From Methanosarcina barkeri str. Wiesmoor (GTDB lineage: Archaea > Halobacteriota > Methanosarcinia > Methanosarcinales > Methanosarcinaceae), in assembly GCF_000969985.1 (NCBI RefSeq), contig NZ_CP009526.1, positions 4,712,001 through 4,776,000 of the forward strand: a stretch of 64,000 nucleotides of DNA. Direction: 5' to 3'. Below, one piece after another: positions 1-64,000 of this stretch (position 1 is its first letter; every line of letters begins with the position of its first letter). A program made the translations under genes and the position numbers. The notes below the pieces were generated by a model. That model searched no databases, was not told where the DNA came from, and worked only from the letters and a program-made list of their open reading frames with translations.

Positions 1-66
1 ATAATTACAACTACAATAAAGAATAATTACAACTACAATAAAGAATAATTACAACTACAATAAAGA
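1..66. repeat. 22-bp tandem repeat, three copies
   Basis: Three perfect copies of a 22-bp AT-rich unit (ATAATTACAACTACAATAAAG plus A) run from the window edge; the array may continue to the left. A degenerate fourth start follows. No function is visible. Confidence 0.9.
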
Positions 67-722
67 ATAATCACAGCTGAATATTAATTATATAGGATAA
101 ATATTTGTATCCTAAATCTATATTATTTATTAAAATAGATTTTAATTATATTTAATTTATACGATTTTACGGCATATTCCTCCATGTATTCCTCACTCTA
201 TCTATTTCTCAGGGGAAACACCGAATTATCCTGATCTTAAACGAATGCTTTCTTCTGGAAGACTAGTTCGGGGCATGCAGAAGCTGGCAGGAATAGCAAA
301 TAAATCTAATAAATGATATCTACTCCGTAAGGCTAAAACTGCATATAGTATTAGCAGAATTTGTACTCAAGAAGGATATACTTAATATACTGTGAGTTAA
401 TTTGACAGAAATACTAAAGTCTCTGAATAAGGATATAGTACCCGAAAGACTTTAATTGTCGAAAAATTTTGACCCATCAAAACATTAATTAGGTTAAGGC
501 AGGTATATCAAACTGCACTTAGGGCACAACCATTAATTATTTGTTGGGCTGATTGAATATAGGAAGAATACGATAGAGGAGAAACAAATAAACAAAATAT
601 TAAGATCGAAAGTTTTTGGGCCTGTGTGCTGCCTGTAAAAAAACTCTTTAAGAGTGAAACCAAGTTTTCAGGAATAGATTATAGTTAGGTGCGGAAACTG
701 GACTCTGTAATTTTCAAAAAGG
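67..722. other. AT-rich intergenic region, possible gene remnant
   Basis: No convincing complete gene. A short open stretch at about 146-316 (+) ends in ...RMLSSGRLVRGMQKLAGIANKSNK-stop; it has protein-like composition but no usable start, so it may be the 3' remnant of a decayed gene. The rest (317-722) is broken in all frames and would contain the promoter and leader of the gene starting at 723. Confidence 0.4.
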
Positions 723-2528
723 ATGGGGGACACATTGTCTAAAACTACTAATAACATATTAAACCTTATAACCTCAATTTCTCTATTACTGCTGGTTTAT
801 AGTCTTTTTATTCTCAGGGGAATTCAGCCCGAAGGATATGCAGTCGATATCTATGAACAGCTTCCGTTTCATTTTTACCTTACCCTTCTCTTTTGTTACG
901 TTTCAGCCTGCGTTCTGCTTCTTGCATACCGAAAAATGAGTGCAGTTCTTATACTGCTTCTTGTTCATACTACAGTACTGATAACTCCGCACATGCTTGG
1001 CTATGTTTCAATAGGCAGGGGAGATGAATTCACGTACCTTGGGCTTGCAGGAGAGGGTTCATTTTGTAACCTTTCGGGCTTTTCCAACCTTTCTCCCACG
1101 GGTCCTCTGCTAGTTTCAGCTCTAGCTCAGGTTTCAGGCCTGGAAACATCGGCACTTTCATACTTCTTGCCAGTATTTTTTTCAATAATGTTTATTACTG
1201 GAATGTTCCTGTTCTATCGGATTTTTATGAGCAGGGAAAAATTGGTCTTAACGGCTTTTCTCTCCTCGCTTATTCCATATTTTGGCCATTTCCAGACCTC
1301 ATCAGTTCCTTATTATCTTTGTTTTTGCCTGATACCTCTATACCTTCTTGTGCTGAGAAAAGTAATTTCAGATAAAGACAGGGCAATGGCTGTTTGCCTT
1401 CTTTTCATGATACCATTGATTCCTTTAGCTCATCCCTTTATTTTTGCATATCTTGCCTGTTTCTCTCTGTCCCTTGTCTTCTCGAGCAAAATACTGAAGC
1501 TCGGATTTGTCCGTAAAACCCTGAGTCTCAACTCTCTCTTCTCTGACGCCTCACACCCTGCAGGGAAAAAAATGCCTATATTTGTCTTCCTGTCACTTAT
1601 CTCGGTAGGCTTCTTGCTTTGTGTGAAATATATTCTTCAGTTTTTTGATATATCTATTTCAAGCCTTATCCTGCGTACTAAAATGCTAGTGACTGCAGGT
1701 TTTTCCACGTTTCCATCAACTGAAAACGGATTTTTCGAGTTTGTACATCTCTTTAATCTCTACTACGGCAAATACTATATTCCTTTGATTTTTATTCTGA
1801 TCAATTCCGTAATCGTATGGCAGAATCGTAAAAGGTTTTGCCATCATTTTGTTCGCAGGTACCCCCGTTTCCTGGTCCTCTATATAATAACCTTTTTCCT
1901 GGAGCTTGCTTTCCTTTTAAATCCCTTCATTCCATACCCTCCAGATAAGTTTGCAAATTTGAGCTTCATTATTTTTGCCCAGATTCCTTTGTTGGGGTAT
2001 TCCCTTTACATTATTTTCCTTAGAAAAGGGTATACTCTTGGCCTTGGCTCTGCGGTACTGGTTCTTTGTCTGCTCTGGACACTAGGATTCTTCACCTGTT
2101 TCAGTTCGCCGTATACAGGCGGAGTTTCTGAAGCTATTTCGGAAAATGAGGCCGACGGGATTCAGTGGTTATCAGGCGTGAGAGAAACTTATCCATATAT
2201 TATGTCTTGTACAGATAAGTATGGGATCGTCACCCAGCCTGACGTCCTTAGTAACATAAGCCAGCCGACTGGGCTTGTTGAGGCTTCCCAAAAGTCTCTT
2301 TATGCCTCCAAAAATGATTCTGACGGTAGCTCTATGGAAAAAGTAGCAGAAAACGAACCTTTCTATGTTGCGGAAACCACTTTTTCTAAGGCTTTAAGTG
2401 CCAGGAAACTGGAATTCAATGAAACATCAGTTTCTGCAGATGGAAAAGTCCTCAAGCCCCAGGCTACTTACCCTGCATATAAGATATATGACTCCCTTAA
2501 CATAGAAATTTATGAATATGTTCCGTGA
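723..2528 (+). CDS. Multi-pass membrane protein, glycosyltransferase-like (GT-C type?)
   Basis: This 601-residue protein is very hydrophobic, with roughly twelve membrane segments over residues 15-470 and a soluble C-terminal domain of about 130 residues after the last helix. A short acidic loop (GRGDEFTYLG, about residue 99) follows the third segment; an Asp/Glu pair in an early external loop is typical of GT-C fold polyprenyl-phosphate glycosyltransferases. I infer an envelope sugar transferase or related membrane protein, but no family-defining motif was recognised. The ATG at 723 is preceded only by a weak AAAAAGG. It stands alone; the next gene is convergent. Confidence 0.6.
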   Translation: MGDTLSKTTNNILNLITSISLLLLVYSLFILRGIQPEGYAVDIYEQLPFHFYLTLLFCYVSACVLLLAYRKMSAVLILLLVHTTVLITPHMLGYVSIGRGDEFTYLGLAGEGSFCNLSGFSNLSPTGPLLVSALAQVSGLETSALSYFLPVFFSIMFITGMFLFYRIFMSREKLVLTAFLSSLIPYFGHFQTSSVPYYLCFCLIPLYLLVLRKVISDKDRAMAVCLLFMIPLIPLAHPFIFAYLACFSLSLVFSSKILKLGFVRKTLSLNSLFSDASHPAGKKMPIFVFLSLISVGFLLCVKYILQFFDISISSLILRTKMLVTAGFSTFPSTENGFFEFVHLFNLYYGKYYIPLIFILINSVIVWQNRKRFCHHFVRRYPRFLVLYIITFFLELAFLLNPFIPYPPDKFANLSFIIFAQIPLLGYSLYIIFLRKGYTLGLGSAVLVLCLLWTLGFFTCFSSPYTGGVSEAISENEADGIQWLSGVRETYPYIMSCTDKYGIVTQPDVLSNISQPTGLVEASQKSLYASKNDSDGSSMEKVAENEPFYVAETTFSKALSARKLEFNETSVSADGKVLKPQATYPAYKIYDSLNIEIYEYVP

Positions 2529-2721
2529 ACTCCCCCCAGTTTCGTCTGGAGGTTTTGTTTTTGAGGGAAACAATTTCCGTTTTTTGAATATTCGAATTTT
2601 TCTCTTTTTTGGCGTGAAAGCACTTTGGCATGAAAATATTTTCAAATATTTTCATTCATTTTTGCTTATTATTTAAAGAGTTTGACGTCATTTTTTAACG
2701 AGGCGACTTGCCGTCTTGAAG

Positions 2722-3270
2722 CTAAATTTTTCTCTTTTTTGCTATAGCGAAATTCGCTCTTTTCGTCTCGTTTATATATTTAACAGTAAGAAGGACAATT
2801 ATAATCAGTCCAACGATTTCTGAGATAAAAACTTCTGTGAATCCGGGGTGGTAAGATCTACTAAAAATTATCATAAGATACTCAATAAAGCTTGCCGAAA
2901 TCGTATCTTTCGGAAAACTCCAGCCCAGGAACGGCCAGAAAAGTACTTCAGGGCTATTCCATATCTGATCTTCTAAAATGTGGCAAAAAGATGCTCCTGC
3001 AATAATCAGGAGTTCAGGTTTCCCCTGGATATAGAGATAGTACCCTGCCAGGACCAGCAGAAGGCCAAAAAGTAGAGTATGGGCAAAAATTCGTCCGCTT
3101 CCTATGGTTTCAGCAAGAATTATCCTGCCAAGAGGTTTATCGATAAAGTCTGGAAGGAGTGCTCCGAATGCAATCCACGGAACATTTACCCAGAAGTTAT
3201 TTTTAGAAAATAATCGGCTCAGGAAATAAAAGATCCCCAGAGTAATCCCAATATGTCCGAAAATAAACAT
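2722..3270 (-). CDS. YdjM/DUF457-like membrane protein (putative metal-dependent hydrolase)
   Basis: This 182-residue protein has about four membrane helices and the scattered His/Asp pattern of the YdjM/DUF457 family: FGHIG at the N-terminus, a GALLPDFIDK motif near residue 40, FAHTLLFG near residue 65 and FCHILEDQIW near residue 98. These residues are taken to bind metal in the family, which is called a membrane-bound metal-dependent hydrolase without proven substrate. The C-terminus is Lys/Arg-rich and cytoplasmic-looking. It is convergent with the membrane protein at 723-2528. Family placement is fairly secure; the enzymatic role is only a family label. Confidence 0.7.
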   Translation of the reverse strand: MFIFGHIGITLGIFYFLSRLFSKNNFWVNVPWIAFGALLPDFIDKPLGRIILAETIGSGRIFAHTLLFGLLLVLAGYYLYIQGKPELLIIAGASFCHILEDQIWNSPEVLFWPFLGWSFPKDTISASFIEYLMIIFSRSYHPGFTEVFISEIVGLIIIVLLTVKYINETKRANFAIAKKRKI

Positions 3271-3364
3271 CAGATCAAAAATAGTTATTTACTTATAATT
3301 CTTTTTCGGCAGGCCTGTCTGATGACCTGCCGATACAGAGCTTCAATAAAATTAAAAGAGTTCT

Positions 3365-4069
3365 TCAAGCCTGGCATTCAGCTACGAGCTTTTCTACCAG
3401 TTCCTGCCGGATTGAATTTGTTCTATCTCCTCCGCAGACCATACCCCGAACCCCGATAATATCCGGTCCGATTCTCTCAAGCACTGGAAGATCCTCAAAT
3501 TTCAGGGAGCCTGCAATCGCGTTTTCAAGTCCGCACTCATGGGCAAGGCCTGTGAACTTTTTAAGTTCTTCCTCGTCCATAAATTCGAAGGTAGATTTTC
3601 CATCTTTAATTCCTGTATCAACCATCACCACATCTGCCCCAGCTTTTGCGGCGATTGAAGGAAGCAGTAATGGAGATATTGAATTGATGCGCTTGTAGTC
3701 CGAATATCCTGAGGCAACAACTTTCTTTGTTGAGTCATAGTCCTTTACAGCCTGTGTTATTTTTGTGATAAGCTCTAAGGCCTGATCTTCAGTCTGGATA
3801 TCGTAAAGGCCAACTTTAATATAGTCTGCTCCTGCAACGGCTGCTCCAAATGCTGCAAGGGAAGCAGTTCCTGGTTTATAGTTAAAATCTCCGATAGTTG
3901 CGCTTATGGGCTGTCTACCGTTTACAGCTCCCTTTACGTCCCTTATTACCCATGGGAAATTTGCACCAAGGGAACCTTCTTTGGGATTCTTGACATCTAC
4001 AATGTCTGCGCCGCCTCTGGAAGCAATTATTGCTTCCTCTTTATTAATTGGACTTATAAGCAGTTTCAT
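3365..4069 (-). CDS. mfnB: (5-formylfuran-3-yl)methyl phosphate synthase MfnB
   Basis: MfnB condenses two glyceraldehyde-3-phosphate molecules to 4-HFC-phosphate, the furan precursor of methanofuran, the C1 carrier of methanogenesis. The 234-residue protein is a full-length TIM barrel of the UPF0264/DUF556 family. The residues I recall as catalytic in the Methanocaldococcus enzyme are all present at the same numbers: Lys27 (DVKNPKEGS), Lys85 (ADYIKVGLYD), Asp151 and Lys155 (MVDTGIKDGK). The ATG is preceded by GAGGC. It is transcribed away from a HisA-like TIM-barrel gene across a 257-bp gap that contains a MITE. Confidence 0.95.
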   Translation of the reverse strand: MKLLISPINKEEAIIASRGGADIVDVKNPKEGSLGANFPWVIRDVKGAVNGRQPISATIGDFNYKPGTASLAAFGAAVAGADYIKVGLYDIQTEDQALELITKITQAVKDYDSTKKVVASGYSDYKRINSISPLLLPSIAAKAGADVVMVDTGIKDGKSTFEFMDEEELKKFTGLAHECGLENAIAGSLKFEDLPVLERIGPDIIGVRGMVCGGDRTNSIRQELVEKLVAECQA

Positions 4070-4119
4070 AAAAAGCCTCTAAATAAACATCTAATTGGAA
4101 TTTTACAGTGAATATTACC

Positions 4120-4255
4120 GGCAGTGTTTCATATTTGCTGTAAATTTGAAGTCAAGTTTTTGCGTACTATGAAGAAAATTGATCTTCCGATATAGAATTT
4201 TCGACCCAGTAACTTCTTGAAATTTGCAATTTTACAGGAAAATTGGCACGCTGTT
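4120..4255. mobile_element. 136-bp MITE, family B (GGCAGTGTT ends), copy 1
   Basis: The ends form an imperfect inverted repeat (left GGCAGTGTTTCATATTT; right end reads AACAGCGTGCCAATTTT on the other strand). The interior (CTGTAAATTTGAAGTCAAG...) is shared with 13136-13271 and 54696-55090. It lies between mfnB and the HisA-like gene. Confidence 0.7.
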
Positions 4256-4326
4256 AATACTACTCCTTTTATACAATATACTTTATTTTATACTTTTTTA
4301 TAGGATGATACAGCTATTGAATAAGT

Positions 4327-5061
4327 ATGTTCCGAGTAGTCTTTGTGATGGACATATTTAACCGTAACGTAGTTCTTGCAAAGGGCGGGATCAGGGAAAA
4401 ATACCGTCCGGTTTCAGATTCAAGTACTGTATGTAGCAGCTCGGACCCTGTGGACATCGTAGAACTCCTGCATCCTAGGGAAGTCTATATTGCCGACCTT
4501 AACGTGCTTCAGGATAAAGGGTATCTCGAAACGAATGTCGATGTCATTCGGGAAGTAAGCCTAAAGGCAGACACAATGCTTGATTTCGGGATATCGGCTT
4601 CACAGGACGTGGAAAAAGCCCTTTCTATTGCAGAAACTGCTGTCATAGGCACAGAAACAGGTACGCTTTCGGCAATAAAGGATGCAGCCTATGGAAACTC
4701 CGGAAGGATCAGTGTTAGCATTGATATAAAGCATGGTAAAGTCCTGAAAAATGATCCTGAGCTTCCAGAGTCTCCTTTTGAAATAGTAAAACTGTTAAAT
4801 AATTTACCCTTAAAAGACCTTATTTTCCTTGACCTTGATAGGGTTGGAACAGCCTCAGGCTTTGACCCAGAATTCCTTCGAAAACTGGTTGAATGTTCCA
4901 GGCATAGCGTGCTGCTTGCCGGAGGGGTCAAGGATATGGGGGACCTTTTTACTCTTGATAAGCTAGGAATAAAAGGAGCCCTGGTTGCAACTGCCGTTCA
5001 CTCGGGACTGGTTCCCCCAGCCGTGATGAGTTCAGGGCTTAAATCGGATGATTTAATATAA
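4327..5061 (+). CDS. HisA/HisF-family TIM-barrel protein
   Basis: This 244-residue barrel resembles HisA (ProFAR isomerase): an N-terminal MDIFNRNVVLAKGG strand, a central DLDRVGTASG segment around residue 172 and a LLAGGVKDMGDL phosphate-binding loop near residue 198. The catalytic Asp of strand 1 is kept (MDIFNRN). The sequence is too divergent to call it the histidine enzyme. In methanogens such paralogues are annotated only as HisA/HisF-related; the location opposite mfnB suggests cofactor synthesis, which is inference. The start may be ATG 4327 or ATG 4351 (MDIFN); no clear RBS decides. Confidence 0.7.
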   Translation: MFRVVFVMDIFNRNVVLAKGGIREKYRPVSDSSTVCSSSDPVDIVELLHPREVYIADLNVLQDKGYLETNVDVIREVSLKADTMLDFGISASQDVEKALSIAETAVIGTETGTLSAIKDAAYGNSGRISVSIDIKHGKVLKNDPELPESPFEIVKLLNNLPLKDLIFLDLDRVGTASGFDPEFLRKLVECSRHSVLLAGGVKDMGDLFTLDKLGIKGALVATAVHSGLVPPAVMSSGLKSDDLI

Positions 5062-5112
5062 AATCGAATAACAAAATAAAATCGAATAACAAAATAAAAT
5101 CGAATAACAAAA
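5057..5112. repeat. 18-bp tandem repeat, three copies
   Basis: About three copies of AAAATCGAATAACAAAAT follow directly on the stop codon of the HisA-like gene. No hairpin or gene is visible in the array. Confidence 0.85.
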
Positions 5113-5234
5113 ACTAACTGTTACCTAGAAATCCTTTTATTTCAACCCTATATGTCTTGTATATAATCGAATATTTTAGTATTAAGGAAAAGTCGCAGAT
5201 TCTGTTTAAAACCAGAAAATTATGAGGTTTACAT

Positions 5235-5495
5235 ATGGTAAAGAAGGATACATCTAAAGAGAATATTGAAGAGAACACTGAGGAGGCAAGCGGAGATGGA
5301 TATGTGGAGATTAAGATGGGAGGAGGTTGGTACATGACGATCTCCCTAGCACACAGTGACCGCTTTGAGAAAGAGTATGTCGAACTTGCAAAGGAGCGGG
5401 GAGGCGTAAAAAGGTCCAGGTTCAACCTTAACCCCGCCCATGTCAGGATGTTGGGAGAAACCCTGATCAAATTTGCGGATGATAACGGCCTCTAA
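5235..5495 (+). CDS. Small conserved-looking protein of unknown function
   Basis: This 86-residue protein starts at ATG 5235 behind a GAGGT ribosome-binding site (spacing 6). The first 25 residues are acidic and low-complexity (Lys/Glu/Asn), followed by a compact folded-looking part: VEIKMGGGWYMTISLAHSDRF..., then a basic stretch RGGVKRSRFNLNPAHVRMLGETLIKFAD. No family recognised. The coding character (good RBS, mixed composition, no overlap with another gene) supports a real gene. It is convergent with tmk. Confidence 0.7.
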   Translation: MVKKDTSKENIEENTEEASGDGYVEIKMGGGWYMTISLAHSDRFEKEYVELAKERGGVKRSRFNLNPAHVRMLGETLIKFADDNGL

Positions 5496-5537
5496 CGGTC
5501 ATTTTGGTTTTAATTTAGGTTCAATTCTTGAATCTGG

Positions 5538-6155
5538 TCAGTTCCTGCTCAGGAACTCCAGTATCTTTTTCACAACTTCCTTTTCTATGTATTCGGGAGA
5601 ACGGGAAGCATCGATTACAACAAAACGTTCTGGATCATCTGCCGCAAGCTTGAGGAAAATCGCCCTGACTCCCTGTAAAAATTCTAATTTCTCGAACTTG
5701 CTTTGTTCTCCTCGTTTTCCACAGCGTTCAATTGAAATTTCGGGCCTGATATCAAAGAGAAAGGTTAGATCTGGAACAATAGTCCAGCTCCGGTGCAGAT
5801 CCTTTACCCATTCAAGAGGATTTTCCAGGCGAGTCTTCAGGGTTATGCCCTGGTAAGCATATCGGCTGTCGGAATAGCGGTCAGAAATTACTATTTTTCC
5901 GTTTTCAAGTGCAGGCTTTATAAGTTTTGCCAGATGTTCTGCATGGTCAGCTGTAAAAAGGAAAAGCTCGGCAAACTGGTCGGTATCTGACTGAATAGCT
6001 TTTTCAACGGCATCTCCAGTTAGAGTGCCTCTTGTTGGTTCCCTGGTAAAAACAGGTTTAAAGGCTTTAATTTCAGGATTCTTCTGAAGTTTTTCTGCAA
6101 CTGTGCTTTTGCCCGAGCCGTCAATGCCCTCAAGTGTGATCAGTTTCCCTCGCAT
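5538..6155 (-). CDS. tmk: Thymidylate kinase
   Basis: It phosphorylates dTMP to dTDP with ATP. The 205-residue length is normal for the family. The P-loop GIDGSGKST is at residues 10-18, the DRY signature at 92-94 (ISDRYSDSRYAYQG), and the TREPTRGT dTMP-binding segment at 37-44. The next gene, divergent, is a DUF166 protein of a family sometimes labelled thymidylate synthase, so the pair may act together in dTMP metabolism; that link is inference from position. Confidence 0.95.
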   Translation of the reverse strand: MRGKLITLEGIDGSGKSTVAEKLQKNPEIKAFKPVFTREPTRGTLTGDAVEKAIQSDTDQFAELFLFTADHAEHLAKLIKPALENGKIVISDRYSDSRYAYQGITLKTRLENPLEWVKDLHRSWTIVPDLTFLFDIRPEISIERCGKRGEQSKFEKLEFLQGVRAIFLKLAADDPERFVVIDASRSPEYIEKEVVKKILEFLSRN

Positions 6156-6333
6156 AAATACCGTCTTTTTTCGTTTAGAGATTTTTAGTGAAACGCGTTA
6201 TCTGTATTTATAATCTACAGGCTTTTCGGACTCATGATAAGATCCCAATTACATGTATAGCTGATGAGTCAGGCCCAAATTCCAGACAAAATAAGCATCT
6301 ATTTATGCAATATTAAAAATAACTTAGAATAAT

Positions 6334-6996
6334 ATGACTGTAATAGGAGTAATTACGCGGGGCAAGTACGGGCACCGCTTGATTGAGACTGTCAGGGAGA
6401 ACAGCGATTTTTCAGTCGTAACTGCGGACCTACCTGAATTCGTGCCTGTATTTATTGAAGAGCCTGATGAATATCTGGACGCTCTTAACTTCGACAGACA
6501 CGTTTTCTCTGCTGAAATTATAATTACCTACTCTTTGCATCCGGATCTGACATCTGCAATTGCAAAGCTTGCGGCAGAAGCTGGCGTGCGTTCTCTTATA
6601 GTACCAGGTGGACCATCCCGGGCTTCAGTTCCCGAACTCAAAAAGATCTCCGAAGTTTCAGGTATGGATATCGAGGTAGATGAAATCTGCTGTAGTCTTG
6701 AACCCAATGATTTCAACAGGCCTTTTGCGGAACTCTTTGGGTCCCCTATCTTGAAGATAAAAACAAAAGATGGAAAAATTGCCGATGTCAAGGTAATAAA
6801 AGGCGCTCCATGTGGGAGTACCTGGTATATGGCAAAAGAAATAGTCGGAATGGATGTAAAAGATGCACCTCCCAAAGCCGGGCTGTTGATCCAGCATTAT
6901 CCCTGTCGAGCGACACGTGGTGAAATTGGTGGAATCCATGAGTCAGGAGAACTGCATAAACAGGCATTTATAAAAGCTCTTGAGAATGAGGAGTGA
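6334..6996 (+). CDS. DUF166 family protein (annotated as archaeal thymidylate synthase-like)
   Basis: This 220-residue protein matches the methanogen DUF166 family (PF02593). Conserved cysteines occur in DEICCSLEP (about 112-113), KGAPCGSTWYMA (about 154) and HYPCRATRG (about 193), as expected for a metal- or Fe-S-binding protein, though I cannot prove that. The family has been called thymidylate synthase from old biochemical work on methanogens; the assignment is not firm. It is divergent from tmk, which supports a role in pyrimidine nucleotides. AT-rich promoter-like sequence lies at 6290-6333. Confidence 0.75.
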   Translation: MTVIGVITRGKYGHRLIETVRENSDFSVVTADLPEFVPVFIEEPDEYLDALNFDRHVFSAEIIITYSLHPDLTSAIAKLAAEAGVRSLIVPGGPSRASVPELKKISEVSGMDIEVDEICCSLEPNDFNRPFAELFGSPILKIKTKDGKIADVKVIKGAPCGSTWYMAKEIVGMDVKDAPPKAGLLIQHYPCRATRGEIGGIHESGELHKQAFIKALENEE

Positions 6997-7076
6997 TTAT
7001 ATATTCTTTGAAAAAACATATTCTAAATATGACCGGAAAGTCGGATCCAGCTTTTCATTTATGAGAAGCCATTACT

Positions 7077-7502
7077 TTGTGTCCTTCCCGGTCTCAAGTA
7101 ATTTACAGGGGTGAAAAGATTACTACCCTAACTATCTCAGAAGATTCCGGGCCCGAAGACCTCGAGACGCTAGCAGTCGCAGTACACTCGGTCATTGGAC
7201 TTCCTACAACCATTCGCAGTCTCAAGCGAAAAGGACTTCGCCTGGAAAAAGGTCAAATCCTTGATAGAGACTACACAGGACCTGTGCTCGAAGAAGTATT
7301 GAAAACAAACAAAGTTGTCCACAAAGTCCCTACAGAAGGAGTGTATAGTGGAAAACCCGTAGTTGTTGCTCCCATTCACTCGAAAGACGGGGAAGTTATT
7401 GCAGCTCTTGGAGTTGTGGACATACTGGCTACTATAGATCTTCACTCTGTTTTTCAGGAATATACATCAGTACTGGAAGAAGTCGAATATGCTAAAAAAT
7501 AA
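7077..7502 (+). CDS. DUF2111 family protein (methanogen-specific)
   Basis: This 141-residue protein resembles the DUF2111 family found in methanogens. Visible features: a regular alpha/beta pattern, VHSVIGLPTTIRSLKRKGLRLEKG in the first half, and VVAPIHSKDGEVIAALGVVDILATIDL, which looks like the sensor/ligand core of a PAS- or roadblock-like fold. The start is uncertain: the frame opens with TTG 7077 and no good RBS is seen, so the true N-terminus may be slightly shorter. Function unknown. Confidence 0.6.
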   Translation: MCPSRSQVIYRGEKITTLTISEDSGPEDLETLAVAVHSVIGLPTTIRSLKRKGLRLEKGQILDRDYTGPVLEEVLKTNKVVHKVPTEGVYSGKPVVVAPIHSKDGEVIAALGVVDILATIDLHSVFQEYTSVLEEVEYAKK

Positions 7503-7533
7503 AGTTCGTAATATATAGCCTGAAGTTTGCATC

Positions 7534-8251
7534 TGACCTTTCGCAGATGTTATTTCAATTTTCATAATTTTTCTTGCTCTCGTTTTTCTGAAAACCTTCT
7601 TGGTTGCTCAAAAATATATTTTTGAAATACCGTAGTTTTTGACCTTTTGCCTTCACTGAAAACTTCCAGCGATCATTTCCCTAAGTTTTAGTTGAGATAA
7701 CAACCGCAAATTTTAGAATAATTCTCTAAAAACGATAACACTCACTTTCCGCAGTAAATTTTTGTAAATTCATATTTTTACTGCTAGCGATTTTCAATCA
7801 AATGTAGATTTATTGGACTTTTTTTCTTTCAATAACTCCTCAGGCATTTTATTGGCAAAATTGACAAGTTTTTTCAATGATTATAAGTACATTATTTTTG
7901 GCAAAATCGGGAAATTTTTTCAATGATTATGAGTACGATATTTTAGTTTTACTTTTTGCATTTATCCCACTTTCCGCAGTAAATTTTCGTAAATTCATAT
8001 TTTTACTGCTATTGATTTTCAATCAAACATGGATTTATTGGACTTTTATGCAGTAGGTAAAAGCAACGATGTGGTGTATTTAGAGACCAAAAACGATATC
8101 ATTCAATTTTTCACCAAATACCATTAAAAATCCAAATTATTTACTCTGTTCCAAAAACGATATCATGAAAAATATTGATTTTCAAAAAATACTGCGGAAT
8201 GTAGGATAACAGAAAAAGCGTTATTTATTTGAAGGCATATGCGGAAAATGA
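7534..8251. mobile_element. MITE family A copy 1, interrupted by a 463-bp insertion
   Basis: The outer ends (TGACCTTTCGCAGATGT at 7534; GCATATGCGGAAAATGA ending 8251) are inverted repeats. The sequence from 7534 to about 7740 aligns with 54813-55020, and the tail with the right end of that copy. Removing the inner insertion plus one 8-bp duplication leaves 247 bp, matching the 250-bp second copy. Confidence 0.8.
7741..8203. mobile_element. 463-bp element inserted into MITE family A
   Basis: Its ends are related inverted repeats (CTCACTTTCCGCAGTAAATTT; right end reads CTACATTCCGCAGTATTTT). It is flanked by CGATAACA (7733-7740) and GGATAACA (8204-8211), a 7/8 target duplication. Inside, about 83 bp at 7743 recurs at 7968, a 45-bp unit recurs at 7855 and 7900, and CCAAAAACGATATCAT recurs at 8087 and 8152. 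No open reading frame of note. Confidence 0.75.
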
Positions 8252-8455
8252 ATTTCATAATAAATTGAAAAATTACTGACATTTGAATAGTAAATTGAAG
8301 AATTACTGATTGGAATAGTGAATTGAAATATTATCTTCCAATTGCATGATAATTAAAAAAGTGGTTATTGGAGGATCGACACCAGCTTACATTTTTAAGG
8401 GAGTCATTTGCTCCTCCATTTATGCTTCCAGTTCAAACCACAAGGTTTCCTGGTT

Positions 8456-9286
8456 TTACTCTGGCTTCTGGTATAATTTTACTTTCTTCAGCAGAGTACC
8501 GTTCTTTGCATGGGGTTGCCTGAGTACGGTATCATTGGATTTTTCAATTTCTCTTGCCTGTATTGCAAGCTGTGAAGCGGCTCCCATAATTTCGTGTCCG
8601 GCTGCTGCGGTCAGGCACACCTGATCGATTTCTTTTAACATGAAACATGCAGGGAAGTTAACCTGTGCCACTTTTTCAGCCATGTGAAGGGCAGCAAGAG
8701 CTTTTGCTTTTGCATAGGGATTTGCGAAGCCTGCGTACTCAACACATTTTTCGGGTTTTGCAAAAATATGTGGAAGCTCCAGTTCCTTTCCTGATTTTCC
8801 GGAAGCAACCTGGTCAGTTACCTTGTCCAGTTCTTCCTGGACGAGTCTAACAACGCCGCAAACGGATAACACTTTCATTGCATCGGAATTGAAGGATGCC
8901 ATCTCTACAGGGTCAAGAAACTCTCTCTTAGCTCCAATAAGGGGGTCTACAGGGAGGATGAGATATCCGAAACCGTTATTTTCAAGAGCCTCTCTGGCTT
9001 CTTTCTTTGTTGGACCATCTGAGACCACAATGCAAGGGACGTCCTTCCATATTTCACGAGCTGCTTTGGGACCCGGAGCTGCTGCATTTGGGCTGATAAT
9101 TATCACAAAATCTGCATTCCACTGCTTGAAACTTTCAGAAGCTGCAGCCTCGGCAGGGCTCATTTTGGCACCTGTGCCAAATACACGTACCGTAATTCCC
9201 TCTCTTGCTGCAATTTCATCCTGGACCAGATTGATAACCTGGCTCATTCCCAGGTTGCCCATTTTTATAAAACCTATGTTGACCAT
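8456..9286 (-). CDS. mtd: F420-dependent methylene-tetrahydromethanopterin dehydrogenase
   Basis: Mtd interconverts methenyl- and methylene-H4MPT (H4SPT) with coenzyme F420, a core step of methanogenesis and of methyl-group oxidation during methanol growth. The 276-residue protein begins MVNIGFIKMGNLGMSQV and contains the family segments ISPNAAAPGPKAARE (about 85-100) and VVSDGPTKK, and a C-terminal AAGHEIMGAASQLA helix. The frame also offers a start three codons earlier, but ATG 9286 gives the usual N-terminus. A TATA-like ATATATAAC element (other strand, 9398-9410) lies about 115 bp upstream. Confidence 0.95.
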   Translation of the reverse strand: MVNIGFIKMGNLGMSQVINLVQDEIAAREGITVRVFGTGAKMSPAEAAASESFKQWNADFVIIISPNAAAPGPKAAREIWKDVPCIVVSDGPTKKEAREALENNGFGYLILPVDPLIGAKREFLDPVEMASFNSDAMKVLSVCGVVRLVQEELDKVTDQVASGKSGKELELPHIFAKPEKCVEYAGFANPYAKAKALAALHMAEKVAQVNFPACFMLKEIDQVCLTAAAGHEIMGAASQLAIQAREIEKSNDTVLRQPHAKNGTLLKKVKLYQKPE

Positions 9287-9295
9287 TTTTCTCAA

Positions 9296-9689
9296 AATCC
9301 TGTGTTAACCAATTTCTTAAATAATGGAATTCCTAATGGGTTTATAATCCTTTTGGCAGGTTATACCCTTATCAACTTTCTTTTATAAAAACGTATGCAA
9401 TATATAACTATTATTCAATATCTTTCGCACCCCAACCGAAAAGATTAAAAAGGATGTGATTTATTTCACTCAAAAACGTTGACATCAATGCTGTTGTTTT
9501 GTGGTCTTGTTTCACAGAACTCCTATTATAATTTGAAAACTTTATCCGTTGGTGGGCTTTTAATGTCAGGGCAGATTTATATACTAAATTGCGGGGGTAC
9601 TCCTGAAGAAAGTACACCAGGCAGCATGCCCTTTTTCGGGAAATTATCCCGCTATATCTAATAGTTATTCAGGTCCAGGTTTTGATTGA
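9296..9689. promoter_or_regulatory. Divergent promoter region of mtd and serB
   Basis: Two TATA-like boxes point outward: 9398-9410 (minus strand, for mtd) and GATTTATATACTA at about 9581-9593 (plus strand, for serB, giving a leader near 75-110 nt). The leader holds a possible weak hairpin, GCATGCCCTTTTTCGGG. No gene in the gap. Confidence 0.5.
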
Positions 9690-10394
9690 GTGAACTGTCC
9701 TATGCATAATTTTACTGGAAACAAAATGATTGTTTTTGATATGGATAGCACCCTTATAGACGCTGAGACTATCGATGAGCTCGCCAGGGCCGCAGGTGTT
9801 GTAAGCAAAGTAGAGGAGATTACGAAGAAAGCGATGTATGGAGACTTTGATTTTGAGCAAGCGCTTATTGAAAGGGTTAGGCTTCTAAAAGGACTTCCTC
9901 TCGAAACTGCCCTTGATGCGGTAAACCAGATCAATCTGATGCCGGGGGCGGCAGAACTTATCCTCTATGTCAAAAGTAGAGGCTATAAAACTGCAATGAT
10001 TTCTGGTGGATTTACCCTTTCTGCCGATACGATAGGTAAAACTCTTGGTATTGATTTCATTGTTTCCAACGAACTGCTTGTGGAAGACGGCTGCCTTACA
10101 GGCAAAGTTGTCGGCCCAATAACACAGAGTGACTCTAAAGCAAAGGTGTTCGAAGAACTCACCCGACTAAATGGGTTTCGGCCAGAGCAATGTGTAGTTG
10201 TCGGGGATGGTGCAAACGACGCCTGTGTCTTTGAGAGAGCAGGTTTTGCCATAGCTTTCAATCCCAAGCCCATCCTGAGGGAATATGCGGATGTGGTCAT
10301 AACAAAAAAAGACCTTAAAGCCGTTATCCCTGTTCTTGAATCTCTTTCTTATCAATGTTGTAATCAGGCACAGCATGTTGACATCGAACAATAG
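9690..10394 (+). CDS. serB: Phosphoserine phosphatase (SerB-like HAD hydrolase)
   Basis: It hydrolyses O-phosphoserine to serine. HAD motifs are intact: FDMDSTLID (motif I, with both Asp), MISGGFTLSAD (motif II Ser) and VVGDGANDACVFERAG (motif III). The cap segment EEITKKAMYGDFDFEQAL is typical of SerB. The frame opens at GTG 9690, but ATG 9726 (MIVFDMDST), with GGAAA five bases upstream, is the classical family N-terminus and may be the true start. It is followed after 49 bp by a coiled-coil gene on the same strand. Confidence 0.9.
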   Translation: MNCPMHNFTGNKMIVFDMDSTLIDAETIDELARAAGVVSKVEEITKKAMYGDFDFEQALIERVRLLKGLPLETALDAVNQINLMPGAAELILYVKSRGYKTAMISGGFTLSADTIGKTLGIDFIVSNELLVEDGCLTGKVVGPITQSDSKAKVFEELTRLNGFRPEQCVVVGDGANDACVFERAGFAIAFNPKPILREYADVVITKKDLKAVIPVLESLSYQCCNQAQHVDIEQ

Positions 10395-10443
10395 AGCTAC
10401 TAAAATGCCAGCTTTTTTGCTGGATCGGGAGGCGCAATAAGAG

Positions 10444-11301
10444 ATGCTAAAGGAACTGCAGAAAAAAAGATCAGATTTGAAAGACATTTCTGAAGAAGCC
10501 AAGGAAAAAAGGAATGCTTTAAACGCAGAGGCCAGTGCACTCGCTGCAAAGCGTAATGAACTTAACAAGAAGACAAAAGATCTCATTAACGAAGCTCAGG
10601 AACTAAAAGTTCACAGGGACGAAATTAATGAGAAGGTCAGCGAATACAAGAATAAACGCGATGAAACCAATGCCAGGGCAAACGAGCTCTTTGCAAAGGC
10701 TGATTCTATCAGGAAGCAGAGCAACCTGGGTGGCCCTTCGATCAAAGCTCTAAGAAAAGACATTGATCGTCTTGAATTCGCTCAGCAGACTGAAGTCCTG
10801 AGCACAACCAAGGAAAGGGAACTCGTTGGGAAGATCACTCAGCTTCAAAAGCAATATCACGTCAAAAAAGTCCAGCTCGAGAGCAACTCCGAACTGAAGA
10901 ATCTTCTGGACGAAGCTCAGAAAATCCGAGATGAAGCTTCGGAATTCCATACCCAGCTGGCTGAATATGCCAGGCAGGCTCAGGAATATCATGAGAAGAT
11001 GATTGCAGCTTTCAAAGATGCTGACAGAACTAGGGCAGAGTCTGATGTTGCCCACAGGGAATTTGTAAAAGCTCAGGAAGCAGCTGACGAACAGCATAAG
11101 GCTTTCATCAATGCCCAGAAGGAAATCCGGGATCTTGATAAAGAAATCTTTAAGCTCAAGAAGAAAGACAAAGAAGGCAGATCCCGCGTTGTCAAGTCTG
11201 AACTCCAGAAGGATGCAAAGTCCATCTTCGAAAAGTTCAAGGGCGGAGCAAAACTCACCACCGAAGACCTTATGACTCTTCAGAGGTCGGGTTTAGTCTA
11301 A
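10444..11301 (+). CDS. Archaeal coiled-coil protein (COG1340-like)
   Basis: Nearly the whole 285-residue protein is predicted coiled coil: long runs of heptads rich in Lys, Glu, Ala and Asn (residues 1-85 and 95-240), broken near SNLGGPSIKAL (about 95) and ending in a short globular-looking tail (SIFEKFKGGAKLTTEDLMTLQRSGLV). It resembles the archaeal coiled-coil proteins grouped in COG1340, of unknown function. The ATG has a strong RBS (GGGAGGCG, about 10 bases upstream). Spacing suggests cotranscription with serB. Confidence 0.85.
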   Translation: MLKELQKKRSDLKDISEEAKEKRNALNAEASALAAKRNELNKKTKDLINEAQELKVHRDEINEKVSEYKNKRDETNARANELFAKADSIRKQSNLGGPSIKALRKDIDRLEFAQQTEVLSTTKERELVGKITQLQKQYHVKKVQLESNSELKNLLDEAQKIRDEASEFHTQLAEYARQAQEYHEKMIAAFKDADRTRAESDVAHREFVKAQEAADEQHKAFINAQKEIRDLDKEIFKLKKKDKEGRSRVVKSELQKDAKSIFEKFKGGAKLTTEDLMTLQRSGLV

Positions 11302-12008
11302 TAATTTCACAAAAGGAAACTCACAGCTGAAAAGCTTCAATTTCCGTTGCAGGTTGAAACATACCTGCAACCTCATTTTTCAGATTCATTTCGATTCATT
11401 CTGTACTATTACTGATTCTACTCTATCCTATTTGCCGTTCTATATTCCAGTTCTGTATCTTATATAGTACTGCGATTCTAAAGTAGGTTCATAAAACTTA
11501 ACTTTTTAATAGATCCGAAGATCACGGATTTTTCTAGGAAAATAAGAAATCGATTTTGGAATCGAAGCACTATTATTAAATACTCCACGTAGTTTGAGAT
11601 TTGTTAGCTACCGATATTTGTTTCAAAAACAGAACAAAAAGGAGCAGAACTGAAAATTAATTTACATTTCGACCCCCCTCTCAAAAATAAGGTGATTTTT
11701 GCAACAACTGAACAAACTTATTGAATTAGATGTGGGCACATTCTCAACAAAATCAATGATTTTAACTTGAATCCACAATGTTCAAAAAAATCCAATTTAA
11801 ATTTAGAAAAAAATTAAAAATTTAGGTATTTATAAAGATACATAGTGAATAATACGTGATTAATATGGAAGTAAGAGCAAAATTAGTAATAAACTGTGCG
11901 AATAAAAAAATTAAGTTGTGTTTTTTTGGAGGGAGTCGAAATGTAAACTAATAGGGTTGTGTTGCAAAAATTATCACCCATATTATTAAAAGAATCTGCA
12001 TATTTCTT
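11302..12008. other. Intergenic repeat-bearing region
   Basis: No gene seen. It contains the 108-bp family C MITE at 11465-11572 and then AT-rich sequence (11573-12008) with several polypurine runs. GTTGCAAAAA occurs here (11958) and again at 12845 on the other side of the acetyltransferase gene, which may mark the ends of an acquired segment. Confidence 0.5.
11465..11572. mobile_element. 108-bp MITE, family C (TA target), copy 1
   Basis: The ends are inverted repeats: TAGTACTGCGATTCTAAAGT on the left, TAGTGCTTCGATTCCAAAAT reading in from the right. The whole element is about 85% identical to 39398-39504. TA at both borders fits a TA target site, as used by IS630/Tc1-type transposases. Confidence 0.8.
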
Positions 12009-12587
12009 TTAGTTTTCAATTTTCTTTCGAGTTTTCATTTTCATCACTTTTTCAAATCTAAAAAATTCGTATTCTTCTAATGGTCTCGAATTGTTTTGAT
12101 GCTCGTTTACACGAGGCTGATGTGGATCAGGGTTAAACTTATTATAAAACTCTACAATGTGAAATCCGCATTTATTCACATAAAAATGAATGTTACGTTT
12201 TTCAAAATAAGGTGTAAAGAGCTCCCATACTTTTGTTTCTGGATACTGCGCCTCAATTGCCTGCCACGCTGCCGAACCAATTCCACGATTATGCGTTTTT
12301 GACGAAATATAGAGTAAATCAACCCAATTGCGATGTGTTTTGTTGTCAATTTTTAATACTACGCCTCCCACCTTTTTACCGTTCAGTAAAATGTGGTAAA
12401 TGACTGCTTCAGGCGCATGAAAAGACTGCTGGATATCTTCATCTGATGGAATAGGACCAGCTTCTGCATCACCTAAATTTTCTATTAGCGCATTTATGAA
12501 AGCTTCCTGTAATTCCTTTTGAAATAATGCTAAATCCTCTTCATTTGCAAGTACAAGTTGGACTTTATCTTCTAACTGTTTATTCAT
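12009..12587 (-). CDS. GNAT acetyltransferase, probably acquired from Firmicutes
   Basis: This 192-residue protein carries a GNAT fold: acyl-CoA loop RGIGSAAWQAIEAQYP around residue 110 (motif A, Q/RxxGxG/A), followed by WELFTPYFEKRNIHFYVNKCGF, the beta5-alpha4 segment of small-molecule acetyltransferases. Substrate unknown. The start ATG 12587 has AGGAAGGA nine bases upstream; an upstream in-frame codon at 12608 lacks one. The vocabulary (NKQLED..., HQPRVNEHQNN) and low GC look bacterial, and repeats lie on both sides, so horizontal acquisition is likely. Confidence 0.8.
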   Translation of the reverse strand: MNKQLEDKVQLVLANEEDLALFQKELQEAFINALIENLGDAEAGPIPSDEDIQQSFHAPEAVIYHILLNGKKVGGVVLKIDNKTHRNWVDLLYISSKTHNRGIGSAAWQAIEAQYPETKVWELFTPYFEKRNIHFYVNKCGFHIVEFYNKFNPDPHQPRVNEHQNNSRPLEEYEFFRFEKVMKMKTRKKIEN

Positions 12588-13305
12588 CTCTTTTATCCTT
12601 CCTACCAATTTAGGACTTACTCGGTTGAATCATTTATGTAAATAATATTAAAATATTTCATTCAATAGATACTGTGTAGTCTATGGGGTATGGGGAAAAT
12701 TTTCAGCATCAAGCGACATTGATCTAGAGGGTAAACCTCGTCAACTACACAGAACCGGTTGCAGCATGGTGTACCACCAAGTGATAGTAAACCAGTAGAA
12801 GTGATTATAAGCTCCTTTTACAGGAGTTAAACCTTTTTTGGTTCCGTTGCAAAAAACTAATTTTTCAGGATTTCGATATACGAACTTTTTGACATACAAA
12901 GTTCGGATTTTTAAAGAAAATCACTTATTTTTCGGTCAATTTTTATGAAATTCACCCTAAAATACGAACTTTATCATATTTAGTTCGTATGAGCTTTTCA
13001 TAAATAATGGACTTGTAACCTTTGATGGAACCAAGGTTCTCACAGCAGCAGATACGATCGATTTGTTAATTTCATTCCAATGAAGTTCAGGCCTATTTTT
13101 GAAGTTAATATAATTACAGGTCTTTGGTACGTGGAGGCAGTATCCAGAATTTACTGAAAATTCAAAGTCAAATTTTTGTATATTGAGCATAATTTAGTAC
13201 TCTTGTTATTGGATTTTCAAACAAGAAACTTATTAAAATTTCTAATTTTATAGGTAAATTGGAACACTGCCCCAAATTACCTTAAAACCTTCACTTGTTC
13301 TTGGT
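12588..13305. other. Intergenic region with gene fragments and a MITE
   Basis: It has no complete gene. Two short plus-strand open stretches look protein-like: about 12640-12800 (ends ...QLHRTGCSMVYHQVIVNQ) and about 12960-13083 (ends ...VTFDGTKVLTAADTIDLLISFQ). Both lack a start and may be decayed genes. A family B MITE occupies 13136-13271. Confidence 0.4.
13136..13271. mobile_element. 136-bp MITE, family B, copy 2
   Basis: Left end GGCAGTATCCAGAATTT, right end reading GGCAGTGTTCCAATTT on the other strand. The interior aligns with 4120-4255. It lies just beyond the 3' end of the radical SAM gene. Confidence 0.75.
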
Positions 13306-14445
13306 TTACTCTGAAAGCTTCAGATACTTCTCCCTGAACTCAGGGTTCCTCATAAGGCAGCACTTTGCATTATATGCAGGGTCTTCCCTGATTTTCTTCC
13401 AGACATCCTTTACTCTGTCTCGATGAACATTTCCATATGGGATAGGAATACAGGCACAAGGGAGAATGTTTCCTTCCGGGGTTATATGGAGCCACTTTCG
13501 GCCTGCCATGCAGCCTGTGGTATTCATGACCAGTGGAATAGGAAATATTCTGGGGCCTTCTTTCTCCCTGGCTCCTGATACGAAATTCTCAAATTTTCTC
13601 AGGTCTTTTGGAGTCATGATTTCAGAGGCGTGATCTATCCACCTACCAGTGGGAACGATTTCGTAGAAGGAGAGTTCATGGACCCCAAGATCCGATGAAA
13701 GAGCATACAGTTCTTCAAGCTCGTTCACATTATCCCTGGAGAGCACCACATATATATTTACAAGCAGTCCGGCCTTAATCCCATTTTTGACGGCTTCAAC
13801 CGCACTTTTGAAAACTCCTTTCCTGCCCCTTACGTAATCATGCTTATCTTCATACGCGCTGTCAAAACTTACAGTAAGAGAATAAAGTCCTGCTTCTTTT
13901 AGGCTTCTGGCTCGCTCTTCAGTCAGCCCCACCCCTGAGGTGAACATACCTGTGATTGCTTTTTCAGGGTTTACGTATCTTATCAGGTCTTCCAGGCCAG
14001 GATACGTCAGGGGCTCGCCACCATCAAAGATCAAGAAAGTTGTGCCCATTTCGAGCACCTGGTCAATTATAGATTTTACGATTTCAGGGGCAAGTTTTTT
14101 CCGGTTTTTCGTGTCAGGTAGGGCGCAGTGAATGCAGTTGTTAGGGCATTCTTCAGTAACAGAAATAGTTACCTGGTCCGGAATCGTTTTTCCCAGCATG
14201 GAAAAAATCTGGCTTTTTACCAGGCGGTCAAAACCCGGGCTTGGCACCGGTGGCATCCAGGTTGAACAAATGAGCCTGTCGGCCTCGACTTTTGCAGGCT
14301 TTTCGCCTTCAAAAATAGAGAGGTTTTTCTCAAGAGTTTTTCTCATAAGGATGGAAGCAACCCCGCTGGTTTTCATCCTCATGTGTCCGTCTTCGATCTC
14401 AGTATAAACTCTGAAAAGAGGGCTTTTATAGAAATCGTATTGCAT
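13306..14445 (-). CDS. Radical SAM protein with SPASM-like C-terminus
   Basis: This 379-residue protein has the radical SAM cluster motif CPNNCIHC (Cys100, 104, 107) binding a SAM-ligated [4Fe-4S] cluster, the GGEP motif at 142-145, and a C-terminal Cys set (TTGCMAG, ILPCACIP, KCCLMRNP) that could hold an auxiliary cluster as in SPASM/twitch proteins. The first 95 residues form an extra domain. It is the third gene of an operon behind UbiA and geranylgeranyl-reductase-like genes (70-bp gap; RBS AGGTGCAGG). Its reaction is unknown; a role in maturing a prenylated redox lipid is inference. Confidence 0.85.
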   Translation of the reverse strand: MQYDFYKSPLFRVYTEIEDGHMRMKTSGVASILMRKTLEKNLSIFEGEKPAKVEADRLICSTWMPPVPSPGFDRLVKSQIFSMLGKTIPDQVTISVTEECPNNCIHCALPDTKNRKKLAPEIVKSIIDQVLEMGTTFLIFDGGEPLTYPGLEDLIRYVNPEKAITGMFTSGVGLTEERARSLKEAGLYSLTVSFDSAYEDKHDYVRGRKGVFKSAVEAVKNGIKAGLLVNIYVVLSRDNVNELEELYALSSDLGVHELSFYEIVPTGRWIDHASEIMTPKDLRKFENFVSGAREKEGPRIFPIPLVMNTTGCMAGRKWLHITPEGNILPCACIPIPYGNVHRDRVKDVWKKIREDPAYNAKCCLMRNPEFREKYLKLSE

Positions 14446-14515
14446 ATTGTTCCTGCACCTGACATTTGATAATGTCCATATCGGTTCCGTTCTTTTTTCT
14501 CTTTTAAATTTCAGT

Positions 14516-15673
14516 TCATTTATTCCTGAAGAGTGCTCTGAACTTTAAGATCGCAGAGGGTTTTTTCTTTAGCATGAACGCAAAAACCCGCATAGCCTGC
14601 TCAACTGAACTTCCATGAATAAACGAGAGGTCCTCTTTTTCAAAGACCTTGGTCATCTCATCAATTTCCCTATCCGTCATTTTCCTGAGAGTCTCAAGCC
14701 CTATTCGGCCCAGGTAGTGTTCGGCCAGAAATTCCTTTTCCCAGGTCTTCCGGTAAGCCAGGAGAGTAGATTTTGAGACATCTCCTTTGTTTATGGCGTC
14801 TGCAGCGACATCTCCACATATCTGGCCCGCCCTCATTGCATATCCTATTCCCGACTGACCTGCTGCCCCACCAACAACCATTATCCCATCGGTTATGTAT
14901 TCGCCTGGAATTGTCACGATAGGGTCTCCTCCGGACAGTTTTCTTACAACTTCAAGCTCTTCGAGCCCTTTAAGCTTTTTGAAATTTTCAACCCAGGCGT
15001 TAAGGTAAGGCGTTGCATCAGTTCCGCACCGGCGCACATAGGCTCCGATTGCGGCATTGTCACCTCCTCTTGGAGAGTATGTAGTTTTCCAGCCCGGAGC
15101 ATGATTCCCTACATAATACTCAAACATCTCTGGTTTCCCAAGTCCAGGACTTTTAATATCCAGTTCAATTCCCCAGGCAATATCTTCAGGATGTTTCATT
15201 GTCTTCAAGCCCACAAGGGATGCCATTTTTGAATTAATACCGTCAGAGATAATAACCAGTTTTGAGGTAAATACTCCGGCAGAGGTGTTGACAGTAAATT
15301 TATCTCCTTCTTTCTGGATATCCTGTACTTTCACCCCTGTTCGAAGATCTACGCCGGTTTTCATTATTTTCTTTGCATAAAATCTGTCGAAAGCAGTTTT
15401 ATCAATGGCATATCCAGTAGCCTCAACTTCGACTGTCCTTCCTGACGGGGAAATAATCTTCATGCCTTTAAGATAATGCAGAACATAAGAAGGGTCCACC
15501 TTTTCTCCGCATTTATCAAGCATCCCCTTAAAAAAAGAGTTTGCAGGATGGGGAGGATGCCCTATCTCTTCTTTCTTTTCCAGCAAAAGGACCGCCGCCC
15601 CTTTCTCACAGGCGTTCCTTGCAGCCATCAGTCCTGCAGGAGATGCCCCTATTACTATAATATCCGCGTCCAT
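14516..15673 (-). CDS. Geranylgeranyl reductase family flavoprotein
   Basis: This 385-residue protein belongs to the FAD-dependent geranylgeranyl reductase family (COG0644). The N-terminal dinucleotide fold IVIGASPAGLMAARNA (residues 5-20), the ELDIKSPG region and the second FAD contact GGAAGQSGIGYAMRAGQICGD (about 268-288) are visible. Family members saturate isoprenoid double bonds of archaeal lipids, chlorophyll or quinones. It sits 15 bp behind a UbiA prenyltransferase, so the natural reading is prenylation followed by (partial) reduction. RBS AGGT precedes the ATG. Confidence 0.85.
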   Translation of the reverse strand: MDADIIVIGASPAGLMAARNACEKGAAVLLLEKKEEIGHPPHPANSFFKGMLDKCGEKVDPSYVLHYLKGMKIISPSGRTVEVEATGYAIDKTAFDRFYAKKIMKTGVDLRTGVKVQDIQKEGDKFTVNTSAGVFTSKLVIISDGINSKMASLVGLKTMKHPEDIAWGIELDIKSPGLGKPEMFEYYVGNHAPGWKTTYSPRGGDNAAIGAYVRRCGTDATPYLNAWVENFKKLKGLEELEVVRKLSGGDPIVTIPGEYITDGIMVVGGAAGQSGIGYAMRAGQICGDVAADAINKGDVSKSTLLAYRKTWEKEFLAEHYLGRIGLETLRKMTDREIDEMTKVFEKEDLSFIHGSSVEQAMRVFAFMLKKKPSAILKFRALFRNK

Positions 15674-15688
15674 TTTTTTCTACCTGTA

Positions 15689-16639
15689 TTACCAGAGAAT
15701 GGAGATGTAGCCCCCTGCATAAATGCACAGCACTACGTCAAGAATCATTGATCCAAACATAACTGCTCTATAATTTGAACCATTGAGAAAGAGCCTGCCA
15801 CCTCTCTCCGGGGTAGGATGTTTAATAAAATCGAGACACTGAGTAAGCATCCAGAGTCCTGAAGTAAGGGCTCCTGCAAAGTATACAGGTCCAAGACGAG
15901 CCGACCAGCCTATGATTAGTGAAGCGATGACTCCGACAATCCACCAGAAAGTAACGAATCTGGCAGTAAAGGGGATTCCAAAGGTTACGGGCATCGTTGG
16001 AGCACCTTTCAGTCTGTCCCCTTCCACATCTCTGGAAACTCCTCCAAGGGTAAAAGCCCAGTCCGTAACGCAAATCATTAACCCGAAACAAATAGCTGGC
16101 AAAGGAAGGATTACCCCATCGCTGCCTTTCAGGATTCCTGCAGGGTCAAAGGCAAGCCAAATACCCACAGGTACAAGTCCATAAGAAATACCTACTGGCA
16201 AAAAACTGAGGAAAGTATTTCTTTTTGCAAAGATTGAATATATTGTGATAACTGAAGCCGCAATAATAAGGGTTACGAGAGACTCAGGGTTCAGGTAAGT
16301 CGCTGCTACTCCCGCAATTACTAACAAAAAGACGGCATAAGCAAGCGCAGAGTTCTTTGACAATTTTGATGAGGGTAAGGGACGGCCAGGCAGGTTGATC
16401 TTATCGATATCTATATCACAGCAGTCATTGAATACGTATGAACTTGTAATGGCTGCAAAGCCACCTATTACTGCAATCAGGAAGGGAAAAAATTCGGGAA
16501 GCCCTCCGGTAGCCAAATAAGAAGCAAGGATTGCACTTGAGGCAGGTAGGGTAAGGTCCATGTAGTAGAGTTCGGGTCTCATCAGTCGCAGATAAGGACT
16601 GAGTTCACCGATTCTTGCTGTAAGGGACAATAGTTTCAC
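15689..16639 (-). CDS. UbiA family prenyltransferase
   Basis: This integral membrane enzyme of 316 residues has about eight to nine helices. Both Asp-rich motifs that bind Mg-diphosphate are present: NDCCDIDIDKINLPGRPLP (about residue 70) and RDVEGDRLKGAPT (about residue 204). It transfers a polyprenyl group to an acceptor; candidates are geranylgeranylglyceryl phosphate (lipids) or hydroxyphenazine (methanophenazine). The frame starts at GTG 16639, but TTG 16630 has a better RBS (AGGTGA, six bases). First gene of a three-gene operon with GGR-like and radical SAM genes. Confidence 0.85.
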   Translation of the reverse strand: MKLLSLTARIGELSPYLRLMRPELYYMDLTLPASSAILASYLATGGLPEFFPFLIAVIGGFAAITSSYVFNDCCDIDIDKINLPGRPLPSSKLSKNSALAYAVFLLVIAGVAATYLNPESLVTLIIAASVITIYSIFAKRNTFLSFLPVGISYGLVPVGIWLAFDPAGILKGSDGVILPLPAICFGLMICVTDWAFTLGGVSRDVEGDRLKGAPTMPVTFGIPFTARFVTFWWIVGVIASLIIGWSARLGPVYFAGALTSGLWMLTQCLDFIKHPTPERGGRLFLNGSNYRAVMFGSMILDVVLCIYAGGYISILW

Positions 16640-16866
16640 CTAGACTTTTCTGGTTTGTACGAAAGTTTTTGTGTCGAGCGTTATATTTCAGCTCTTTTCC
16701 TGTTTAGAGGGTTTTTGCAGGTAATTCTATAAAGGCTTGCACCGCAAAAAAGTTTTCTTTTTATCTCTTTTGAGGCATTTTTTGGTGTTAGTATCTCTAA
16801 AGATTTCAAGGTATTAGGAACTACAAGTATCCGATACTCTTAATCAGCTACCCAAAATTTATTTTT

Positions 16867-17000
16867 TTCAATCTTTCCTTTATATTTATTCTTTTTTCCA
16901 ATTTTTCCTTTATATTTATTCTTTTTTCCAATTTTTCCTTTATGTTTATTCTTTTTTCCAATTTTTCCTTTATGTTTATTCTTTTTTCCAATCTTTCCTG
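16867..17000. repeat. 30-bp tandem repeat across the tgtA stop codon
   Basis: Four full and one partial copies of a 30-bp unit (core TTTTTTCCAATTTTTCCTTTA). The tgtA stop (TAA, 16976-16978) lies within the array. On the minus strand in another frame the array encodes a charged decapeptide (RINIKEKLEK) repeated four times. Confidence 0.9.
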
Positions 17001-18448
17001 TATACCAGTTTTGCCCTTTTTCTGATTTCTTCGATTAGAGGGTGCTTGAACTCCTCCTCGCAAATAAAAGTAAACTCTGCTTCCGGGTTCAGGTCTATCA
17101 GTTTAAGAGTGTTTGAAAGAGCTGTATTGAGTGATTCGTAATCCGGAAATTTTGGGACTTCAGCATTGAAAGGATACACTTCTTCCATTTCGACAGGAAA
17201 CGCTCCAAAAGGTGCTTTGAAAGTAAGAATCTGGTCGTAATCTTTCTCTCCTTTGACTGATCCTGTCCGAATAATTACTGAGCCTTGCAGGCTGAACCTA
17301 TCCAGCCGTTTTCCAAAACGCAGGATTTCAGGGCGGGAGGAGGACTCAGGTCCACAGTAGAAGAAGGTACCTTTTGTAGCCGGATCAAGCTGCTCAAGCC
17401 AGGAAGAATGAGTGTAAAGCTTCTTCAACCCATCCAGAAGTTTTGGATGAGCACGACAGCGCTGCTCCACAAGTTCAAGCAATTTCCCGTCTTTTATGCA
17501 CTGCTTAATCAACCGGATTTCAGCAAAGGTCGCGTAAAGGTTATGTTTTCCCAGAAGTTCTTCCCGATTATCGGCTTTTTTCAATTCTTCTGCCGTGTAC
17601 TTTGAACAGACCGGACAGGAACAGGGCAGATAGTTTAGTTTTTCCACATGATAGGTTCCATTTACAGTAATATAGCGCCCATCTTTGGCGTAAAGGGCGT
17701 AGGCTGCCGAATCAAAAAGGTCACAGCCCATGGCTACTGCAAGGGCAAACATCATTGGATGACCTGCCCCGAAAAGGTGGACCGGAGAAGCCGGAGAGAG
17801 CCCTTTTTTAGACGCAGCAATAACATCAACAAGTTCCGCATAACGGTAGGCTTCCATGAGCGGGACAACTGCTCCAAGGGGATAAACTTCAAAATTAAGG
17901 TCTTTCAGGTGGGAAGCAGCTTTTTCCCTCAGTTCAGGATAGGTTGAACCCTGAACTGGCCCTGCAAGAAGCTGTTCACTCTGGATAAACTTGCGTGCCG
18001 CTTCAAGGCGTTCAGCTGTGATTGCAAGTTCCTCTTCAGCCCGTCGGTAGTGGACATCAGGGGGCGTAGGGATGTCCAGCGGGACAATAATGTCGCTTCC
18101 TATCTTTTGCTGGAACCCGAGAATTTCTTCATTCGTAACTTCGACGGATCCATATACAGAAAGCTGGAAAGAACCCGAATCCGTCATAATGGGCCCGTCA
18201 AAGCCCAGGAGCCCATGCAACCCTTTTTCCAGGGCGACACTTTTCAGTTCTTCCTTGCGGTAAATAATATAGGAATTAGTAATCAGAATCTCTGCCCCGA
18301 AGTTTCGCATTTCTTTCGGGGGAATTAGCTGGATATTTGGATTAATCACAGGCATAACGGTAGGCGTCTCAACAGTCCCATGGGGAGTCCTGAGCCTTCC
18401 TATCCTTCCGCCTGCATCCTTGTCGAGTATTTCGAATATTGCTGACAT
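16976..18448 (-). CDS. tgtA: Archaeosine tRNA-guanine transglycosylase (catalytic part)
   Basis: It exchanges guanine-15 of archaeal tRNA for preQ0, the first step of archaeosine. The TIM-barrel domain has MTDSGSFQ with catalytic Asp90, the nucleophile region GCDLFDSAAY (Asp243/246) and the zinc site CSCPVC (Cys276, 278, 281). At 490 residues it lacks the C-terminal PUA domain of longer archaeal TgtA; I recall that Methanosarcina carries this part in a separate protein. The C-terminus has been trimmed or set by the tandem repeat at 16867-17000. Confidence 0.93.
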   Translation of the reverse strand: MSAIFEILDKDAGGRIGRLRTPHGTVETPTVMPVINPNIQLIPPKEMRNFGAEILITNSYIIYRKEELKSVALEKGLHGLLGFDGPIMTDSGSFQLSVYGSVEVTNEEILGFQQKIGSDIIVPLDIPTPPDVHYRRAEEELAITAERLEAARKFIQSEQLLAGPVQGSTYPELREKAASHLKDLNFEVYPLGAVVPLMEAYRYAELVDVIAASKKGLSPASPVHLFGAGHPMMFALAVAMGCDLFDSAAYALYAKDGRYITVNGTYHVEKLNYLPCSCPVCSKYTAEELKKADNREELLGKHNLYATFAEIRLIKQCIKDGKLLELVEQRCRAHPKLLDGLKKLYTHSSWLEQLDPATKGTFFYCGPESSSRPEILRFGKRLDRFSLQGSVIIRTGSVKGEKDYDQILTFKAPFGAFPVEMEEVYPFNAEVPKFPDYESLNTALSNTLKLIDLNPEAEFTFICEEEFKHPLIEEIRKRAKLVYRKDWKKE

Positions 18449-18614
18449 GCCGGCGTTATAGATGTCTCTCAGATATATTTATCTTTGGGGAATAGCGAGA
18501 AGCCAGGGTAATTCTAGTAAATCACCTGAGCTTCCTCATCAATCCCAAATGAAGAGCTGAATCAACTGTATCAAGGATTTATTTTTCCCTCTTTTTTCTT
18601 GTTTTTTTCTTGCC

Positions 18615-19202
18615 TTAATCTTCTTTAGCTCGCGGCATGGCAATAATCTCCCTAACCTGAAGGGAGAAGAAATCTCCGCTGTGGGCTGGCCTGAGCACAA
18701 GTGCTACGTCTGCACCATGCCTTGTACCTCCTATTGCTATAATCTCTGTGTTGTCGGAAACAGGGATATGGCCTGAATCGGCTGCCATAACTGCGACTTC
18801 AATAGCTACCTTGAATCCTTTTCCGAAGAGAGATCTGAAAGCGTCCGAAATTACTTCTACTCTGGAAAATCCCCCGAATTTCTTTGTGATTGAACGTTCG
18901 ACTCCTGAGAATATATGTGATTGAGTGGTTATTACCGCTCCAAGTTCTTCGAGCTTCTTTTTGTATTCCTCTTCTACTTCCCATTCGCCTTTCTTATTCT
19001 GCCCGTACTGGTGGCTTATTCCAATAACTTTTATGCCGCTGCCCTTCACAGCCTCTGCCATTTTTAGCGCGGTTTTTCCACTGGTGCTTGCCACCACAAT
19101 ATGAGATATCTGAAGCTCTGAAGCTCTTTTCGCTGCTGCTGTAATAACGTCGTCTGTATTTGACTCTCCTACATCGTCAAAATAGAGAATAGATTTTTCC
19201 AT
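18615..19202 (-). CDS. Pyruvate-kinase C-terminal-domain-like protein
   Basis: This 195-residue stand-alone protein resembles the pyruvate kinase alpha/beta (C-terminal, allosteric) domain, found as a separate protein in archaea. Features: HIVVASTSGKTALKMAEAVKG near residue 35, the VIGISHQYGQ strand, and a C-terminal NTEIIAIGGTRHGADVALVLRPAHS segment. It has no kinase active site, so a binding or regulatory role is likely; ligand unknown. RBS AGGAGAGAAATC precedes the ATG. It is downstream of nothing on its own strand and 170 bp from tgtA. Confidence 0.7.
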   Translation of the reverse strand: MEKSILYFDDVGESNTDDVITAAAKRASELQISHIVVASTSGKTALKMAEAVKGSGIKVIGISHQYGQNKKGEWEVEEEYKKKLEELGAVITTQSHIFSGVERSITKKFGGFSRVEVISDAFRSLFGKGFKVAIEVAVMAADSGHIPVSDNTEIIAIGGTRHGADVALVLRPAHSGDFFSLQVREIIAMPRAKED

Positions 19203-19694
19203 GATTTCTCTCCTCCTGTGTTCGAATGTTTCTTTCTATTAGCTCTTTTCCTTTGTTCTGATGTTTCTTATTATAAACTCCTTTACCCATATTCGGATGT
19301 TTCTTTCTATGAACTCTTTTACTATTTTCTCTTACTGTTTCCTCTTACTGTTTCCTCTTACTGTTTCCTCTTACTGTTTCCTTCGTGTATTATGTTTTTT
19401 TCTTATTCATATTTTATAAAATCAGGTTTCTGTCAGTTTTTCCAGTTGGAAGGTGAAATTTGAATTTATTATATTTTTTTATCGGAGTTATTTTTCCTTA
19501 TCAGGAGAAAAGATATATATTAAAAAGATTCTCTTTTTACCAAAAAAAGGGTTCTGTGGTCGGAGCCCGGGTCTATTGTATATTTCTTATTATGTATGTG
19601 CAGGAAGTAGCGTAGATCGGACTGCTGAGAAGCTTGTTTATCTAGGATTAGCTCAGATATAATCATAGGGGTTGTATCTCGCTGAGGTGGTTAC
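19203..19694. other. Intergenic region with 13-bp tandem repeat and PAC2 leader
   Basis: Four copies of TCTTACTGTTTCC lie at about 19329-19381. A plus-strand TATA-like AGATATATATTAAAAAG is at about 19510-19526. The 19560-19690 stretch is GC-richer and may be a transcribed leader of the next gene; it does not fold as a tRNA. Confidence 0.55.
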
Positions 19695-20441
19695 TTGTCA
19701 AATACAGATTATGACAACAACGACGTGAAGATTATTACCAAACCTGTGCAGTCAAAAAATCCTGTTTTGATTGAAGGGTTTCCCGGAATTGGGCTTGTGG
19801 GGAATATTGCAAGTCAACATATGATAGAAGAATTGAAAATGGAATACATTGGCTCTATTGAATCAAGGTATTTCCCCTCGATTGCAGTACTTTACGAGGG
19901 GCTTATAAATATGCCTGTAAGGATTTATGAAAGCGTGGAACATAACCTGATTGTTGTAATCTCCGATATCCCGATCAGTCACACTGTCTCCTACGATGTT
20001 AGCAATGCTCTGGTGGACTGGGCTGAGTCTATTAACGTAAGAGAAATTGCTTCCATTGCAGGCATTGCCATAATGGACGGAGGGCAGAAAGTCTTCGGGG
20101 CAGCCACCACTCAGGAGATGCTGAACAAAATTAAGGAAAAAGTAGAAGTTTTCCAGATGGGAACTATCTCCGGGATTTCAGGTAGTGTGATGGCTGAATG
20201 TCTGCTGCGTGAAATTCCTGCATTTAGCTTGCTTGGTGCCACTAGGACCCAGAATCCTGACCCAAGAGCTGCTTCTGCTGTTATCGAAGTTTTAAACGAG
20301 CTCTATGGGCTTTCAATAAGTACAGTTCGGCTTATAGAGCAGGCTGAACGCATAGAGGTCGAACTCCAGAGGCTTGCTGAAGATGTTCAGACTGCAGAGC
20401 AGAAAGGAGAAGTAAAGAAGGAGTTCCCAATGTACGGGTGA
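19695..20441 (+). CDS. PAC2/DUF75 family protein (proteasome assembly chaperone-like)
   Basis: This 248-residue protein carries the PAC2 core: NPVLIEGFPGIGLVGNIASQHMIEEL (residues 23-48), a central SIAGIAIMDGG strand and GTISGISGSVMAECLLREIP near residue 158. Family members (COG2047) relate to eukaryotic proteasome-assembly chaperones; the archaeal PbaA-type proteins bind proteasome-like complexes. The last 45 residues form an amphipathic coiled coil. Start is TTG 19695, supported by GAGGTGG five bases upstream. It ends 4 bp before a DUF473 gene, so the two are co-translated. Confidence 0.85.
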   Translation: MSNTDYDNNDVKIITKPVQSKNPVLIEGFPGIGLVGNIASQHMIEELKMEYIGSIESRYFPSIAVLYEGLINMPVRIYESVEHNLIVVISDIPISHTVSYDVSNALVDWAESINVREIASIAGIAIMDGGQKVFGAATTQEMLNKIKEKVEVFQMGTISGISGSVMAECLLREIPAFSLLGATRTQNPDPRAASAVIEVLNELYGLSISTVRLIEQAERIEVELQRLAEDVQTAEQKGEVKKEFPMYG

Positions 20442-20445
20442 TCCC

Positions 20446-20835
20446 ATGGAGTACATCGCGTTAACAGGAATTGCTGATTCTCTTATCGAGATCCTGAAGA
20501 AACACCATCTCAGGACTCTTGAGATTCGGAGTCCTCAAAACTTCGTAGGAGTACTCGGGCTCAATGCAGGAGATAACGTTCTCCTGACTTCCACCAGCCT
20601 TCAGGACCTCACGAATGGGACTCAGGGTCTCGTAGCAAAGGTTGTAAAGAAGCAGATTTCGGTTCATTCCATTGTCAGTTCGAATGATTTCTACATTGAA
20701 GAACGAGAAGCTATGTCAGCACGTATCCAGCTTCAGTGCAGGTGTATGGCAAGGGTAAGAAACGTTATTTCAAATGAGCTTGGGAAACCAGTCCGAGTAG
20801 ATGCCAGGGAAATTTCCTGCTATGAAGCCAGATAA
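20446..20835 (+). CDS. DUF473 family protein
   Basis: This 129-residue protein matches DUF473, a small family of methanogens and relatives with unknown function. Visible: an N-terminal ALTGIADSLIEILKKHHLRTLEIRSP helix-strand, GLNAGDNVLLTSTSLQDLT, and a C-terminal QLQCRCMARVRNV strand with a Cys pair. ATG 20446 follows the PAC2 stop by 4 bp, with GGGTGA in the overlap region as RBS. Co-expression with the PAC2 protein points to shared function. Confidence 0.75.
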   Translation: MEYIALTGIADSLIEILKKHHLRTLEIRSPQNFVGVLGLNAGDNVLLTSTSLQDLTNGTQGLVAKVVKKQISVHSIVSSNDFYIEEREAMSARIQLQCRCMARVRNVISNELGKPVRVDAREISCYEAR

Positions 20836-21241
20836 CAATAGTTACTGATCATCTTCTTTGGTCATCTTCTTTTTAGAAATTCAGTAACTCTCGGTATAAA
20901 AAAACTCAAAAATATCTTTTTTTAATTTTTAAATACCTTGATTTGAAAATTCTGAAGTTATGATTAGCTTTCTATTTACAAAACCTGGTCTCTTCTTTAT
21001 TTGGAAAAGTCTTCGTGGCTCTATAGACAAGTTGACTTAAATAGACGGAGCAATCATTGGAAAAGATTTTTGAAGAGATCTGAAAACGATTTCTGAAAAT
21101 AATTCTTCTGGAAGCGATTTCTGGAAAGAATATTTAAAAAAGATTTTTTAAACGAATTCCTGAATGACTATGCCGATATTAAAAAGAAAGTTTCAGGAAT
21201 GCTGGAAATTTCCGGCAATCCTGGATTTATGCTTCAAAATT
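20836..21241. other. Convergent intergenic region
   Basis: About 400 AT-rich bases lie between the DUF473 gene and the 3' end of the thermosome gene. I see no gene, no tRNA and no clear repeat; short T-runs on both strands (for example 20920-20935) could serve as terminators. Confidence 0.5.
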
Positions 21242-22873
21242 TTACATCATCTCAGGCATTTCGCCGCCTGGAATTGCTCCCGGACCACCTACTTTGGCTG
21301 GACTGGATGAGGCAATTACATCATCGATTCTGAGAACCATAATTGCAGCTTCGGTGGCTGCATTGATTGCCTGGGTCTTGATCCTGAGAGGTTCGACAAC
21401 GTTATTTTCAAACATGTCCTCGATCTTGCCGGTATAAACATTGAGTCCGGCACGCTTGTTGCCTTTCTCGTGCTGGGAGCGCATTTCCACAAGCATGTCA
21501 ATCGGGTCAAGTCCTGCATTCTCTGCGAGGGTGCTGGGAATAATCTCGAGGGACTCAGCGAATTTCATTACAGCAAGCTGCTCCCTGCCTTTAAGGGTTG
21601 CTGCGTATTCCTTGAGCCTGAGGGACAGTTCAATTTCTGGAGAGCCGCCACCCACAACAATCTTCTGGTCTTCAAGAGCAACGCCCACTACTCTGAGAGC
21701 GTCTTCGAGAGCTCTCTCAATTCCTTCAACTACATGCTCGGTTCCGCCGCGCAGAAGAATTGAGGTAGCTTTGCTGTCCTTGCAGCCTGTAACGAAGGTC
21801 ATCCTTGAGCCTGTAACGTCTTTTTCCTCTACAAGCCCGGCATGGCCAAGGTCGGATTCCTCAATTTCATCGAGGCTGGTAATAATCTTTGCACCTGTTG
21901 CGCGGGAAAGTTTATCCATGTCGCTCTTCTTCACCCTGCGCATACCAAAGATTCCTGCTTTTGTCATGTAATACTGAGCAAGGTCATCGATTCCTTTCTG
22001 GCAGAAGACAACATTTGCGCCTGTCTTGATTACCTTGTCCACAATTTCCTTGAGCATTGCTTCTTCCTGGTCTAAGAAGAGCTGCATCTGGTCAGGATTG
22101 GTGATCTTTATTTCGGCCTTAGTTTCGGTTTTCTTGAGCTCGATTGGTACGCTTAAGAGCAGGATTTTTGCGTTCTCCACTACTTCGGGCATTGCCGGGT
22201 GGACACGTTCTTTATCGACAATTACACCGTCGACAATCTCGGAATCCTTGATACTTCCGCCAGGTCTCTTCTCCACCTTGATGTCCTCGATATCTACAGT
22301 GATCTTTCCATCTTCGCTGATCTCAGCAACTGACTTAACGGCCTTGACTGCAAGCCTGGAGAGATGTTCCTTTTGAGCCTCTGCGCCTTTTCCTGTTATG
22401 GCTGTGGCTGCAATCTTTTCGAGAGTCTCGGTATCCTCAGGAGATGCACTGATAGTAATGGTATCGATTGTCTTTGTAGCCTGGTCTGCTGCAAGCCTGT
22501 AGCCGCTTGCAATCACTGTTGGGTGGACTCCGCTTTCAAGCAGGTCTTCTGCCTTTGTCAGGAATTCTCCTGCAAGTACGGCTGCGGTGGTTGTTCCGTC
22601 TCCAACTTCGGCATCCTGGGTCTTAGCTACTTCTACGATCATCTTTGCACCTGGGTGCTCGATGTCCATTTCTTTGAGGATTGTTGCTCCGTCGTTGGTG
22701 ATAACAACATCACCCATGGAGTCTACAAGCATCTTGTCCATACCCTTGGGCCCAAGAGTGGTTCTTACCGCTTCAGCAACCGCCTTTGCGGCCATAATAT
22801 TGTTGTGCTGGGCATCGGAACCATGGGTTCTCTTGCTGCCTTCCCTTAAAATAAAGATCGGTTGTGCTGCCAA
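21242..22873 (-). CDS. thsA: Thermosome subunit (group II chaperonin)
   Basis: This ATP-driven folding chaperonin forms a double ring. The 543-residue length is standard. Signatures: [13 protein letters not shown] (about 41-53), [13 protein letters not shown] (about 93-105), the lid and apical part in the middle, [15 protein letters not shown] (about 406) and a Gly/Met-rich C-tail ([15 protein letters not shown]). Start is TTG 22873 with AGGAG eight bases upstream, giving [17 protein letters not shown]-like CTTATATAGA lies about 105 bp upstream on the same strand. Gene symbol thsA is by family; Methanosarcina have several paralogues. Confidence 0.95.
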
Positions 22874-23565
22874 GCTTTAATCTCCTTTTAATGATATGAA
22901 TTTCTATGAATTTTTATTAATTGTATTCCTGAGCACGTTACCTTTGTGCGTATTTTCCTATTCTTAATGCAAGCACTTCTATATAAGAATTTCTCTGGAG
23001 CGTAAAATCTCGTTTTAAAAAAAAGGGGCTCCTGGATCTATTAATGGCTTCTTTGGGTTATTCTTCCCGGTGTATAAAGAGTCTATCCGAAAATCAATAA
23101 TAGAATATTGCAATATTTATAAGAAAGTTAATTTCAAAAATTCCGACGACTTGTATTTTAAATCAAAAGCAGATTTTATTCATCTCTATTAATCTTGCTT
23201 TTTCTATTCTAAGATATTTATCTAGATATGTTTTGTTTAGATAAGCAACTCTGAAAAGTAAGAGATTACTTGGAAAAAATACTATTTAATGAGTAAATAT
23301 ATGCTAATATTTGACTGAATAACATCGGTATTTAATTTATATCGGTTTCTTATTTATATTTCTCTAGATATTATATTTGATAAATACAATTTTCCTGTTG
23401 ATACAATTTGAAATCACTCTCACTGGCACATAAAAGAACTATAAACCAAACATAAATCAAACATAAATCAAGCAGATGCAGGTGTAAAATTGTATCAAAT
23501 TGATTCAAATGTTTGAAGTGGACAAATTAACAGAAAATAAAATCAAAATACGGGGGAAAAATCAA
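22874..23565. promoter_or_regulatory. Divergent promoter region, thermosome and DUF2795 gene
   Basis: No gene in about 690 AT-rich bases. A minus-strand TATA-like box at about 22978-22988 suits the thermosome gene. Plus-strand candidates (TTTATATCGG about 23337, TTATATTTG about 23370) suit the DUF2795 gene. ACATAAATCAA repeats twice at 23450-23471. Confidence 0.4.
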
Positions 23566-23967
23566 ATGCAGGAAAGTGCTACTGAAGTACATAATGCGAT
23601 TCAGAAAGCTTTACAAGCTTTTCAAGAGATGAAATATCCTGTAACGAAAAGTCAACTTATTGATAAAGCTAAAAGTCTTAATGCCCGTAACGAAGTAATA
23701 CAAGCTATTGAAACCATTCCAGACAAGGAATACCACAGCTCTTCGGATGTCCTCCAGGAATTCAAAGGTATTCAGAATGTTATGCAAGCTTTCAGAGAAG
23801 TGAAGTTCCCTGCAACAAAGAATCAACTTATAGAGGAAGCTAAAAAACTTAATGCCCGCAGTGAAGTGATAAACGCTCTTGAGGCTTGTTCAGACAGGGA
23901 ATACACAAACTTTTCCGATGTCATCAAGGAATGTAAAGCTAAAAGTGAATTAGCAAAGCCACGGTAA
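23566..23967 (+). CDS. Tandem DUF2795 domain protein
   Basis: This 133-residue protein is built of two homologous units of about 56 residues (starting near residues 9 and 67). Each has the DUF2795 pattern: A(L/F)xxFQEMKYP(V/A)TKxQLIxxAKxLNAR, then an Ala-rich turn and DxEYxxxSDVxxE. DUF2795 units are small helical modules of unknown function. The frame opens at TTG 23500, but ATG 23566 is better placed with GGGGG upstream and removes a low-complexity extension. It stands alone; expression signals are AT-rich. Confidence 0.75.
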   Translation: MQESATEVHNAIQKALQAFQEMKYPVTKSQLIDKAKSLNARNEVIQAIETIPDKEYHSSSDVLQEFKGIQNVMQAFREVKFPATKNQLIEEAKKLNARSEVINALEACSDREYTNFSDVIKECKAKSELAKPR

Positions 23968-24380
23968 ATACAATACCTTAATTTATGGATGAACTCATCA
24001 AGGTAGGTCAAACCAGATCGAGAAGTCTATGAGTTCATCCAAAACTAATTTTATTCCCAAATCTGGCTGGTCTGGGAATAGAAAGTGCTTGTGAAAAGTG
24101 TCTGGCTTATATAAAAGAACAATCTGTCGGTAGCTTCCACAAAGTAAAATCTTAAAAAATTGGTTGAAGGGATTCTGAAGTTCTCCCTTCGTGTTTTTCT
24201 TCACAGATTTTGTGCAAAGAACCATCAATGCTTTTTTATACTTAATCGTGTTGTGAAGTCAGCAAGGGAATAAACTCTGGAAGCGTGAATTAAAGGGAAA
24301 ATTCGGTTTACAGAATCGGTTTACAACAAACCGGTTTACAAAAATTCGATCGTATCCACAAGTTCCTGAAAACGATAAGT

Positions 24381-24483
24381 ACTAGTGTCAAGAAAATTTA
24401 GTTATTGGTCACATGTTAACTCCGAATCGCTATATATTAATGAGAATAAATCAAAAATTATGCTCAATAATTAAATTGCCATG
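24381..24483. repeat. 103-bp dispersed repeat, copy 1
   Basis: It starts ACTAGTGTCA and ends with the ATG at 24481. About 88% identical to 34256-34357 by eye. No terminal inverted repeat was found, so it may be the conserved leader of a small gene or element rather than a MITE. Confidence 0.75.
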
Positions 24484-24627
24484 ACTAATGTCCTTAAAGA
24501 TTATTTAATCAACTGCCCGACATTTAATCAACCTGCCTTATTACCATATGAGTTAAAAATATCAAATCGGATAAACAATCTCGAAAATAGAGTTGAAATT
24601 ATAGAAGCATGCTTGAATAAACAATAA
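24481..24627 (+). CDS. Possible 48-residue protein behind a dispersed repeat
   Basis: ATG at the end of the repeat opens 48 codons: MTNVLKDYLINCPTF... ending in an amphipathic helix (NRINNLENRVEIIEACLNKQ). The second repeat copy at 34256 also ends at an ATG but its frame is not preserved. It might be the N-terminus of a lost transposon gene or a genuine small protein. No RBS was recognised. Confidence 0.3.
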   Translation: MTNVLKDYLINCPTFNQPALLPYELKISNRINNLENRVEIIEACLNKQ

Positions 24628-24852
24628 TAGATTGCTTATCTTAAAAATTGATTTCTAGAATGTATTTTGCTGGGGAACTATATGCATGTCTATAATCTGT
24701 AATCTGTGATCTATGGCACTATAGCCCTTAGTTTAAGACACTCATTGGAATGAAAACTAACGCTTAAAAAGGAACTAGAGAACTAATTAAACTACTTCAA
24801 GGTTTATAAAAAAGTTTTAACGAGAGATCTCATGTACGAACCGTTATCATAT

Positions 24853-24890
24853 ACTAATCGTTAGTGAGATCTCACGTACTAATTGTTAGT
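24853..24890. repeat. Cluster of palindromes beyond the oxidoreductase gene
   Basis: ACTAATCGTTAGT (24853-24865) and ACTAATTGTTAGT (24878-24890) are near-identical dyads separated by the palindrome TGAGATCTCA. They lie just downstream of the FAD/Fe-S oxidoreductase stop and could be a terminator or protein-binding repeat. Confidence 0.55.
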
Positions 24891-24910
24891 GAGTTTTCAT
24901 TTACCAATAA

Positions 24911-27900
24911 TTAATGCGTTTTTATGTACTCAATCATGCGCGGAGTAAGCAGTGGAATCAGCTCAGGAAGCATATTCGGCATCAGGTTATCCATAGCTTT
25001 CGGCATAAGTTTCGGCAGCTGTTCTCGCATGTAATCAGGCATAGGAACTTTCTTTTCTACAGCTTTGAGCATGTCAGGCATGACTTTTGGCATGACTGAA
25101 GGCATTAGATTTGGCATCATGATCGGCATCATCGGTTTCATCAGAGCATCCATGCCTGGCACATATTTGACCATCTTCATCATTGCCTGAAGTGGTGCTG
25201 GCATCGCTGCCATCATCTGAGGCATGAGTTCAACCATCAGTTCGGTCATATTCTCGGGCTGCATGAGGTCGATCATCTTTTCAAAGGGAACCCACGATTC
25301 CAGAGTATAGGCGGTTGAATCAGGGATATTGTATCCAAGACTTCTGCCCACAAGGGCTCCCAGATCCTGAGCCTCGATATTCAGGTTATTTTTCTGCGCT
25401 GCCGTACGAAACTGGAAAATACAGCAAGGACAAAGCGCTGCAATGATGTCAGCTTTAACATCAAGGGCTTCCTGGAGTCTTATATCTCCCAGTTTGTATG
25501 CAATAGGCGGTTCGGCTATAAGGCTTACAACCGAACCACAACAGTGAGCTCTTTCCCTGTTGTACTCAAGTTCCCTGAACTTTATTCCAGGTATAGCCTT
25601 GAGAAGTTCTCTGGGCGGTTCGTATATTTCGCCTCCTGCTCTCCCAAGGTGGCAGGAATCATGCCAGGCTACCACCTTATCAAGAGGCTGTTTGAACTTT
25701 GGCTTAAGAACATCGAGATGATCCACGAGCACTTCAGAATAATGTTTTGCCTCAAGCCCATACTCAATTCCCAGTTTTTTCGCCCACTGAGGATAGACCG
25801 TATGCCACATGAGCCAGCAGGCAGGGCAAGAAGTAATTACGGTTTTTACGCCCTTCTTTTTCATGTTTGAGACATTCATTCTCATTATTTTTTCAAAAAC
25901 GTCCCATCTTCCGGCAACAAGCATAGGAATTCCGCAGCAGGCTTCTTTGTCTAAAAGACTTGTAAACTCTACTCCTGCATCGTCAAGCATGCGGACTGCC
26001 CCTATAGCTACGTCATTTTCGATAAAAGACGCAGTACAGCCTGCAAAGTAACCATATTCAGCTTTATCCTTTATCTTTGCCCTAATATCCTCCGGAACCC
26101 ATTTATCACGGTCTTTTCTGTAGTTTGCCCAGATATTTCTTTCTTTTAAGAGGCTTGCTGCCATGATCTCAAAAGGAGGAAAGGTCATCTTCTTATTTTC
26201 CTGGACGAGTTTTCCCCGCATGGTCATCCAGGCATGTTCGATTGGCATGTCGAGTTCACAGCGGGCATCGCACATCTGGCAGGTAGTACAAGCAAGGAAG
26301 GTATTTGTCTGTCTCTGGTCAAGTTTTTCCCGTCCTGCAAGGTATTCTTTGATGAAAAACCATTTTCCACGAGGTGACTGTGACTCCCAACCCCTGCCGT
26401 AGTACTGGTCGCACTCACTCACACAGTACCCGCACTGGGAGCAGGAATAGGCAAGTTCTGCGACTTCTGCGGGGATCTCTTTCTCGTCTTTGAAAGAAAC
26501 TTCACCAATTCCTGACATGTTTCCGGCTATTCTGGCAAAAGGTTCAAAGGCAGAGCCCATTGATACGGCAGTGTTCAGGAGTCCTTTTCCCTCAATGGTT
26601 TCAGGGTTCATGATCCCGTTAGGATCAATTTCCTTTCTCAAGGCCTCGATTTCAGCAAGTCTTTCCCCAAAAACACTTTTCCTCTTTGAAGCGAAGAAAA
26701 GCCCTGAAGAATAAGCCCTTCCCCCATTTTCTTCTGCAATTTTCAAAATGCTCAGGGAAAGAGCAAAAGCTGTATTAAAGAGCACGGAGCGCTCCGAATG
26801 GCGCATGAAACAGAGAAGAACCACATACCCGTCGTTTATAACCATGCCTTCAGTAAGCACAGGTAATTTTATTTTCTTCCCGATTTCTTCAAAAGCCCTG
26901 TCCATATTCTCAAGCGGCACCAGGATTTCCGCAGGGATAAACGAAGGACCCAGCCTCTTTACTTTCATGGACTTGAACCATTCGTCAGTCTCGTATTTTG
27001 CAATTTCTTCCGGAAGGATTGTCCCGCCTGCATTTTCGATTGCTTCTTTCAGGCCGGAAACGTCTCTCGAGGCAGGGTACATGAAAGTTGAAACGTAAGA
27101 GACCGGTAACATTGGTCTGTTTTTGTCCACTATCTCTTCATAGTGGAGTTTCCTGGGAGCTTTATTTTTCATATCCGCCCATTCAGGGTTCAGGAAGGAA
27201 ATTGACCAGAGAGGAATATTTTTTCTTTTTATATCTTCGACTGCCTTTTTCAGGGCTGAAGCGCTTGGGAAACTGGCAGAAACAGCTTTTCTCTCTTCGA
27301 ACTTCTGGACTTTCAGGGTAATCTCGGTAATGATACCTATGGTTCCCATTGTCCCGATTAACTTTTTCAGTTCAGGGCCTGAAAACTCCCGGATTTCTCC
27401 TGTGGGAAGCACAACTCTGGCTTTTTCCATGCTCTCGTGGCCCCAGCCAAACTCATAACTTCCGTAACCGGCTCCGCTCTGGGATAACCATCCTCCAACT
27501 GTCGAAGAAGGGGCGCTTGAAGGAATTGCTTGTAATGAAAGCCCTTTTTCTTTTAGTTTCCTTTCCAGCTTTTCCCAGATTATGCCGCTTTGCACAACCG
27601 CTTTTTGCCTTTCGGGATCGACGCTTATGATCTTATTCAGTGGTGTAACATCGGCAACGATTCCGCCCTTTGTCGGAATTACCCCTCCATATCCTGAAGA
27701 AGCTCCTGCGCGGGGTACAACCGGAATCTTATGCCTGTTTGCGAATTTAAGGAGCTTTACTGCGTCTTCCTCGGTCCGGATTTTTACGACAGCTGCAGGG
27801 TCAGTCTTCCCAATTACCTTCTTAACAAGTGGGGGTAAAGCTCCGATATCATGGTTGTAATAATGGCGTTCACGTTTGTCAAGATTGACATATTCCCCAA

Positions 27901-27958
27901 AGAGTTCGGAAATTTCTTTTTTCTGAGCTTCTGAAAGTTCCGCTACACGACTTATCAT
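24911..27958 (-). CDS. FAD/Fe-S oxidoreductase, GlcD-GlcF/HdrD-like fusion with Met-rich tail
   Basis: This 1015-residue protein fuses an FAD-binding-4 / FAD-oxidase half (about 50-455, glycolate oxidase GlcD or D-lactate dehydrogenase type) with two [4Fe-4S] motifs (Cys506/509/512/516 and 557/560/563/567) and two CCG domains (CCG at 674 and 806) as in GlcF and HdrD. It probably oxidises a 2-hydroxyacid such as D-lactate; the substrate is not shown. The last 125 residues are an unusual Met/Pro-rich tail with 28 Met. ATG 27958 has AGGAGAAAAAAC upstream; the frame extends further to 28018 without RBS. Confidence 0.9.
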   Translation of the reverse strand: MISRVAELSEAQKKEISELFGEYVNLDKRERHYYNHDIGALPPLVKKVIGKTDPAAVVKIRTEEDAVKLLKFANRHKIPVVPRAGASSGYGGVIPTKGGIVADVTPLNKIISVDPERQKAVVQSGIIWEKLERKLKEKGLSLQAIPSSAPSSTVGGWLSQSGAGYGSYEFGWGHESMEKARVVLPTGEIREFSGPELKKLIGTMGTIGIITEITLKVQKFEERKAVSASFPSASALKKAVEDIKRKNIPLWSISFLNPEWADMKNKAPRKLHYEEIVDKNRPMLPVSYVSTFMYPASRDVSGLKEAIENAGGTILPEEIAKYETDEWFKSMKVKRLGPSFIPAEILVPLENMDRAFEEIGKKIKLPVLTEGMVINDGYVVLLCFMRHSERSVLFNTAFALSLSILKIAEENGGRAYSSGLFFASKRKSVFGERLAEIEALRKEIDPNGIMNPETIEGKGLLNTAVSMGSAFEPFARIAGNMSGIGEVSFKDEKEIPAEVAELAYSCSQCGYCVSECDQYYGRGWESQSPRGKWFFIKEYLAGREKLDQRQTNTFLACTTCQMCDARCELDMPIEHAWMTMRGKLVQENKKMTFPPFEIMAASLLKERNIWANYRKDRDKWVPEDIRAKIKDKAEYGYFAGCTASFIENDVAIGAVRMLDDAGVEFTSLLDKEACCGIPMLVAGRWDVFEKIMRMNVSNMKKKGVKTVITSCPACWLMWHTVYPQWAKKLGIEYGLEAKHYSEVLVDHLDVLKPKFKQPLDKVVAWHDSCHLGRAGGEIYEPPRELLKAIPGIKFRELEYNRERAHCCGSVVSLIAEPPIAYKLGDIRLQEALDVKADIIAALCPCCIFQFRTAAQKNNLNIEAQDLGALVGRSLGYNIPDSTAYTLESWVPFEKMIDLMQPENMTELMVELMPQMMAAMPAPLQAMMKMVKYVPGMDALMKPMMPIMMPNLMPSVMPKVMPDMLKAVEKKVPMPDYMREQLPKLMPKAMDNLMPNMLPELIPLLTPRMIEYIKTH

Positions 27959-28173
27959 GTTTTTTCTCCTTTTTTCTCCTAATCTAGCTAATTTGTAGAC
28001 ACTTTCCAGTATGCACATTTTGTCATACTATAAAGTCAAACTCCGGAAGTGTTTTCCAGCTCCCCTGTATTTTACTATATAAGTGGTGATAATAATACTT
28101 ATTATGTTTGTCCAGGGTCATTCCGTTTTTCTATTTATATAAATAAACAATAAAAATTAATAAACATAGAACT

Positions 28174-28791
28174 TCAAAATTGCAGGGCATCTTTAGGACA
28201 GGCATCCACACAGCGCCCGCATTTTATACAATCGGGGTTTGCAGCATTTTGCGTGATTTTGAGCTGCATAGGACAGACTTTTTCACATTTCTTGCAGCTA
28301 ATGCATTTTTCCTTTTCGAGTTTAAGAGGATACTTTTTACCACCAAGCAGGCGTTGAGCTGTCCCCATAGGGCAGAAGGAACACCAGGTTCTTGGGCTCA
28401 GGTAACTGCCCAGAAGGGTTGCGATTGCAGTTGTTACCAGACACATCATCACAAACACCATGCCGATTTTCTCGAAAGTATTGAGGCTCTCAATAGCGTT
28501 TGTTATTCTGTATCCCATAAAGCCCATTAGTAGGAAAAATATTGGCAGGCGGATCCACAGGGAACGCAGAGTGGCAGGTATCTTCTTTTTCCTTGAAATC
28601 TTGCTGACCCAAAAGTCAACAAAACTTCCCCTGGGACAGAGGTTTCCGCAGAACCATCGGCCTCTGAAAGGACTAATCAGGAAGAGTGCTGCAAAAACTA
28701 GTAGCAGGAAGTACCCAAGTACTGGATACCAGAGCCCTCCTATGGAAACGATAAGAACTATAATTCCCAAGTAAGGCGTTATTTTAAGCAA
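28174..28791 (-). CDS. NapH-like membrane protein with two [4Fe-4S] clusters
   Basis: This 205-residue protein has four to five membrane helices with the CxxxCP motifs CGNLCPRGSF and CSFCPMGTAQRL, then a C-terminal ferredoxin domain with two cluster motifs (CISCKKCEKVCP and CIKCGRCVDACP). This is the NapH/RdxA/CcoG-type layout that passes electrons between membrane carriers and soluble partners. Start is TTG 28791, with GGAGG nine bases upstream inside the end of the regulator gene; the two genes are tightly coupled. The large flavoprotein follows on the same strand 215 bp on, so the two may share electrons. Confidence 0.85.
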   Translation of the reverse strand: MLKITPYLGIIVLIVSIGGLWYPVLGYFLLLVFAALFLISPFRGRWFCGNLCPRGSFVDFWVSKISRKKKIPATLRSLWIRLPIFFLLMGFMGYRITNAIESLNTFEKIGMVFVMMCLVTTAIATLLGSYLSPRTWCSFCPMGTAQRLLGGKKYPLKLEKEKCISCKKCEKVCPMQLKITQNAANPDCIKCGRCVDACPKDALQF

Positions 28792-28797
28792 AGTTAA

Positions 28798-29157
28798 TCA
28801 ACCTCCGTTTTCCCATTTTTCAAGTTCCTGTCCGAGCCGTTCAGCCCAGGAATTCACCACGGTCATGATGATATTTTTTATTTTGGCCCTTGAGTTGATC
28901 TTATACTTGAAAACATAGCCTCCTCCATCCAGGTTCTGCTGCGACCTTTGCAGAATGTCTTTTTCATACAGTTTTTTGACGGAGCGCTGGATTGTAGAAA
29001 TATCCAGCTTCAAGACTTTTGAAAGAGAATCAGTGTCAACCCACTGCTCTTTCTCATTTAAAAAGTACTTCATAACCTTAAGGTCAGCCTTTGTAAGGTT
29101 AAGGGCACACTTGATCACGTCTTCGGTTTTGAACTCTTTACAGGCAAAATCTATCAT
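28798..29157 (-). CDS. Winged-helix transcriptional regulator (TrmB/ArsR-like)
   Basis: This 119-residue single-domain regulator has a helix-turn-helix at about 25-75 (LTKADLKVMKYFLNE..., LSKVLKLDISTIQRSVKKLYEKDIL), a wing with GGYVFKYK and a C-terminal helix for dimerisation (VVNSWAERLGQELEKW). No Cys cluster for redox sensing; a single Cys pair is absent (only Cys6 and Cys17). It overlaps its target-like neighbour, the membrane ferredoxin gene. Three AGTACT sites around its promoter suggest autoregulation. Effector unknown. Confidence 0.85.
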   Translation of the reverse strand: MIDFACKEFKTEDVIKCALNLTKADLKVMKYFLNEKEQWVDTDSLSKVLKLDISTIQRSVKKLYEKDILQRSQQNLDGGGYVFKYKINSRAKIKNIIMTVVNSWAERLGQELEKWENGG

Positions 29158-29176
29158 TCCAATCCCTCTGGAGTAC

Positions 29177-29257
29177 TACAGTACTGTAATATTCCCACCG
29201 CAATATATATACGATGTCAAGTACTGTACAATCTAGCCAAAAATAGGAAGTACTGCA
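29177..29257 (-). promoter_or_regulatory. Three AGTACT palindromic operators around a TATA box
   Basis: TACAGTACTGTA (29177-29188, a perfect 12-bp palindrome), TCAAGTACTGTA (29217-29228) and GGAAGTACTGCA (29246-29257) share the core AGTACTG. Centres are 40 and 29 bp apart, close to whole helical turns. The TATA box (AATATATAT, 29202-29210) lies between the first two, so a bound regulator would overlap the start site. Confidence 0.7.
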
Positions 29258-29576
29258 ATTTTTTAATATTTATCTTTGCCTTTATCTACATACATAAAAC
29301 TAAATGTATCCAGCATAGAAAATAAGAGATTGAACGCAAGTAAAGTTTCTTTGTTATACATTTAAAAAAGAGAAAATCTGTCTGGTGATTTTTATCTGTA
29401 ATCCATTATATAGTTAACTATGTAGTAAGATATTTATACTCCTTTTCTAATCTGCAATCGCGGTTTAATGAGCAGATTAAACTTTAAGGCTTTAATTTTA
29501 AGACTTTCTTTTTCACAGGAAAACCCTATTCTCTTTGTGTTAAGCTCATTAAAATCCACAAACACTCAACAAAAGA

Positions 29577-29604
29577 CCGGCAGGTTTCTCCTTTTCCCTG
29601 CCGG
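29577..29604 (-). terminator. Hairpin downstream of sufB
   Basis: CCGGCAGG and CCTGCCGG form an 8-bp perfect stem with a pyrimidine-rich loop, about 50 bp beyond the sufB stop codon. The location fits a terminator or RNA-stabilising hairpin of the sufCB operon. Confidence 0.6.
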
Positions 29605-29652
29605 TTTCACACACCCTGTTCCAGAACTGTTTTGGGTTCTGTTTGTTTAGAA

Positions 29653-30876
29653 TTACATTCCAAAGGCTGTCTGAGTAATCGTGTTTTCGATTTCTTTTTT
29701 CAGCTCTTCCGGAATTCCCCTTATACCTACATCCAGGAACCCACGCACAATCATGCCTACAGCTTCATCTTCGGTAAGGCCTCTAGCCATAAGGTACTCC
29801 ACCTGGTCTTTAGCAATTTTTCCAACTGCGGCCTCGTGAGTAAGTTCGACATCGTCTACGTTTGCTTCAAGGATGGGGATTGCAAGCTGGCTTCCTTTGT
29901 CGGAAAGGACAAGCCCTTTGCATTCAAGGTGTCCTTTTGCTCCCTTTTCATTGCCTATCATTTCTCCTCTTGCAATTACTCTTCCACCGATTGTAATAGT
30001 CCTTGATATAAGCTCAGCTTTCGTGCCAGGCGCATTGAATATCGCCCTGCTTCCTAGATCCAGTTCAGAACCGGAATGGGCAATGGCTATAGTATTTAAC
30101 CTGGTCACTGCTCCTTCTCCCTCAAGTTTGACAGTCGGATATGTCTGCACAGAATGGACAGGTTTCAGGCAGATGTAATTACTTACGTATGTTCCTCCTT
30201 CTTCGACTTTGATTACTGTCCTTGGCCTGACTCCTATCTGCTCAGCCCAGTTATGAATCATTGTGAAGTTCAGGGTAGCTCCTTTTTTTACGTACATTTC
30301 GGAAATTCCCAGATGCAGACCTTCTTCCACTCCCTTTTTAGCCGTGCAGCCTGTAATTATGTCAAGGCTGGCGCCTTCTTCGACTATCACAATATTATGT
30401 ACGGTCTGGAAAACTTTATCTTTGCCAAGCAAAAGACAGGTCTGAACTGGCAGGGACGATTTTTTCCCAGCAGGCACACGAATAAAGTATCCGTCCGCAT
30501 TTTCAAGGTAAGTTTTTGCGGTGTATTTGTCAGTATCAACAGATACAAGCTTCCAAGAGTAATCTTTAAGCCATTCGTACTTTTCCAGAGCTTTCTGGGT
30601 GGACATGAGTTCTACATTTTTTTCTTTCAGGGAAGAATGCGACACTGCATTATCAAGCACTATCAGACTGCCGGATCGTCCTTCTTCGCTAGGCACGACT
30701 CCTACCTGGAGTAGGGTTTTTTTGCTTTCCTCGTCAAGGGTCTGGAGATCTTCTATAGGCCTGCTAATCTTGGAACCTTCCTCAAATCTTTCCAGCTCTA
30801 AATCTTCTCCATAGGCTGCCTTTTTCTCGACTGCGCTTTCAGCGCGCTTTTTCAGGTTCACTTCATCAGTCTGCAT
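29653..30876 (-). CDS. sufB: SufB/SufD-type Fe-S scaffold protein
   Basis: This 407-residue protein has the SufBD beta-helix domain: YFIRVPAGKKSSLPVQTCLLL (about 132), a middle Cys (TGCTAKKG, about 177), and C-terminal GLVLSDKGSQLAIPILEANVDDVELTHEAAVGKI, the signature ending in EDxxxxHGAxxGxxD-like sequence. With SufC it builds Fe-S clusters. Only one SufBD gene is present, as usual in methanogens with the minimal SufBC system. The frame starts at GTG 30885, but ATG 30876 has GAGGAG upstream. It overlaps the end of sufC. Confidence 0.93.
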   Translation of the reverse strand: MQTDEVNLKKRAESAVEKKAAYGEDLELERFEEGSKISRPIEDLQTLDEESKKTLLQVGVVPSEEGRSGSLIVLDNAVSHSSLKEKNVELMSTQKALEKYEWLKDYSWKLVSVDTDKYTAKTYLENADGYFIRVPAGKKSSLPVQTCLLLGKDKVFQTVHNIVIVEEGASLDIITGCTAKKGVEEGLHLGISEMYVKKGATLNFTMIHNWAEQIGVRPRTVIKVEEGGTYVSNYICLKPVHSVQTYPTVKLEGEGAVTRLNTIAIAHSGSELDLGSRAIFNAPGTKAELISRTITIGGRVIARGEMIGNEKGAKGHLECKGLVLSDKGSQLAIPILEANVDDVELTHEAAVGKIAKDQVEYLMARGLTEDEAVGMIVRGFLDVGIRGIPEELKKEIENTITQTAFGM

Positions 30877-31607
30877 TTTATACACTCCTCATACCCTCTG
30901 TTCTTGATCTCGTTCAGCATCTTCATGGGGTTTCCTGAACACATAACTGTTCCATTGCAAAGGATATATCCTCGATCTGCGTTTACATAATCCAGAATCT
31001 GGCCTGTGTGAGTGATTATAAGGGCAGATTTACCTTTCTTACAGCTTTCGCCAGGACATTTCAGCCCTTCTTCAAGTAGTTCTTTTATTGTCATTCCTAC
31101 CTGTTCTATGCTTACGAGGTCCACTCCGGATTCCGGCTCGTCAAGCAAGTAAAGGCTCGGGTTCTGGGCTGAAAGTTGCAGAAGTTCTGAGCGTTTGATT
31201 TCTCCTCCCGAAAAGCCCACATTCACATCCCTGTCCATAAAGCGCTTCATATTAAGGTTCTCAGCAAGGTTCTCTGGGTTTTTCTTTCCTTTCGACAATA
31301 CCTTTACAAGATCCCTCAGTTTAATTCCGGTCATATCTGGAGGGCGCTGCATCATAATTCCCAGTCCAAGGCGGGCTCGTTCATCTACTGACATCCCGGT
31401 AATATCTTTTCCGTTAAACAGAATTCTACCTTTCACAACTCTGTATTCGCTGAAGCCCATTATCGTTCTCATCAGAGCTGACTTTCCGGCTCCATTTGGC
31501 CCAAAAAGCACATTGGTATATCCTTTTTTAACTTCGAGGTTCACATCATGAAGCAAAATTTTTCCGTTTACCTCTACAGTCAGATCCTCTATTTTTAGCA
31601 TCGACAT
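30858..31607 (-). CDS. sufC: SufC ATPase of the Suf system
   Basis: This 249-residue ABC ATPase drives Fe-S cluster assembly with SufB. Walker A FGPNGAGKS (residues 36-44), signature FSGGEIKRSEL (about 134-144), Walker B LYLLDEPESGVD (about 152-163) and the switch His in ALIITHTG are present. An unusual insert KCPGESCKKGKS precedes the final strand (Cys pair, about 190). ATG 31607 has GAGGAG upstream. The end overlaps the sufB start by 19 bp. Confidence 0.95.
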   Translation of the reverse strand: MSMLKIEDLTVEVNGKILLHDVNLEVKKGYTNVLFGPNGAGKSALMRTIMGFSEYRVVKGRILFNGKDITGMSVDERARLGLGIMMQRPPDMTGIKLRDLVKVLSKGKKNPENLAENLNMKRFMDRDVNVGFSGGEIKRSELLQLSAQNPSLYLLDEPESGVDLVSIEQVGMTIKELLEEGLKCPGESCKKGKSALIITHTGQILDYVNADRGYILCNGTVMCSGNPMKMLNEIKNRGYEECIKCRLMK

Positions 31608-32080
31608 TTTCTCCTCTTATTTCATTTTTAATACAGTTCCCCTCTACTTTTAGTTCATTTAATAATAATGCTTGAAAGTAAATTTATTCAAACTTTACTT
31701 TAGATGGCTAGAAAAATGTCAAGAACCGGGCAATTTCAGCATCTTTTCCCACCTTCCGTTATCTCCCACCAAATACTATATTCTTTTTAGAGAACATTCT
31801 ATTTCTAACTATAGATTCTTTATTAATTTTCTTTATTTTTTAAAATTAAGATGTTAAAATCCAGAACTTTGATAAAATGTATTTCAAATACAGGTTATAA
31901 AGTAAAATTTCTAAAATAGAAGTTTTTAATTTGTTTAGAATATTTGGTTTTGTAGAAAATTTATCTAAATAGCTTTGACTGAATCTGAAAATGAATGTAT
32001 AAAAGTATATTGAGTAATTCAGTTTAAATAATTGAAAATTCTTTATTTCAGAAAATTTCTACATAACCGAATATTTTAAT
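31608..32080. other. AT-rich promoter gap of sufCB
   Basis: About 470 bp between the MBL gene (3' end at 32081) and sufC. I see no gene and no repeat; the AT-rich stretch around 31640-31680 would hold the sufC promoter. Confidence 0.45.
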
Positions 32081-32743
32081 TTATTCTAGGTCCAAGCGCA
32101 GACCTACTTTGATTTCGACAAATTTTGCCGGGAAAATCTCTTTTATTTTTTCTCTATGAACGGTACAATGCCCTGCTGCAATGAGTTCCATTCCCCTCAA
32201 TCTTTCAAACTCCTCGTTATCGTGAAGCCCCCCAAGAATTCCCTTTACTTTTCCATAATGGCTGGCAGTATCCAGGATTGCGGCAAGCCCAGGGTGAGCA
32301 CAGCCTGTAAGTACGTAAGACCCGTTTCCCGTATCTAGGATAAGCGCTTGCTCCTTTACCTTGTCTCCGAGTTCTCCTGTACTCCTTATACCCTGAGAGA
32401 TTTCTACAGGCTCTTTTATTTCGATAAGAGTCGATTTTTTCTCAATTTCTCTTTTAAGATTCTTCGAAAAAGAAGCAGGAACATAGACCTCAAGCCCAGG
32501 ATTTGCCTGAAGAATCTCGGGAAGACCACCTATATGATCCCAGTGCTGGTGAGAGAGAATCAGTTTTCCGATTCCTGCTGGATCAATGTTTAGCCTCTTC
32601 ATATGTTTCAGGAGAAGAGTGCCATCCCATCCGGTGTCAAAAAGAAGGGTTTCACGACTTGTTTCAATAAGAGCTGCAAACCCCCAGCTTCCTGTAAAAC
32701 CCTGACCAGCTTTGTTGTCATAGATGACAGTAAGCCTGAACAT
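32081..32743 (-). CDS. Metallo-beta-lactamase fold hydrolase
   Basis: This 220-residue protein has the metal-binding motif SHQHWDHIGG (HxHxDH, about 63-72), a GCAHPGLAAILD segment (about 148) with a further His, and AGHCTVHREK near residue 190. The pattern fits the MBL group that includes 7,8-dihydropterin-6-methyl-4-(beta-ribofuranosyl)-aminobenzene-5'-phosphate synthase, a methanopterin-pathway enzyme, and other small hydrolases. Substrate is not clear from sequence. It lies 9 bp after nrpR and is likely co-transcribed with it. Confidence 0.8.
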   Translation of the reverse strand: MFRLTVIYDNKAGQGFTGSWGFAALIETSRETLLFDTGWDGTLLLKHMKRLNIDPAGIGKLILSHQHWDHIGGLPEILQANPGLEVYVPASFSKNLKREIEKKSTLIEIKEPVEISQGIRSTGELGDKVKEQALILDTGNGSYVLTGCAHPGLAAILDTASHYGKVKGILGGLHDNEEFERLRGMELIAAGHCTVHREKIKEIFPAKFVEIKVGLRLDLE

Positions 32744-32752
32744 TTAGATTCC

Positions 32753-33724
32753 TCAGATTTCTGTCATGGTATTATATTCCATAACAGTAGAAACAGGATT
32801 CGTCTTCATTTTAATTCCGGTCTCTTCAAGGGCGCAGATGCCATTAATACCTCCTACAATTGCAATCCCGAACTTCCCGGTTTCAACGGGAGCTCCAAAC
32901 AAGGTTTCATCAACTTCTCCAAGAGGGTAATAACCCGCAAGGCCGACTTTTTCTACCGTTTTGAGAACTTCTCTAGCCCTTTCATAAGCCGAGCAATTGA
33001 TCTGCCGCATATTGGCAAGGATTTTACCTTCCCCTTTTTCAAGCACGTCAAGAACAGAAGTGGTCTTTCTGCTCATGAAAATTTGTATCGGATCAATTGA
33101 GGTTCCACTGTAGGAAATCAAATCTGAAAACCGTGCAGGTTTTCGATTTTCTATCTGAATAATCCCACCATACGCAGGTTCTACAGGGATGCCCGCTTTG
33201 AGAAGGAGCCCATCAAAAACAACGCTGCAGACCGTAGCTATTCCGACTTTTCCGGGAGGCAGGGAAAGCAGTTCTTCATCTTCTTCGATAATCCTCACTC
33301 TTGGGCTTATCATATACCCTTCGTGTGCAGTATATGAAACCACCTCAATGACAGTCTCTAAATCATCCTTATCAAAGTATGAAATATTTACAGGCACTAC
33401 TCCTTCATTGGTCTTGGGGTTATATGTGGTTCTAAAAGCCATCTCTTCTATTCGGGATATTACAAAGCCAAACCGGTCTGCGATAAGGGCGTCATTCATC
33501 TCCCTTTCTCCTAATTCGGTAAGTGTGCGTCCTGCATACCCATGTTTGCTTGTGAATCCTCTTTCGTCCAGGATCCTCAGATGGTAGCGGACAGCCCGCT
33601 CTCCTATATCATAGCCCCGGTTATTAAGTTCATCAGCTATTGCCCGGGCACCTATAGGCTTGTCACTTTCGTGAATTACCCTCATAATTTCAATGAGTTT
33701 TCGCTCAATTTGCGGATCCATCAT
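32753..33724 (-). CDS. nrpR: NrpR-type nitrogen regulator
   Basis: It has a winged helix (residues 5-70: GARAIADELNNRGYDIGERAVRYHLRILDERG) followed by one NrpR/DUF128 effector domain (about 95-320). NrpR represses nif and other nitrogen genes in methanogens and releases DNA on binding 2-oxoglutarate. The HTH plus single domain matches the DNA-binding subunit (NrpRI) of the two-subunit Methanosarcina system. Starts: GTG 33733 is possible, ATG 33724 is supported by GGTG six bases upstream. Followed 9 bp later by the MBL gene. Confidence 0.92.
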   Translation of the reverse strand: MMDPQIERKLIEIMRVIHESDKPIGARAIADELNNRGYDIGERAVRYHLRILDERGFTSKHGYAGRTLTELGEREMNDALIADRFGFVISRIEEMAFRTTYNPKTNEGVVPVNISYFDKDDLETVIEVVSYTAHEGYMISPRVRIIEEDEELLSLPPGKVGIATVCSVVFDGLLLKAGIPVEPAYGGIIQIENRKPARFSDLISYSGTSIDPIQIFMSRKTTSVLDVLEKGEGKILANMRQINCSAYERAREVLKTVEKVGLAGYYPLGEVDETLFGAPVETGKFGIAIVGGINGICALEETGIKMKTNPVSTVMEYNTMTEI

Positions 33725-33733
33725 GTTTAACAC

Positions 33734-34395
33734 CGTTATACTTTACGATAAAAATGAATTGCCTTTAATTGTGACAAAATTCTATAATTTTTAAATAAGC
33801 TCTGAGTAAAGCCTGTTCTTTCCAGGCTTGCCCAAAACCGATTTAGTTCTTATTTATATGTAATTATAGTAAATCTTTTCGTAGTTAATATATTTTATCT
33901 CCCGAGTTCCGTCTTCCGAGTCCCGTCTCGGGAGGACGGAGCCCTTTTCGCTACGCTCAAGAGGGCTGAACTATGGGTAAGATAAATTGTTTTTCAATTT
34001 GCTGAAAAGGGCTGATTTACCTGCAATCTTTATAAAAAGGCTTGATAGCAAACTTTTTTTGAAAAAGTTTGGTCGAAAACGTTGTTACTGTGTGATCAAC
34101 CGGTGCAACGGTTGCGCTCAAGAGGGCTGAATTATAATGAAAGTGTTTAAATAAGCCATGAAGACGGACTTATGTCAAGAAAAGTTGATTTTTCACTCAC
34201 TCAGGGGTGATTTATCCGAATTTTATTTTGGTTATAGAATTAGGGTTTAAGTTATACTAGTGTCTTGAAAATTTAGTTATTGGTCACATATAAACTCTGA
34301 ATTGCCACATATTGATGAGAATAAATCAAGAATTATGCCCAATAATTAAATTGTCATGGCACTAAATTATATAAAGGTGGCTGTATTTAATTATA
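33734..34395. repeat. Intergenic region of repeats and hairpins upstream of nrpR
   Basis: It contains strong dyads: CTCCCGAG...CTCGGGAG (about 33900-33937) and AGCCCTTTTC...AAGAGGGCT (about 33940-33967). The block GTGATCAACCGGTGCAACGG (about 34091-34110) recurs inverted near 46080-46100. Copy 2 of the 103-bp repeat follows at 34256. No gene seen. Confidence 0.6.
34256..34357. repeat. 103-bp dispersed repeat, copy 2
   Basis: It matches 24381-24483 (ACTAGTGTC..., TTGGTCACATA..., ...CAATAATTAAATTGTCATG). The sequence after the shared ATG does not match copy 1. Confidence 0.75.
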
Positions 34396-34890
34396 TCATA
34401 TTATTTTTATAATTCCTGGTTGAGGGGAGTAAAGTTCTCCTGTTTCCAGGAGGTTCTTGAGGATCGTCTCGAATTTTTCCTGAATTATTCCTTTTTCGAG
34501 GACTTTTTGTCGAAGTTCTTCTTTTTCGATTTTTCCACCAGTGGTATTCAGAATTTCAAGAATAATTGATTTTGGGTCTTTTTTTGCAGGGGGAGAGCTG
34601 GAAAGGCTTTTTTCTGAAAGTTTGAATTTTTTTACTGGAGTTTCAGCTTTGGAGATTGAGGGTTCAGATTCATAGGGATGTGAAGTTAGTGAAAAGTTTT
34701 CGTTGACTCTTCCGGAGATTTCAGCTTGCAGGTGAGTTCGAAAAAGCACTGCATCTTCGAGATCTTCGGAGAAGTGGAATACCCTCAATTTTCGGGTTTG
34801 CAGGAGAGCGCCGCAATGCTGGCATTTCAGGGTCTTTTTTCCTGTTTCTGTGATCTGGGCATGCTGTCGGCATTTAGGGCACACAATCAC
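34396..34890 (-). CDS. Zinc-ribbon and winged-helix protein
   Basis: This 164-residue protein opens with a zinc ribbon (CPKC at 4-7 and CQHC at 23-26), continues through a Ser/Pro/Lys-rich linker (about 75-110) and ends with a winged-helix-like module (ILNTTGGKIEKEELRQKVLEKGIIQEKFETILKNLLETGELYSP). The C-terminal part resembles the wHTH found at the end of archaeal replication and repair proteins such as MCM. A DNA-linked role is inferred. GTG start; the cis-prenyltransferase-like gene ends 45 bp upstream, so they may form an operon. Confidence 0.75.
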   Translation of the reverse strand: MIVCPKCRQHAQITETGKKTLKCQHCGALLQTRKLRVFHFSEDLEDAVLFRTHLQAEISGRVNENFSLTSHPYESEPSISKAETPVKKFKLSEKSLSSSPPAKKDPKSIILEILNTTGGKIEKEELRQKVLEKGIIQEKFETILKNLLETGELYSPQPGIIKII

Positions 34891-34935
34891 TGCATAGCGC
34901 AGATTTTTGCGCTTTCGTCCAAATTCCAGCTCAGC

Positions 34936-35610
34936 TCACCTTCCGTATCTTCTCTTTCTTTTCTGGAAGTCCCTCATAGCTCTCAGCAGATCGACCTTTC
35001 GTACATCTTTCCAGTTAACATCTGTAAAATAAAGTTCCGAATAGACTGACTGCCACACCAGGAAATCCGAAAGATTCTGCCCTCCCGAACGGATCATAAT
35101 ATCAGGCTCGTGGTTGACAAGGAGATGAGATTCGATCATTTTTTCGTCCACTTCTTCAGGTCTGACAGTTCTTGCTTTAACTTCCTCAAGGATAGTCAGT
35201 ACAGCCCTCATAATTTCATCTCTTCCGCCAAATCCCAGTGATACATAAACAAGAAAATCATTTCCAGGAGCAGTGCTATTTACCTCTCCGTCAACGTCAT
35301 AAATTTGATAACCTGTGCCGGCAGGAAGGTTAGAAAAGTTAGTTTCCAATCTTGTTTTGAGCGTTGATGCGACTTCGGCTTTTAAAGTCGGATCAGTTTT
35401 CAGGATATCTACATAGACGCTCACAATTTGGACCCCGAATTTTCTAAAAATGTTAAGTGTGGATATGAGTCTTTCGATTCCTTCAGGGTCAAAAAGGTCA
35501 GTTTCTTTGAGTATGATTGCTACATGTCTGGGAATATTTGAAAACTCCCTGGCTATTTGCCAGCCCAAGTACCTCTCATAGACTGGATATGCAAAAGAAA
35601 GTAAATCCAT
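34936..35610 (-). CDS. Cis-prenyltransferase (UppS) family protein with altered active site
   Basis: This 224-residue UppS-like protein retains the architecture: YERYLGWQI at the N-terminus, HVAIIL strand, FGGRDEI (about 139), IRSGGQ (about 185) and WQSVYSELYF (about 196). The Mg-binding Asp of the HVAIIMDGN motif is replaced (HVAIILKET), and the second diphosphate-binding Arg of GGExRxSNF is missing (GGQNLSDF). It may be an accessory subunit like the inactive NgBR/Nus1 partners, or have changed function. ATG 35610 is supported by GGGAGG; GTG 35631 is an alternative. Confidence 0.8.
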   Translation of the reverse strand: MDLLSFAYPVYERYLGWQIAREFSNIPRHVAIILKETDLFDPEGIERLISTLNIFRKFGVQIVSVYVDILKTDPTLKAEVASTLKTRLETNFSNLPAGTGYQIYDVDGEVNSTAPGNDFLVYVSLGFGGRDEIMRAVLTILEEVKARTVRPEEVDEKMIESHLLVNHEPDIMIRSGGQNLSDFLVWQSVYSELYFTDVNWKDVRKVDLLRAMRDFQKRKRRYGR

Positions 35611-35763
35611 CGGAAAAATATCCTCCCTCACAAGCTAAAGCAATCCACTATTTCATCTTTTCTATTGTTCATTTCAACTTCATAATACTTTCCAGACCTG
35701 ATCCGAATGCTCTGTTCCAGGTGACAGTTTTTTCAGGTTTATTGGGTCTATTATTGGGTTTGT

Positions 35764-36948
35764 TTACTTTGCAGTGGATACGATCTTGATTACATCGCCA
35801 TTTTTTAGTTCATGTTTTTCCCCAAGCCTGAGCCTTGTCCTTGCATCTACCGCGTACAAAAACCGGTCTCCTATTTCAGTATGTATCTGATAAGCAAGAT
35901 CATGGCAGGTAGAGCCCCTTTTCATAAGGTAGGCGTCAGGAAGAATATTCCCACTTTTATCGGACCACTTTCCTTCGTCTTCTACTGGGTACACAACAAT
36001 AAGGTCCAGAAGCTCGAAGACAGTCCGGTTTATGCATTCCTGAACACCTGTACTGCCAAGCCTCTCAATCACTTTATGAATGGCTTCGAGCCCTTTTTTC
36101 TGGGCTTTTGTAAGGTCTCCACCAAGTACCTCGAATTTCCTGTCTCCGGGGCTATATTTAATAAGCCCGTTTTTTGCTGCAGACTTAAGTGCCAGTTCGG
36201 CTGCTGCACTTGCAGGGACTACTATTCTATCGAGGTCTTTAAGCCTGTCCAGGTTTTCTCTTGAGGCGATGTCGGCTTTATTTGCGGCGATAAGCAGAGG
36301 CTTACTGATCTCTCTCATTGTGTCGCAGAGCCGGATCATATCTTCTTCGCTCCATTTAACGTGGTCCAGTCTTGAAAGCCCTGTCTTTATCAAAGCTGCA
36401 TTCACATGGGATTCTCTTATCCCTGCCCCAGCAAGCTGTTCTGCAATTACGACTTCGAGCTTGAGCCCTTCGGCCTGGATTTTTCTGGCAAGTTTGACCC
36501 AGTTTCTTTCCAGAATACCATAAAGCCACATTGTAATTTCCCTGTTCAGGAAAGCTACGTCTTCAAGAGGATCGTGATCTCCGATATCTACAGGATTGCC
36601 CTCGGCATCAGTCCCACCTGAGGCGTCTACTACATGAATAATTGCCTGAGCCTGCCTTAGTTCATCCAGAAAAGTGTTCCCAAGTCCTCTTCCTTTGTAC
36701 GCATCAGGTACAAGTCCGGCAACGTCAATTATATCAATCGGGACGAGCCTCACCCCATCCACACACTTTCCACATCTTTTTTCCTTTTCTTTGCAGGGAC
36801 ATTCAACCCGCACATAAGTAACTCCGTGATTAGCATTAATAGTTGTAAAAGGATAATTTGCAATTTCAACGTCTGCGAGTGTAGCAGCTTTGAAAAAAGT
36901 GGATTTTCCCGCATTGGGTTTTCCTGCAAGTCCTATAGTCATTGACAT
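35764..36948 (-). CDS. OBG/YchF-type P-loop NTPase (archaeal COG0012-like)
   Basis: A 394-residue GTPase with G1 GKPNAGKST (9-17), G3 DVAG (about 73), G4 NKAD (about 222) and a C-terminal TGS domain ending HELKNGDVIKIVSTAK. An insertion with CPCKEKEKRCGKC (about 50-62) is typical of the archaeal members and could bind metal. These proteins bind ribosomes; exact role in archaea is unknown. It is transcribed alone, 130 bp upstream of the UppS-like gene, tail to start. Confidence 0.9.
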   Translation of the reverse strand: MSMTIGLAGKPNAGKSTFFKAATLADVEIANYPFTTINANHGVTYVRVECPCKEKEKRCGKCVDGVRLVPIDIIDVAGLVPDAYKGRGLGNTFLDELRQAQAIIHVVDASGGTDAEGNPVDIGDHDPLEDVAFLNREITMWLYGILERNWVKLARKIQAEGLKLEVVIAEQLAGAGIRESHVNAALIKTGLSRLDHVKWSEEDMIRLCDTMREISKPLLIAANKADIASRENLDRLKDLDRIVVPASAAAELALKSAAKNGLIKYSPGDRKFEVLGGDLTKAQKKGLEAIHKVIERLGSTGVQECINRTVFELLDLIVVYPVEDEGKWSDKSGNILPDAYLMKRGSTCHDLAYQIHTEIGDRFLYAVDARTRLRLGEKHELKNGDVIKIVSTAK

Positions 36949-37082
36949 AAATTATAAAAAAGAACTTGTTGCATTTAATCTTTATTGATAGTGATATCGG
37001 AGAAGCAGGATTTTTTTCTTCGACTTCCGGGCCGAGGTCAGAGCTGTAAATTAGGGGTTAAGTCGGTTCTTGAGGAATAAAG

Positions 37083-37092
37083 TTTATATCCT
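37083..37092 (+). promoter_or_regulatory. TATA box for tRNA-Arg
   Basis: TTTATATCC lies about 35 bp before the mature tRNA start, in the proper place for an archaeal promoter of a tRNA gene. Confidence 0.6.
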
Positions 37093-37122
37093 TGAATGTG
37101 CTTATCAGTGTTGCTCGCTTGT

Positions 37123-37193
37123 GTCCCGATAGGGTAGTGGATATCCTTGAGGCCTGCGGAGCCTTAGACCTGAGTTCAAGTCTCAGTCGGGAC
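37123..37193 (+). tRNA. tRNA-Arg (anticodon GCG)
   Basis: It folds as a cloverleaf: acceptor GTCCCGA/TCGGGAC (7 bp perfect), D arm GGGTAGTGGATATCC, anticodon stem GAGGC/GCCTT with loop CTGCGGA giving anticodon GCG (Arg, codon CGC), and T arm CTGAG-TTCAAGT-CTCAG. No intron; CCA is not encoded. A discriminator follows at 37194. Confidence 0.93.
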
Positions 37194-37195
37194 GT

Positions 37196-37581
37196 AAATT
37201 CTTATTTTTATTTTCTGTTTTTCTTATTTGATCTTCTTCCTTCAATTCTTCACCGGATTTTAGTTTTATTCTTCTTGATTTCTTCTTTGCTTCGGCTCCC
37301 TTCTTTGCTTCGGTTCCGTTCTCATTGCTTCTCGATTTTTTCATTTTCTTCAATTTTTCTCCCTACTTTGTGCCCTCCACTTTCTTCCCTTCTGGTCTAC
37401 CATTTACTTCCTTTCTACGATTCGCTTCTTGTCTATGATTTACTTTCTGCTTTGATTAGTATCCTGTCTTCTGCTTCTTTGTTTCAGGCATTACATTTTT
37501 GTTTTTGCCCTTCCCGGTTAAATCAAAAAGATAATGAATATGACCTGAAGTTATAATATTAAAGGAAAAAGAGGGATATTT
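37196..37581. other. Pyrimidine-rich intergenic region
   Basis: It lies downstream of the tRNA and is unusually rich in T and C on the plus strand with scattered TTCTTC and CTTTGCTTCGG repeats (37290-37320, twice). No gene seen. TTATAATATTA at about 37549 and GAGGG before ATG 37582 are signals for the lipoprotein gene. Confidence 0.5.
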
Positions 37582-37995
37582 ATGAAAAGGAAAAGTCTGA
37601 TTTTACTTGTGGTGATGATATCCTTATTTGCCTCAGGTTGTACTGAAGACAATGAATCGATGCCTGACGATTCTAATTCTTCGATACCTGAAGCCGGGTC
37701 TGACTTACAGTCGGAAGGTAACATGACTTCAAAACTCGGAGAAGATCACATTGTTCGCCTTGAGAACTACGTTGTGATGAGGCCTCTTGAACTGGAAATC
37801 TCAAAAGGGGATACAGTTTCCTGGTGGAGCGACAAAAGACAGGGCAATTACGTGCTTGTTAGTGATGAAAAGCTGTTTCCTGATGAAAAACTTTCATACA
37901 GAGTACCTTTCACGTATACCTTTAATGAAATCGGAACCTACCACTTTGTTGTCAAAGATTTCCCTGAAATGAACGCTACGGTAAGGGTGAACTGA
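37582..37995 (+). CDS. Lipoprotein with cupredoxin-like fold lacking copper ligands
   Basis: This 137-residue protein has a signal peptide ending at a lipobox (FASGC, Cys20), then a Ser/Asp-rich linker and a beta-sandwich domain from about 55: LEISKGDTVSWW, FTYTFNEIGTYHFVV, FPEMNATVRVN. The pattern copies plastocyanin/azurin-type domains, but the expected His, Cys and second His of the copper site are absent from the usual places (GTYHFVVKDFPEM). It is probably an outer-surface lipoprotein of unknown ligand. RBS GAGGG precedes the ATG. Confidence 0.75.
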   Translation: MKRKSLILLVVMISLFASGCTEDNESMPDDSNSSIPEAGSDLQSEGNMTSKLGEDHIVRLENYVVMRPLELEISKGDTVSWWSDKRQGNYVLVSDEKLFPDEKLSYRVPFTYTFNEIGTYHFVVKDFPEMNATVRVN

Positions 37996-38137
37996 AATTT
38001 CTGCTTCCTTGCCCGATATTCTGTATTGAATATTTTAACCAGAAGAAGGAAGGCACTTACCCTAGGCCTAAAACTTTTTTCTTTCTTTTTACTCCAAAAC
38101 TAGCTGAAGGCTCAGGCTTAGAAAATTTATCGAAATT

Positions 38138-38926
38138 TTACACTTTGGTAATGGGTCTTGCTATATTTTTGTAGTGATTGAAAAGGCCTTTTCCCCATTT
38201 AAGTGCACTTTCATCAAAACTTACCAGATTATGATTGTAGTAAATCCCACTGTTACAGAAAAGGGAAAGCGCCATGAACTCTTCTGTGACTATGCTTGAA
38301 GCAATTTTCATATTATTATTATTGCAGACATAAAGTTTGGTATGTTTCAGGTTCAGGAAATGTTCAAGTTCCTTCTTGTAGTCATTGAGCATTCTATCAT
38401 AAACGTATTCTGTAAACACCAGAGTTATGTCCGTGCCCTTTGCGGCAAGCTCTATGCACAGTGACGGATAGATGGGCAGGAAAAAGGAGGACGAAATCCT
38501 CACTTTCTCTGATTCGGAAAGATGTTCTACAACTTCTTTTGGATATTCAAACACATGATTTCGGTCAGGGTTTACTTCAATATAGTTTCCAAGCTTTCCG
38601 ATCTCGTCAAGAAACTCAGGAGGAATTGATGTCATATCCTGATTTATCCAGTAATCGTGGTTTTTATCAAAAACGTTGAATGTTTCGAGAATTGTTTTCA
38701 TCTTCGGAACCAGAATCTCTCCGATACTGGAAAGTTTGTAGAGCCTGTTATTCTCAACAATAAGATCCTGTTTCATCAGTATCTTTATCTGGGTCATTAT
38801 TGGGCTCGAACGGACATTAAGTGTGTTTTTGATTTCTTCGATGTTCTTTGGTCCGTCCAGAAGCAGTAAAAGTAGATTTTTCCTTTTTTCTGAAAGAAAG
38901 AGAACATCCAGTAATGATGAATCCAT
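38138..38926 (-). CDS. Msr-type regulator (ArsR-like HTH plus FilR1/DUF1724)
   Basis: It is a 262-residue regulator: winged helix at 1-75 (LFLSEKRKNLLLLLLDG..., NVRSSPIMTQIKILMKQDLI), then the FilR1/DUF1724 domain. Methyltransferase-specific regulators (Msr) of M. acetivorans belong to this family and control methanol methyltransferase operons. About 40% identical to the next two copies in this window (39523 and 53812). RBS GAGGGA precedes ATG 38926. The presence of two of them upstream of the HyuA-like genes suggests control of nearby genes. Confidence 0.88.
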   Translation of the reverse strand: MDSSLLDVLFLSEKRKNLLLLLLDGPKNIEEIKNTLNVRSSPIMTQIKILMKQDLIVENNRLYKLSSIGEILVPKMKTILETFNVFDKNHDYWINQDMTSIPPEFLDEIGKLGNYIEVNPDRNHVFEYPKEVVEHLSESEKVRISSSFFLPIYPSLCIELAAKGTDITLVFTEYVYDRMLNDYKKELEHFLNLKHTKLYVCNNNNMKIASSIVTEEFMALSLFCNSGIYYNHNLVSFDESALKWGKGLFNHYKNIARPITKV

Positions 38927-39067
38927 CTAATTCCCTCTCTTAGGTCTCACCTATTGTATGTGACTTCATATATATCTCTATACTAGAAGACTCTGAACTT
39001 TTTACCTTTATCCTTGCCATTGTAATTTTTGATTAGATAAAGGATCTTTATGGGGTTGAGATTTTTT

Positions 39068-39199
39068 AGGTTTATAGTTGGGATTTTATTAGGTTTATAG
39101 TTGGGATTTTATTAGGTTTATAGTTGGGATTTTTTTAGGTTTATAGTTGGGATTTTTTTAGGTTTATAGTTGGGATTTTTTGGGTTTATAGTTAGGATA
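39068..39199. repeat. 23-bp tandem repeat, about six copies
   Basis: The unit AGGTTTATAGTTGGGATTTT(ATT) is repeated with slight decay (22-23 bp spacing), between two Msr-type genes. No hairpin or ORF is associated with it. Confidence 0.9.
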
Positions 39200-39397
39200 C
39201 AAAGATAATTACCATTTTTATACATCACAATGTCATAAATAATATATCATAATATCTTAATATTATTTCTAAATATAATTAATTATCATTACCTTTTAAT
39301 AAGTCACTTGAAAAATTCTGCATGGAAATTCTTTTAAAGCACATGTCTTCTTATTTTTTCATACCGTTCTCGTTTTTGGAAGTAGTCGGGGCTTATC

Positions 39398-39504
39398 TAG
39401 TACTGCGATTCTGAAATAGGTTCATAAAACTTAACTTTTTAATAGATCCAACAATTACGGATTATTCCAACAAATAAGAAATTTATTTTGGAATCGAAGC
39501 ACTA
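39398..39504. mobile_element. 107-bp MITE, family C, copy 2
   Basis: Inverted ends TAGTACTGCGATTCTGAAAT and, from the right, TAGTGCTTCGATTCCAAAAT. It matches 11465-11572 through its full length. It lies 18 bp from the 3' end of the second Msr gene, so it could act as its terminator. Confidence 0.8.
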
Positions 39505-39522
39505 GATATGCATCTTTTCAGA

Positions 39523-40308
39523 TCAGATCTTGTTTACCTGTCTGGAAAGTCTCTTGAAATAATCAAATAACTCCTGACCCCATAAAAGGGCGCTAGGTTC
39601 AGAGCTTATAATGAATTGCTGGTCGAATTTCCCATTTTTATCAAAAAGACCCAGCATCATTGTCCTATCAGTCACGGTAATCTCAGTAAGCTTTATTCCT
39701 TCTTTTGAAACATACAGACTTACGTTGTCCATGCCCATTAATTCATCTATCATATTTGAGTGTTCTTTTGATAGGTAGTTCCAGACAGATTGATTAAAAT
39801 TCAGGGACAATTCGGCATCTTTTCTGCCAAGCTCAACGTACAGGGGAAGATAAGCAGGGTTGAAATAAGAAGCAAAAGTAGAAGCATGCTTTGCATTGGC
39901 CATGCTGTCAATTATTTCTTGAGAAGGTTCATAGATATGGTTCAGATCGGGTTCTATAAAGGTGCAATCCCCCAGTTCGGATATACGTTCCAGAAGATGA
40001 CGTGGAATTCCGTTCAGATCGTGACCTGTCCAGTATGAGTTGTTTTTCTCAATTACATCAAGAGCATTTATCAGGGGCTTTATCTTCTTGATGATGAACT
40101 CTCCCAGGACTGTGAGTTTATACATTTTGTCTTCCTGGACAATCAGATCATGATCTATCAGTTTCTTTATCTGGGGAAGTATCGAGGTGGCTGTAACATC
40201 CAGTGTGTTCTTGATTTCGTCAATATTTTTTGAGCCGCTATCCAGCAATATAAGAAGGTTTTTTCTCTTATCAGAGCGGAAAACAAGATCAATAAGTGAA
40301 GAATCCAT
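39523..40308 (-). CDS. Msr-type regulator (ArsR-like HTH plus FilR1/DUF1724), paralogue 2
   Basis: It is 261 residues with the same layout as its neighbour: winged helix 1-75 (LVFRSDKRKNLLILLDSGSKNIDEIKNTLDV...), central FilR1/DUF1724 domain with EPDLNHIYEPSQ and a C-terminal SSEPSALLWGQELFDYF helix shared by all three copies. The three copies differ in the central, presumably ligand-binding, part. ATG 40308 has AGGAAG upstream. The two adjacent regulators are transcribed in the same direction; pairs of adjacent Msr genes that act together are known to me from M. acetivorans. Confidence 0.88.
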   Translation of the reverse strand: MDSSLIDLVFRSDKRKNLLILLDSGSKNIDEIKNTLDVTATSILPQIKKLIDHDLIVQEDKMYKLTVLGEFIIKKIKPLINALDVIEKNNSYWTGHDLNGIPRHLLERISELGDCTFIEPDLNHIYEPSQEIIDSMANAKHASTFASYFNPAYLPLYVELGRKDAELSLNFNQSVWNYLSKEHSNMIDELMGMDNVSLYVSKEGIKLTEITVTDRTMMLGLFDKNGKFDQQFIISSEPSALLWGQELFDYFKRLSRQVNKI

Positions 40309-40457
40309 GTTCTCTTACTTCCTGTTATTCAGTAACTTACAGTTGTAGCCGATCCTTCTTTCCAGCAGGCTGGTTCTCTGGCTGTTCGTTTTCAAATTAA
40401 GCGTTTCTCCAAATATTTAAATGAGCTTTTATATATAAATAATATATAATATTATCC

Positions 40458-42386
40458 CTAATTAGTTAAAATATCAGGGTCACAGATCCCTACAAAAGTC
40501 ATTTTTGTTTCCATTGGCATATGTTTCCAGCCAGGTGGAGAAAGGTATTCCGTATTTGTACTTATTTTTATTGAGCCTTCCGGAAGTCCAAAATCTTTCA
40601 TTGAATCTATAATAAGTCCTTCACCAGTTTTATGGGAATATTCTACTGCCATACTATATTGCTCAAATTTCTTCCTGCCTGAAGGGGTAAATACCAAGAA
40701 ATTCTGGTCCGGATTTTCCATTGAGGATGGTCTTATAATTATCTCAATTCTTTTAATGCCTTTTCCTACTAGAGCTCCAACTGCATTTCCTACGCTGGCC
40801 TGCTCAGGAACTATAATCTCTGCATCTATGAGACCCTTGATCTCTTCATAATAAGCCTTTACAGGGCCTCCGATCAAGACTACGGGAATATTTAATTTAT
40901 ACTGGGCAGGAACGTCTTCCTCCAGTAGTTTCTTTATTCCTTCTTTTCCTCTGCCTTCCATGATAAAGGACATCAGGCTGTAAACCATATTTTTTGCAAT
41001 CTGCTGCTTTACCTTTTTGCAAAAAGCGTGAACTCCTAGTTGAGTAAAACGCGAAAGTTTTTTGGCTCCAATCTGTGCAGCTCCTACATCCCATTCGGTA
41101 TATTCCCCGAGTACATGCAGGGCATCAGTCGGTGTGAAACCTATAGCCTGGATTGCACGCTGTTGAACCAGTGAATCAAGAACTTCTGGAGAAGGAAACC
41201 GCTTCATTTTATTTAAAATTCCGTAGATCGAAAGAGGTTCGCCTTTGATAATCTCGAGTAACTTTTTTTCGCTTTCTGTAGGATTAATAGGGTCTGCTCC
41301 AGTACTGACAAAAAATTTTGTGGGCTGAGTATGTTCACTGAGCATAGTTCTCAGGGGCACGGGACTCTTTTCAAGTATCTCAATAAAATTTGGGTACCGT
41401 ACAGCAGCAACGCAGAGAGGCATAACCCTTCTTGGCCCTATCCTGATGCATTTCTTAAACCACACATGGCTATCTCCCCCGTTTGCTGAACTCTCCATTC
41501 TTATTGCTTTTACTCGGGTTTGCCAGCCTCCTACAACTGCTCCTTTCTCACAAAGCTCAGGGACTCCATTTTTTATTATGGAGACATCCGTACTTGTCCC
41601 TCCCACATCGATTACAGCACAGGTATCCAGCCCTGACAGGTAAGAAGCTCCCTTAATGCTTGCAGCAGGGCCTGAGAATATGGTTTCAATGGGACGCAGT
41701 TTTGCACCTTTTATATCTATAACCGAGCCGTCACACTTCAGCATAAGGATTTTCGCATCAAGGTTTCTTTTCTTTATTTCGGCAGTGATGGAATGGATAA
41801 ACTGGTAGGTTATAGGAATTAGCTGGGCGTTTAAAACGGCTGTGGCTGCCCGTTCGTAAGCTCCAAGCTCCTGAGATAATTCATATCCGCAAACCACAGG
41901 ATGTCCTGTCAATTTAAGAACTATCTCCTTTACTTTAAGCTCATGTTCCGGGTTTCTTGTGCTGAAGTACGAAGACACTGCAAACGCGGAGACTTTCTTT
42001 TTCAGGCTTATTGCAAATTGTTCTACGGCAGTAAGATCCAGAGGCCGCAGTTCATCTCCGTTGCTGTCATGTCCTCCTTTTACAATAATACAGTAGTCTG
42101 CTGGAAGTTTTCTTGGGACAGTGTAGTTCCCTACCAAGATCAGACCAACAGGATACCCTGTTTTTTCGAGAATGGTATTTGTTGACAGGGTTGTGGAAAC
42201 CGATACCAGCTTTACTTTGCTGAGATACTCTGGATTCAGTTTATCAATTGCATTTCGAATTCCGACCATAAGGTCCGGATAGGTAGTAATTGCCTTGCTG
42301 ATATCAAGGATCCAGCTGTCCGAATCTCTTAAAATTACGGCATCAGTGTAGGTTCCGCCTGCGTCAATACCCAGACTATATTGCAT
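40458..42386 (-). CDS. HyuA-like hydantoinase/oxoprolinase family protein, copy 1
   Basis: This 642-residue ASKHA-fold protein has phosphate-binding DAGGTYTDAVI at residues 8-18 and VIDVGGTSTDVSII at about 267, the signature of HyuA/oxoprolinase (ATP-dependent ring opening) and acetone carboxylase subunits. The usual partner HyuB is not in this window. A related paralogue lies directly upstream (42531-44546), about half identical over most of its length. The substrate is unknown; the setting between Msr regulators and mtaCB suggests a role in methyltransferase or corrinoid metabolism, which is inference. Confidence 0.85.
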   Translation of the reverse strand: MQYSLGIDAGGTYTDAVILRDSDSWILDISKAITTYPDLMVGIRNAIDKLNPEYLSKVKLVSVSTTLSTNTILEKTGYPVGLILVGNYTVPRKLPADYCIIVKGGHDSNGDELRPLDLTAVEQFAISLKKKVSAFAVSSYFSTRNPEHELKVKEIVLKLTGHPVVCGYELSQELGAYERAATAVLNAQLIPITYQFIHSITAEIKKRNLDAKILMLKCDGSVIDIKGAKLRPIETIFSGPAASIKGASYLSGLDTCAVIDVGGTSTDVSIIKNGVPELCEKGAVVGGWQTRVKAIRMESSANGGDSHVWFKKCIRIGPRRVMPLCVAAVRYPNFIEILEKSPVPLRTMLSEHTQPTKFFVSTGADPINPTESEKKLLEIIKGEPLSIYGILNKMKRFPSPEVLDSLVQQRAIQAIGFTPTDALHVLGEYTEWDVGAAQIGAKKLSRFTQLGVHAFCKKVKQQIAKNMVYSLMSFIMEGRGKEGIKKLLEEDVPAQYKLNIPVVLIGGPVKAYYEEIKGLIDAEIIVPEQASVGNAVGALVGKGIKRIEIIIRPSSMENPDQNFLVFTPSGRKKFEQYSMAVEYSHKTGEGLIIDSMKDFGLPEGSIKISTNTEYLSPPGWKHMPMETKMTFVGICDPDILTN

Positions 42387-42530
42387 GTCAAAACAGCCCC
42401 ATTTTTACTTTATATTACACAATTAAGGTCCTTTTTTAGCTGTATACATCCTTTTTATCCGGATTTATAAAATTATTCTCAAGATATATATTTCTGTTTA
42501 TAATATCCGGCTGAATATCCTAATTTATCC

Positions 42531-44546
42531 TTATCCTCTCAAGCTGTGAATCGTAGTTTTTGGAATTCCTATTCCTACGAAAACAAGTTTTGTTTCCAGG
42601 GGCACATCAGTCCAGCCGCTCGGTGCCAGATGCTTCCGGCTTACATCTATTTTTATATTCTCCTTCTGAAGTCCTGCACTCACCATGTAGTCCATAACAA
42701 GCTGTCTTCCAAGCTTTTCTGCGAACTCAGCGGCTTCATTATAGCTTTCAAATTTCTTTCTTTCAGATGGGGAAAAGACAATGAACTCGTTTTTAGTTTG
42801 ATACGGCAAGATCTCTTCTGCAGTACACTTCTCGTGATCCTCGTTATCTATATTTTCAGCCTCACCTTCAAGAGACTTAATAACTTTTGTTTTTATAAGA
42901 ATCTCTACTCTTTTAATTCCTTTTCCGACAAGAGCGCCGACAGCATTGCCAACATCAGCATACTCTGGAACGATGAAGTCAGCATTAATCAGGCTTTTTA
43001 GATCCTCAACATATGCGTTTACAGGTCCTCCTAGAAGCACCACAGGAATTTCAACTCTGAAACGGGTATAGTTTCTTCCGAGAAGAACCCTGTCAATCTC
43101 GTTTCTAGGCATTCCTTCTATAAGATAGGCAATAAGATCTTCAGCAATATTTCGCGCAACCTTGCGTTTTGCTTCCGCACTGAAAGTTTCTGGGCTCTGC
43201 TTAACTATCCTCCCAAGCATGGAAGCTCCAATTGTTGCAGCCTCTACATCCCATTCGGTATATTCTCCAAGCACATGAAGAGCATCGGTAGGCGTAAAGC
43301 CTATTGCCTGGATTAACCTTTTCTGGACTAATGAGTCCAGAATGGACGGAGAAGGACGTTTTTTCAGGGCTATGAGTAGGTCACCGAAGGAAACAGGCTC
43401 ATTTCCGATGTGCTTGTAGATTTCCCGCTCTCCTGCCTTCAATTCGATAGGCTTGAAGCCGGTCCTGACATAAAATTTAGTTACCTGGATGCTTTCGCAG
43501 AGATACCCTTTTGCAACCCTGTTAGATTTCAGTTTTTCCCTTAAACCGGGATATATGACCGAAGCTCGGCAGAGTGGGATTACACGGCGAGGGCCGATAT
43601 AAGTTCTGTCGCCTTTTACCCAGATATGGCTGTCTCCTCCTGTTGCAGAGGTTTCCATACGAATTGCTTTTACGCGGGTTTGCCAGCCTCCAACAACGGC
43701 ACCCATGTTACTGAGTTGGGGAAGCCCGTTCTCCATCATAGCTACATCCGTGCTCGTACCGCCAACGTCGATCATAGCACAGGTATCTATCTTGCTCAGA
43801 TAAGATGCTCCAACAAGGCTTGCGGCAGGCCCTGAAAATATTGTCTCAATGGGCTTTTCCAGGGCTTCTTCTATTCCCACCACTGATCCATCACATTTTA
43901 GCATCAGCAGATTTGCATTTATCCCTCGGATTTCAAACTCCTGAACTATCGCCTGGATAAACTTGTGAGTAATGGGAATTAACTGGGCGTTAAGAAATGC
44001 AGTTATAGCCCTTTCATAGGCTCCAAGATCCTGTGAAAGTTCGTGCCCGCAAACAACAGGGTGCCCTGTAAGTTCCTTTACGGCTTTTTTGACAGCAAGC
44101 TCATGTTCCGGATTACGGTTACTGAAATATGAAGAAACTGCAAAAGCCGAAACCTTATTTTTTACCTTGAGGGCAAATTCTTCTACTGAATCGAGGTCAA
44201 GAGCCTTCAGTTCTTCTCCATCACTATTATGTCCACCAGAGACCGCTATCCAGTAGTCCGTAGGGAGTTTCTCAGGAATCAAATAATCCCCTACCATTAT
44301 TAGCCCTACCGGAAACCCTGTGCTTTCCAGAATGGTATTTGTAGACAGGGTTGTAGATACAGATACCAGTTTAATGTCTTTAAGATGCTCCGAGTTCAGC
44401 GCATCAATAGCATTTTTCATCCCAGGGAGGGGATCGGGATAGGTAGTCAGCGCTTTACTGGATTCTATCACAGATCCATCCGAATCTCTAATGATAACAG
44501 CATCAGTATAAGTGCCCCCTGCATCGATTCCAAGACTGAAGTACAT
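42531..44546 (-). CDS. HyuA-like hydantoinase/oxoprolinase family protein, copy 2
   Basis: This 671-residue protein is a paralogue of the preceding gene, with the same DAGGTYTDAVI and IDVGGTSTDVAMM nucleotide-binding motifs. Relative to copy 1 it has an insertion of about 25 acidic residues near 565-590 (ENIDNEDHEKCTAEE). The conserved middle region (RVKAIRME(T/S)SA(T/N)GGDSH) and C-terminus (LAPSGWTDVPLETKLVFVGI) are shared. Tandem position implies gene duplication. ATG 44546 has AGAGGT upstream. No HyuB partner. Confidence 0.85.
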   Translation of the reverse strand: MYFSLGIDAGGTYTDAVIIRDSDGSVIESSKALTTYPDPLPGMKNAIDALNSEHLKDIKLVSVSTTLSTNTILESTGFPVGLIMVGDYLIPEKLPTDYWIAVSGGHNSDGEELKALDLDSVEEFALKVKNKVSAFAVSSYFSNRNPEHELAVKKAVKELTGHPVVCGHELSQDLGAYERAITAFLNAQLIPITHKFIQAIVQEFEIRGINANLLMLKCDGSVVGIEEALEKPIETIFSGPAASLVGASYLSKIDTCAMIDVGGTSTDVAMMENGLPQLSNMGAVVGGWQTRVKAIRMETSATGGDSHIWVKGDRTYIGPRRVIPLCRASVIYPGLREKLKSNRVAKGYLCESIQVTKFYVRTGFKPIELKAGEREIYKHIGNEPVSFGDLLIALKKRPSPSILDSLVQKRLIQAIGFTPTDALHVLGEYTEWDVEAATIGASMLGRIVKQSPETFSAEAKRKVARNIAEDLIAYLIEGMPRNEIDRVLLGRNYTRFRVEIPVVLLGGPVNAYVEDLKSLINADFIVPEYADVGNAVGALVGKGIKRVEILIKTKVIKSLEGEAENIDNEDHEKCTAEEILPYQTKNEFIVFSPSERKKFESYNEAAEFAEKLGRQLVMDYMVSAGLQKENIKIDVSRKHLAPSGWTDVPLETKLVFVGIGIPKTTIHSLRG

Positions 44547-44966
44547 TTTTAACCTCTTTTAGGAGTTAGATATAACTTCCAGAATTTTAAGACCATTTTT
44601 TAATCCAGACCATTTTTTATTCAGACCATTTTTAACCCAGTTATTTTTAACCCAGTCTATTTTCAACCCAGTCTATTTTTTAATTCAGACCATTTTTAAC
44701 CCAGACCATTTTTAACCCAGACCATTTGTTAATTCGGGTAATTAAGTTTTTTAGCAAGCGATAAGATTCAGATCTCTCTGGATCTATGTGCTGATTAACT
44801 CCGTATACGTAAAGCCTGGATACCTGTTAAAGCTTATAGTAGCTAAATAAATCGCTGCTAGAATTAAAAACAACGGGTTTGCTGTCTTCCTAACTTTCGG
44901 TTTTAGCATTGATTTTTTCACACCATTATTACCATATTATTTTATTATTTCTACGTTTTTATTTTG
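44547..44966. repeat. Intergenic region with CCCAGACCATTTTT-type repeats
   Basis: Short, degenerate direct repeats (CCAGACCATTTTTAAC and variants, about ten copies at 44590-44735) fill the leader of the HyuA-like gene on the minus strand. The rest is AT-rich with no gene. Confidence 0.75.
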
Positions 44967-45986
44967 TTAAAATAAACTTGCTTTTTCCCCGTTTTTCTTA
45001 TTAGAGGATCTACCTTTGTTTTTGAAATTCTGGTTTTTTCCCGGGACGGGCTCAATTTTTATCAGTACGTATGTATCTTCCGTAAAAGCTGCTTTCAGCC
45101 TTTCCTCTACGAGGTTTGATATCTCTGCGGCTTCCAAGATACTTAAAGAGTTATTCACATTAACACTGGCATTGATTGCTATACTCTTCCCTATCCTTCG
45201 GGTTTTAAGTTCTCCGGAACCCTTGACGTTTTCTGTTTTGTTTATAATCTCCCTGATTCTAAGGTTATTTTCCTCATCAAGGGAAGCTTCTATCAGTTCG
45301 TTTGCAATTTTGTAAATAAGTATACCTGAAGTTCCAAGGAGATAGAGGCTTAAAAGAAGCGCAGCGAAAGAATCAGCTATATCAAAGTCTTTTCCAGGCA
45401 GAAATGTACATCCAATGCCTGAAATAACAAAGCAGGATATTAATAAGTCTTTTATTGAGATTATTAATGAACGTTTTATTGGAGTAATTGATAATTTTTT
45501 TACGAGGGTATTAATTTTTGATGAATTTTCTTTAGCCTGTAATTCGAGATTTTCTGTCCGAATAGCCATAACATTTCTTAATATAAAGGCTAAGATTGCT
45601 GCATAAAGTGCAATAATTTCAGGCATCTTGGGCTCTTTACCCTGCAAAAACATGAGCAGTTCCCCAAAACTCAGGGAAATCATATGAAAACTTGCAAAAA
45701 GAAGAATAACAGCCCCTGCTCCCATGCAGAGGGTTGTGATTTTTCCATGTCCGTAGTTGTGGCTTTCATCTCCAGGCTTGCTTCCAATAGAATAATCCAG
45801 GAGTTTTATACAATTATTGATAAAATCGGAGAAGGAACGAACTGCATCGGCAAGAAGCAAAGTACTGTTGCCCAAAATCCCGACTAGCAATTTGAAAAGT
45901 GTGAGTATCAAACTCAAAGCAAGACCTGTATAAGATCTATTGCGGGTTTTATTGTGGGTTTCGTCAAGCCTTTTATCCGCTTGCAT
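44967..45986 (-). CDS. Cation diffusion facilitator family transporter
   Basis: This protein of 339 residues has six membrane helices in the CDF layout, with SHNYGHGKI between helices 2 and 3 and a C-terminal cytoplasmic domain (about 245-320) ending in a basic tail. CDF proteins export Zn, Co, Fe or Mn. The canonical HxxxD of helix 2 is changed here (ADAVRSFSD for ADAxHSxxD), and helix 5 lacks an obvious HxxxD, so transport may differ. ATG 45986 is supported by GGTGAA; the frame runs on to GTG 46103, but those 39 codons lie in a repeat-derived segment. Confidence 0.8.
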   Translation of the reverse strand: MQADKRLDETHNKTRNRSYTGLALSLILTLFKLLVGILGNSTLLLADAVRSFSDFINNCIKLLDYSIGSKPGDESHNYGHGKITTLCMGAGAVILLFASFHMISLSFGELLMFLQGKEPKMPEIIALYAAILAFILRNVMAIRTENLELQAKENSSKINTLVKKLSITPIKRSLIISIKDLLISCFVISGIGCTFLPGKDFDIADSFAALLLSLYLLGTSGILIYKIANELIEASLDEENNLRIREIINKTENVKGSGELKTRRIGKSIAINASVNVNNSLSILEAAEISNLVEERLKAAFTEDTYVLIKIEPVPGKNQNFKNKGRSSNKKNGEKASLF

Positions 45987-46039
45987 TCGAAGTTCACCGT
46001 TAATTAGCTTTTCCAATCTTTTTTCTAGCTCAAATGTTG

Positions 46040-46200
46040 CCTCGTTTTCGATCAAACATTTTTTGAAAAGGTTTGTGCCACAACTGTTGCACCGGTCGAT
46101 CACGCCGATAGGGTTACGGGGATAAGGTACTCAAATTCAAATGTTTCTGAGGTTTTCGCTCAAGCCTTTTTTGAAAAGGCTTGCGGTAAAAACAAAAACG
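46040..46200. repeat. Repeat segment shared (inverted) with 34040-34130
   Basis: The block GCACCGGTCGATCACG (46093-46108) and the AAAAGGCTTG / CTCAAGCC hairpin elements at about 46150-46190 recur in inverted orientation near 34040-34130. It has no gene of its own. It overlaps the possible 5' extension of the CDF frame. Confidence 0.5.
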
Positions 46201-46301
46201 AAAACAATCTCTAAAAATTTGACAGGCCCTCGAGTGCCTGTATTTTGTAACGCGGTCAAAGTACAGAGTTTAGTCACCCATACACTATTATTCGGAGGAT
46301 T

Positions 46302-46332
46302 GGTAAGCACAGATTTAATACCTGTGCTTACC
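46302..46332. repeat. Perfect 11-bp inverted repeat (hairpin)
   Basis: GGTAAGCACAG and CTGTGCTTACC flank a 9-base AT-rich loop, about 130 bp past the 3' end of the mta operon's membrane protein gene. No T-run follows on either strand. It may be an mRNA 3'-end stabiliser, terminator or protein site. Confidence 0.65.
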
Positions 46333-46463
46333 TGAAGAGTCGTTTTTAGCTGTTTTTCTATTTTTTCCTGCAATTATAGGATTTCATATAGCTCTCGAGG
46401 TTGGTGTAAGTCTTTTCCTCAGGTGTTCGAGGGTTTTACTCAATGAATGCTGATTTTTTACTA

Positions 46464-47048
46464 TTAGAGTGGGATTACAGTTTTTCCGTGGATTTCATTC
46501 ATTACCATGCCAAGAGCTGTATAAAGAGCTCCAAGGCCCATAACAAGTCCTACATAGCCAGCTACTGTAAGCAACCCTGTACTGCCGGTTGCGTTTACAA
46601 CAGCAAGCAACATAAATAACAAAAATAATGTAACAAATACAAACTGGAGGGCACGGACTCCGATTCTCATAGTAGCGATCAGCATAACAAAGGTATAGAC
46701 ACCCCAGATAAAGAGATACGCGGCCATAGCAGTTCCGGACGAAGCCTCAGCCCAGCCGATTGCAGGCATAACAAGCAATCCGGCCAGTGAGAACCAGAAC
46801 AGACCGAAAGCAGAGAATGCAGTCCCTGCAAAAATATCTCCTTTTTTCCAGGACATAATTCCTGCAAACACCTGGGCAAACCCACCCAGAAATATTGCCA
46901 TGGATACGATCATTGATTCCACAGGATATATCCCTATATAGCTCAGACTTAGCAGAACTGCGGCAAGGCCAAGGCCGGTAAAGCCCAGAGGGGCAGCATT
47001 TGCAGTCTTGTCAACTATTACAGTAGCAGTTCCTACGTTTTCGCTCAT
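46464..47048 (-). CDS. GPR1/FUN34/YaaH-type membrane protein in the mta operon
   Basis: This 194-residue protein has six membrane helices and belongs to the acetate/succinate uptake family (GPR1/FUN34/YaaH, called SatP or AceP), with the NPxG-like motif reduced to NAAPLGFTGLGL near residue 15. It is third behind mtaC and mtaB, with 52 bp after mtaB, so co-expression is likely. In that setting it may move methanol or acetate across the membrane; no direct evidence. ATG 47048 is supported by AGGTGA; ATG 47066 in frame lacks an RBS. Confidence 0.85.
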   Translation of the reverse strand: MSENVGTATVIVDKTANAAPLGFTGLGLAAVLLSLSYIGIYPVESMIVSMAIFLGGFAQVFAGIMSWKKGDIFAGTAFSAFGLFWFSLAGLLVMPAIGWAEASSGTAMAAYLFIWGVYTFVMLIATMRIGVRALQFVFVTLFLLFMLLAVVNATGSTGLLTVAGYVGLVMGLGALYTALGMVMNEIHGKTVIPL

Positions 47049-47100
47049 GGTTTCACCTGAAGCCATAATTCTAAAAAAGTTAAAAAAAGAAGTTTAGGGC

Positions 47101-48486
47101 TTAGAGCCCGTAGTTTTCTGGTCTGAAAACGGCAACTTCTTGTTTGAACTTGGTCAGGTTGTCGCTCATGAACTGGTCAGCATCATCGGTGAGGGCTTCA
47201 AGGTCGGCCTTAACCTTTGCAAGAGCATTGGTTTCGAATCTTGTAAGTCTTAGCTTGCCGGAGTTGACACCTTCTTCAATGATGTTGCAACATTCGATTG
47301 CTGCGTTCTTTGCACGGAGGTAGTTATTCTCTCCATCCTTTGCGATTTCCTGTGCTACCCTGTAGGCATTGTCGTAAGCAAGCACATAACCCTGTGGGTC
47401 TCTGTATTTGTCTGAGAGCACGAGAATGTCTCTGAGGTCCTTTGCTTTTCCGGTCTTAAGGGCAACGTTCATCATTGAACAGTCGTATGCAAGAGTCTCA
47501 GACCAGCACTGTACAGTTGTACCGCCGAATTCACCGTGGTATTCAACGGACTCGTTGGACCAGAGGTCACAGCATTGCATGACAATGTTACCCATCAGGT
47601 CAGAGTGAGCACAGGTTGAGGTCTTACCTTCCTGAGCAATCGGGACACCTGAAATGGCCTTTATGATGCTGTTCTCATAACCACAGTCCTTTCCAGGACC
47701 TATTGCGCCAGCTTCATATGCACAGAGAGACCTTGCTGCAGAGATTGCCCTTGCAACAATTGCAGTTGTGTGGGCAAGGTTCTTGTCAAGCAGACCGCCT
47801 GCAATGAACATTGCAGTGTTTGCCTGGGCACAGTCCGTATCACCTGAAGATACAGTTCCGGTCTTCTTTGCAACATCTGAAATGTCCTTCCAGACCATTT
47901 CCATATCCATGCTGCCGAGCACACCGATCCCGAAGAGGATACCTGCAGTGTCGTTCCTCAGAATAGAATAGTCAAAGACTTCCTTACCACCCATTGATTC
48001 AACTGCAAGCATATCTGCACCGTTGTTGGCAGCTTCTTCAAAGGCTTCCATAAAGGTGCTGTACTTGTCTCCTCTGAGATCGAGGTAGTCCCTGGTCTCA
48101 CGAATATCTCCAATTGTATGGCGGAGTGCACATTTTATACCGTATTCATCATGATATTCTTCCATGATGGTCTTCTGGGCATGTGCAACAGCCCCTCCCC
48201 ACTCAGGGTTGTTGGACATCTGCTGAACGTGTTCAGTTTCAAGCACAATAGAGGGTGCTCCGATTTGAACCATCCTTGACATAACGTCAGTGGTGATCCT
48301 TTCATACTCTTTTATGAGCTTTTCTTTGGATACACCGGCTCCAGGCCTTGGGGCGTAGTTTATTTCGGGAGTCGTGTAACCTGCACCAATTTCAAGGCCA
48401 AGACCTGCCTTTACAGGGAATTTTGATTGCCCGAAAATCAGTTCATCTGCGTTAGCATAAGCCATTGAAGTGTATTTTTTTACCAT
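47101..48486 (-). CDS. mtaB: Methanol:corrinoid protein methyltransferase MtaB
   Basis: MtaB takes the methyl group of methanol to the corrinoid of MtaC. The 461-residue length is typical. The zinc ligands correspond to those of the M. barkeri enzyme (Glu164, Cys220, Cys269 there): here Glu163, Cys219 (SGDTDCAQ) and Cys268 (GPGKDCGYENS), one position earlier. It ends 35 bp before the YaaH-type gene start codon region and starts 13 bp after mtaC, with GGAGGG upstream, so mtaC-mtaB form one operon. Confidence 0.97.
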   Translation of the reverse strand: MVKKYTSMAYANADELIFGQSKFPVKAGLGLEIGAGYTTPEINYAPRPGAGVSKEKLIKEYERITTDVMSRMVQIGAPSIVLETEHVQQMSNNPEWGGAVAHAQKTIMEEYHDEYGIKCALRHTIGDIRETRDYLDLRGDKYSTFMEAFEEAANNGADMLAVESMGGKEVFDYSILRNDTAGILFGIGVLGSMDMEMVWKDISDVAKKTGTVSSGDTDCAQANTAMFIAGGLLDKNLAHTTAIVARAISAARSLCAYEAGAIGPGKDCGYENSIIKAISGVPIAQEGKTSTCAHSDLMGNIVMQCCDLWSNESVEYHGEFGGTTVQCWSETLAYDCSMMNVALKTGKAKDLRDILVLSDKYRDPQGYVLAYDNAYRVAQEIAKDGENNYLRAKNAAIECCNIIEEGVNSGKLRLTRFETNALAKVKADLEALTDDADQFMSDNLTKFKQEVAVFRPENYGL

Positions 48487-48499
48487 TTTTGCTCCCTCC

Positions 48500-49276
48500 T
48501 CAGTGTTTGTGGAACTCCTCTCTTAATGCTGTGATATCTTTGGTACCTGCAACGATTGCGTCAGCAATCTTGGGGGCGTCTGCGGCTTCTTCACCATAAA
48601 CCCCAAGTTCATACTGAGACACGAAGTCCTGGTTCACAGCACCGCCACCACATGCGAATGGGAGTTTTATTCCCTTTTCAAGGAGCTTGTCATTAACTTC
48701 CTTGAATGCATACATGGTGGTTGTCATAAGAGCAGTACCTGTGAGCATTATTGGCTTTTCTTTTTCAACTGCAGCGATTACTTCGTCTACAGGGACATCT
48801 CTTCCAAGGTCAATTACCTCGTAGCCGTTTGCTCTCAGAAGGGCAGCAACAATGTTCTTTCCGATGTCATGGACATCGCCTTCTGCAACATGGCAGACAA
48901 CCTTGCCTTTTGGCTCAGGAACTTCGGTGGTCTGACTCTTGCAGAATTCGATACCTGCCAGCATGGCATCAGCGGACATCATAACGTTCGGGAGGAAAAT
49001 GATACCATCGTCGTAGAGCTGGGTTACAACTCCCATTCCTACCATCAGGGCATCATCGATAAGGTCGATTGGCTTCTTGCCTGCATCGATTGCAGCCTGG
49101 AGTGCGTCAACTACGTCATCCTCTTCTCCTTCATAGATTGCTTTTGCAACAGGATAGATGAGTTCGTCTTTGGGATAAAGCTCTTCTGCAGCTTCATCGG
49201 GGGTCATTTCCTTTTCGAGGGCGACGTTGTAGCGTACTAATATGCCATCGATGTCTTCCAGTTTCAAATCCAACAT
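48500..49276 (-). CDS. mtaC: Methanol corrinoid protein MtaC
   Basis: MtaC carries the cobamide that accepts the methyl group from MtaB and donates it to MtaA. The 258-residue protein has an N-terminal helical cap (about 1-118) and a B12-binding Rossmann domain with the DxHxxG motif EGDVHDIGKN; the lower-ligand His is His136, the known position for MtaC. RBS GGAGG lies before ATG 49276. It heads the operon mtaC-mtaB-YaaH-type gene, behind a very long upstream gap. Confidence 0.97.
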   Translation of the reverse strand: MLDLKLEDIDGILVRYNVALEKEMTPDEAAEELYPKDELIYPVAKAIYEGEEDDVVDALQAAIDAGKKPIDLIDDALMVGMGVVTQLYDDGIIFLPNVMMSADAMLAGIEFCKSQTTEVPEPKGKVVCHVAEGDVHDIGKNIVAALLRANGYEVIDLGRDVPVDEVIAAVEKEKPIMLTGTALMTTTMYAFKEVNDKLLEKGIKLPFACGGGAVNQDFVSQYELGVYGEEAADAPKIADAIVAGTKDITALREEFHKH

Positions 49277-50530
49277 ATTTTAACCTCCATTTAGCAAAAG
49301 AGTCTCGGATTGCTCAGATCGTTGACTCTGCAAGTTACATCTCCCTACAGTTTTTAAGCATTTTTTACCAAACGCTTCTTGAATATAATGTCAGGAAATC
49401 CGAAAACCTCCAGATCGAATTCCTTCTATTGAGGGGGATTGAGTAACTTTGAGTGATGTACTGATCATTCAGAAACCGGGATTCAGTCCTTTCTCTCGTT
49501 TTTCAAGCTTTCTGAAGAGAGCTTTGGAATTACTTCCAATTTTTTACCCGTTTTTTAAGCTTTTGTCAGAAAACTTTTAAGTCGCCAGGTCTTCTATTTT
49601 CGATATTCTGGCTCTAAAAGGACCTTTTTTCCAGTTAATTCTGATAAGTGTACTCCCTTTAGTATTCCGGGATGCACTTGCAGATCACAGTTAGATTTTA
49701 TTACATATACCTTCACCGATGCTAATTTTTGAATTGCTATAATTTTATAATTCTCATCTCAATTTTCTCTGCAAATGATTTTATAAAAAAGAAGTATTTT
49801 TTTTCCCCCTTTGATTTAAACAACGAGATCAAAATTTATGAGCCGATTGTTTTCAATTCCAGGGAAATTTTATTGCAGAGGGTAAAGATATGGAAGTTTT
49901 TATTTTGAGCGCGGAGGTTATCAAGTAGATTTGTTTTTTATTGTAGATTTGAAACAGGCAAAATAAGGTGATCAAAGTATATTTTTGAAAGCACACAAGT
50001 GAAATGAATCTCCTGTCCAGTTCTCTTCAGGAATTCCTTAATTTCTTACTTTCGATGGAAACTGTGTGAGAGCTTCCATAACTTCAATCGTTTAATTCTT
50101 TGGGGTTCATACAGATTCATTTTTTGCCGTTTCCCAACATTTTTTTAAACAGAGGCAAACTATTTTCTTGGCAGGTTATTCGGACTCTGTCTTTAATTTT
50201 CTAATAAGCAGGTTCCTATACAACTGCTTTAACTTTTACTATCAGTTGGGCGATAGTTTTCTCCATATGGCTGAAAGAGTACTTTACCTCTCTATCTGAG
50301 GGGTAATCTTCCGACAAGGGGCGATGACCATTTTATGATATATAAAGTTTTTGTGTGTCGGGCCACATCTGTCCTGAGCCGGAAACTTTCGTCCTCTACA
50401 TTTATCATCATCCATGCCGCAACTGTCATGAATAGGAAACTTTCGAACCGGAAATCGCCTTCCTCCTAGAGATTACTTCTCCCGCCCAGGTTGAAAAATG
50501 GATTATCCTTGCTTTTGGATTTAAGAAGGT
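49277..50530 (-). promoter_or_regulatory. Long upstream region of mtaC
   Basis: This 1.25-kb gap contains no gene. TATA candidates on the minus strand lie at about 50337-50347 (TTTATATAT) and 49698-49712 (GGTATATG). Two direct copies of CGAAAGTTTCC (minus strand; GGAAACTTTCG at 50381-50391 and 50435-50445) lie 35-100 bp upstream of the first. Methanosarcina mta operons are regulated strongly and are thought to have long leaders, so the region is probably an activator-binding site plus a leader of up to 1 kb. Confidence 0.55.
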
Positions 50531-51085
50531 TCAATAAAGAAGTCCTAAGTTATCAAACTCTTTCTTTATGACCCGCAGGCCCTCCTCGCAATCCTCTGGA
50601 GATTTGCCGCCTGTGATCACCAGTTTGCCAGAGCTGAATATGAGCACCACTACCCTGGGATCCTCAAGCCTATAGACGAGCCCAGGAAATACCTCTGGTT
50701 CATATTCTACGTTCTCCATACCAAAGGCTATAACAATGGTATTCAGGTTCAGGTTCGTTTCCAAATCAGCGGTGGCTACAATGTTCTGAATATGAACATC
50801 AGGTTCTGGATTTATTTTCTCGCAGCCAATGGACTTGAGCGTGCTAGCCAGATTGATTATGGCCATCTTAGCGTTATCGACGGTCTTCGCTCCGGTACAT
50901 ACCACTTTTCCGGAGGTGAAAATCAGAAAAGCAGCCTTTGGATTCTCAGTTCTGTAGACCAGGCCAGGAAACTTCGCTTTATTATATTCTGCTTTCTCAA
51001 GTCTGGCTTCTATCTTTTGTAGATCGAAATCTTCCGCAAGGGTGGTGGATGCTACCACATTCTCTACAGTTATTGTATACTCCAT
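50531..51085 (-). CDS. tbp: TATA-box binding protein paralogue
   Basis: TBP nucleates transcription at archaeal promoters. Two direct repeats are visible (about 1-90 and 95-184), each with the FPGLVYR and IF(T/S)SGK(V/L)V(C/I)TG(A/G)K motifs of the saddle. At 184 residues it is a complete TBP. The acidic tail of some TBPs is absent. It lies opposite nothing, between mtaC and a CobW gene. Methanosarcina encode several TBPs, only one being essential in M. acetivorans as I recall; this may be an accessory one. Confidence 0.95.
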
Positions 51086-51417
51086 ACGACATATATCTTG
51101 AATGTTCTATAGAAGCTACTGTCGGTTTAAGCCATGTAATGGTTAAAAATTAGTGGTTTACATGGGACAAACAGTTTAAAGCACATATTATGAAAATAGC
51201 GAAATTGGTTATCTACCAGCAGACACTTGATGTTTTCATGATCAAGTTTCCAGTTTATAATTATTTCATTTTCATGTGTTAAAACAAGTCTGCTGTAACA
51301 ACCGAATTGCAGAGCTAACGGCTTAGAAGCATCATAGAGAGTATTCAAAAAAAGATGAAGGCTTTTCTTGTGAACTATTAAATAAAAATTATAAATTGAT
51401 TAGAGCGGTTATTCAGA

Positions 51418-51505
51418 ATTACGGTAAATTGGAACTACAGTAAATCGAAACTACAGTAAATCAAAACTACAGTAAATCAAAACTACAGTAAATCGCAACT
51501 ATTGT
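51418..51505. repeat. 16-bp tandem repeat, about five copies
   Basis: ACTACAGTAAATCGAA is repeated about five times with end decay. The array is upstream of the tbp gene, 330 bp from its start. Confidence 0.85.
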
Positions 51506-51826
51506 ACTCGGTCATTACTTTCCTGAACCAAAACTATTCTTCCGCCCAAAGTTTTTCAGCTTAAGAAATGATCATTGCCTGATATAACCTGGTTTTTTTC
51601 TTTCCACCTTTTAAAGGAAAGCTGCTTTTCTTTCAGACATCTGCTTATTGTTATCCACAGCTTTAATAAGTTCATCTCTGGGCACGGACGTTACCGCAGA
51701 AAATACATTTACTCTTGATTGAGGTTTTCCTTTTTTAAGGCTTCCATTTTAGGGATTTTATGCGCAGAAGTTCCACTTCCCTTTACAAGATTTTCCTGAT
51801 GCCTGAAAGAAAGCTTAATGTGGCTT

Positions 51827-51960
51827 ATGTGGTTGGGTGGTTTATGTGGTTGGGTGGTTTATGTGATTGAGTGGTTTATGTGATTGAGTGGTTTATGTGA
51901 TTGAGTGGTTTATGTGATTGAGTGGTTTATGTGATTGAGTGGTTTATGTGGTTTGGTGAT
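51827..51960. repeat. 17-bp tandem repeat, about seven copies
   Basis: GGTTTATGTGATTGAGT is repeated with early copies reading GGTTGGGT instead of GATTGAGT. No ORF uses it. Confidence 0.9.
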
Positions 51961-52141
51961 CTATGTATTCAGGGTTTAGCTCTTCTGCCTTATTTAGCAT
52001 GAAAATGCTGCCATCTGCAAGCACTTTCATTGTTTGTGCATGTTATTCAAAGAATATCATGTTCGTTTTTATGCTTTCCAGAATACACTCGGAAACAGAA
52101 ATCCCTGTTTCGATGGAGGTCTCCTGTGAAGCGATTTCAAA

Positions 52142-52813
52142 TTAGGACGAATAGGCCGAAACTCCAGACATTTGAATTGAGTTTTCTCTGCCCTGGGTTA
52201 TTTTTCTCCTACTGTTTTCCTCCAGCAATCCGAGCAATTTGTCTAGATTTTCTCCTCCCTGCCTGGCCGAAAAATGGACCATTCTTGCTTTCGAGTTTAA
52301 TTTGCGCAGGAACAGGCAGATTTCCAGGAGTTCTTCACGATTATTTATAAGTTCGACTTTATTGATGCCCAGGATCTCAGCCTCACCTATCTGATTTTTC
52401 ATGAAATTCTGCAGTTCGCCTGTCTCCTGACTCAGGCGGCCAGCATCCACAAGATTCACTATCGGGGCAAAAGTTATTCCCGGAATTCCCATATTCTCGA
52501 TATTTCTTTTTATTTGTCCAGGGGGAGTTATTCCTGTGGGTTCTATTATAATAGTGTCTGGGTTGTAAGATGCAATGAGATTTCTCAAGGTGTATTCCAT
52601 GCTGATTTTCAGGGGACAGCAGACACAGTTACTTGTAATTTCCCTAGTTTCAACTTCCCCTTCCGCGATCGTGTCTCCATCGATCCCTATTTCTCCTATC
52701 TCGTCAGCGATAACTGCCACTGTCTGTCCCTGTTTTTCCAGGTGTTCAACAAGTTTTCTTATCAGTGTGGTTTTCCCGCTTCCCGAGAATCCTCCAATTA
52801 ACATACATTTCAC
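52142..52813 (-). CDS. CobW/COG0523 GTPase, short form
   Basis: This 223-residue G3E GTPase has Walker A GGFSGSGKTT (7-16), the CxCC metal-binding motif (SNCVCCPLK, about 62-66), EPTGITPPG (about 91) and G4-like GINKVEL (about 148). COG0523 proteins deliver Zn or Co to enzymes or help cobalamin maturation. It lacks the C-terminal CobW domain and the His tail of the second copy at 58908-60128. Lying between tbp and an Msr gene in the methanol cluster, it may serve the zinc enzymes MtaB/MtaA or the corrinoid protein. Confidence 0.88.
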   Translation of the reverse strand: MKCMLIGGFSGSGKTTLIRKLVEHLEKQGQTVAVIADEIGEIGIDGDTIAEGEVETREITSNCVCCPLKISMEYTLRNLIASYNPDTIIIEPTGITPPGQIKRNIENMGIPGITFAPIVNLVDAGRLSQETGELQNFMKNQIGEAEILGINKVELINNREELLEICLFLRKLNSKARMVHFSARQGGENLDKLLGLLEENSRRKITQGRENSIQMSGVSAYSS

Positions 52814-53811
52814 GCCTTTACACCTTCCATAAGTTAATTAAGAGTCTGAATAACTCTCTGGGTAGTGACAATATCTCTACAGGGTGTCGAAAATAGAGAG
52901 ACACTGCCACCAGTGTTTAAGAACGTTTTTCCGGGGTTATCTCCAGAGGTTGTTATTCCTTTTGACTCTATAATTAAAGATTCTCTCAATTGTATATAGC
53001 TTAACCGACACTGTTTTTTAAATGAGGTGCAATATTTACCCCTTTTAAAAATAAGCTTTTCCTGAAATTTCATACTTGCCTGAATTTTCCAACACATTGA
53101 ATTTTCAATATTACAAGAGGGCAACAAACTTCTGCAGGCTAGAAAAAAGAAGGCATTAAATATTGAAGGGTATTGAAAATTTGAAGGCTTGACTCACATA
53201 TTCAATATAGATCTCATCCCAAAGTTAACTTTATTCTCTCATTAGTAAGAGTTTCAGAATTATTTTTCAGGATCAGAAGCTCTATTGATAATCCAGAATA
53301 CAATATCCAGAAAAGCAATTTTGAGTTTTGAGATCAGCTCATATGGAAATCCAGAGTTCTGAATATCCAGAGTTTTAAAGAGCTTTATCCTGCTTACAGG
53401 CAATAGCATTTGTAATATTCGGAATCAATAAAAGAGTTTTCTTTTCAATATACTTTAAATATGATCTCCGCAATATATGTTATGTATTATTAGAAATTAA
53501 ATATAATCCTCACAATATTAATTTAGTTCTGGTTGAAAATTATTCCCCGTTTTTAAGACGAAAGCGTTTTATCAATTGATACACGGATGTATGTCTCTGA
53601 GCAAGACCCGAATAAGCAAGAATAAAATCTTAATTGCTTCTAATATTGATTAACGTGATAAGTATCGTTGATATGAAACGCTTTTTATTTCATCATCTCT
53701 TGACTAAAAGATTGAAACTATGCTGCTCCATGATAGTGGTGTATTTTAGGGCAAATCCTAGCGAATTTGTTCCAGTTGAGACAACATATGAGTAATTGGA
53801 AGCTGATAAAC
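52814..53811. other. Intergenic region upstream of an Msr gene
   Basis: About 1 kb of AT-rich sequence with no convincing gene. The motif ATATCCAGA recurs at about 53298 and 53368, and CCAGAGTT nearby three times. A plus-strand TATA-like ATATAAT is at about 53500. An MsrC-like regulator starts at 53812, so this region should contain its promoter and possibly regulator sites. Confidence 0.4.
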
Positions 53812-54600
53812 ATGAGTTCACTTATAGACCTGATTTTTTTCTCTGAAAAAAGAAAAAATCTTCTTGTTCAATTAGCTAACGGGCCGATGGATATTAACGA
53901 GATAAAAGAAGTTCTTCATGTAAACTCCTGTGCTCTAATGCCTCAGATTAAAAAACTGAAAGATATGGATATGATAGTGCAGAAGGGAAGTATCTACCAA
54001 CTTTCGGATATAGGATCAGTAATCGTTGAGAAAATGCTCCCTCTTAAAGCTGTTCTTGACGTTTTTGATGGAAACAAGGACTATTGGTCAAAGCATGACA
54101 GATCTCCTATTCCCGAACACCTTATTAATAAAATTGATATGTTGGAAAAGTGTAACCTGGACGAGCCTGATCTTGACCACCTTTTCGAATTTCCACAGTA
54201 TTTGCGTGACAAGCTAAATGGTTCAAAAACTATAAAATCTTTTTACTCTTATTTCTGTCCTGATTGCCCGTCAATCCATGCTGCCTGTGCGGAAACTGGG
54301 GCCGAAGTACACCTTATGCTCGATGAAAAAGTGTATAACAGATTTAAAAATGACTTTACAGAAGAATATAATGTGTTGCTTGAAAATAAAGTATCACTTT
54401 ATATATACTCCGGCAAAATAAGGCCCTCGTCTTTCATGGTTACAGATAATTTCTTTATGCTGAAACTCTTCGGAAAAGAAGGAGAATTCGATCACAGGAA
54501 GATCACGAGTTTTACTCCAAGTGCCCTGGAGTGGGGAAATGAACTGGCTCAGTATTATATAGACCGCTCCACAAAGATTAATTATAACGATGAAGATTAA
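53812..54600 (+). CDS. Msr-type regulator (ArsR-like HTH plus FilR1/DUF1724), paralogue 3
   Basis: It is 262 residues, third of the Msr-type regulators in this window and the only one on the plus strand. Winged helix 1-75 (MSSLIDLIFFSEKRKNLLVQL..., VNSCALMPQIKKLKDMDMI); FilR1/DUF1724 domain with EPDLDHLFEFPQYLRD and a final TPSALEWGNELAQYYIDRS helix. Start ATG 53812 gives the same N-terminus as the other two; the frame opens 15 codons earlier at 53767 without an RBS. It lies between the cobW and cbi genes, so it may control cobalt uptake or methanol genes. Confidence 0.88.
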   Translation: MSSLIDLIFFSEKRKNLLVQLANGPMDINEIKEVLHVNSCALMPQIKKLKDMDMIVQKGSIYQLSDIGSVIVEKMLPLKAVLDVFDGNKDYWSKHDRSPIPEHLINKIDMLEKCNLDEPDLDHLFEFPQYLRDKLNGSKTIKSFYSYFCPDCPSIHAACAETGAEVHLMLDEKVYNRFKNDFTEEYNVLLENKVSLYIYSGKIRPSSFMVTDNFFMLKLFGKEGEFDHRKITSFTPSALEWGNELAQYYIDRSTKINYNDED

Positions 54601-54695
54601 TTAAAGCTACAAAGATGATTTAAAACATCAAAGAGCTTCCCCTTACTCTTTATTTCCACAGATGTTAAAAATTCCAAAGGCCAGTTAAAATTCAA

Positions 54696-55090
54696 GGTAA
54701 TGTCGCGAATTTACTGTAAATTTGAAGTCAAGTTTTTATGTATTAATGGAAAAAATTGATCTTCTTATATGGAATTTTTTATTTTTTAATTTCTTGAGAT
54801 TTATGATATTACTGACCTTCCGCAGATGTCCTTTCAATTTTCATAATTTTTCTTGCTATCGTTTTTTCTGAAAATCGTCTTGGTTACTCAAAAGTGTATT
54901 TTTGAAATATCTCACAGTTTTCGATCTTTTGCTTTCATTGAAAACTTCCAGCAACCATTTTTCTAAGTTTCAGTTGAGATAATAGCTGCAAATTTTATAA
55001 TAATTCTCCAAAAACGATAACAGGAAAATTGTTATTTTTTTGAAGACATCTGCGGAAAGTGAGATATTACAAAACTTTCGCTACACTACC
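54696..55090. mobile_element. Family B MITE copy 3, split by a family A MITE
   Basis: The outer ends are GGTAATGTCGCGAATTT and, from the right, GGTAGTGTAGCGAAAGT. Removing 258 bp (250-bp insert plus one 8-bp duplication) leaves 137 bp, the length of the other two copies. Confidence 0.75.
54813..55062. mobile_element. 250-bp MITE family A copy 2 with 8-bp target duplication
   Basis: The 18-bp ends TGACCTTCCGCAGATGTC and, from the right, TCACTTTCCGCAGATGTC differ at two positions. It is flanked by GATATTAC on both sides (54805-54812; 55063-55070). The interior contains no ORF, so it must be mobilised by a transposase elsewhere. Confidence 0.88.
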
Positions 55091-55277
55091 AATTTCATTG
55101 GTCATCGGTTGGGAATTCTCTCGCCTGAAAGCTATCGATTTTGCATTAGAAGCCGTCCTTAAATTTTGGCCTCTTTACATGAAATCGACACCCTGTTCAA
55201 CCTCATTACTTATAAAATATTTTACAAGTACTAGGGCATTGCTGCAATTTGTCATGATTCCTTACTTAACTTAAGAC
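55091..55277. repeat. Duplicated 187-bp segment, copy 1
   Basis: It starts AATTTCATTGGTCATCGG and ends TTAACTTAAGAC, and matches 58665-58854 at about 80% by eye. It lies downstream of cbiO; copy 2 is downstream of cobW. Confidence 0.75.
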
Positions 55278-55360
55278 GCATGCTACCAATTTTAAAGATA
55301 TAGTAGGTCACAGCACTTTTCGAATAGGCTCTTTCTTTGTTCTTTCCGGTCAGTTACAAC

Positions 55361-56197
55361 TCAAGTCTCATGCTCGTGCATATGCTCTTTGTCGTGGGCA
55401 TGCAGATGCTCGTGCACAAGCTTGCCGTGAAAGTGCATGTGCTCATGAATCAGATTTGTGGAAAGAAGGAGTTCCAGGTTATCCAGCACTTTCTCCGCAT
55501 TTCCATCCGCAACAATTCTATGATCTTCACTCATGACTATGGCCCTTTTGCTGATCTGTTCTACCAGTTCCAAGTCATGAGTGGCAATAATTATCGTCTT
55601 TCCCCTGTTTCCAAGCTCCTGTAATAGCTCTGTAAGCCATAGCTGGGTTCTTGGGTCCAATCCAGCGGTAGGTTCATCCAGTAAAAGGATATCAGGATTA
55701 GTAGCCAGGATAGTTGCAATACAAACCTTTTTCTTTTCCCCTCCGCTCAGAGTGTGAGGCGCCCGATCTTTGAGCTTGGTCAATTCCATCATTTCCAGGA
55801 CTTCCATTACTCTGGTCTTGACGTCTTCTGGAGTCATATTAAGCTGCAGGGGCCCAAATGCAATCTCTTCAAAGACCGTAGACGAGAAGAGCTGCACATC
55901 TGAATTTTGAAAGACAAAGCCAACTCTTGTCCGGAAATAGGACCTGAATTTATTGTCCTTAATAGTATCGAAAACCTCTTCTATTACCATATTGTCAAAG
56001 GCGTAGAATTCTCCGGCTGTTGGATATATAAGTCCATCCAAAATAGCCAGTAGAGTCGATTTGCCGCTACCGTTTGAGCCAATTATGGATATCTGCTCGC
56101 CGGAATTAACCTTGAAGTTGATATCTTTCAAGGCATTTATCTTTCCCGTATAGGAATATGATACATTCCTTAATTCAAAGATCGTCCCCACGTTCAT
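55361..56197 (-). CDS. cbiO: Cobalt/nickel ECF transporter ATPase CbiO
   Basis: This 278-residue ABC ATPase energises metal uptake. Walker A GSNGSGKST (about 38-46), Q-loop VFQNSDVQLFS, signature LSGGEKKKVCIA (about 143-154), Walker B ILLLDEPTAGLD (about 164-175) and His switch ATHD are present. After residue 250 comes a His-rich tail (11 His in the last 28 residues, e.g. HEHMHFHGK and HEHLHAHDKEHMHEHE), which may hold cobalt or nickel. It starts 2 bp after cbiQ with AGGTGAC upstream. Confidence 0.93.
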   Translation of the reverse strand: MNVGTIFELRNVSYSYTGKINALKDINFKVNSGEQISIIGSNGSGKSTLLAILDGLIYPTAGEFYAFDNMVIEEVFDTIKDNKFRSYFRTRVGFVFQNSDVQLFSSTVFEEIAFGPLQLNMTPEDVKTRVMEVLEMMELTKLKDRAPHTLSGGEKKKVCIATILATNPDILLLDEPTAGLDPRTQLWLTELLQELGNRGKTIIIATHDLELVEQISKRAIVMSEDHRIVADGNAEKVLDNLELLLSTNLIHEHMHFHGKLVHEHLHAHDKEHMHEHET

Positions 56198-56198
56198 G

Positions 56199-57134
56199 TC
56201 ACCTAAATATATTTTGGGAAGTCGCCACCAGGACTATGCTCAGGGCTATCGATGCTGCACCTGTGATATAATCTCGCTTACGCATTTTGAACTCTTCCAT
56301 CGTTTTAACATCTCCGGTGAAGCCTCTGGATAACATAGCCATATGAACTTTTTCGCTCATATCCAGAGATCTTATTAGTGTGTATCCTATGCGTCCTCCG
56401 ACCCACTTCTGCTCCTCAAACATGTTTCGAGACCTTATTGTCCTGGCTTTCTTTGCAATATACATCTCGCGAACAAGATCTATTAATAAGAAAATGTACC
56501 TGTAAGCCATACCTAGCGTGAGAACATAGATCCTTGGGACGCCTACACTGCGTATAGCCTTAAAGAGCATTTGCTGAGGTGTAGTGAGAAAGAGCAGAAC
56601 TATGGCAGAAACACATGTTGCAACACGCATAATAAATATACTTGCTGCGTAGACACCCTGCTTCGTAATATAAACGCTTTCCGGCAGCGAAAATGGCCCA
56701 AGGTGAGCCCCAGGCCCCAGATATATCAATTGAATAAGTGGATCACCCGGAAAGAAGATGTTGAAAATCATGGGTAAGGCAATAATTGCCGAAAAAATGG
56801 GAATAAAGAGCCAGACTCGTTTGATAAAATAACTGACTTCAATCTTGCTGATGTATGCGATTAGTACTAAAAAAACATAGACAGATGTCAGTATCTTCAG
56901 ATTAGTTACCAGGACCGTTGCAAATATTATGGTCATGATGGAAATCAGCTTGACCCTTGGATCCAGGCTCTGAAGCAGGCCCTTACGCCTTGAGTAGCTT
57001 TCCGCAATAAAAGCAGCTTCTATGAATTTGAAAATTTCCTCAATTGTCCTGCCTATGAAGCTTTTCTTTCCGTGATACGTAGCTAGGCATTCGCAAGTTT
57101 CATCATTCACTTCTTTCATCCATTCCGGAATCAT
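56199..57134 (-). CDS. cbiQ: ECF transporter transmembrane protein CbiQ
   Basis: This 311-residue integral membrane component couples CbiO to CbiM. It has five to six helices and the CbiQ cytoplasmic ATPase-contact motifs AKKARTIRSRNMFE (about 232) and MAMLSRGFTGDVKTM (about 270), the two short Ala-Arg-Gly-like segments typical of the family. It lies between cbiM (36 bp upstream) and cbiO (2-bp gap). RBS GGAGGTTT precedes ATG 57134. Confidence 0.93.
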   Translation of the reverse strand: MIPEWMKEVNDETCECLATYHGKKSFIGRTIEEIFKFIEAAFIAESYSRRKGLLQSLDPRVKLISIMTIIFATVLVTNLKILTSVYVFLVLIAYISKIEVSYFIKRVWLFIPIFSAIIALPMIFNIFFPGDPLIQLIYLGPGAHLGPFSLPESVYITKQGVYAASIFIMRVATCVSAIVLLFLTTPQQMLFKAIRSVGVPRIYVLTLGMAYRYIFLLIDLVREMYIAKKARTIRSRNMFEEQKWVGGRIGYTLIRSLDMSEKVHMAMLSRGFTGDVKTMEEFKMRKRDYITGAASIALSIVLVATSQNIFR

Positions 57135-57170
57135 AAACCTCCAGAAAAAGTAAACTGAGGTATTGGTCAG

Positions 57171-58163
57171 TTAATCTTTAGCAATCTTTTTGCCCATGAA
57201 GTACAAGATGCCCACGCACAATATTACTCCTATCGCAGCTGCTAAAATATATCCCATAATCGGAGGGAGATTTGAAAAGCCGTAATCAGAGATTGGGGCA
57301 TGCCAGAGGTCTGAAAGCTTTTCCAGGCCCGGTGGCATATAACCGACTCTGGCTTTAAGCTCCTCCGGGGCCCATTCACCATATGCAGTGCCTGCCGCAA
57401 GCAGTCCCAGAGGTGTTAGAATTATCAACAACAGAATACCAATAGCCAGGTCTCTTGTGCTTTTTTTCTTTGATACTTCTTGAGGAGCAGCTTTCTCTGC
57501 ATAGAATATGGATGGATCTGTTCTCTGAATATAGACAAATATCAATGCTGAAACTAGTGCTTCAAGGATACTGAATACAAATGCATGCTCCAAGAACATA
57601 GCTGGAACAGTTACACTTAGCGGATATGGCATATAGAGAGGTAAACCATTTGCACCTCTATATAAAATAGGCTGCAATCCAAGAATAAATCCTATGAACG
57701 TAGCTGCTACGGTGAGGGATAACCAGGCCCCGATGGCTATAGCGATTACCCTTCGTGAGGATTTGATATCTGTGTTTCCGCTAATAAACTTGTAAGTGTA
57801 ATAACCAATAAAAGGCATAATAACTGCCATACTGAAACAGTTTGCCGCATAAGCGGTTACCCCTCCATCCCCAAACAGTAGCGCTTGTAGCGCCAGGGCT
57901 ATAGATATGGCTATAACTGCAGCCCATGGTCCTATAACGACAGCAATTATAGCCCCACCCACTGCATGGCCGCTGCTTCCACCGGGCACGGGCAAATTGA
58001 ACATCATAATAACAAAAGCGAATGCTGATGCTAGGGCAAGCAGCGGAGCTCTTTTAGACCCAAGGGTTCCCATTTTCTTTCCTGCATAAAGCCAAATCGG
58101 GATCATGATGATCCAGAATGCGATAAATGTACTTGGGCCTAAATAACCATCCGGAATATGCAT
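57171..58163 (-). CDS. cbiM: Cobalt/nickel substrate-binding membrane protein CbiM (CbiMN-type)
   Basis: It begins with the metal-site sequence MHIPDGYLGP (His2 and the N-terminal amine bind the metal), with a second His in the core SSGHAVGGA (about residue 65). The N-terminal 220 residues are the CbiM fold with about six helices; the remainder (about 235-330), with two further helices and GTAYGEWAPE, looks like a fused CbiN/NikN module. Because the setting is corrinoid enzymes, cobalt is the most likely cargo. First gene of cbiMQO. Confidence 0.92.
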   Translation of the reverse strand: MHIPDGYLGPSTFIAFWIIMIPIWLYAGKKMGTLGSKRAPLLALASAFAFVIMMFNLPVPGGSSGHAVGGAIIAVVIGPWAAVIAISIALALQALLFGDGGVTAYAANCFSMAVIMPFIGYYTYKFISGNTDIKSSRRVIAIAIGAWLSLTVAATFIGFILGLQPILYRGANGLPLYMPYPLSVTVPAMFLEHAFVFSILEALVSALIFVYIQRTDPSIFYAEKAAPQEVSKKKSTRDLAIGILLLIILTPLGLLAAGTAYGEWAPEELKARVGYMPPGLEKLSDLWHAPISDYGFSNLPPIMGYILAAAIGVILCVGILYFMGKKIAKD

Positions 58164-58907
58164 AGCATCCCCAAAATTGCAAATATATTCCTTGTCACAT
58201 ATAATTGTATTTTTATCATATAAAAATAGTGTATAAGCATACGTTATATGCTATAATTTTTCTATACTTAATACTTTATTTTGCTTTCGGCAAGTTGACA
58301 TTTATTTTCTATACTTTTAATGATAACGATTTTGGTAAAAATATCCCCCTTAATTGTAAGTAGTTATTAGGTTAATATATAGCCCAAATATGACCTTTTA
58401 TAATAACTTTTAATGAATAAATGTTTCAGTACTTGTATATGCCGTGGAAGTTGAGCCAAATGTTAACCAGCTTTAAACCTAAGATTAAGTCTGTGTTTTT
58501 TCAAAAACGACATCAAAATTTATCATATAAAAAAAATATTCTAATCTTTAATGACGACACGTCGAAAGCAGGTAAAAACATGAGAAAAACATAGCAATTG
58601 AAATTTACAGTACTTAAGGTACACTACCAAATTCAAAGATCAGTTAAAATTCAAAGATCAGTCAAATTTCCATTGGTCATCGGTTAAGATATTTTCTTGC
58701 CTGAAATATATCAATTTTGCATTAGAAGTCAGCCTTAAATTTTTTTCTCTTAACATGAAATCGATACTTGTTCCAGCTCATAATTTATTAAAATATTTAA
58801 CAAATGTTAAGGGAGTTGACGTAACTTATCACGATTCCTCACTTAACTGAAGACAATGAAGACCATTAAAGCCATGAAGATAGATTAAAAAACCGTGAGG
58901 AAAAGTT
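58164..58907. other. Intergenic region upstream of cbiM with dyad and duplicated segment
   Basis: No gene seen. The dyad GCATA-CGTTA-TATGC (58237-58251, within ATAAGCATACGTTATATGCTATAA) lies 75 bp upstream of cbiM beside AT-rich TATA-like sequence and may be a metalloregulator operator. The duplicated segment lies at 58665-58854. Confidence 0.5.
58665..58854. repeat. Duplicated segment, copy 2
   Basis: It matches 55091-55277 from AATTTCCATTGGTCATCGG to TTAACTGAAGAC. In front of it the sequence (CAGTTAAAATTCAAAGATC at 58642) also aligns with the sequence left of the MITE in copy 1, suggesting that the MITE entered one copy after duplication. Confidence 0.75.
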
Positions 58908-60128
58908 TCACTCACTAATTTCTTCTTCCTGATCACCATGCTTATGCTTTTCATGGTGTTCATGTTCATGGTGTTCATGTTCATGGTGCTCATGTTCATG
59001 GTGCTCATGTTCATGGTGCTCATGTTCATGGTGCTCATGTTCGTGGTTATGTTCATGCTCGATTTTGTTTACTTTTATTTGTTTTCTCTCAAAGACCTCA
59101 TGTACCGAATCATTTACAGCAGCTTTAACAGCTTCTTTATCAACGTTTGAAACCGCTGAAAGTATCTTGAGGGTAGGGGTAGCTCCTTCCTTTGATTTGA
59201 TCACATCTTCCTGGGGCTCTTCATAATATATTGTAATGTTCTGTTTCACGGTTTCTGACCCATTGTCCAAGAAAAGCTTGATGTGCCCTATAAACTCGGG
59301 ATTTAGTTGCAGCACCTTTGCTTTTATTGTGTTCATCAGTTCGGTTGTTAATTCCCTGGAAACCTCAGTACTCAGGTTTCCATTTTCAACCGCAAACTCT
59401 ACAGAATAACTGCCTACTTTTGAGGCTTCAATTGAATTTTCTGTCTCCTGAGGTGCAGAAGGTTCAGCTTTAGAAGGTTTTACTTCTTCTGTTATCTCAG
59501 TCGGGACTTCTTTGGATAGTTCTTCAAGATCAGGAAGCACTAATCGCATAAAATTCTCAAAGCTTTCACCTGTGTCTTTTCCTGAAAGCAGGACTACCCT
59601 GGACTTCGGATTCAGTTGCTGGACCGAGGCTTCAAGGATTGGAATTCGAATAGGTTCTATCAGGTCTATCTTATTTATCCCGAGAATTTCCGCATCGATA
59701 ATCTGCCTCATGGCAAATTCCTTTACTTCTTTCATCAGGTACTTGAAACGGCTGCCGTCAATCAGGGTCACAAGAGGAGCGATTTTTACCTGCTCACCAA
59801 GGTTCATAAGTTCAATTTCTTTCTTTATTAGATTCGGGAAGGCGATGCCTGTGGGTTCGATCATAAGGATGTCAGGCTTGTATTCATTTGCAAGATGAGT
59901 AACTGTTACCCTTAATCCTACTTTCAGAGAACAGCAGATGCACCCACTTGTGATCTCTTTCGTATCGAACCCGAACTTTTTTATCACATCCCCATCAATT
60001 CCGACTTCCCCGATCTCGTTCACTATAATGGCAACTTTTTTCCCTTTCTCTGCCAGGTATTTGCCCATATTGATAATAGTGGTGGTTTTTCCGCTTCCCA
60101 GAAATCCTCCCACTACAATGACCTGCAC
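58908..60128 (-). CDS. CobW/COG0523 GTPase with His-rich tail
   Basis: This 406-residue G3E GTPase has Walker [11 protein letters not shown] (7-16), the CxCC motif (SGCICCSLK, about 62-66), EPTGIAFP (about 91) and GINKIDL (about 148), then a Pro/Glu-rich linker and a second domain, ending in a His/Glu repeat region of about 45 residues made of HEHEHH units. The tail probably stores or delivers Co or Zn. GTG 60128 with GGGAGG upstream is the start; an earlier ATG at 60194 lacks an RBS. It follows the RamA-like gene by 81 bp, in the same direction. Confidence 0.9.
58940..59060. repeat. 18-bp in-frame tandem repeat encoding the CobW His tail
   Basis: About six copies of an 18-bp unit (ATGGTGCTCATGTTC and variants on the plus strand) encode repeated HEHEHH on the minus strand. 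Copy number may vary between strains. Confidence 0.9.
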
Positions 60129-60209
60129 GTTTTTTCCTCCCTTCGTATCTTCTTGCTTATTGCTTATTTTTTCCCTATTTGCTTTTAATCTCAATAAGCT
60201 TACCCTTTT

Positions 60210-61829
60210 TTACTTTCCTGCGACTGTCAGATTTTCCCATTTAAATCTATCGTCAGGGCAGGCGTGCAGACAACGCTGGCAATTTGCACCATCACAGAGG
60301 TCAGTCCTTATTTTTACGACTCCGTTTTCTTCCATTCTCAGGGCTCCGTTGGGGCAGACCTTTACGCACTTATGGCAACCTTCACACCCCTCAATTACCA
60401 TGGTAAGGTAAGTCCCGACCTTTTCCAGTACTTCAAGTCCTTCTTCTCCAAGTTCAGGAATATCCCTTTCAACCTGGCGGTCAATTTTGAGAATAGAGGA
60501 AGGCTCACCAATTATGGGCAGTTTTTTCTTCTTCAGGAACTTCTGAAGCATCTTAAAAGCCATTCCCTCGTTCCAGTAAGCAAGCTCCAGCATATAAGCT
60601 TCCTTAAAAGCATCGGAGGTTGCAAACATTACATGGGTGCCCACTATTTCCTTTGCAATTGCCTGCAGCTCCCAGAGTCTGTCTTCAGAAAGCAGGATTT
60701 CTCGGGCAACAGTCAGAGAAGTATTTCCGATCTGGGAAACATAATTCGCGTTGTAAGGGATCATTCCCACCTTATGGGCTTTTGCAGCGTCCATATAAGT
60801 GCCTGCCGCGCCTGACATGTGAGCTGTCTGTAGTTCTTCCATGTCTATGCCTGCAGCTGCACAGAGAGTAATATGCCCTGCCCGGATTGCACCTATTGCT
60901 CTCCCTGCTTCAATAAGGTCCTTGTTCGTGAATTTTATCCCATCCTGCAGGTGAATAACACCATCCGGAGTCTGAATTTTTGGCAGCACAATTAATTTGT
61001 TTCTCATGCCTGCTTCTATAAGGGCAATGACTCCAGTACCTGTGATGCCTTTTGCAGTGAGTTCTTCCTTTTCCACAATTTCTCCGGTTTTCGGATTTAC
61101 AAGGTCTCCCTTGGTGGCCGTCATATCTTTGTCAAGTACGTAACAGCGCAGGTTTTCTCCTTCAAATTCCACATCAGAAATTGTATGAGGGGAAGCAATA
61201 GACCCATATTCTATCTCTTGTCCTTCAAGAGCTGGGCCTGCGGCAGCCGAGCCTGTATATATAACGCCGTTTGCTTTAAGAGCCATTTCAGCATTTGTTC
61301 CGTAATCCGTTGCAATCGCTACGTCATTACTCTCAATCATGCCAGCCTTTACAATAAGAGCAAGAGCATCGGCTCCGACTTCGTGTTTAATTGCCGGGGG
61401 CACAAATAGTTTGCAATTTGTAGCTTCTTCAAATCCCTCTATTTCTGCCAGGGGTATTATGCGAGCATCCCTGTTTTGCTCTTCTATGTGATATTTTTGC
61501 TTTTTACGCTCTCCGGCGTATGCCAGGTCTTCGATCGGAATACCCTGGAAGATTGAAAGCTGAATTGGGTTTCCGCAAATTGAAAATTTTTCCATTTCTG
61601 CCAGGTTCACTCCAAGTTCAGCAAGAATATTCTTTACCGCGGTTGCCGAGAGCCCGTGAGCCTTATCAAGCCCGTAGTGGATTGCAAAATCAAGATGATC
61701 CATTACGTTTGCTCCGGGCAGGGGATTTCTCAGTGTTATGACGGTTTTCTTAATCTCACCGGTCTCCAGGTCAATTTTCTGAGCCCTAAAACCGCTGGTT
61801 CCGAGGTCAATTGCAACTCCTATTCTCAT
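60210..61829 (-). CDS. RamA-family corrinoid protein reductive activase
   Basis: It re-reduces inactive Co(II) corrinoid proteins using ATP and its Fe-S clusters. The 539-residue protein has an ASKHA ATPase fold (IDLGTSGFRAQKID at 7-20, ATDYGTNAEMALK at about 190) and two C-terminal [4Fe-4S] motifs (CEGCHKCVKVCP, about 484; CDGANCQRCLHACP, about 511). RamA is the methylamine activator; the closely related methanol-side homologue, which I recall as MAP or RamM, would fit the location between cobW and mtaA. Which it is cannot be decided by eye. RBS GGAGGTTAAGAT. Confidence 0.88.
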   Translation of the reverse strand: MRIGVAIDLGTSGFRAQKIDLETGEIKKTVITLRNPLPGANVMDHLDFAIHYGLDKAHGLSATAVKNILAELGVNLAEMEKFSICGNPIQLSIFQGIPIEDLAYAGERKKQKYHIEEQNRDARIIPLAEIEGFEEATNCKLFVPPAIKHEVGADALALIVKAGMIESNDVAIATDYGTNAEMALKANGVIYTGSAAAGPALEGQEIEYGSIASPHTISDVEFEGENLRCYVLDKDMTATKGDLVNPKTGEIVEKEELTAKGITGTGVIALIEAGMRNKLIVLPKIQTPDGVIHLQDGIKFTNKDLIEAGRAIGAIRAGHITLCAAAGIDMEELQTAHMSGAAGTYMDAAKAHKVGMIPYNANYVSQIGNTSLTVAREILLSEDRLWELQAIAKEIVGTHVMFATSDAFKEAYMLELAYWNEGMAFKMLQKFLKKKKLPIIGEPSSILKIDRQVERDIPELGEEGLEVLEKVGTYLTMVIEGCEGCHKCVKVCPNGALRMEENGVVKIRTDLCDGANCQRCLHACPDDRFKWENLTVAGK

Positions 61830-62124
61830 ATCTTAACCTCCTCCAAAAAAAGTTTAAGATTTGTTAGCCAGTACGTTTTAGACATATTCTTAGTTTAATA
61901 TATTTAGATAAGTATTATGTTGAATAAGATCTAAAGATATTTAACTGAATTGTTTGTTCTGAACGACTCTTCTCAGTTCATAGACTGTCAGAGTCTGGCT
62001 CTAGAGCTTTCACTCATCCTGCCAAAACTAAAAAAATATGATGTAGAACACAATTCCAGGCATTCTAAAATCTTTAAAACTATGGAATGTGTCCTTAAAA
62101 AAATAAAGAAATTTTTGTGCCTTT
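61830..62124. other. Gap between mtaA and the RamA-like gene
   Basis: About 295 AT-rich bases; no gene. It may carry a promoter for the RamA-cobW pair, since the gap is longer than usual for an operon. Confidence 0.4.
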
Positions 62125-63144
62125 TCAGGCGTAGTACTCGTCTCTTGCTGCGACCAAAGCTTTGACATTTTCGAGAGGAGTCATGGGTGCAATCCCACAG
62201 CCAGGTGCAAGCACATCTATGCCGCCTTCAAGAGCTACTTTTGCTTCAGCTTTTATCTTATCAATAGGTCCAGGCAGCAGGGTAAAAGGACTGGAAATAT
62301 TTCCTACTAATCTTGCTCTGTCTCCAATGATTTTCTTTCCTTCCGCTGCGGTACCGATCTTTTCTTCGACGCTGAGTCCTTCAAAACCGCAGTCTGCCAT
62401 GTCGCTGAGGATCGCGTTAACCTTACCACAGATGTGGAGTACAGTCACGGAGTTAACACCAGCGGAAAACTTCTGTAATCTTGACTGGAGGAACTGTTTA
62501 AATGTTTCCGGGCTCATGAGGTCAGGAGAAGCGACAGGGTCTGCAATAGCGATAACATCTGCACCAGCTTCGACCATTGCGTTTGCATAGGCGATTGCAG
62601 CTTCTGCGGAGATATCAAGAGCCTGTTCGAAGAGGTCAGTTTTTTTAATGGACCATTTCATGAAGGATTTTACACTTATCAGGTCGGAAGCTAGTGTAAC
62701 CGGGCCTTCCATACCTCCGATAATTGGTACATCAGGTCCTACTTTTTCCCTGACAATTTTAATGGCTTCGAGCACGGCTGGAATTCTGTTTCTCTGCAGG
62801 AGATCTGCAGGGACGACTGCGCCATCGAGGTTTTTGGGGTAGGGGCTAGCGGTGACAGACGGCTGCCTGTTCTTGGTACCCATGTTGATTTCACAGCCCA
62901 TTGCTTCACCAAGAACGGTAAGACAGTAGGGAAGCCTTACAGCTTCAAGTCCACTAAGTTCATAGTTAGCAATTGCCAGTTTTGCCATAAGTTCGGGATT
63001 GGTGTGAGCTTCAGGCCAGGCAGCTCCAACTTTATCCATAAGTTCTACAATCCCGGTCTGGGTTACGGAGCAGACAGGTACTTTGTCAACGGGCTTGCCT
63101 TCAAGGGCAGCTAAGAGTCTCGTTTTAAGTGTAAATTCGCTCAT
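62125..63144 (-). CDS. mtaA: Methylcobamide:CoM methyltransferase MtaA (methanol-type)
   Basis: MtaA transfers the methyl group from MtaC to coenzyme M. The 339-residue uroporphyrinogen-decarboxylase-like barrel starts MSEFTLKTRLLAAL and carries the zinc ligands of this family at the classical numbers: His237 and Cys239 (VLHICGK) and Cys316 (APGCGIAP). The N-terminus and middle (QTGIVELMDKVGAAWPEAH, MGTKNRQPSVT) match what I remember of the methanol-specific enzyme better than MtbA of methylamines. Start ATG 63144 has AAAGGT upstream; ATG 63150 is also in frame. Confidence 0.9.
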   Translation of the reverse strand: MSEFTLKTRLLAALEGKPVDKVPVCSVTQTGIVELMDKVGAAWPEAHTNPELMAKLAIANYELSGLEAVRLPYCLTVLGEAMGCEINMGTKNRQPSVTASPYPKNLDGAVVPADLLQRNRIPAVLEAIKIVREKVGPDVPIIGGMEGPVTLASDLISVKSFMKWSIKKTDLFEQALDISAEAAIAYANAMVEAGADVIAIADPVASPDLMSPETFKQFLQSRLQKFSAGVNSVTVLHICGKVNAILSDMADCGFEGLSVEEKIGTAAEGKKIIGDRARLVGNISSPFTLLPGPIDKIKAEAKVALEGGIDVLAPGCGIAPMTPLENVKALVAARDEYYA

Positions 63145-63714
63145 AGTCATACCTTTTTAATTTATCTCTATTTATTTTTATTAAATTTTATTGCCTACTT
63201 GACAATATTATTGTTCAGACCTTTTAAATCCAAAATGTTTCACGCCCCGGAATAGAAAATCCAGAGTTTTGAAACACAGTTAAAATCTTAGGTTTCACCT
63301 GAAAACTCAAAAATAAATTTGAATCTCCCTTTCCACCTCGCCCGAGCAGAGATAGAAACCAGGGCACTAAAAATAATTCTCAGGCTCCTTTGATACATTA
63401 GAGTACGGGCATTTTTTTAGTTAACAACTTATAAAAGCTATTTGTCAAGAATATTTTTTTATCATATTTTTAATAAACGAGGTCATAAATTTCGATCTCG
63501 TTGTTCAGTTTTAAACAGTGGCTAGATTCTACACTTTTTCACCTTACTCTGTTAATGGATCAGGTCTGATCTGATAAAGAATCAAGTGCAATTTATTTCT
63601 ACCTTATTTCTTCTTTTACTTTGCTCCCTCTTTTACTTTGGATTTCGAGATGTTTTTCAGAATCTATGTCAAGCTTCTTATTCTTGTATCTCATTGAATC
63701 ACAATGGGGATTCG
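63145..63714. promoter_or_regulatory. Divergent promoter region of mtaA and a P-type ATPase gene
   Basis: No gene seen in 570 bp. AT-rich stretches at about 63170-63215 (mtaA side) and 63430-63475 (ATPase side) would carry the promoters. A minus-strand frame at 63599-63784 overlaps the ATPase start and is most likely chance. Confidence 0.4.
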
Positions 63715-64000
63715 ATGGGGAAGAATCTGACTGGCGGTAACAGCAAGATTTGTTCTCCCCAGGGGAACGAACATAGTATTCCACTTTTGGAGTTTCTTCA
63801 AAAGTTAAACGTTGACGAAAATGGACTGAGTGAGCAGGAAGCTACCAGTCGGCTCAAAGAATGTGGAGACAATGTTCTTGAAGAAACAGGGAAAGAGAGC
63901 ATAATAAATAAGTATCTCAGGCAGTTCCGGAATTTATTCTCTATCCTGTTAACTGTGGGATCAATTCTGTCTTTCGTTGGAGAATACCTTGATCCAGGGC
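63715..64000 (+). CDS. P-type cation-transporting ATPase, N-terminal part (cut by the window edge)
   Basis: The frame from ATG 63715 is open to the window end (95 residues). It matches the cation-ATPase N-terminal domain: LNVDENGLSEQEATSRLKECGDNVLEE, then the start of the first membrane helix (NLFSILLTVGSILSFVGEYL). Such ATPases move H+, Ca2+ or other cations. The actuator, phosphorylation DKTG loop and remaining helices lie beyond the window, so the substrate class cannot be given. RBS is weak. Confidence 0.85.
   Translation, partial: MGKNLTGGNSKICSPQGNEHSIPLLEFLQKLNVDENGLSEQEATSRLKECGDNVLEETGKESIINKYLRQFRNLFSILLTVGSILSFVGEYLDPG

Follow-up and report, generated by a model that had tools for sequence, protein, structure and literature searches.

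GlcD and the D-2-hydroxyacid dehydrogenases (LDHD and LctD) share the FAD_binding_4 (PCMH-type) fold, and their HxGDGNxH and EHG motifs have a metal/catalytic role. A double CCG unit with all ten cluster cysteines is found in HdrD/HdrB and in TfrB. EtfD, the ETF:menaquinone oxidoreductase of Mycobacterium (9ojn), combines Fer4 and CCG domains in one chain; according to the parts of its report consulted here (PMC13083937), this protein possesses a membrane region of five helices with haem b, a disordered C-terminus and Thr539 and His583 at its clusters. The same parts state that His583 completes cluster D2 and renders it non-catalytic and that Hdr retains a catalytic bridging cysteine. A D-lactate dehydrogenase of M. 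acetivorans, MA4631, appears in the consulted part of PMC11619418 and is not equated here with the enzyme described below.

The window that we analysed is a 64,000-nucleotide stretch of the Methanosarcina barkeri str. Wiesmoor genome (NZ_CP009526.1, positions 4,712,001 to 4,776,000). On its minus strand, at 24911–28018, an ORF encodes a fusion oxidoreductase of 1035 amino acids, whose Pfam domains (FAD_binding_4, Fer4_17 and two copies of CCG) confirm the FAD/Fe-S oxidoreductase identity proposed in the first-pass annotation. Alignments of orthologues to this protein begin at residues 16–25, which points to Met21 (base 27958) as the probable start codon rather than the first ATG of the ORF; the stretch between the two is 27958–28018. 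The FAD_binding_4 domain covers residues 74–212 (27383–27799, minus strand; E 7.2e-35), and the FAD half extends to about residue 475. On the same strand follow two [4Fe-4S] cysteine motifs at residues 526–536 and 577–587 (26258–26443; Pfam and conservation), CCG domain 1 with Cys 661, 694, 695, 731 and 734 (25817–26038) and CCG domain 2 with Cys 789, 826, 827, 863 and 866 (25421–25654), both CCG domains being defined by Pfam, conservation and profile alignment. The C-terminal tail, rich in methionine and proline, occupies residues 899–1035 (24914–25324, minus strand). Full-length sequences were counted after removal of truncated, interrupted or misread loci (51 of 158 were incomplete or <880 aa) and then of duplicates, which left 97 sequences in the first counts and 117 in the later ones; the non-redundant sets of 48, 52 and 61 rows are those from which similar rows were removed. 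All eight ferredoxin-type cysteines are retained in 97 of the 97 sequences, as are the ten CCG cysteines, except for C827 in one tail-less row.

The FAD half matches the D-lactate dehydrogenase mLDHD (8jdp) with a Z score of 31.6. However, the GlcD encoded in the same genome contains HIGDGNLH and EHG, whereas the residues aligned with them by BLAST in the tailed protein differ, and the His/Glu motifs HxGDGNxH and EHG are not matched there. Gly occupies the column of G439 in all 117 sequences, the 93 tailed and the 24 tail-less alike, and the protein scores 101 bits against the NCBIfam glcD cut-off of 567.9. The unmatched motifs and the Gly at column 439 indicate that the GlcD label fits the fold, not the reaction.

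The fold of the CCG half matches HdrB (8rvu/5odc, Z about 26–27), and the top NCBIfam match of the whole protein is TfrB (E 8.8e-41), although the curated cut-offs of neither TfrB (140 versus 385 bits) nor HdrB (41.1 versus 345) are reached. The tailed protein shares the double CCG unit and all ten cluster cysteines with HdrD/HdrB and TfrB, but differs from them in its fused FAD domain, in having CPCC for CPFC and in the Met/Pro tail. The Hdr-type cysteines are weak evidence of disulfide chemistry, since all ten are also kept by the GlcF-like L003 and L004 of the same genome. EtfD is matched as well (VIA Z 31.2; profile E 2.8e-49), and the two share the arrangement of Fer4 plus CCG domains in one chain. 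The tailed protein is distinguished by its FAD domain, by retaining all of the cysteines, by C865 and by a tail that is predicted to be folded. Neither the Thr/His replacements of EtfD at clusters D1 and D2 nor its N-terminal membrane domain with haem b was found in the tailed protein, the N-terminus of which is the FAD domain. In the profile alignment, C694-C695 aligns with EtfD C538-T539, C731-P-A-C734 with C581-P-H583-C584 and C863-P-C865-C866 with C709-P-F-C712.

The first-pass annotation had counted 28 Met in the last 125 residues and considered such a tail abnormal for GlcD/GlcF-type enzymes. The count was reproduced (the same 125 residues contain 20 Pro; the 137-residue domain contains 28 Met and 21 Pro), and the abnormality is borne out by a tail-less sister subfamily that stops at about residue 898 and by the tail-free GlcD/GlcF-like pair of the same genome. 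The interval proposed for the tail was right within about ten residues, but the domain begins earlier, at about residue 899 (base 25324), the point at which, by homology, the tail-less relatives stop. Met accounts for 2.6% of residues in the 49 other non-overlapping ORFs of the window and for 2.8% in the core of the oxidoreductase itself. No other ORF of the window exceeds 10 Met per 125 residues; for at least 28 Met in 125, the binomial probability is about 3e-18. The repeat quoted in the annotation, KPMMPIMMPNLMPSVMPKVMP, corresponds to residues 961–981 and includes five prolines at an exact spacing of four (P965, P969, P973, P977 and P981; 25076–25126, minus strand), mostly preceded by Met. 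The repeat unit consists of a hydrophobic residue, Met or Leu, Pro and a mostly polar residue.

Among 48 non-redundant tails, the Met content ranges from 21 to 33, the run of five prolines at spacing four is retained in 42, and, of the 22 Pro columns, 12 reach at least 90% fixation. Prolines are the most fixed positions of the tail, and substitutes at the Met columns are mainly Leu, Ile, Val and Phe; nine columns are about 90% Met or more, although most Met columns are replaceable. Met directly precedes 43% of the tail prolines, for which one possible reason would be a steric preference for unbranched residues ahead of helix prolines. Within Methanosarcinaceae, dN/dS of the tail is 0.05–0.18 in the four of six comparisons with estimable dS, the other two being saturated and the requested row L014 being absent from the set; the tail is under purifying selection.

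AlphaFold models of the full protein (pLDDT 91.9, pTM 0.90) and of the tail alone (pLDDT 89.8, pTM 0.76), based on modest alignments of 56 and 63 sequences, provide the structure prediction called for by the annotation and agree on a confident all-helical domain: short helices lead to two long ones of 35 and 40 residues, which continue through the prolines and are predicted at residues 956–990 (model residues 936–970; 25049–25153, minus strand) and 995–1034 (model residues 975–1014; 24917–25036, minus strand). The tail is probably a folded domain rather than a disordered low-complexity extension. Proline at every fourth residue is unusual in helices, and AlphaFold may be biased towards helix in repeats of this kind; should the fold be correct, evenly spaced prolines within long helices would be an unusual structural solution. 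The apolar, Met and Pro positions recur with a period of 4.0, and the 3.6-residue amphipathicity of an alpha-helix was not seen in the long helices. Pfam contains no family that matches the tail of this protein, and the best hits were at E 0.021 in a PDB profile search and at E 5.6 in a Foldseek search against solved structures; the lack of matches does not prove that the fold is new. Comparison with PDB and viral folds likewise gave no match (only one chain could be aligned in the second comparison), and no description of the Met/Pro tail was found among the PMC search results consulted.

A whole-protein search at E<=1e-60 matched 97 of 392 genomes of the phylum, a figure that includes other CCG proteins, and in the order the tail profile matched 85 of 149 genomes, one of them through a decayed remnant. 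With regard to conservation in other Methanosarcina, a check that the annotation had proposed, 16 of the 20 genomes of the genus (own genome included) contain a full tail; one (G125) contains a frameshifted remnant and three (G162, G289 and G867) none. In G125, the enzyme gene is reduced to this remnant (about 5211–5540 of G125:C6:17000-27000), which lies between the NapH-like and thermosome genes; both of these flanking genes and the winged-helix gene of the locus are retained. As to whether the tail occurs elsewhere, it does so in Bacillota, but none was found in the own genome beyond the oxidoreductase gene, nor on plasmids. Bacillota was the only bacterial phylum searched, and 36 of 398 genomes, drawn from a larger group, matched. 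Of the 38 matches in these genomes, 37 terminate an FAD-CCG core and one is a 69-aa ORF (L196, 4651–4860, minus strand), which is similar just to the last part of the tail, has no core nearby and is either a remnant or a small protein in its own right. In two genomes (L087 in G010, and G517:C303), the FAD-containing half of the fusion is separate from the CCG half, and in both the tail remains with the latter. At another locus (G157:C1:289765-294447), the orthologue matches in two parts with about 1.6 kb between them, as an insertion into the gene would produce.

The tail-less FAD-CCG fusions, found in Bacillota and some archaea, are about 900 aa long, share the core architecture and are about 30–37% identical to the tailed proteins; they differ in lacking the tail and in having G, T or S at the position of C865. 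The Bacillota core survey contained 27 tail-less rows with shorter frames (20 of these sequences were used here), and some genomes contain both forms; in the Bacillota genomes G440, G479 and G514, the two forms occur in one region at a distance of about 9 kb. The 93 tailed and 24 tail-less sequences can be told apart by nine core positions, four of which (T662, P698, P864 and C865) are beside or near cluster cysteines. The CPCC motif (C863-P-C865-C866; 25421–25432, minus strand) is present in 93 of 93 tailed sequences. C865, the extra cysteine that adjoins the last noncubane-cluster ligand (C866), is found in none of the 24 tail-less sequences, all of which have Gly, Thr or Ser instead. From this distribution across the 117 sequences, the tail seems to be coupled to a remodelled HdrD-like CCG site, and, being always accompanied by the extra cysteine, it appears to be functional in an enzyme family that has received little study. 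However, shared ancestry on a single branch could by itself account for the link between C865 and the tail.

Trees built without the tail, one from 48 tailed and 4 tail-less rows and the other from 43 and 18 rows with the CPCC columns also excluded, placed the tailed proteins on one side of a branch with an SH-aLRT support of 99. The best explanation is that the tail arose once, together with the extra cysteine of CPCC. Archaeal rows are nested among Bacillota rows, and the starred branches force at least 3–4 changes of label; these trees were quick, used a simple model and had one long branch flagged. This nesting suggests transfer of the tailed enzyme between Bacteria and Archaea. The tailed CPCC FAD-CCG fusions are a conserved subfamily set apart from the GlcD/GlcF reading, with CPCC plus a PxxxP tail as its diagnostic signature, and point to an electron-transfer enzyme of methanogens and Bacillota that has no assigned role.

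The reading that we favour, tentatively and at slightly less than even chances, is that the tail is a folded domain that serves the CCG half as a docking surface or lid. The module, predicted to be all-helical and to end in two long helices of four-residue repeats, is fused behind the second CCG domain of an enzyme with the order FAD, two [4Fe-4S] clusters and HdrD-like unit. It would most likely pack against the CCG half and present a Met-lined apolar face, which would act as a lid or docking surface where an electron-exchange partner meets the cluster site. This docking or lid role best fits the link to C865; metal binding is unlikely, and membrane or quinone docking is no more than possible. 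By the pseudo-symmetry of the two CCG repeats, C865 could also complete the CCG1 cluster in the way that His583 does D2 in EtfD, although this would fail if C865 points away. Through C865, the tuning of noncubane clusters between catalysis and electron relay can be tested directly.

Membrane attachment, the first of the alternatives though a doubtful one, would make the tail a monotopic anchor through which the CCG clusters could exchange electrons, in either direction, with a lipid carrier (methanophenazine in Methanosarcinales and menaquinone in Bacillota). The apolar stretch 962–977 is bounded by position 961 (charged in 77%) and position 978 (charged in all), and a NapH-like membrane ferredoxin adjoins the gene in some archaea. 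In addition, the consulted parts of the literature describe a CCG relative, EtfD, that feeds menaquinone (PMC13083937) and a CCG (DUF224) protein proposed as the EtfAB:menaquinone reductase of Syntrophomonas (PMC5101538, PMC3582634). MqnC or MenD was over the cut-off in 25 of 35 tailed Bacillota (G565 left out) versus 7 of 40 unmatched controls taken at intervals from the 398 genomes (Fisher P 2.6e-6, in a test that ignores shared ancestry). However, 10 of the 35 had neither gene over the cut-off, and genomes with only the tail-less form contain the pathway equally often (9 of 13); the menaquinone genes were therefore rejected as tail-specific evidence, the association being one of the FAD-CCG family as a whole rather than of the tail. 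Furthermore, the tail has no transmembrane-like segment, its alpha-helical amphipathicity is weak, and NapH is also present without the enzyme.

A more elaborate proposal, which we regard as rather improbable, describes the tail as a previously undescribed domain, a proline-tetrad helix hairpin. Lined with Met, the hairpin would form a conduit or lid above two noncubane [4Fe-4S] clusters that are modified asymmetrically: C865 would cap the CCG1 cluster, like His583 at D2 of EtfD, and leave the other as the sole reactive cluster. If this proposal is true, the protein would represent a new class of FAD-linked one-cluster oxidoreductase acting on a disulfide or a lipophilic carrier, and that class would have passed between Bacillota and methanogenic archaea.

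It is unlikely that the tail is instead an oligomerisation or redox-partner interface of flexible methionines separate from the active site. Hydrophobic stripes of period four along the two long helices and the conserved predicted fold are consistent with such an interface, but the tail covaries specifically with cluster-adjacent residues and no conserved neighbour is available as a candidate partner. Binding of Cu(I) or another metal, which the annotation had raised, would be in keeping with the 28 Met and several MxxM spacings but is very unlikely: the Met columns accept mostly Leu, Ile, Val and Phe, the tail contains no conserved Cys or His, and HMA-domain metal-ATPase genes were seen at three bacterial loci, in none of which they adjoin the enzyme gene. 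Similarly improbable is a sacrificial antioxidant shield for oxygen-labile noncubane clusters. The enzyme retains its Hdr-type cysteines, and oxygen sensitivity is expected of such clusters (PMC13083937, parts consulted), but Met is often replaced by Leu, Ile or Val while the Pro positions are most fixed, and tail-less relatives have the same cysteines without the tail. Neutral, strain-specific repeat expansion, suggested by the low-complexity look of the repeat, can be dismissed. The absence from orthologues that the annotation had named as its sign was not seen: the tail is present in nearly all intact orthologues and in Bacillota, its length and columns vary little between two domains of life, and its dN/dS is low.

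Upstream of the enzyme gene in the window are genes for a NapH/MauN-like membrane ferredoxin (28174–28791, minus strand) and a winged-helix regulator similar to Lrs14/Sta1 (28798–29157, minus strand), both of which are regarded as gene context. NapH-like and winged-helix genes precede the enzyme gene in Methanosarcina and Methanococcoides, whereas Methanolobus loci with complete flanks (e.g. L053, L055, L056 and L059) lack them there, and no gene neighbour is conserved across the whole enzyme family at the loci examined. NapH was rejected as an obligate partner: homologues occur in 81 of 100 genomes of the family, seven of which (G002, G125, G162, G221, G289, G858 and G867) have no intact copy of the enzyme. 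In Bacillota, the oxidoreductase gene is mostly solitary; at 3 of the 21 mapped loci (L141, L143 and L144), the adjacent proteins belong to one common family, that of L141 being a pyridine-nucleotide-disulfide-oxidoreductase/rhodanese fusion. Downstream of the enzyme gene in the window, in convergent orientation, lies a gene for a DUF2795 protein with two repeats (23500–23967, plus strand), which is also present at a few other Methanosarcina loci.

Follow-up and report, generated by a model that had tools for sequence, protein, structure and literature searches.

A probable promoter about 1,000 bases upstream of the mtaCB2 operon of Methanosarcina barkeri, beside a conserved DNA site

The window analyzed here, a stretch of 64,000 nucleotides from Methanosarcina barkeri str. 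Wiesmoor (contig NZ_CP009526.1, positions 4,712,001 to 4,776,000), harbours an mtaCB operon on its minus strand. The mtaC gene (48500..49276), of the mtaC2 type, encodes a protein with Pfam B12-binding domains that shares 90 % identity with the syntenic ortholog from genome G001, which we take to be M. acetivorans C2A. It is followed by mtaB (47101..48486, minus strand), recognized by a PF12176 match. Three genes with PF08350 matches encode FilR1-type regulators, which are MsrD-like (39523..40308, minus strand), MsrE-like (38138..38926, minus strand) and MsrC-like (53767..54600, plus strand); a tblastn comparison with the matching stretch of G001 gave syntenic orthologs of 88 %, 94 % and 77 % identity, respectively. 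The MsrD and MsrE orthologs are encoded downstream of mtaCB, 9-11 kb away, and the MsrC ortholog upstream. This gene order agrees with the arrangement of msrC before and msrDE after mtaCB2 (PMC11619418), and on that basis the operon is identified as mtaCB2, a methanol methyltransferase operon, and its neighbours, by position, as MsrC, MsrD and MsrE.

A gene for TBP (51085-50531, minus strand) lies between a cobW-like gene and mtaC, while the cobW-mtaC interval of M. acetivorans contains no TBP gene. The cobW-like gene (52813-51650, minus strand) stops early, encoding 223 amino acids versus 367 in M. acetivorans; a C-terminal-like cobW stretch, recognized by eye (~51700-51650), lies past a tandem repeat of GATTGAGTGGTTTATGT (about 51830-51960).

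The probable promoter block and its upstream element

Leader DNA of mtaC was detected in 27 of 31 Methanosarcina genomes, and the promoter regions of 25 of these were compared for conservation in an alignment (A1). A near-indel-free block at 50398-50318, comprising an upstream element, a BRE, a TATA box and the start region, measures 81 nt in 24 of the 25 genomes and has the consensus TGAAGGAAGAATGTTTCCGGTTCAGGACAGCCGTGACCTGACACACAAAAACTTTATATATGATAAAATnGTCATCGCCCC. It is found 0.98-1.13 kb upstream of mtaC in all 25. A sequence model of the block made from the proximal sites only (R1) gave a single strong match per genome in 25 of the 31 genomes (E 1e-16 to 1e-24). In a sister genus (g5) a weaker block was found in four genomes, ~1.05-1.1 kb before mtaC, two of them by a family scan and two more by direct search of the regions upstream of mtaC. 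The putative BRE (CAAAA, 50349..50353) and TATA box (TTTATATA, 50339..50346), both on the minus strand, fit the BRE-N2-TATA consensus described for Methanosarcina (PMC11409679): CAAAA-N2-TTTATATA (50353-50339) matches it with 0 mismatches, and the 25 orthologs deviate at 3 or fewer of 13 positions (mean 0.8 of 13).

Directly upstream of the BRE lies the proximal upstream element (50369..50394, minus strand), which reads GGAC-N6-TTCC-N6-GGACAG in this genome and is conserved in the 25 genomes with almost no indels between it and the TATA box. Its consensus is GGAAgnATRTTTCCGGTTCAGGAMAG, with a conserved core GGAA-N6-TTCC-GG-N4-GGAM. The half-sites GGAA, TTCC and GGAM occupy columns 5-8, 15-18 and 25-28 of A1, a pitch of 10 bp that would place them on the same face of the helix. 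GGAA-N6-TTCC forms an imperfect 14-bp dyad, which 15 of the 25 genomes have without deviation at the proximal site. The left half-site is degenerate here (GGAC), and the element is poorly preserved in four of the 25 genomes (L015, L017, L018 and L019); both points weigh against the reading preferred below. An element at fixed spacing just upstream of the BRE, with repeated half-sites in helical phase, is what is expected of an archaeal activator site. The activator-type position proposed in the initial annotation is thus borne out by conservation upstream of BRE and TATA in the 25 Methanosarcina genomes and, more weakly, in the four genomes of the sister genus.

A wider regulon defined by R1 was considered and rejected: its only clear extra matches were a single copy resembling the element upstream of the TBP gene (51504..51545, minus strand; 17.3 bits, E 7e-5 in 20 kb) and a decayed cobW-locus duplicate in M. 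acetivorans. Several genomes share a further weak match, located within a transporter-like gene. The M. acetivorans duplicate (L084, 6478-6530) is a second segment of cobW and upstream element, without TATA box, derived from the mtaCB2 neighbourhood.

A second copy of the element is located further upstream (50423..50463, minus strand), consisting of a dyad, GGAAGGCGATTTCC (50463-50450), followed by GAAAGTTTCC-N6-TGACAG, and is matched by R1 at 50465-50440. This distal copy was found only in the seven closest genomes, where R1 detects it in all seven although the model was not trained on it; the GGAA-N6-TTCC dyad is likewise present in 7/7. In M. acetivorans the position of the distal copy is occupied by the last part of cobW, and the block there starts at the cobW stop codon. 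Judged by these comparisons, the distal copy was added in a single clade, and the two copies of the initial annotation belong to that clade rather than to the locus in general.

Candidate regulators

PMC3960522 and PMC11218639 describe MsrD and MsrE as activators of mtaCB2 that are both required, the operon's need for them being one of M. acetivorans, and according to work cited in PMC3960522 expression of mtaCB2 is lost when msrD or msrE is knocked out singly. MsrD and MsrE reportedly also repress mtaCB3. An MsrE ortholog of at least 90 % identity is encoded in all 25 genomes with the block, and the near-complete genomes G017 and G024 lack both. The locus is inherited as a unit, however, so this co-occurrence is no proof of binding. 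A site for MsrD and/or MsrE at the upstream element is plausible.

Searches of leaders of the mtaCB1 and mtaCB3 types did not recover the element, with no match in the mtaCB3 leaders of M. acetivorans (L103) or of this genome (L052), nor was it found near msrD and msrE themselves. Its absence from the mtaCB3-type leader and from msrD and msrE argues against a simple MsrD/MsrE operator. A limited literature search found no described DNA site for Msr regulators. Promoter and element might also be real but bound by MsrC, MreA or another winged-helix protein, MsrD and MsrE acting indirectly. The literature implicates MsrC in mtaCB2 and MreA in mtaCB regulation, an MsrC-like gene lies upstream within the window, and the element is missing from mtaCB3, which is also under MsrD/MsrE control. 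We regard this as a rather unlikely but serious alternative, because the loss of mtaCB2 expression in either knock-out, as cited in PMC3960522, makes MsrD and MsrE the simplest candidates.

The element resembles the operator of hdrBCA in M. barkeri, also a conserved palindromic promoter site of a methanogenesis operon, to which binding of the winged-helix protein HdrR has been reported by footprint and gel shift (PMC11218639). The operator belongs to another gene, and the likeness is one of description. In M. acetivorans the mtaCB1, mtaCB2 and mtaCB3 operons are controlled by MsrA-MsrE; the operon described here is of the same type and has syntenic MsrD, MsrE and MsrC orthologs, but the present element is specific to the mtaCB2 type.

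The predicted leader

Methanosarcina transcripts start ~23 bp below the TATA box (PMC11409679), which would place the mtaCB2 start near 50316 (predicted region 50310..50322, minus strand), adjoining a conserved TCATCG block. The predicted mtaC leader (49277..50316, minus strand) would be ~1040 nt long, in line with the distance between block and ATG in the 25 genomes. Usual leaders in Methanosarcina are 100-500 nt (PMC11409679); a length of about 1 kb goes beyond that range, which speaks against the proposed promoter, although its BRE/TATA arrangement is otherwise typical. For a cold-adaptive methanogen, work cited in PMC5378194 describes long mtaA and mtaC 5' untranslated regions reported to affect transcript stability, a likeness by description. 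The leader of about 1 kb proposed in the initial annotation corresponds to ~1.04 kb between the box and the mtaC ATG (49276), and conservation backs its placement. Such a leader is likely, since no BRE/TATA of the aligned region other than that of the block is conserved in all 25 genomes. We conclude that in Methanosarcina a promoter some 1,000 bases upstream, beside a conserved DNA site, probably turns on mtaCB2.

Alternatively, the box at 50346 could drive a separate non-coding RNA, with mtaC transcribed from a nearer promoter. A strongly conserved block lies between box and gene (49648..49853, minus strand), and a weak TATA-like site occurs near 49796 in six genomes. That site deviates at 3 positions, however, and most genomes do not have it; no second BRE/TATA conserved in all genomes was found in the leader part of the 25-genome alignment, and the distance from block to gene has been kept near 1 kb. 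We therefore consider a separate transcript improbable.

The conservation profile puts the leader block (49853-49648) on a level with the promoter block, and it is still recognizable, at 70-76 %, in the genera g5 and g4. A coding role was rejected, as 1-nt indels in relatives interrupt the 40-amino-acid open reading frame at 49594-49716. Searches for RNA families and structures gave little: no Rfam match was found in the leader (one irrelevant sub-threshold match lay outside it), RNAalifold gave almost no consensus structure for the leader block, and two hairpins drawn by hand showed modest covariation that is explicable by relatedness. For a 27-nt stretch within the block, AAAAATTAGCATCGGTGAAGGTATATG (49704..49730, minus strand), a similar sequence, AAAAATTTCCGTCGGTTATGGTATATG, is present in mtaC1-type leaders, both here (L051) and in M. 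acetivorans (L102), and none was found in mtaC3-type leaders. The match of 22/27, the same in both genomes, compares with 21 for the best of 60 shuffles, which is suggestive only of a leader element possibly shared with the mtaCB1 type. Elsewhere in the leader GAATTCGATCTGGAGGTTTTCGAATTC (49430-49400, minus strand), conserved in relatives, might fold into a hairpin whose loop carries a Shine-Dalgarno-like GGAGG.

The repeated 11-mer, the proposed mechanism and its meaning

The initial annotation had singled out a repeated 11-mer, CGAAAGTTTCC, at the position of archaeal activator sites, as a candidate for an Msr binding site. Both minus-strand copies are exact, at 50391-50381 (proximal) and 50445-50435 (distal), and lie 35-99 bp upstream of the TTTATATAT box (50346-50338), as it had claimed. 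No further match with one mismatch or fewer was found in the window. Taken by itself, the 11-mer carries little weight: 8.7 % of dinucleotide shuffles of the leader yielded an exact repeat of at least 11 nt within 100 bp, and as a genome-wide motif the exact 11-mer was rejected, its 5 copies falling below the 7 of a reversed control. The surrounding element was recovered at the related loci in 25 genomes, but the exact 11-mer was not: its proximal copy is absent from the other 24 Methanosarcina genomes compared, and its distal copy recurs in L012 only. The exact 11-mer is hence not supported as the recognized unit. It is part of a longer repeat of 30 nt (50391-50362 and 50445-50416; 24/30 identical, spacing 54), which none of 1000 shuffles reached. 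A mere coincidence of AT-rich DNA without any binding site, for which the shuffle frequency (p = 0.087), the genomic counts and the confinement of the proximal 11-mer to this genome could be adduced, is very improbable in view of the 30-nt repeat and of an element kept in 25 genomes, and is disfavoured already for the proximal element. The identical 11-mers would mark the portion over which the two element copies coincidentally agree letter for letter in this genome, where the first proximal half-site is GGAC, which explains why the 11-mer rather than the dyad caught the eye. The earlier reading is thus partly supported: right in kind, with an activator site, a distant promoter and a leader of ~1 kb, but with the wrong unit.

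Our preferred reading, to which we assign a probability of roughly 0.6, is that the site is the mtaCB2 promoter, with a distant start, a leader of ~1.04 kb and a conserved activator element most likely bound by MsrD and/or MsrE. The BRE CAAAA and TATA box TTTATATA (50353-50339), located by their conservation, would initiate transcription near 50316. Directly upstream, alternating GGAA/TTCC/GGAM half-sites 10 bp apart would present one helix face to a dimeric winged-helix regulator, which probably binds there and may help to recruit TBP and TFB when methanol is present. MsrD and/or MsrE, encoded 9-11 kb away, would be the most likely binders; this species and its closest relatives have an additional, more distal copy. 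It is possible, though doubtful, that the site is moreover the first MsrD/MsrE operator, preceding an unusually long leader of ~1 kb in which the conserved segment serves as a regulatory RNA element, part of which also occurs with mtaCB1.

The Msr regulators determine which methanol methyltransferase Methanosarcina makes, and the 26-bp element, preserved across 25 genomes, lends itself directly to gel shifts and reporter mutants. With a leader of ~1 kb, reporter fusions carrying shorter upstream fragments would lack the promoter. If the leader of mtaCB2, and in part that of mtaCB1, does contain an RNA element, this would explain the post-transcriptional control that has been reported for them.
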